A stretch of DNA of 20,374 nucleotides from a virus. The stretch spans positions 1 to 20,374 of IMG/VR virus record IMGVR_UViG_3300032282_001374; one strand, written 5' to 3'. Under the pieces are notes generated by a model, which did no database searches, was not told where the DNA came from, and saw only the letters and a program-made list of their open reading frames with translations. The position numbers were made by a program, and so were the translations under genes. Position 1 is the stretch's first letter. Every line of letters starts with the position of its first letter. Positions 1 to 20,374 of this stretch are shown piece by piece.

Positions 1-2
1 AG

Positions 3-359
3 ACCCCTGTTGAGGTTAGGCAGGATGAAAACGGCAATGAAGTTATAATTACAGCAGACGTTGCTGCAGCCCTTGTATTACTAGAGAACCCTGCGGAATT
101 AATCGGTGAATTATTTAGTGACCCTGGTCAAGCCCTACAAGCACTTGGAAGTATCGGTGCTGATATGTCCGAAGAAGAACGTAAAGAAGCAACCGATATG
201 GTTGTTGCAACTGTTGTTGCTGCTGGAGCTGCTATGAATGCCGTAGGTGCGGCTGCTGGAGCTGCTGGAGGATCAACAGGAGGAAGTAGTGGGGGCGGAA
301 GTTCTGGTGGCGGTGGCGCTTCTGGAGAATCTAAAGGCGTTAGGAGACGTAAGCCGTGA
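3..359 (+). CDS. C-terminal part of an Ala/Gly-rich phage protein, 5' truncated
   Basis: The frame is open from the first bases of the window, so the true start lies upstream; 118 residues are visible. The first half is acidic and probably helical (about residues 18-50). It is followed by an Ala/Val-rich hydrophobic stretch, then a run of Gly and Ser (GGS/GGG) and a basic tail ending RRRKP. The internal ATG at 165 is not a convincing start because the frame stays open upstream and no good ribosome site precedes it. I do not recognise the family. The low-complexity tail would suit a virion or membrane-associated protein, but that is inference. Its stop overlaps the GTG start of the next gene, so it is the upstream partner of the lysis-type module. 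Confidence 0.75.
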   Translation, partial: TPVEVRQDENGNEVIITADVAAALVLLENPAELIGELFSDPGQALQALGSIGADMSEEERKEATDMVVATVVAAGAAMNAVGAAAGAAGGSTGGSSGGGSSGGGGASGESKGVRRRKP

Positions 360-526
360 AAATAATTAAAGATATGATCGACCAGCTATGGACACTACTA
401 GGCATGTTTATTGCCTGGGTTGTTCTAGACGGGTCAGCTAAAACCATTGTAGGATATGCGATTGTTGGAACACTATTTGCGTGGGCGGTTACTTACCGGT
501 TACGTAACCCAAAGGATGAAGAATGA
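356..526 (+). CDS. 56-aa two-helix membrane protein, holin-like
   Basis: This is a small ORF starting at GTG 356 inside the stop of the preceding gene (GTGA overlap) and ending in an ATGA overlap with the lipoprotein gene. The predicted protein has two hydrophobic segments, about residues 11-24 (WTLLGMFIAWVVL) and 30-47 (TIVGYAIVGTLFAWAVTY). A short DGSAK turn separates them and the tail is charged (RLRNPKDEE). Size, helical-hairpin shape and position a few genes ahead of a CHAP endolysin fit a small holin or holin accessory protein. There is no family-level sequence signature, so the functional call rests on topology and neighbours. It could equally be an inner-membrane accessory protein. 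The translational overlaps on both sides support it being real despite its size. Confidence 0.7.
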   Translation: MKIIKDMIDQLWTLLGMFIAWVVLDGSAKTIVGYAIVGTLFAWAVTYRLRNPKDEE

Positions 527-729
527 AAAAAATTGGCTATGCTTTAGCTGCTTTGCTATTGGCTAGCTCATTAACTAGCTGTAGCTATCAAGGTTTCTAT
601 AGATACCCTTGCCAAGACCCAAAAAACTGGGAAACAGCAGAATGTAAGCCACCTATTTGTACCGCTTCAGGAACCTGTCCTGTAGACTTAGTTAAGACCC
701 CTCAACCAGAAGGAACACCAAATGGCTAA
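523..729 (+). CDS. Small phage lipoprotein
   Basis: The 68-aa product begins with a classic lipoprotein signal: MKK, a hydrophobic core (about residues 5-18) and the lipobox LTSC with the acylated Cys at residue 20. The mature part is only about 48 residues and has a Cys- and Pro-rich pattern (YRYPCQDPKNW, then CKPPIC and TGTC). From memory, this is a recurrent arrangement in uncultured aquatic phage lipoproteins of unknown function; I could not check it by search. Five Cys remain after the lipidated one. It overlaps the preceding gene by 4 nt (ATGA) and the next by 8 nt, inside a run ending in the endolysin. A role at the envelope in lysis or superinfection exclusion is plausible. A two-component spanin is less likely, because no coiled coil is seen and no outer membrane is established for the host. 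Confidence 0.8.
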   Translation: MKKIGYALAALLLASSLTSCSYQGFYRYPCQDPKNWETAECKPPICTASGTCPVDLVKTPQPEGTPNG

Positions 730-1132
730 AGAAAAGCTAACACCACAAGATCTAGATGCTAGATTAAAGTTTATTCTAGGTATCACACTAGGAACAATCT
801 TGCTATGCACATCACTCGGCATTCTTTATGGCCTTTTGTTTGTAACACAGCCAATTGGAGCACAGTCAGAAAATGACAAGATGTTCTTCAATGTTCTAGG
901 CAGCATCGCTACTTTTATTACAGGAACACTCGCGGGCATTCTTATTGGTTCTTCTGGCGCTAAAGACGTTATGGCAGCCCAACTACAGAACAAAGAGATG
1001 GACGCTAAGAACACACAGGCTGATAAGAAGCTTGAAGCAGAGATTGATGCTACAGCAGCACGTTTGGCAGCAAAGCCAGATGGCGCAATGCCAGAAGCAC
1101 AGCCAGTGGATACAGATTGGGATAAAGACTAA
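722..1132 (+). CDS. 136-aa membrane protein with two helices and a charged tail, holin-like
   Basis: A short charged N-terminus precedes two strongly hydrophobic segments, about residues 16-41 and 57-77 (the latter Gly-rich, TGTLAGILIG). A long polar C-terminal part follows (residues 80-118, rich in Lys, Glu, Gln and Ala), likely helical or coiled coil, with an acidic end (DTDWDKD). The gene overlaps the lipoprotein gene by 8 nt and abuts the CHAP endolysin through a TAATG overlap at 1130-1134. Position immediately before an endolysin and two-helix topology are typical of class II-like holins, and the large soluble tail would be cytoplasmic. I cannot assign a named holin family. With two holin-like proteins here, one may be an antiholin or an unrelated membrane protein. 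Confidence 0.75.
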   Translation: MAKEKLTPQDLDARLKFILGITLGTILLCTSLGILYGLLFVTQPIGAQSENDKMFFNVLGSIATFITGTLAGILIGSSGAKDVMAAQLQNKEMDAKNTQADKKLEAEIDATAARLAAKPDGAMPEAQPVDTDWDKD

Positions 1133-1680
1133 TGGCGGATCAAGGAACAGCAGCTCGTTTTATTGAAGTTGCCACAGCAGAATTAGGGACTATCGAAGGT
1201 CCTAAGGACAATGAAACTAAGTACGGCGCCTACACCAAGTCTAACTTTCAACCATGGTGCGGATCTTTCGTAAACTGGTGTGCTAACGAAGCTGGAGTAA
1301 AGATTCCTAACACTGTCTACACTCCAGGTGGAGCACAGGCATTTAAGAAAGCTGGGTCATGGATTGATGGAGACATCGCAGATCCAGAACCAGGGGATGT
1401 CGTTTATTTTGATTTTCCATCAGATGGTGTAGATCGCATTAGTCACGTAGGCATTGTTGTTAAAGATAATGAAGATGGGACTGTTTGGTGCATTGAAGGA
1501 AACACTAGCCCAGATAAAAAGGGCTCACAACGCAATGGCGGTCAAGTATCTAAGAAGCTTCGTGCTTTCAAGAAGAACAAGGCCGGTGAAATGATTTCAA
1601 TCGTAGGCTTTGGTCGCCCAAAGTTTAAAGCCTCTGGATCAGCTCCAGCAGCAGCTAAGTGCCCAACTTGCGGTAAGTAA
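1132..1680 (+). CDS. CHAP-domain endolysin (peptidoglycan amidase/endopeptidase)
   Basis: The 182-residue protein is almost entirely a CHAP domain (cysteine, histidine-dependent amidohydrolase/peptidase), which cuts amide or peptide bonds in peptidoglycan. The catalytic Cys is C43 in PWCGSFVNWC, the His is H105 in ISHVGIVV, and the third polar residue is E122 or N124 in CIEGNTS. The spacing and the GDVVYFDF strand before the His are typical of the fold. No signal peptide is present, so release through a holin pore is expected. There is no separate cell-wall-binding domain, but the protein ends in an Ala-rich linker and a CPTCGK tail containing a CxxC pair. The TAATG start overlap at 1130-1134 implies translational coupling to the holin-like gene. 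Known CHAP enzymes are amidases or endopeptidases, and the sequence alone does not decide which. Confidence 0.9.
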   Translation: MADQGTAARFIEVATAELGTIEGPKDNETKYGAYTKSNFQPWCGSFVNWCANEAGVKIPNTVYTPGGAQAFKKAGSWIDGDIADPEPGDVVYFDFPSDGVDRISHVGIVVKDNEDGTVWCIEGNTSPDKKGSQRNGGQVSKKLRAFKKNKAGEMISIVGFGRPKFKASGSAPAAAKCPTCGK

Positions 1681-1775
1681 TGTATTACCTAACCCATATA
1701 ACCTTTCAAGGAATATTTCTTGTTACGTTAGTGCTGGCAACCGTACTAGGTTGTTGGTGGGCAGATAAAGATTAA
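1680..1775 (+). CDS. 31-aa single-helix membrane peptide
   Basis: A very short ORF starts with ATG at 1680, sharing one base with the endolysin stop (TAATG), and stops at 1773-1775 just before a terminator. The peptide is MYYLTHITF followed by a hydrophobic stretch (about residues 10-27, GIFLVTLVLATVLGCWW) and the charged end ADKD. One transmembrane helix is expected. The coupled start and the exact fit between the endolysin stop and the terminator argue that it is translated. Role unknown; a pinholin-like or lysis-timing peptide would fit the neighbourhood. Confidence 0.55.
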   Translation: MYYLTHITFQGIFLVTLVLATVLGCWWADKD

Positions 1776-1810
1776 TAAAAAACCCCCGGTTATTAGCCGG
1801 GGGTTCTTTA
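1776..1810. terminator. Bidirectional Rho-independent terminator
   Basis: A perfect 9-bp stem, AACCCCCGG at 1781-1789 and CCGGGGGTT at 1797-1805, has a 7-nt loop. It lies between convergent genes. The minus-strand transcript leaves it into a strong U-run (complement of the A-run at 1776-1782), while the plus-strand transcript leaves into the weaker TTCTTTATTTA. It therefore probably ends both the lysis operon and the lysozyme transcript. Confidence 0.85.
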
Positions 1811-1811
1811 T

Positions 1812-2339
1812 TTAGAGTTGATTTTTAGGGAACTTTTGTAAAAAGTCCTCGTATCGTTCTCCGTTACTCTGTCCTGGGTATACCTTCCAAGAAGACCAGT
1901 CCCTACCACCATCGGTCATGTGATAAGCAATCTGTGCGTTCTTAACTGGATCAAACAGGTCCGCATTACTTTGTAGGCTGAATTTCTCCCGCCTATCGGC
2001 CCCTAGGCTACCAAGCATGTTTATCTGGAAAATTCCATAGGAATTGTCTCCAGTGCTTGTATCTCCGTTGTGGGCTGTAGGTCGACCGTTAGATTCCTTC
2101 TTGGCAACCGCCCAGGCAATCCTGAGGGCTTGTCCTTTGAACCCTACCTGGCTGAGTAGGTCTTTAAGGTTTTGGTCTGAGAGCTCGGTGGCTCCCCTAT
2201 ATAGGTCTAAGCCAGTTTTTACTGGCGTAGCCACAGTTACAGTAGATCCATCTGATTCAGCTGCTATAGCTGGAGGGATCCACGGAAGTGCGGCACATAG
2301 TACGAGTATTCCAATTTTCTGTTTAGCATTACCTTGCAC
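1812..2339 (-). CDS. Secreted lysozyme-like/lytic transglycosylase-type muralytic enzyme
   Basis: This is the only minus-strand gene seen. It encodes 175 residues. An N-terminal signal peptide (basic KQK, hydrophobic core about 9-24, AIAA cleavage region near residue 27) indicates Sec export. After a linker (28-55) comes a lysozyme-like goose/SLT fold. The likely catalytic Glu is E82 in AVAKKESNGRP, followed by the family's SYGIFQIN motif (residues 100-107), a helix with NAQIAYHM, and the DWSSWKVY end. Such domains cleave the glycan backbone, complementing the CHAP enzyme. The start is GTG at 2337-2339, preceded on the minus strand by GGAG about 6 nt upstream. It is transcribed toward the lysis operon and ends at the shared terminator, so it is an independent unit. 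Whether it is a hydrolase or a transglycosylase cannot be told. A virion-associated or moron role is possible. Confidence 0.85.
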   Translation of the reverse strand: MQGNAKQKIGILVLCAALPWIPPAIAAESDGSTVTVATPVKTGLDLYRGATELSDQNLKDLLSQVGFKGQALRIAWAVAKKESNGRPTAHNGDTSTGDNSYGIFQINMLGSLGADRREKFSLQSNADLFDPVKNAQIAYHMTDGGRDWSSWKVYPGQSNGERYEDFLQKFPKNQL

Positions 2340-2570
2340 ACTATCTCCTAGGCTAGAAGGCCAGTTCTGACCCTATGTGTGTCACTCACATGAGGCAACT
2401 TAACGTCTGTCTGTTAAGTTCGTACTGCAACCCTTTTGTTACGTAGTTAGTGATGGCCCAGTCTCCTGGGCCATGGATATACCGTAGCAGTAAATACAGG
2501 GGTCACGCAACCGTTGAGTGTGATAAAAAACATAGACTACGTGTAAACTAGGGTCGAAAAGGAGCTACAT
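2340..2570. promoter_or_regulatory. Divergent intergenic control region with three inverted repeats
   Basis: This 231-bp gap separates the minus-strand lysozyme from the plus-strand packaging operon, so both promoters should lie here. Three inverted repeats stand out. At 2375-2391 there is a 17-nt odd-centred palindrome with one mismatch. At 2397-2404 and 2413-2420 are AACTTAAC and GTTAAGTT. At 2453-2460 and 2467-2474 are ATGGCCCA and TGGGCCAT. A weak minus-strand promoter candidate is TTGCGT (2505-2510, complement), an 18-nt spacer and TACGGT (2481-2486, complement). On the plus strand TTGAGT (2514-2519) is followed by TAGACT (2533-2538) at a short 13-nt spacing, so that promoter call is poor. 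No ORF worth calling is visible. Confidence 0.5.
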
Positions 2571-2750
2571 ATGAAATTATCTTGGGAAGAGTATAAAAAC
2601 TCTATTAGCGACGCCACTAACGAGTTGCCAGTAGTTACACCACCTCCTGCGCCTTCAATTGAAGAAGCTATCAAAGAGGAAGTAAAAGAAGAGATTAAGA
2701 CAGTAAAGAAAAAAGCACAGGCAGACTCTGAAGCACCAGCAGCTGAATGA
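2571..2750 (+). CDS. 59-aa hypothetical protein, Pro- then Lys/Glu-rich
   Basis: This is the first gene of the plus-strand packaging operon. It has a strong ribosome site (AAAAGGAG ending 8 nt before ATG 2571) and ends in an ATGA overlap with the next gene. The product starts MKLSWEEYKNS, has a Pro-rich hinge (PVVTPPPAP, about residues 20-28), then an amphipathic Lys/Glu-rich helix (about 29-50) and an Ala-rich end. I recognise no family. The operon-leading position, ribosome site and overlap support it as a real gene. Confidence 0.7.
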   Translation: MKLSWEEYKNSISDATNELPVVTPPPAPSIEEAIKEEVKEEIKTVKKKAQADSEAPAAE

Positions 2751-3010
2751 GAATTGAACGGATCATAACTCGTCAAGGGCACCCAGTACCAGGTAAGGTA
2801 ACTCAACCTAGGGGCCCTTTTCCACCTGAGCTATTAGCTGAACCAAAGATCATATACGAATATGATCGCCAGTCAGATAGCGGGGAAGAAGATCTTCCTG
2901 TTGAAGGAACGGCCCAGAATAACTTCAAAGAATCAAAATGGTTTAGCTGTAACGCTTGTCAACTAGTACTAACTGAATCTCAAACTGAGACGCATATTTG
3001 CGAGGAGTGA
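2747..3010 (+). CDS. 87-aa protein with C-terminal CxxC...HxC putative zinc motif
   Basis: It starts at ATG 2747 within the stop of the 59-aa gene (ATGA). The N-terminal 60 residues are Pro-rich and probably poorly ordered (QGHPVPGKVTQPRGPFPPEL). The C-terminus carries C68-x2-C71, then H83-x-C85, a spacing compatible with a small zinc finger. The KWFSCNACQLVL lead-in resembles a zinc-knuckle strand. The function is unknown; nucleic-acid or protein binding would be expected of such a finger. It lies in the small-gene cluster upstream of the terminase. Confidence 0.7.
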   Translation: MRIERIITRQGHPVPGKVTQPRGPFPPELLAEPKIIYEYDRQSDSGEEDLPVEGTAQNNFKESKWFSCNACQLVLTESQTETHICEE

Positions 3011-3014
3011 TTAA

Positions 3015-3638
3015 GTGGCAGAAAGAAAAAAACTAACTCCCGCACAAATAGCTGCCAGAAAAGCAAGATCTGCGATTGGTAGTGTAAGAAATCAAGTAGA
3101 CCAGCAAAAGTATTTAGACGGTTTGCCAGCAAATGTTCGTAAGGCTTACGAAAAGGGCCGATATGACTTCGCAGAGGTTTTAGATACCTTTGGGTCGGAT
3201 ATAGACAAAGACATTGACGCTAGAGGCGCCGGGTACAACATTGACCAAACTGGGCCCTATAAAGCTGGCGATGATGCTCTCGCTATCTATCCAGAAGAAG
3301 ATCCTGCGTATAGCCCTGCATCTTTTGATGATGAGGATTTTACAGAGGTCCCAACACAAACCAGTATGATAGATAGGCCAAGAACTGTTGCGGCGTCTTA
3401 CTCCCCAGAAAGATCAGTACTAACGCTAGTATTTAGAGACTCTACAATTTATAACTATTATGACGTTAGTATTGACGAGTGGAGAGACTTTAAACGTTTA
3501 AGTAGTAAGTGGGCTTACATATCAGACCATTTAAACTTTAAACCTAGAGGACCTGCCAATACTTCAGACCTACCCCCTAAACTACGGTACCTGGCCTACA
3601 GAGGCGCAAGAGCCCTTCAGATAAAGAAGAACACATGA
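3015..3638 (+). CDS. KTSC-like domain protein
   Basis: The 207-aa product starts at GTG 3015, with GAGGAG (3002-3007) well placed upstream. Residues 1-60 are basic and helical, with a LPANVRKAYEKGRYDFAEVLD segment that could pack in an oligomer. Residues 60-120 are acidic and Pro-rich. Residues about 122-173 look like a KTSC domain (a small beta domain with strands such as SVLTLVFRDSTIYNYYDV, named from a lysyl-tRNA synthetase context), and a basic tail follows. KTSC domains are common in phages but have no settled function. The gene ends in an ATGA overlap with the next. Its place ahead of the terminase would allow a small-terminase role, but no DNA-binding helix-turn-helix is evident, so that is not called. 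Confidence 0.7.
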   Translation: MAERKKLTPAQIAARKARSAIGSVRNQVDQQKYLDGLPANVRKAYEKGRYDFAEVLDTFGSDIDKDIDARGAGYNIDQTGPYKAGDDALAIYPEEDPAYSPASFDDEDFTEVPTQTSMIDRPRTVAASYSPERSVLTLVFRDSTIYNYYDVSIDEWRDFKRLSSKWAYISDHLNFKPRGPANTSDLPPKLRYLAYRGARALQIKKNT

Positions 3639-3970
3639 GAACACGAGACTTCGGTAATTTTTACTGGCACGAGCTTACTTATCCCTATAAGCCTAAAGGT
3701 TTATGGGAACCTGCAGATACGCAGGAGATTGACGCACCATTCAGAAGAGGCCATGGGTTAGCAATTAGGGTACCCTTTACCTGTAAAGCTATAGTTATAG
3801 GGCACTGGAAAGAAACCGGTTACTCAGAAAATCAAGCACTAACCTACGCTATAAATGGTAGGGGTTTGAAAAAGGATGAGGTTGATTGGGATTTTATTAG
3901 GTCTATGGATTTGGAGAACGAACTAAATGTTCAAAAAGAAGAAAGAACAAAGAGAGAAAACAAAGCTTGA
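3635..3970 (+). CDS. 111-aa hypothetical protein upstream of the terminase
   Basis: It starts at ATG 3635 in a 4-nt overlap with the KTSC-like gene. The protein is rich in aromatic residues at the N-terminus (FGNFYWHELTYPYKP), has a central strand-like segment (HGLAIRVPFTCKAIVIGHW) and ends in a charged helix (ENELNVQKEERTKRENK). I do not recognise the family. The last 44 nt are shared with the start of the next gene in another frame. It is part of the compact pre-terminase cluster, where a small terminase subunit would be expected, but nothing in the sequence shows that activity. Confidence 0.7.
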   Translation: MRTRDFGNFYWHELTYPYKPKGLWEPADTQEIDAPFRRGHGLAIRVPFTCKAIVIGHWKETGYSENQALTYAINGRGLKKDEVDWDFIRSMDLENELNVQKEERTKRENKA

Positions 3971-4154
3971 AAAGAGAGTTGCTATCTTACCTAGTGCTGA
4001 ACTAGTAGGTTGGTCAGAAAACGCTCTTTATTCAGTTAGTCGTAACTTGTCCACTTGGCAAAAAAGTGGGGACACTTTCTATCTAGAAGAAGCAAACGTG
4101 GGTATTGAAGCCCTTAAAGCGATAATCGATACCTTACGTGAAAGGGCCCAATGA
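3927..4154 (+). CDS. 75-aa hypothetical protein
   Basis: The start ATG 3927 lies 44 nt inside the previous gene, with GGAG 9-10 nt upstream; no later in-frame ATG gives a comparable start. The product has a highly basic N-terminus (KKKKEQREKTKLEKR), then a mixed helical part (SENALYSVSRNLSTWQ, followed by GIEALKAIIDTLRERAQ). It overlaps the terminase start by 4 nt (ATGA). A small basic helical protein directly before a large terminase is the usual place for a small terminase subunit, but there is no recognisable motif and the function is unknown. Confidence 0.65.
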   Translation: MFKKKKEQREKTKLEKRVAILPSAELVGWSENALYSVSRNLSTWQKSGDTFYLEEANVGIEALKAIIDTLRERAQ

Positions 4155-5788
4155 AAGAAGATTTTGATTTTGAAGACTTTGAGGATGACGAAGAAAGTGA
4201 ACTCGAAGATCTAGATCAAGTCGACCATGCGCCCAATGAAGATTACGATTACGACGACGTAGAAGAGTTTGAAAAGCTTCATAAAGAGGACGAGCTTGAC
4301 GAGTTATCTAAAGAGTTTGTTAATCTACTTGTAAATAAGATCATGGATTTTATGGTTATCTTAGTAGGCCATGACCTGCACCCATACCAAAAGCCTTTAG
4401 CTAGACGCATTATTGAGTCGGTAATTGTTAACGATGGCGAAGAGGTAACAGCTTTAGCCTCACGTCAGTCAGGTAAATCAGAAACCGTAGCCGATACTGT
4501 CGCTACCTTAATGGTTCTGCTACCTCGCCTAGCAAGAATGTATCCAGAGCTACTAAGTAAGTTTGCAGACGGTATATGGGTGGGAATGTTCGCCCCTATT
4601 CAAGCTCAGGCAGAAACTTTGTTTTCTAGAACGGTATCCCGCTTAACAAGCGAACGTGCGCTAGAAGTTCTAGGGGATGCTGAAATTGATGACATGACCG
4701 TCAAAACTCCCGGCGTAACAAGAAATATTAAATTAAAGAACTCAGGATCATCTCTTATGATGATGACAGCTAACCCACGTGCAAAGATTGAGTCTAAGTC
4801 TTTTCATTTGATGGTTATTGACGAATGTCAAGAAGCAGATGACTTTATCGTCTCTAAGTCTATTGCTCCTATGGGCGCGTACTACAACGCGACTATGGTT
4901 AAGACAGGAACACCAACTACACATAAGAATAACTTTTATAGGTCTATTCAACTAAACAAGCGTAGGCAGACAGGCAGATCCTCTAGACAGAACCATTTTC
5001 AATGGGACTGGAAAGATGTAGCTAAATTTAACCCTAATTACGAGAAGTTCATTAGAAAAGAGATGTTGCGTATTGGAGAGGACTCTGACGAGTTCCAGCT
5101 CTCCTATAACTGCAAATGGCTACTAGAACGTGGAATGTTCGTTACCTCATCTGTTATGGATGACCTTGGCGATACTTCCCAAGAAGTTGTCAAAAGCTGG
5201 CATAGATCTCCTGTAGTAGTCGGTATTGACCCAGCTAGAAAAATGGACTCAACAGTCGTTACAGTTGTATGGGTTGACTGGGATCGTCCAGATGAGTTTG
5301 GATACTACGACCACCGCATCTTAAACTGGATGGAAATCCAGGGGGATGACTGGGAAGAGCAGTATTTTCAAATAGTTAACTTTTTAGGTAATTATGACGT
5401 CATGGCTGTTGCTGTGGACTCTAACGGAGTAGGCGATGCCGTAGCCCAAAGATTAAGGATTTTGCTACCTAGGGCGCAGGTAATCTCATCCCTTTCTAGC
5501 CCTACAGAGCAGTCAAAGCGTTGGAAGCACCTTCAAGCCCTAATTCAACGCCAGATGATATCTTGGCCAGCTCACGCCAAAACTAGAAGATTACGTATGT
5601 GGAAGCGTTTCTACCAACAAATGACCGATGCGGAAGTACAATATAAGGGTCCTAATTTCTTAGTGGCGGCTCCTGAAGAGGCGCATGCTCACGACGACTT
5701 TGTGGACGCATTGGCCCTAGCTTGTTCTTTAACTCAAGAGATGGTTATGCCTACCGTAGAGGTAAGCGCATCCCCTTTCTTTAAGTAA
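4151..5788 (+). CDS. terL: Terminase large subunit (DNA-packaging ATPase and nuclease)
   Basis: The 545-aa protein is of normal length for the family. It drives ATP-dependent genome translocation into the procapsid through the portal and cuts concatemers. The ATPase domain shows a Walker A-type ASRQSGKS at residues 103-110 (K109), Walker B LMVIDE with D224 and E225, and the coupling motif KTGTPT (251-256). The RNase H-like nuclease has acidic residues D360 (VVGIDPARKMDST), D423 (VAVDSNGVGDA) and D515/D516 with D519 (AHDDFVDALALA). All key residues are present. The first 55 residues are unusually acidic, about half Asp/Glu, ahead of the ATPase fold. The gene overlaps the upstream ORF by 4 nt; an 84-nt leader follows before the next gene. 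Confidence 0.96.
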   Translation: MKEDFDFEDFEDDEESELEDLDQVDHAPNEDYDYDDVEEFEKLHKEDELDELSKEFVNLLVNKIMDFMVILVGHDLHPYQKPLARRIIESVIVNDGEEVTALASRQSGKSETVADTVATLMVLLPRLARMYPELLSKFADGIWVGMFAPIQAQAETLFSRTVSRLTSERALEVLGDAEIDDMTVKTPGVTRNIKLKNSGSSLMMMTANPRAKIESKSFHLMVIDECQEADDFIVSKSIAPMGAYYNATMVKTGTPTTHKNNFYRSIQLNKRRQTGRSSRQNHFQWDWKDVAKFNPNYEKFIRKEMLRIGEDSDEFQLSYNCKWLLERGMFVTSSVMDDLGDTSQEVVKSWHRSPVVVGIDPARKMDSTVVTVVWVDWDRPDEFGYYDHRILNWMEIQGDDWEEQYFQIVNFLGNYDVMAVAVDSNGVGDAVAQRLRILLPRAQVISSLSSPTEQSKRWKHLQALIQRQMISWPAHAKTRRLRMWKRFYQQMTDAEVQYKGPNFLVAAPEEAHAHDDFVDALALACSLTQEMVMPTVEVSASPFFK

Positions 5789-5872
5789 AGATTTTTGAGT
5801 TTAGGCAGAAAAGTATAAGTATTAGTACCAAACTCTTACTTAAGGATCCTTAACCTATAGGAGAAAATATAA
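5789..5872 (+). promoter_or_regulatory. Leader of the 134-aa gene with shared motif, stem and palindrome
   Basis: The gap after terL contains AGTTTAGGC at 5798-5806, also found at 8376-8384 in the scaffold leader. GAGTTT (5797-5802) can pair with AAACTC (5830-5835), extended by GG/CC around a bulge. A perfect 14-bp palindrome TTAAGGATCCTTAA sits at 5840-5853. A strong ribosome site, AGGAG, follows. TTGAGT (5795-5800) and TATAAG (5814-5819) are 13 nt apart, too close for a standard sigma-70 promoter. A promoter or RNA-processing site is plausible. Confidence 0.4.
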
Positions 5873-6277
5873 ATGGCAGAAAACATTGCGCCAGTTCCAT
5901 CGTTCCCAGAGCGCACGGGAGCAGTCTATGAGCGTAAAATGTCAGCAGCACAAGCAGGACTTCGTGGTCCACTTCGTTTTGAAGAAGGCGTAGCTACTGA
6001 TACAGACGTTCCAAATGACTTCCAGCTCGGTCTTAACCAAGGTTATGACACACCAGCTGGTCGCCCAAACCATAACGTCAACGTTATGGAAAAATACCCA
6101 GAAGAGACCATGCGAGCTCGCGCTCACGTTGGATCTGCTGCTTGGGTAGAGGCACCTACATATGTTGGAGAGTTCTCAACAGGAACTTTCAGCGACTATG
6201 CAGAAACCAAAATCGAGGAAGTATTCCGCTCAGGATCACGCTATGGACGCATGAACCCTGCAGCTGTTGCTGACTAA
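5873..6277 (+). CDS. 134-aa conserved-looking hypothetical protein between terminase and portal
   Basis: The start ATG 5873 has a strong ribosome site (TAGGAG, about 9 nt away). The product is soluble, with no signal peptide or membrane segment. It is rich in Pro, Gly and charged residues, mostly extended or disordered in the first 80 residues, with EKYPEETMRARAHVGSAAW in the middle and a helix-plus-RSGSRYGRMNP end. I recognise no family. It is the only gene of the window flanked on one side by a structured leader and on the other by a strong hairpin terminator, which suggests separate and possibly high expression. Codons look like those of the capsid gene. A minor head, decoration or internal virion protein is a reasonable guess, without direct evidence. 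Confidence 0.75.
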   Translation: MAENIAPVPSFPERTGAVYERKMSAAQAGLRGPLRFEEGVATDTDVPNDFQLGLNQGYDTPAGRPNHNVNVMEKYPEETMRARAHVGSAAWVEAPTYVGEFSTGTFSDYAETKIEEVFRSGSRYGRMNPAAVAD

Positions 6278-6290
6278 ATAAGATATACTT

Positions 6291-6344
6291 TATAGGTACC
6301 CGGCTTCGTACTCTTTCTCCGAAGCCGGGCACCTGTAATTATTT
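6291..6344 (+). terminator. Stable hairpin, probable terminator
   Basis: A 15-bp stem with a single A-C mismatch pairs 6294-6308 (AGGTACCCGGCTTCG) with 6320-6334 (CGAAGCCGGGCACCT) around an 11-nt loop. It is followed by the U-rich GTAATTATTT. The tract is weak, so partial termination or mRNA 3'-end protection are both possible. The next ribosome site (TAGGAG) follows immediately. Confidence 0.7.
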
Positions 6345-6353
6345 AGGAGATAA

Positions 6354-6623
6354 ATGGCTAGAGTAGCAGCGAATCAAAAGCTATGGAATAGCTTGATGCG
6401 ACAAGCAAAAGCTAAGTATCCAACAAAGCGCCCAGGCGCTGGTACCAACAGAGCAGCCAACAAATGGGCTAGTCAAGAATATTCTAGACAAGGCGGCGAT
6501 TGGGTAAGCTCAATCAACGAAGTAGATCCAAAATTACGAGATCCTAAAAAAGAATTAGAAGATAAGAAAAAAGCAAAAATTTCAAAGATTAAGAGAGAGA
6601 AAAAAGAGCGGGGCATAGTTTAA
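6354..6623 (+). CDS. 89-aa basic protein, DUF5872-like N-terminal motif
   Basis: The ribosome site TTTAGGAGATAA precedes ATG 6354. Residues about 8-52 carry a pattern of alternating basic and aromatic residues (NQKLWNSLMRQAKAKYP, then NKWASQEYSRQGGDWV). This resembles the DUF5872-type motif seen in cyanophage and large-virus proteins (tyrosine-Ala-Asn-x-Trp-Ala-Ser, then YxxxGGxW). That resemblance is from memory and untested. The C-terminal third is a Lys/Glu-rich helix (LEDKKKAKISKIKREKKERG). The strong positive charge suggests nucleic-acid contact. It lies between the hairpin terminator and the portal gene, so it is likely part of the head-assembly region. Function unknown. Confidence 0.65.
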   Translation: MARVAANQKLWNSLMRQAKAKYPTKRPGAGTNRAANKWASQEYSRQGGDWVSSINEVDPKLRDPKKELEDKKKAKISKIKREKKERGIV

Positions 6624-6665
6624 TCAAATGAGAGGGCAAAGTAGATTTATGGAGAGTGAAGGCAA

Positions 6666-8375
6666 GTGAGTATTGACTTTAGCCCACCGAGTTACAGGGC
6701 AGCCTCATCCGACTTAACAATCTCCATTTCCCCACTAGGACTTGTAGAACTTGCTGACGAAGAGTTCGAAGTTCATGGTCCACGCCTAAATAGATACTCC
6801 CTTAACTGGGCAATGTACCTTGGCCACCATTGGGCTTACCGCCGTGAAATTGGCGAAGCACAGATGGTATTTAACTATTACAGAGCTTTCACAGATTACA
6901 TAGTAAATTTTAGTTTTGGTCGCGGAGCTTCATTCCGTAGCCCTCACGCAACAGAAGCAATCATCCCTGACATCCTAAAACGAGTGTGGGAGACAGATAA
7001 CGACAAGCATGGCGTTATGTGGGAAATGGGCCAGCAAGGCGGCGTTTCTGGAGACTGCTTTGTAAAGGTTGCTTATGAAGAAGCATTTACAGATAGCGTA
7101 GGCCGTACTCATCCAGGACGTGTGCGTGTTCTTCCTCTTAACTCTTCTTTCTGTTTCCCAGAGTTTCACCCGCACGATCGTTCACGTTTAATACGTTTTA
7201 AGCTTAAGTATCGCTTCTGGGGTACATCCCTTGAAGGAACACGCCAGGTATACACATATACAGAAATCCTTACAGATGACCGTATTGAAGAATACATTAA
7301 TGATGAACTTATTGATTCACGACCAAACCCACTAGGAACAGTTCCGGTTATTCATATACCTAACGTACGCGTTTCTGGATCCCCATGGGGCCTTTCAGAC
7401 GGCCACGACATTATTGTTTTAAATCGTAGCTACAATGAAATTGCTACGGATATCTCAGATATTGTTAACTACCATGCGGCACCAGTTACTGTTATTACAG
7501 GTGCTAAGGCCTCGTCTCTAGAAAAGGGACCTAAAAAGGTCTGGGGCGGGCTACCAAAAGACGCTCAAGTATTTAACCTCGAAGGTGGCGGACAAGGTCT
7601 TGTAGGTGCTATGGAGTACCTAAAGATTATTAAGACATCTATGCACGAAATGATCGGTGTTCCAGAAACTGCACTTGGTCAAGTACAACAAATTTCTAAC
7701 ACCTCAGGTGTTGCTTTGGCTATTCAATACCAGCCGCTTATGAACCGATACAACCAGAAGATTGTTCAATACAGCGAAGGCTTGAAGCGAATTAACGAGC
7801 TTGTTCTTTTAACTCTTGCAGTTAAGGAACCAGAGCTATTTGTATACAACCCAGACTTTAACGGCCCAATTAAATCGGATCAACTACAGGTATGCGATCC
7901 TAATGATCCACTAACCTATGAGACATCTGTGCACTTCCCACAGCCTCTCCCACTAGACAAGCTAATTCTTTTGAACGAAATCCAGACAAAGATGAGCATG
8001 AACTTGGAAAGCCGAGAAGGTGCGTTGCGTACCCTAGGCGAAGAGTTCCCAGACGAGAAGCTAGAAGAAATTCGTTCAGAGCTTATAGAAGACGCCAAGG
8101 CCGATGGAGCCTTGAACCTCATCAAGTCACAGATCAACTCAGCTATTGCATCACTCACTGGGCTACTACCTGAAGGACAGGGCCTAGAAATGGCCCCTGG
8201 ACAAGACGCTGGAGCGGGCATTGGGCCTGGACCTTCCGGCCAACCAGGAATAGTAACCCCATTTGAGGCTCAAACAATTGAGCAGATGCAAACAGACTTA
8301 GTAACAAAAGCATACGGTACTAAGCTCCCACAACGTCGAGGAAGTAAAGAAGACTCGAAATACGGGGAAGATTAA
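6666..8375 (+). CDS. Portal protein (SPP1 gp6-like)
   Basis: The 569-aa protein forms the dodecameric ring at the capsid vertex through which DNA enters and to which the adaptor binds. Typical features are an N-terminal helical region with NRYSLNWAMYLGHHW (42-56) and a core with FGRGASFRS (84-92) and SGDCFVKVAY (128-137). Next come the VPVIHIPN strand (226-233), a SYNEIATDISDI helix (255-266), and the hinge GVPETALGQVQQISNTSGVAL (331-351), which is the best family signature. A helical C-terminus with LDKLILLNEIQTKMSMN follows, and the last 80 residues are Gly/Pro/Gln-rich and probably flexible. The start is GTG 6666 with GGAG at 6651-6654. It is followed by the scaffold leader, as expected for a head-gene order. 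Confidence 0.93.
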   Translation: MSIDFSPPSYRAASSDLTISISPLGLVELADEEFEVHGPRLNRYSLNWAMYLGHHWAYRREIGEAQMVFNYYRAFTDYIVNFSFGRGASFRSPHATEAIIPDILKRVWETDNDKHGVMWEMGQQGGVSGDCFVKVAYEEAFTDSVGRTHPGRVRVLPLNSSFCFPEFHPHDRSRLIRFKLKYRFWGTSLEGTRQVYTYTEILTDDRIEEYINDELIDSRPNPLGTVPVIHIPNVRVSGSPWGLSDGHDIIVLNRSYNEIATDISDIVNYHAAPVTVITGAKASSLEKGPKKVWGGLPKDAQVFNLEGGGQGLVGAMEYLKIIKTSMHEMIGVPETALGQVQQISNTSGVALAIQYQPLMNRYNQKIVQYSEGLKRINELVLLTLAVKEPELFVYNPDFNGPIKSDQLQVCDPNDPLTYETSVHFPQPLPLDKLILLNEIQTKMSMNLESREGALRTLGEEFPDEKLEEIRSELIEDAKADGALNLIKSQINSAIASLTGLLPEGQGLEMAPGQDAGAGIGPGPSGQPGIVTPFEAQTIEQMQTDLVTKAYGTKLPQRRGSKEDSKYGED

Positions 8376-8483
8376 AGTTTAGGCTGACAAAACCTAAGAA
8401 ATTTGTCAACCTACTACAAACGATATCCGCAGGTCATCGTGGCACTTATTCGGACAACGACCTCTTAAACCTAAGGAATAAAT
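8376..8483 (+). promoter_or_regulatory. Scaffold leader with repeated motif and inverted repeat
   Basis: Starting right after the portal stop, AGTTTAGGC (8376-8384) repeats the motif in the 5789-5872 leader. TGACAAA (8385-8391) and TTTGTCA (8402-8408) form a perfect 7-bp inverted repeat with a 10-nt loop. AAACCTAAG occurs twice as a direct repeat (8390-8398 and 8467-8475), the second copy running into the ribosome site. No classical promoter is clear. The arrangement suggests regulation of the scaffold-capsid transcript. Confidence 0.4.
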
Positions 8484-9257
8484 ATGTCAGAAACAACAAA
8501 CCTTGTTGATACACCGGCAGCCAAGGAAGCATTCTTCCAAGACGTGCCAGTAGCAACAGAAGCACTAGTAACACCAATGCAGTCTCAAACTCCTGATAAG
8601 TCCTACTCCGAAGAAGATCTTCGTCGGGTTAGAGAGCAGGAGAAGTCCAAACTCTATCCTCAGATAGATTCTTTGAAAGAAGAACTTAACATTCTGAAGA
8701 AGGAGCGCGAAGAACGTCTGGCGGAAGCTGAGAAGCTTCGTGCGGAACAGGAAACTGAAGCCCGTAAGAAGGCTGAGGAAGATATGGATGTCCGTCAACT
8801 CCTTGAATCAAAGGAGAAGGAATGGGCAGACCGTCTTGAGACAGAAAAGCAAGAACGTGAAAGAGCTTTCAAACTTTTGGAGCGCGAGCGCGAGTATGCA
8901 GAAGTAACTGATTACCGCAATCGTCGTCTACAAGAAGAGCGAGAAAACGTAATCCCGGAACTTCTTGATTTAATTTCAGGCAATAATGCCGAAGAAATTG
9001 AAGCAAGCATCGCGGGACTAAAGGATCGGTCATCCCGTATCCTTGACTCTGCACAGCAGGCTATGCAGTCTGCTCGTAAAGAAATGACAGGCAGCCGGGT
9101 AACCGCGCCGCCGACCGGACCCCTCGACACTAATTCGGATCAACAACAGTTCACAGCGGATCAAATTGCCGCTATGTCGGTTACTGAATACGCAAAATAC
9201 CGCGGTAAGTTGTTAGGACAAGCAGCAACTGATCGTGGCAAGGGAATATTCGGGTAG
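8484..9257 (+). CDS. Capsid scaffolding protein
   Basis: The 257-aa product is highly charged. A long Glu/Arg/Lys-rich coiled coil spans about residues 42-155, followed by a second helical part (156-200) and a Pro/Gly/Thr hinge (205-220). The compact C-terminal segment (224-257, DQIAAMSVTEYAKYRGKLLG) probably binds the coat protein. This architecture, together with placement between portal and major capsid genes, is that of a scaffold that guides procapsid assembly and then leaves. No protease domain is seen. The ribosome site is TAAGGAATAAAT before ATG 8484. The coat-binding role of the C-terminus is inferred by analogy with other phage scaffolds. Confidence 0.85.
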   Translation: MSETTNLVDTPAAKEAFFQDVPVATEALVTPMQSQTPDKSYSEEDLRRVREQEKSKLYPQIDSLKEELNILKKEREERLAEAEKLRAEQETEARKKAEEDMDVRQLLESKEKEWADRLETEKQERERAFKLLEREREYAEVTDYRNRRLQEERENVIPELLDLISGNNAEEIEASIAGLKDRSSRILDSAQQAMQSARKEMTGSRVTAPPTGPLDTNSDQQQFTADQIAAMSVTEYAKYRGKLLGQAATDRGKGIFG

Positions 9258-9313
9258 TTTTAAAGACATTACCTACCAATTAATTAATTAATTAACTAAG
9301 GAGTAACACCGAC
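9256..9313 (+). promoter_or_regulatory. Capsid gene leader with AATT repeats
   Basis: The leader begins AGTTT (9256-9260) overlapping the scaffold stop and contains GACA (9265-9268) and ACCTA (9271-9275). The same blocks occur in the same order in the scaffold leader. A tetranucleotide run AATTAATTAATTAATTAA covers 9278-9295, immediately ahead of the ribosome site AAGGAG (9298-9303). The AT run could keep the site unpaired or raise expression of the capsid gene. Confidence 0.4.
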
Positions 9314-10390
9314 ATGGCATCAGCCGTAACTGGTACCGGCAATTTAGCCGCTGCCCCAACAGCGTATTCTGGCGCTAACAGCCAGCTTACACAAGCAATT
9401 CAGACCATCTGGTCAAAGGAAATCCTTTTCCAGTCAATGCCTATTCTACGCTTCGAACAGTTCGCTGTTAAGAAGACAGAACTAGGAGTTGCACCAGGTC
9501 TTCAGATCAACTTTATGCGTTACAACAACCTCGGCTTTGCCGGTACGCTTGTTGAAGGCGTTCGTATGGAAACTAAGGCACTAACAGCTCAGCAATTCTC
9601 AATTACAGTTGCTGAACACGGTTATGCAATTGCTGTTTCTGAACTCCTACTCAACGCATCATTCGATGACGTAATGGCTTCAGCCTCACGTCTACTTGGC
9701 CGTAATATGGCCCTATACCTAGATGGCCAGGCTCGTGACACACTCATGGCCGCATCTTCAGTTATCTACGGCTATGACCGCTCAGGTCTTTCAGCTGCAA
9801 ATGACTGGTACGGAACAGGTACCGCTGGTACAAACCGTGCATCTCTAACTGGCGCATTTGACCTCACCACAGGTGTTGTCAAGGACGCAGTAGAGACACT
9901 TGCAACAAAGAACATCCCTCGCCTAGGTGAGACATATGTTGCATTCATTCACCCACACCAGAGCCGTAAGCTTCGTGACAACCCAGAGTTTATCGAAGTA
10001 ACAAAGTACGCAGCTCCAGGTAACTTCATGCTTGGTGAAATTGGTCGTCTATACGACACAGTATTTATCGAGACCACACAGATCCAGAAGGTAACAAACG
10101 GTGCAGGTTCAGGATACTCTGCAGACACCGCAGTTGCTGCTGGCAGCATTGCTTACCCAACTGGCGGAGGTTACACAACCCCAGTAACAAAGACCGGTAA
10201 CGGTAACAAGGATCGCTACACAGCTATCTTTATTGGTGACAATGCATTCGGTCACGCAATCTCTCTACCAGTTGAGCTCCGCGATGGCGGTATCCTTGAC
10301 TTCGGTCGTGAGCATGCGCTTGCTTGGTACGCAATCTACGGCCTAGGTCTAATCACAGATCAGTCTGTAGTTCTAGCAGAAACCAACTAA
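9314..10390 (+). CDS. Major capsid protein, N4-gp56 family
   Basis: The 358-aa coat protein forms the icosahedral head, with an HK97-like fold expected. The N-terminus is short and Ala/Gly-rich, with no cleavable delta domain visible. Family-like features are QTIWSKEILFQSMPILRFEQFA (about 30-51), the helix DVMASASRLLGRNMALYLDGQARD (119-142), and FIHPHQSRKLRDNPEF (211-226). Next comes GEIGRLYDTVFIETT (241-255), then IFIGDNAFGHAISLP (305-319) and the end LAWYAIYGLGLITDQS. A Gly/Thr-rich loop at about 260-300 is probably surface exposed. Strong ribosome site, AT-rich leader and codon choice suggest very high expression. Confidence 0.93.
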   Translation: MASAVTGTGNLAAAPTAYSGANSQLTQAIQTIWSKEILFQSMPILRFEQFAVKKTELGVAPGLQINFMRYNNLGFAGTLVEGVRMETKALTAQQFSITVAEHGYAIAVSELLLNASFDDVMASASRLLGRNMALYLDGQARDTLMAASSVIYGYDRSGLSAANDWYGTGTAGTNRASLTGAFDLTTGVVKDAVETLATKNIPRLGETYVAFIHPHQSRKLRDNPEFIEVTKYAAPGNFMLGEIGRLYDTVFIETTQIQKVTNGAGSGYSADTAVAAGSIAYPTGGGYTTPVTKTGNGNKDRYTAIFIGDNAFGHAISLPVELRDGGILDFGREHALAWYAIYGLGLITDQSVVLAETN

Positions 10391-10398
10391 TTTAACCC

Positions 10399-10431
10399 GT
10401 TAGGGGGCGGGCCTTAAAATCCGCCCCCAAC
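10399..10431 (+). other. GC-rich hairpin downstream of the capsid gene
   Basis: GGGGGCGG (10403-10410) and CCGCCCCC (10421-10428) pair perfectly around a 10-nt AT-rich loop. The stem is extended by GTT/AAC (10399-10401 and 10429-10431) across a bulged A. No U-run follows (ACAAACTTACAGG), so it is not a standard terminator. A 3' stabiliser of capsid mRNA or a weak attenuator is more likely. Confidence 0.6.
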
Positions 10432-10456
10432 ACAAACTTACAGGAGAATAATAATC

Positions 10457-10822
10457 GTGGCAAAAGCAAAAGTAACAGACGTCACAGGACGTCAACGCGA
10501 AGAGCTAATTAAGCAAAATGCTGAAGCTCTAGCAAAGAGATCAGAAGAAATGTCCATCGCAACTGCAGTTGATGCAATACGCATGGAGACAGAAGTTGTC
10601 GATTTGACAGTTCCGGGCGAACCTACTGTTATTGATGAAGTTGAAAATGTTGGGGTTACCTCAGCTGACGACTCAACAGTTATTCGAGTAGCGGAAGATT
10701 TGGACTTTGTAACTATCGGTGTGGGTAATCATTACTCTTTTAAATCCGGTCAGAAGTACAAAGTGTCTAAGGCAGTGGCTCAACACCTTCAGGAGAAGGG
10801 CTACCTTTACGACAGGCTCTAA
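10457..10822 (+). CDS. 121-aa hypothetical protein downstream of the capsid gene
   Basis: It starts at GTG 10457 with CAGGAG about 11 nt upstream. The N-terminal 45 residues are a charged helix (GRQREELIKQNAEALAKRSEEM), the middle is Val/Glu-rich and extended, and the C-terminal 30 residues form a compact motif (YSFKSGQKYKVSKAVAQHL, then EKGYLYDRL). A similar ending (strand, GxxYxV, helix, Gly-Tyr-Leu) is often met in small proteins encoded just after phage capsid genes. Their role is not established here; head completion or decoration is possible. It is followed by a perfect 12-bp terminator that closes the head-gene unit. Confidence 0.75.
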   Translation: MAKAKVTDVTGRQREELIKQNAEALAKRSEEMSIATAVDAIRMETEVVDLTVPGEPTVIDEVENVGVTSADDSTVIRVAEDLDFVTIGVGNHYSFKSGQKYKVSKAVAQHLQEKGYLYDRL

Positions 10823-10836
10823 GCCTCCACTAGGTT

Positions 10837-10884
10837 GCCCACTCTGACTAACGCCCTCCTGTCAGAGTGGGCTTCTTATTGTTT
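10837..10884 (+). terminator. Rho-independent terminator after the head genes
   Basis: A perfect 12-bp stem, GCCCACTCTGAC (10837-10848) and GTCAGAGTGGGC (10861-10872), has a 12-nt loop and is followed by TTCTTATTGTTT. It ends the capsid unit, and the fibre-region genes restart about 60 nt later, so a promoter is expected at 10885-10935. CTGACTAAC occurs at 10844-10852 and again at 10888-10896. Confidence 0.85.
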
Positions 10885-10943
10885 ACACTGACTAACATTC
10901 AAAATGCTTGGATGATTAGATTTACAGATAAGTCGGAGGATTA

Positions 10944-13612
<2,669 letters not shown>

Positions 13613-13945
13613 ATGGCAGCTATTGAACGCCTAGGCGTAACCAAGTTAACTAGCGACGTAGCTTACGGTGCTAGTGGAACTACAGTATTTACAGCAAATG
13701 ATAAATACCTAATTTCAGTAATTGCAGCAAACACTGTCTCTACTGATGGGCGCATATTTGTATACGTTGTGCCTTCAGGAGCTTCAGTAGCCGATTACGG
13801 AGTAATTGCGTACGCACTACCCGTATCCGGATATAACTCATATGAAACTTTTAGATTTGGTGTTAATAACACCGACGTAGTAAAAGTTGCCGGCTCTGCT
13901 GGTTTAGCTTTTTACGTTCAAGGTATAGACCAAGTAACGGTTTAA
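13613..13945 (+). CDS. 110-aa beta-rich hypothetical virion protein
   Basis: ATG 13613 directly follows the collagen stop (TAA then ATG, no gap), indicating reinitiation. The protein has no signal or membrane segment. It is predicted to be almost all beta strand (TTVFTANDKYLISVIAAN, RIFVYVVPSG, YETFRFGVNNTDVVKV, GLAFYVQGIDQVTV). The fold type resembles small fibre-tip or decoration domains. I do not recognise a family. Coupling to the collagen-like gene suggests it caps or accompanies that fibre. Confidence 0.75.
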   Translation: MAAIERLGVTKLTSDVAYGASGTTVFTANDKYLISVIAANTVSTDGRIFVYVVPSGASVADYGVIAYALPVSGYNSYETFRFGVNNTDVVKVAGSAGLAFYVQGIDQVTV

Positions 13946-13954
13946 GGAGACTAA

Positions 13955-14275
13955 GTGCCAGGCTTTGCAAATCCCACGGATCTAGTATCAGCAACGGTAA
14001 TAGGTTACGACTCAAGAGATACTCTCCCCCTAGCTAGCGCTATTGGGGGGTACCCAACCCTTGAAGAAATTGGCGATAAAACCTTCTACGGATGGAAATT
14101 AGACCCGTCTACAGGCCGCCTTACTGTCACTAAGATCGACTCAGACGATAACTCAGTAGTTGACCTACCAAAAGAGAACATTTTAAGAGATAATGACTAC
14201 AAAGTATGGGTCTGGACCACAAGCTTAATCAAGCTAAGTTGGAACGCTGACCATCTAAATATGGAGGTAAATTAA
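13955..14275 (+). CDS. 106-aa hypothetical protein in the fibre operon
   Basis: It starts at GTG 13955 with AAGGAGA (13944-13950) just upstream, and ends one base into the next gene (TAATG). The product is mixed alpha/beta with GGYPTLEEIGDKTFYGWKLD, a strand pair around GRLTVTKIDSDDNSVVDLP, and an aromatic C-terminal strand region (KVWVWTTSLIKLSWNADHL). No family is recognised. Lying between two fibre genes with tight coupling on the 3' side, it may be a fibre subunit or assembly factor. Confidence 0.7.
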   Translation: MPGFANPTDLVSATVIGYDSRDTLPLASAIGGYPTLEEIGDKTFYGWKLDPSTGRLTVTKIDSDDNSVVDLPKENILRDNDYKVWVWTTSLIKLSWNADHLNMEVN

Positions 14276-17049
14276 TGGCACAGATTATTGACCTAGGCAA
14301 ACTTCGGTTTGTTTTTAAGGGAACCTACTCTGGCTCAACAACCTACGAGCTAAACGATGTAGTTCGTTACGGTGGTAACCTCTATGTTTACAAGTACACA
14401 CTAGAGACAAGCGCAAACCTCCCAACCAACGCTACTTATTGGGACTTGATGATGGAAGGCATCTCTTTTAAAGGTACTTACAATAACTCCACTGCTTATA
14501 AAATTGGCGACCTTGTAACTGAAGGCGGTAAGGGCTTTATCTGTATCTTAGATTCAACAGGAAACCGCCCACCTAATGGAACCTATTGGACAACTATTGT
14601 AGACGGCCTTCAATACGAAGGCGAATACTCAGGTTCTACAACTTATCAAGTAAACGACGTAGTTAGCTACGGTGGTTCTGCATACATTAATATTCTTCGA
14701 TCAACTGGAAACGCCCCAACAGATACCACTTACTGGAATCTATTTGTTAACGGTGCTTACCCAGATCAAAGTAGTAAAGCAACATTTATTTTAACAACAA
14801 ACGGCACTGCCGTTGCTTGGACAGACACGCCAACTTTAACCACTCTTGCAACTCGTGCAGATATCACTGTTGGTGGCGACGTAATAGCTCAAGGAAGCGT
14901 TGAAGTAAGCGGCCGTGCGGTATCTATTACTAACAAGGTAATTTCTTCTAACACAGCAACCGTGACTACTTCTGCAAAACATTATTTTGACGTTGGTGAC
15001 ACTGTTACTGTAGCTGGCGTAGGCGCTGGTTGGAACGGTACTAACATTCTTACTGGCGTAACTGATACTACATTTAGTTTCTTTACCTCAGCTGCAAACT
15101 CAGCATCTGCTGCTGTATCACCAGCTGGAACTGGAACAGTAGTAGGACACATTGTTGACGGAGGAAATCTTTCAGTAGCGGGTTCAACCACGCTTACAGG
15201 ACTGCTAAACGCTAATGGCGGAATCGCTGTCAACACAAACAAATTCACAGTAGACGCTACTACTGGAGATACTGTAGTAGATGGCGACTTCCATGTAGAG
15301 GGAACTCCTTACTTTGGAGCAAATGCTGTAACAGTTGCAGAGACTAATGGCGCTAACGTAAAATCAACCTCATTTAAGGCCCGTACCTCTAACGTAGCCA
15401 CGATTACTACCGCGGCAGTTCACAACTTCTACCCATTTCAAAAGGTTATTGTTGCAATTGGCGATGCCACATTTGACGGCGAAGTAGAAATTATTGCTAC
15501 CCCTACAACCACTACCTTTACCTATGCTAACGTTGGTACAAACTTAGCTTCAACAGCAGCCTCTGGCTCTGGAAAGCAAGTAAGCGCCGTAACTGGATTT
15601 ACTAACCTAATTGCATTTGCTGAGATTGACGCAGCAGATGACTACGCTCAGTTCTCAATCCAAAATACAGCCGCTGGCGTTAACTCTTCCTCAGACTTCC
15701 AAGCATATGCAAACAATGGAACAGATTTTTCTGGTTACATTGATATGGGTATCACATCGTCTGTCTTTAATGACCCAGAGTTTACAATCACTGGTCCTAA
15801 CGATGGTTACATATTTATGACTGCTCCTGTAGGAACTACAGGTAACGGTAACCTTGTTCTTGCAACAGGTGGCTACGGAGCTCAAAATAAAATTATCTTT
15901 GCCGCTGGTGGCCTTGATTCTAACTCTTCACAAATGGTTATTACTCCCAATGCAAACGTAAAAATTAACATCGCTACCCCATCTACATCTGCAACAACTG
16001 GAGCATTCCAGGTAGTTGGTGGCGTGGGTATCTCTGGTGACATGAACATTGCGGGTAACGTTAACATTGTTGGTACTATCTCGTTCGGTGGTTCTGGAAC
16101 AACGGTTACAACTAACAACCTATCTGTTGGTGAGCCAATGATCTTCTCTGGTGCTGGTAACCAAGCAGATATTATTGACGAAGGTATGATCTTTGAATAC
16201 GCCAAGACCGTATCTGCAATTACTAACACAGTAACTAACAAGGCCCTTACATCTAACGTAGCAACACTTACTACCGGAACTGCACACACCTACCGTGCCG
16301 GTGACGTAGTAGTTGTTTCAAGCGTGGATGCAACCTTTAACGGTACTTACTCAATCATTGCGGTTCCTACATCAACAACCTTTACTTACGCTAAGACAGC
16401 CTCTAACGTAACTTCTGCTGCGGTATCTCCAGTAGGCGGAACTTCCGTAGCGGCTCGTCGTGAGTTTGCAGGTATAGTTCGTGACGCAGTCGATGCTGGC
16501 GGAAATGGAATCTTTAAAGTATTTACTGGCGCAACAACTAAGCCATCTACATCAGTTAACTTCTCAGAATCTGGCCTTACCTACGGAAACGTACAGGTTA
16601 ACAACTCAATCGTTGGTGGAACCCTTGCAGTAACTGGTAACTCAACCTTTACAGGTGATGTAACTATTGCTGGTAACCTCAAGGTTCAAGAAATGTCCGA
16701 AGATGTTATCGACGTAGCGCTTTCTTCTAACGTTGCTGCACTTGACTACTCAACAGGTAATATCTTCTGGATTACCTCAACACCTTCTGCTGCTATGACT
16801 TGGAGCATTACAAACGCACCAACAGTTAACGGTCGTACATTTACAATCACTGGTTTTGTAACTCAAGGTGCTACTGGATACATCCCATCAACTCTAAACG
16901 TTAACGGCTCTGCTGCTACAATTAAGTGGTTTGGTGGAACATCTCCTACACCAACATCATCTTCAGGCAAGATTGATATCTTTAACTTCACCCTCATCTA
17001 TCGTGGATCTGCTTGGACAGCTCTAGGTAACGCATCAGTTAACTTCTAA
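14275..17049 (+). CDS. Modular tail fibre/host-recognition protein
   Basis: The 924-aa protein is visibly modular. Residues 12-160 hold three tandem carbohydrate-binding-like repeats of about 50 residues (FKGTYSGSTTYELNDVVRYG at 14, FKGTYNN at 65, YEGEYSG at 114), each with Y-x-x-x-D-x-V, an aromatic strand and P-x4-YW. Three copies of a second module (about 221-290, 368-436, 656-725) share SN(T/V)AT(V/I/L)TT, then a GD-x-V-x-V type strand and TTF(T/S). A central domain (about 445-565) with DYAQFSIQNTAAGVNSSSDF and GYIDMGITSS matches a type known from cyanophage fibres. The C-terminal 120 residues (SEDVIDVALSSNVAALDYST, then IKWFGGTSPTPTSSSGKIDI) form a beta tip. The TAATG start couples it to the upstream gene. 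Binding to surface glycans is inferred. Confidence 0.87.
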   Translation: MAQIIDLGKLRFVFKGTYSGSTTYELNDVVRYGGNLYVYKYTLETSANLPTNATYWDLMMEGISFKGTYNNSTAYKIGDLVTEGGKGFICILDSTGNRPPNGTYWTTIVDGLQYEGEYSGSTTYQVNDVVSYGGSAYINILRSTGNAPTDTTYWNLFVNGAYPDQSSKATFILTTNGTAVAWTDTPTLTTLATRADITVGGDVIAQGSVEVSGRAVSITNKVISSNTATVTTSAKHYFDVGDTVTVAGVGAGWNGTNILTGVTDTTFSFFTSAANSASAAVSPAGTGTVVGHIVDGGNLSVAGSTTLTGLLNANGGIAVNTNKFTVDATTGDTVVDGDFHVEGTPYFGANAVTVAETNGANVKSTSFKARTSNVATITTAAVHNFYPFQKVIVAIGDATFDGEVEIIATPTTTTFTYANVGTNLASTAASGSGKQVSAVTGFTNLIAFAEIDAADDYAQFSIQNTAAGVNSSSDFQAYANNGTDFSGYIDMGITSSVFNDPEFTITGPNDGYIFMTAPVGTTGNGNLVLATGGYGAQNKIIFAAGGLDSNSSQMVITPNANVKINIATPSTSATTGAFQVVGGVGISGDMNIAGNVNIVGTISFGGSGTTVTTNNLSVGEPMIFSGAGNQADIIDEGMIFEYAKTVSAITNTVTNKALTSNVATLTTGTAHTYRAGDVVVVSSVDATFNGTYSIIAVPTSTTFTYAKTASNVTSAAVSPVGGTSVAARREFAGIVRDAVDAGGNGIFKVFTGATTKPSTSVNFSESGLTYGNVQVNNSIVGGTLAVTGNSTFTGDVTIAGNLKVQEMSEDVIDVALSSNVAALDYSTGNIFWITSTPSAAMTWSITNAPTVNGRTFTITGFVTQGATGYIPSTLNVNGSAATIKWFGGTSPTPTSSSGKIDIFNFTLIYRGSAWTALGNASVNF

Positions 17050-17059
17050 GGAGCACTAA

Positions 17060-18079
17060 ATGCCTTTGTTTAGCAGCCAGCGCTCCGTTAACGGGGTGTT
17101 TAGCGCCCGTAAGAAGTCGGGCGGTGTTTTGCCCTACTTGACTCGTCAAGTTATTACAACGGGATTTGTTGCTGGAGGGTACAAAGACTCGGTGGCTTGG
17201 CAGAATGTCAACTCTTTTGACTTTGCATCAGAGACCACGACTGGTCGTGGAAACATTCTTACACACTCTGGTGGGTACATTACCGGTGCTATGAACCGTA
17301 CCTATAGCTACACAATTGGATCTTCTGGTACAGGCTCTTCTGGCATGGCTGCATCTGGTGGCGTAAATAAATGGAACCATAAAACTTACGCGATGGTAAC
17401 TACGCAAACCGCACCAGCTACTATGAACGATCCTGAGGCGGCTGTTCAATATGACCTATTAGGTACTGGCACCTTTGCTTGGGTTCAAACTAACACTGCA
17501 AATATGAATAAACTTGATATGACTACCGATACTTGGACTACATCTATCGGCACAGGCTTATCAACAAGTACATCTGGAGTTTCCTCTTATTGGAACGAAA
17601 CAGACGCTCTTTTTTGGGCAGATAGTACAACTTCCGCTGCTGCGGATGGTCAACGTAAATTTAACTTCGCAACCGTAACTGAATCAAACCCCGGAATCTC
17701 TCTAAGTACTTTCGGTAACCAAAAAGGTGTGCCTGGAAAAACTGGCTATGGTTGGGCTGGTAACGAAGGGTCTTACAGCGGTGGAAACAACATGCGTAGA
17801 TATAATTACACAACTAACTCCACATCCGTGCAGGGAGCAAAACCTGTAGCGGATTCTGGAGAAGAGAATTACTTTACTGGTCAAGCTATTGGCGTTACAT
17901 TGGGTTCATACACTGGTGCGGGACAAGTTCTCAATTCAGGAAAATATACCTACGCGACTGAATCTGGAACGCTTCTACCTTCAGGACAGTGGTACCGAGG
18001 AACACAGTCTGGAACTGGATCATCAGCCGGATCAGCTATCGCAGGGGCATCATCTGGTGCAGGAACTTGGAGTGACTAA
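17060..18079 (+). CDS. Propeller-like receptor-binding paralogue 1
   Basis: The 339-aa protein is preceded by AAGGAG (17049-17054). Residues 1-50 (MPLFSSQRSVNGVFSARKKS, then LTRQVITTG) are nearly the same as in the next gene and probably dock it to the virion. The rest divides into about six units of 40-50 residues, with a Gly/Ser/Thr-rich part ending in an aromatic strand and a (K/R)-F/Y-N-F/Y-x-T strand (KLDMTTDTW, KFNFATVTES, RYNYTTNST, KYTYATESG). This is a kelch-like beta-propeller pattern. The last 20 residues (GTQSGTGSSAGSAIAGASSG) are low-complexity and shared with the paralogue. No catalytic motif is visible. Placement after the large fibre suggests a receptor-binding or distal fibre subunit. 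Confidence 0.75.
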   Translation: MPLFSSQRSVNGVFSARKKSGGVLPYLTRQVITTGFVAGGYKDSVAWQNVNSFDFASETTTGRGNILTHSGGYITGAMNRTYSYTIGSSGTGSSGMAASGGVNKWNHKTYAMVTTQTAPATMNDPEAAVQYDLLGTGTFAWVQTNTANMNKLDMTTDTWTTSIGTGLSTSTSGVSSYWNETDALFWADSTTSAAADGQRKFNFATVTESNPGISLSTFGNQKGVPGKTGYGWAGNEGSYSGGNNMRRYNYTTNSTSVQGAKPVADSGEENYFTGQAIGVTLGSYTGAGQVLNSGKYTYATESGTLLPSGQWYRGTQSGTGSSAGSAIAGASSGAGTWSD

Positions 18080-19107
18080 TGCCTCTATTTAGCAGCCAAC
18101 GCTCAGTTAATGGTGTTTTTAGCGCACGTAAAAAGTCGAGTGGAGTAATCCCCTTTCTTACACGTCAAGTTATTACTACTGGCTACGTAGCAGCGGGCTA
18201 TAAAGACGGTGTTGCATGGCGTAACGTAAACGTGTTATCCCATACTACAGATACTTGTACAAACCTCGGTGATCTTCTTCAAGAAGCGGCTAACTACACA
18301 AAGGGCGCACAGACTAAAAATACCGCATACGTGTTTGCTACAAACGGCACTGGAACCCAAGGTGTTGGTGCGTTTACCTCTACTTCTTGCTTTAACATGC
18401 GTAACAACACTACAATGACTAAGAACAACAGCATGAACTCAGGCACAGCTATTGCTGATGGTGCAACTATTCAATCTACTGGACCAACGGGTGAGTACCT
18501 CTTTGCATACCATAACGGTAACAACACTGGCACTTTTACTCAAAAATTTAATATGACTACAGAAGTTTATGTTGGAACTATTTCCTCATCTATGACCCAA
18601 GGAACTGCTGGAAGCCACTGGGGGGAAAACCATGGTTATTGGTGGACAGACGACGGAACTGGACGAAAACTAGTATGGGCTACAGAATCTGAAACTACTC
18701 CAGCAACTTCTCCGGGTAACCACGGCCAACAAAAAGGTTTATCCGCAAAAACTGGTTTTGGGTATGGCGGTAATGAGGGCAACTATGGTTCTGGCCGTTA
18801 TTTCCGTAAATGGAATTACACAACTGAGGTAACTGTGTCAACACCACAGAAGCCTGTATGGTGGGGCGGAGAAGAAAATTTCAATACAGGTCAAACTGCT
18901 GGGTATATGCTTGGCCACTATAACGATACTGCTGGCGGAAACGCTTCCGGTGGTGGTCAAACAAATGACTCAGGAAAGTTTACTTACGCAACAGATACGG
19001 GCGTTAGAGGCGCTTTTGACCCAACAGGAACACAATCTGGAACTGGATCTGCAGCTGGTTCCCCAATTGGAGGCCGCTCATCGGGAGTAGGCTTCTGGCG
19101 CGACTAA
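18079..19107 (+). CDS. Propeller-like receptor-binding paralogue 2
   Basis: The 342-aa protein starts in a TAATG overlap with paralogue 1. Of the first 51 residues, 44 match the paralogue. The middle (about 52-210) shares only the spacing and strand pattern (KFNMTTEVY, KLVWATESE). The C-terminal half is again recognisable: QQKGLSAKTGFGYGGNEGNY, then WNYTTEV, GGEENFNTGQT, SGKFTYATDTG and GTQSGTGSAAGSPIGG. Codons differ at many synonymous sites, so the duplication is not recent. The pattern of fixed ends and variable centre fits alternative or heteromeric host-recognition subunits. Six kelch-like units are my estimate. Confidence 0.75.
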   Translation: MPLFSSQRSVNGVFSARKKSSGVIPFLTRQVITTGYVAAGYKDGVAWRNVNVLSHTTDTCTNLGDLLQEAANYTKGAQTKNTAYVFATNGTGTQGVGAFTSTSCFNMRNNTTMTKNNSMNSGTAIADGATIQSTGPTGEYLFAYHNGNNTGTFTQKFNMTTEVYVGTISSSMTQGTAGSHWGENHGYWWTDDGTGRKLVWATESETTPATSPGNHGQQKGLSAKTGFGYGGNEGNYGSGRYFRKWNYTTEVTVSTPQKPVWWGGEENFNTGQTAGYMLGHYNDTAGGNASGGGQTNDSGKFTYATDTGVRGAFDPTGTQSGTGSAAGSPIGGRSSGVGFWRD

Positions 19108-19122
19108 TGATAGGATCACTAC

Positions 19123-19923
19123 ATGGAAAACAAAACAAGCTACGAAATGACCTCAGCAAAAGAGCGGTACGACCAACTTCTTAAAGAGATGTCCAGCACC
19201 ACGGACGGACTTGATGATCGCTCAAAGGAAATCTTAGATTTAGCCCTACACACCGATCACAACACCCCGTACTTTAAGATTAAGCACTTTGTTGGGGATG
19301 CTCAAATCACTCCGTACGCAAAGTACCGTCAATTCCTCCTTGAAATCCGTTCTCGTGAAGAAATCATTGAGAACCTTCTTATGAACATTGCTAAGCAAGA
19401 AGCTCAGATTGAAGTTACAAGAGAAGAGCTAGCCGAGGCTGAAACCCCGGCACGTGCAAAACTTAAAGAGTTTGATCTAGTAACAAACCGTAATGATTTG
19501 ATCAAGATCCACCGCAGACTGTCTTCAGCCTACGCTGAGCGTGAGAACTTCTTACGGGCTATGCGAGAGATGTACGATAGCGGTGAGGCCTTCCTTCCAG
19601 ACGGAACTGACCTTAAAGACGTTATGAATAACCCAGAGTTGACTGAAGCACACGAGCGTGACCTATGGCGCAACCGTCTAGGAAAGCAAGCTGCTTTAGA
19701 TATTCTTACCACTGGAAAAATTGGTACGGGCAACATGGACGCTATCACAATGATGGGTGAAGATGATGCTGTATACGCTTTAAACGTAGCTATGGATTGG
19801 TCTTTGCGAGTTAATACCGCACTAGAGACTCTTCAAGCCAACGCAGTTAAAGAGCTAAGTGATGGTAGGGATTTTGATTTGAAGTTAAACAGCCCCGCCG
19901 TAACACCAAAAGAACTACAGTAA
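19123..19923 (+). CDS. 266-aa helical hypothetical protein downstream of fibres
   Basis: The ATAGGAT ribosome site is 9 nt before ATG 19123. The product is soluble and mostly helical. A conserved-looking block, TPYFKIKHFVGDAQITPYAKYRQFLLEIRS, spans about residues 48-77 (in two strands and a helix). It is followed by a coiled coil (78-115, EEIIENLLMNIAKQEAQIEV), a second helix-rich part (116-180) and an acidic end. No enzyme motif is seen. I recognise the block as a recurrent phage hypothetical but cannot name a function. Position after fibre genes suits a fibre assembly chaperone or a structural adaptor. It overlaps the next gene by one base (TAATG). Confidence 0.75.
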   Translation: MENKTSYEMTSAKERYDQLLKEMSSTTDGLDDRSKEILDLALHTDHNTPYFKIKHFVGDAQITPYAKYRQFLLEIRSREEIIENLLMNIAKQEAQIEVTREELAEAETPARAKLKEFDLVTNRNDLIKIHRRLSSAYAERENFLRAMREMYDSGEAFLPDGTDLKDVMNNPELTEAHERDLWRNRLGKQAALDILTTGKIGTGNMDAITMMGEDDAVYALNVAMDWSLRVNTALETLQANAVKELSDGRDFDLKLNSPAVTPKELQ

Positions 19924-20374
19924 TGTTCGCGGCAGTACACATTGATGACGTAGCTCATTTGCAAGCTAATCCAAAAGTTTGGGATGAACTGCAAGTGTGC
20001 GGTTCATTTATGTTTTGGATAATTATGCCTATAGATAAAGTTCCTTTATCTTTGCCTTATATTGAACTTACTGAGTACGAGGCTATGGGGTGGAAGTTTA
20101 AAGGCGTTAACCGCGGGTACATAACGGTTTACGAGGATTCAAACCTATTCGAGCAAGTGCCCTTTGAAAAATGGGTACAGCACCCTAAGAAAAACAAGGC
20201 TACTGGCAACCCCATATTGAAACCAATGAGATATAAGTATACGATGACCCAAGAAGACATAGAGCAAGGAATTGCTTTCGGACAAAAGATGGAGCCACAT
20301 GTTCAGCGTGCCCTTAAATCCCAAGCTAGACGTGAAAAACTTGGACGAATTCGTCGCTTTTTTAAGCGAATGTA
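19923..20374 (+). CDS. Hypothetical protein, 3' truncated by the window end
   Basis: ATG 19923 shares a base with the previous stop (TAATG), and the frame stays open for 150 codons to the window edge. The visible part starts MFAAVHIDDVAHLQANPKVW. It has a hydrophobic aromatic strand region (CGSFMFWIIMPI), an acidic-aromatic middle (YIELTEYEAMGWKFKGVN) and a strongly basic helical end (SQARREKLGRIRRFFKRM). It has no family match that I recognise. The coupling shows it belongs to the same transcript as the coiled-coil gene. Confidence 0.75.
   Translation, partial: MFAAVHIDDVAHLQANPKVWDELQVCGSFMFWIIMPIDKVPLSLPYIELTEYEAMGWKFKGVNRGYITVYEDSNLFEQVPFEKWVQHPKKNKATGNPILKPMRYKYTMTQEDIEQGIAFGQKMEPHVQRALKSQARREKLGRIRRFFKRM

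What the first reader, a model, noticed from the sequence alone, without database searches (positions are those of the whole stretch)
17060..19107. Tandem propeller paralogues with conserved ends and divergent centre
Two neighbouring genes share 44 of the first 51 residues and most of the last third, while the middle has diverged strongly. Synonymous differences show age. This is what would be expected of paired receptor-binding subunits diversifying under host pressure, or of a recombination system swapping centres between fixed flanks.
Basis: partly seen in the sequence, partly recalled or inferred. Interest (0 to 1): 0.65.

Follow-up and report, generated by a model that had tools for sequence, protein, structure and literature searches.

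The report
Swappable propeller heads on phage fibre
Two neighbouring genes of an uncultured, apparently actinobacterial phage each encode a six-bladed propeller on a short near-identical leader; they probably form the tip of the tail fibre, and related phages exchange the propeller parts while keeping the leader and the neighbouring genes, a recognisable new case of how phages change what they stick to.

Summary
A (17060-18079) and B (18079-19107) share 44 of the first 51 residues, 26% of the centre and 52% of the last third. AlphaFold (pLDDT 89) with Foldseek gives a six-bladed kelch-type propeller after a disordered ~20-residue N-terminus. The family (PHROG_1417, unknown function; cyanophage 'sericin-like' proteins) normally sits in 1-3 tandem copies between a long fibre gene and PHROG_1409. 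'Diversifying under host pressure' fails as stated: among orthologues the centre evolves like the C-terminus (dN/dS 0.04-0.16), and A and B bodies are old separate lineages. 'Swapping between fixed flanks' is supported: against its closest relative, DNA differs by 1-2% up to codon 26 of A, by about 19% from 17138 to 19074, and by 0-2% after that. An unrelated phage pair shows the same pattern in one copy. The anchor behaves as a socket: it is matched between the two copies within each genome, and related anchors carry unrelated glycine-rich heads in other phages. No retroelement, resolvase or inverted repeat was found, so ordinary homologous recombination is likeliest. Most likely these are fibre-tip adhesin heads. 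Receptor binding is inferred, not shown.

The parts
17060..17137 (+). A: N-terminal anchor (codons 1-26, MPLFSSQRSVNGVFSARKKSGGVLPY); belongs to the conserved left flank
   Evidence: 1 SNP in 78 nt against L010 while the body has 165 in 941; related anchor on glycine-rich slot proteins; the equivalent stretch is disordered in the model of B
17138..18079 (+). A: six-bladed kelch-type propeller body, first part of the exchanged tract
   Evidence: Family alignment and structure of the paralogue; dense SNPs from 17138
18079..18150 (+). B: N-terminal anchor (residues 1-24), near-identical in protein to that of A
   Evidence: 96% identical to A over residues 1-23; pLDDT about 46-52 over the first 20 residues
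18151..19074 (+). B: six-bladed kelch-type propeller body, second part of the exchanged tract
   Evidence: AlphaFold pLDDT 89, pTM 0.88; Foldseek to Keap1 and SAKe6 kelch propellers, E about 1e-10, TM up to 0.83
19075..19107 (+). B: conserved C-terminal end (about RSSGVGFWRD, stop), right edge of the exchanged tract
   Evidence: 0 SNPs in 19075-19122 against L010; maximum-likelihood breakpoint 19075
14275..17049 (+). Long tail fibre gene immediately upstream; left flank of the exchanged cassette
   Evidence: PHROG tail fibre hits; 1.8% SNPs to L010 over its last 400 nt
19123..19923 (+). PHROG_1409 protein (266 aa), always linked to the propeller genes; candidate fibre-tip assembly partner; right flank
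   Evidence: phrog_1409 E=1e-38; present in 106 of 106 propeller loci with at least 3.5 kb downstream, and in 1 of 53 loci without propellers; 1.6% SNPs to L010
19923..20374 (+). 150-aa gene of the same conserved module, cut at the window edge
   Evidence: Homologue in L010 and relatives between PHROG_1409 and a 555-aa PHROG_1458 gene
13613..14275 (+). Two small genes (110 and 106 aa) that travel with the fibre gene
   Evidence: Conserved order in fibre-bearing relatives

Best explanation
A and B are two tandem, long-diverged copies of a fibre-tip adhesin. Each has a flexible ~20-26 residue anchor peptide that docks to the tip of the fibre made by the upstream gene, or to a common tail site, and a six-bladed kelch-type propeller head that contacts the host surface. 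The head-encoding stretch is exchanged between phages by ordinary homologous recombination at the conserved anchor and C-terminal ends, while fibre, anchor and downstream partner stay put. Shown: propeller fold of B by confident prediction; disordered anchor; within-genome matching of anchors; related anchors on unrelated glycine-rich heads; exchange tracts with sharp edges in two unrelated phage pairs; purifying selection on both copies; linkage to PHROG_1409 without exception. Inferred: position at the fibre tip, receptor binding, what each copy binds, and a chaperone or docking role for PHROG_1409.
For: Fold: pLDDT 89 and pTM 0.88 for B; internal repeat of ~50 residues; top Foldseek hits are six-bladed kelch propellers, and the best viral hit is the cyanophage 'sericin 1-like' protein, TM 0.79. 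Position: directly after the fibre gene. In related phages the same slot holds glycine-rich proteins with Pfam Gly_rich_2 or ALK_LTK_GRD domains, the kind of domain that makes the receptor-binding tip of S16 gp38 and Pam3 gp24 (PMC12892980, PMC9608196). Anchor: a profile built only from propeller anchors ranks glycine-rich slot genes and look-alikes just below the propeller genes themselves among 667 ORF starts. Anchor residues 1-23 are 95-100% identical within a genome (W, L024, L026, L007) but, between these lineages, mostly 70-78% (87-91% for L024/L026) or about 43%, whereas bodies group copy 1 with copy 1 (100/100). The tree uniting both copies of the window group is rejected for the body (p-AU 0.0009), and the copy-1 clade is rejected for the anchor (p-AU 0.031). 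Exchange: window versus L010 has 1-2% SNPs in the flanks and 17.5-20% in the bodies (p=8e-29 left, 9e-46 right), breakpoints 17138 and 19075; A and B dS 0.89 and 0.95 against 0.07 in the next gene. L053/L054 copy 2: N-terminal 225 nt 1 SNP, body 65/885, downstream 15/1565, breakpoints just after the N-terminal region and ~10 residues before the end. Linkage: PHROG_1409 in 106/106 propeller loci and 1/53 others; the exception begins at a contig edge.
Against: No protein of this family has a demonstrated virion position or ligand in what I could read. Sharp exchange tracts were found in only two unrelated pairs. Other close pairs show no island (L008/L009), or elevated divergence across the whole fibre region. 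Genes upstream of 13.9 kb are as diverged between W and L010 as A and B are, so the conserved flanks may be the imported pieces and A/B the resident one; either way the boundaries lie at the same places. Anchor matching in the window lineage is saturated at synonymous sites, so it may reflect co-selection and not recent gene conversion; only L007 has a synonymous footprint (16% of shared codons differ in the anchor against about 50% elsewhere). The anchor tests rest on 69 nucleotides, and the homology of propeller and glycine-rich anchors rests on about 9 residues. Only B was modelled.
Confidence: 0.72

Rival explanations
1. Old duplicated structural proteins under plain constraint: the ends are conserved because of folding and docking, the centre drifted, and nothing is exchanged between phages.
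For: A/B identity follows the family-wide conservation profile (Spearman 0.63 on smoothed columns); dN/dS is low throughout; several phage pairs show no island.
Against: Sharp, simultaneous jumps in synonymous and non-synonymous divergence at 17138 and 19075 (dS 0.9 inside, 0.07 in the next gene) cannot come from constraint, and the pattern repeats in L053/L054. Anchor and body trees conflict.
Confidence: 0.15
2. Positive selection by hosts diversifies the centre point by point.
For: The centre is the most divergent part between paralogues, with A/B dN/dS of about 0.4-0.7 where dS can still be measured.
Against: Between orthologues the centre is as constrained as the C-terminus, dN/dS 0.04-0.16. 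Excess divergence is equally present at synonymous sites.
Confidence: 0.06
3. A dedicated variation system (diversity-generating retroelement, invertase, or shuffling between A and B) swaps the centres.
For: Fixed ends with a divergent centre and tandem copies are what such systems produce.
Against: No reverse transcriptase or resolvase domain in the window or five relatives, no inverted repeats around the genes, and A and B bodies keep their own lineages across genomes. The contigs are partial, so a remote gene cannot be excluded.
Confidence: 0.05

Closest known systems
PHROG_1417 / cyanophage 'sericin 1 precursor-like' proteins (T4-GC 351, e.g. P-SSM4_032, Syn19_043)
   Same: Same domain by profile (E=2e-41 for B, 6e-19 for A) and by fold (TM 0.79); same downstream PHROG_1409 and PHROG_1458 relatives.
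   Different: The cyanophage form has a longer N-terminus (about 150 residues) and a single detected copy in P-SSM4; here the N-terminus is a short peptide shared by two copies, in a phage whose capsid is 73% identical to Streptomyces phages.
T2/S16-type gp38 and Pam3 gp24 fibre-tip adhesins
   Same: Gene directly after the fibre gene; head joined through an N-terminal attachment region that must match the fibre (PMC12892980: PP01 gp38 failed with T2 gp37 until its N-terminus was replaced); variable head; glycine-rich proteins occupy this same slot in relatives.
   Different: A and B are kelch propellers with no glycine-rich lattice; two heads per phage; the attachment is a ~25-residue peptide and not a ~110-residue domain.
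Phage propeller receptor-binding proteins (phi11 RBP five-bladed; PRD1 P2; phiKZ gp131)
   Same: Beta-propeller as probable host-contact domain (PMC4901313).
   Different: Six kelch-type blades, separate tip protein without stem or tower, tandem copies; no significant sequence match to solved structures.
Metaviromic islands in host-recognition modules
   Same: Near-identical flanks with a divergent host-recognition cassette (PMC3909814); a tail-fibre island is reported in Nanopelagicales phages (PMC10202952).
   Different: Here the island is resolved to the base and its edges coincide with the anchor and the C-terminal motif; read recruitment was not tested.

Membership tests
PHROG_1417 propeller family | Profile match over the conserved ~300-residue domain | tested here: met
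   E=1.8e-41 (B) and 6.1e-19 (A)
PHROG_1417 propeller family | Followed by PHROG_1409 | tested here: met
   (106/106 loci with enough downstream sequence)
PHROG_1417 propeller family | Presence in the virion | not testable with these tools
   Needs proteomics
Kelch-type beta-propeller (fold) | Six-bladed propeller fold | tested here: met
   pLDDT 89; Keap1 and SAKe6 E about 1e-10, TM up to 0.83; ~50-residue repeats; B only
Kelch-type beta-propeller (fold) | Pfam Kelch sequence motif | tested here: not met
   No Pfam match at E<=1 for A or B; so it folds like kelch propellers but is not filed as a Pfam Kelch member
gp38-type fibre-tip adhesin | Gene directly downstream of the distal fibre gene | tested here: met
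gp38-type fibre-tip adhesin | Glycine-rich (polyglycine II) head | tested here: not met
   A and B are propellers; glycine-rich heads occur in the same slot of other phages. Works like, not member of
gp38-type fibre-tip adhesin | N-terminal attachment region matched to the fibre | tested here: inconclusive
   Anchors matched within genomes and shared with other heads; attachment itself not shown
Diversity-generating retroelement target | Reverse transcriptase nearby | tested here: not met
   No RVT_1 in window or five relatives; contigs incomplete
Invertible fibre cassette | Inverted repeats and serine recombinase | tested here: not met
Metaviromic island | Identity drop between near-identical flanks | tested here: met
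   Window/L010, L053/L054
Metaviromic island | Under-recruitment of reads from the same habitat | not testable with these tools
   No read data

The most novel reading that the evidence does not exclude
A ~25-residue N-terminal peptide (MP[FLI][FILV][SA]S.R.. type) is a common socket in a large group of aquatic phages: it lets one fibre tip accept unrelated heads (kelch propellers, glycine-rich adhesins), and in the propeller phages two different heads are displayed at once, their anchors kept matched by concerted evolution, with PHROG_1409 as the dedicated loader of propeller heads.
Probability: 0.33. Interest if true: 0.68.

Novelty: new variant of a known kind. Interest (0 to 1): 0.52.

Why it matters
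It gives a fold, a position and a probable role to a phage family of unknown function (PHROG_1417; 476 stretches encoding relatives matched in viral contigs with one pattern pair) and names a linked partner (PHROG_1409). It makes a testable claim about modular host recognition in aquatic phages: a short anchor peptide is the interchange joint, so heads can be recognised and exchanged without touching the fibre. The same tip module occurs in phages with Streptomyces-phage-like capsids and in cyanomyoviruses, so it crosses host phyla.

Tried and rejected
First structure job with a 13-sequence alignment gave pLDDT 31; redone with 114 sequences. Scan of bacterial genomes found no relative. Search of solved structures by sequence gave one hit at E=0.69 to a designed kelch propeller, not significant. 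Pfam gave nothing for A or B. Megablast of the window against phage records gave no match. Diversity-generating retroelement and invertase hypotheses were tested and dropped. Gene conversion between the copies as a recent event in the window was rejected: synonymous sites in the anchor are saturated. A C-terminal mosaic in L024/L026 copy 2 (centre closer to L007/L028, C-terminus closer to the window's B) was seen but not tested formally. L081 against window and L010 gave no island at the B/PHROG_1409 border (the zero for the 555-aa gene against the window there is an artefact of the window's end). A photosystem gene search in eight relatives, to guess cyanobacterial hosts, was negative and uninformative. 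The words 'sericin' and PHROG_1417 gave no paper. First script attempts that failed.

Full report
What is there. The window is a 20.4-kb viral record. Its major capsid protein is 73% identical to Streptomyces phage LuckySocke and its relatives, so an actinobacterial host is likely; the terminase-portal-scaffold-capsid order matches. After a collagen-like gene, two small genes and a 924-aa tail fibre (PHROG tail fibre) come A and B, then a PHROG_1409 gene. A and B are intact, overlap by TAATG, and are 43% identical.

What the protein is. Pfam has no match. PHROG_1417, of unknown function, matches both, and phage-record hits are all cyanophages. A 114-member alignment gave a confident model of B (pLDDT 89, pTM 0.88) with residues 1-20 poorly ordered. 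The profile matches itself at shifts of about 50 and 100 residues. Foldseek finds six-bladed kelch propellers (Keap1, SAKe6; E about 1e-10) and the cyanophage S-RIM12 sericin-like protein. So 'propeller' is correct.

Tandem copies are the rule. Across the 148 loci fetched that hold the domain, the count per locus is 1 in 45, 2 in 79 and 3 in 24 (some contigs are fetched more than once and many are cut at an edge). The body tree puts copy 1 of the window group with copy 1 of L024/L026/L035, and copy 2 with copy 2, support 100/100; a tree uniting the two window copies is rejected, p-AU 0.0009. The duplication therefore predates these phages. Between orthologues dN/dS is 0.04-0.16 in the centre and similar in the C-terminal third. 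There is no sign that the centre is diversifying by point mutation.

The anchor is different. Residues 1-23 are 95-100% identical within a genome and less so between lineages, including indels shared by both L007 copies. In the anchor DNA tree the window group's copies join (93/97) and the copy-1 clade is rejected, p-AU 0.031. In L007 the anchor differs at 16% of synonymous-comparable codons against about 50% elsewhere, a footprint of relatively recent homogenisation; in the window it is saturated, so there the match is old or co-selected. In relatives whose fibre is about 43-58% identical, the gene in the same slot is a glycine-rich protein (Pfam Gly_rich_2 or ALK_LTK_GRD) that begins MPF[IV]SS.RG.FG. 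A score matrix made only from propeller anchors places these directly below the propeller genes among 667 ORF starts. Glycine-rich heads of this kind form the receptor-binding tip in S16 gp38 and Pam3 gp24 (PMC12892980, PMC9608196), and a gp38 with the wrong N-terminus does not work on another phage's fibre (PMC12892980). In one cyanophage-like branch a 631-aa copy carries a glycine-rich stretch in front of the propeller. These facts together argue for a fibre-tip slot with a fixed anchor and exchangeable heads. The position at the tip is inference.

Exchange between phages. Window versus L010: 7/400 SNPs at the end of the fibre, 1/78 in the A anchor, 165/941 in the A body, 18/78 in the B anchor, 184/918 in the B body, 0/48 at the end of B, 13/800 in the next gene; breakpoints 17138 and 19075, log-likelihood gain 143. 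dS is 0.89 and 0.95 in A and B against 0.07 in the next gene. A's anchor thus belongs to the left flank and B's last ~11 codons to the right flank; the exchanged unit here is A body plus B, with B's own anchor inside the tract. L053/L054, from another branch, shows the same in its second copy: breakpoints just after the N-terminal region and ~10 residues before the end. Genes upstream of 13.9 kb are also strongly diverged between window and L010, so which side moved is not known. Other close pairs show weak or no islands. No reverse transcriptase, resolvase or inverted repeat was found; homologous recombination at conserved ends is enough.

A linked partner. Every one of 106 propeller loci with at least 3.5 kb downstream carries a PHROG_1409 homologue. 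Of 53 loci without a propeller only L080 does, and that contig starts at the gene. The cyanophage P-SSM4 has the same set. By analogy with fibre chaperones encoded next to tips (Pam3 gp25, PMC9608196) it may be an assembly factor; this is a guess.

Verdict.

Noticed in passing
window 19123-19923 and about 106 related loci: PHROG_1409 (unknown function) co-occurs without exception with the propeller genes where enough downstream sequence is held; candidate dedicated chaperone or docking partner.
   Followed up: partly
L010 11216-12883: A 555-aa PHROG_1458 gene downstream in the same module carries a Methyltransf_24 domain at its C-terminus and is shared with cyanophages; function unknown.
   Followed up: partly
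window 9314-10390 versus 17060-19923: Capsid module like Streptomyces phages (73% identity) combined with a tail-tip module otherwise known from cyanomyoviruses: module sharing across phages of different host phyla.
   Followed up: partly
L024 5001-6020, L026 5001-6020: Copy 2 looks mosaic: centre closer to L007/L028 (63-67%), residues about 210-290 closer to the window's B (75-90%); possible recombination inside the propeller near residue 210.
   Followed up: partly
window 12017-13612: Collagen-like gene (Gly-X-Y triplets, mostly GPT/GAT) upstream of the fibre.
   Followed up: no
window 1132-1680 (+) and 1812-2339 (-): By eye, a CHAP-amidase-like gene and, on the opposite strand, a lysozyme/transglycosylase-like gene close together: possible lysis genes.
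   Followed up: no
L008 7041-8936, L043, L049 and relatives: 631-652 aa family members carry a glycine-rich stretch N-terminal to the propeller, followed by a second short-N-terminus copy.
   Followed up: partly
L102 7693-8553, L107 7669-8448: In some phages the slot after the fibre holds yet another head type (PHROG_25721 in L102, lectin-like by eye) with a different MPLLET.GSSS N-terminus.
   Followed up: no
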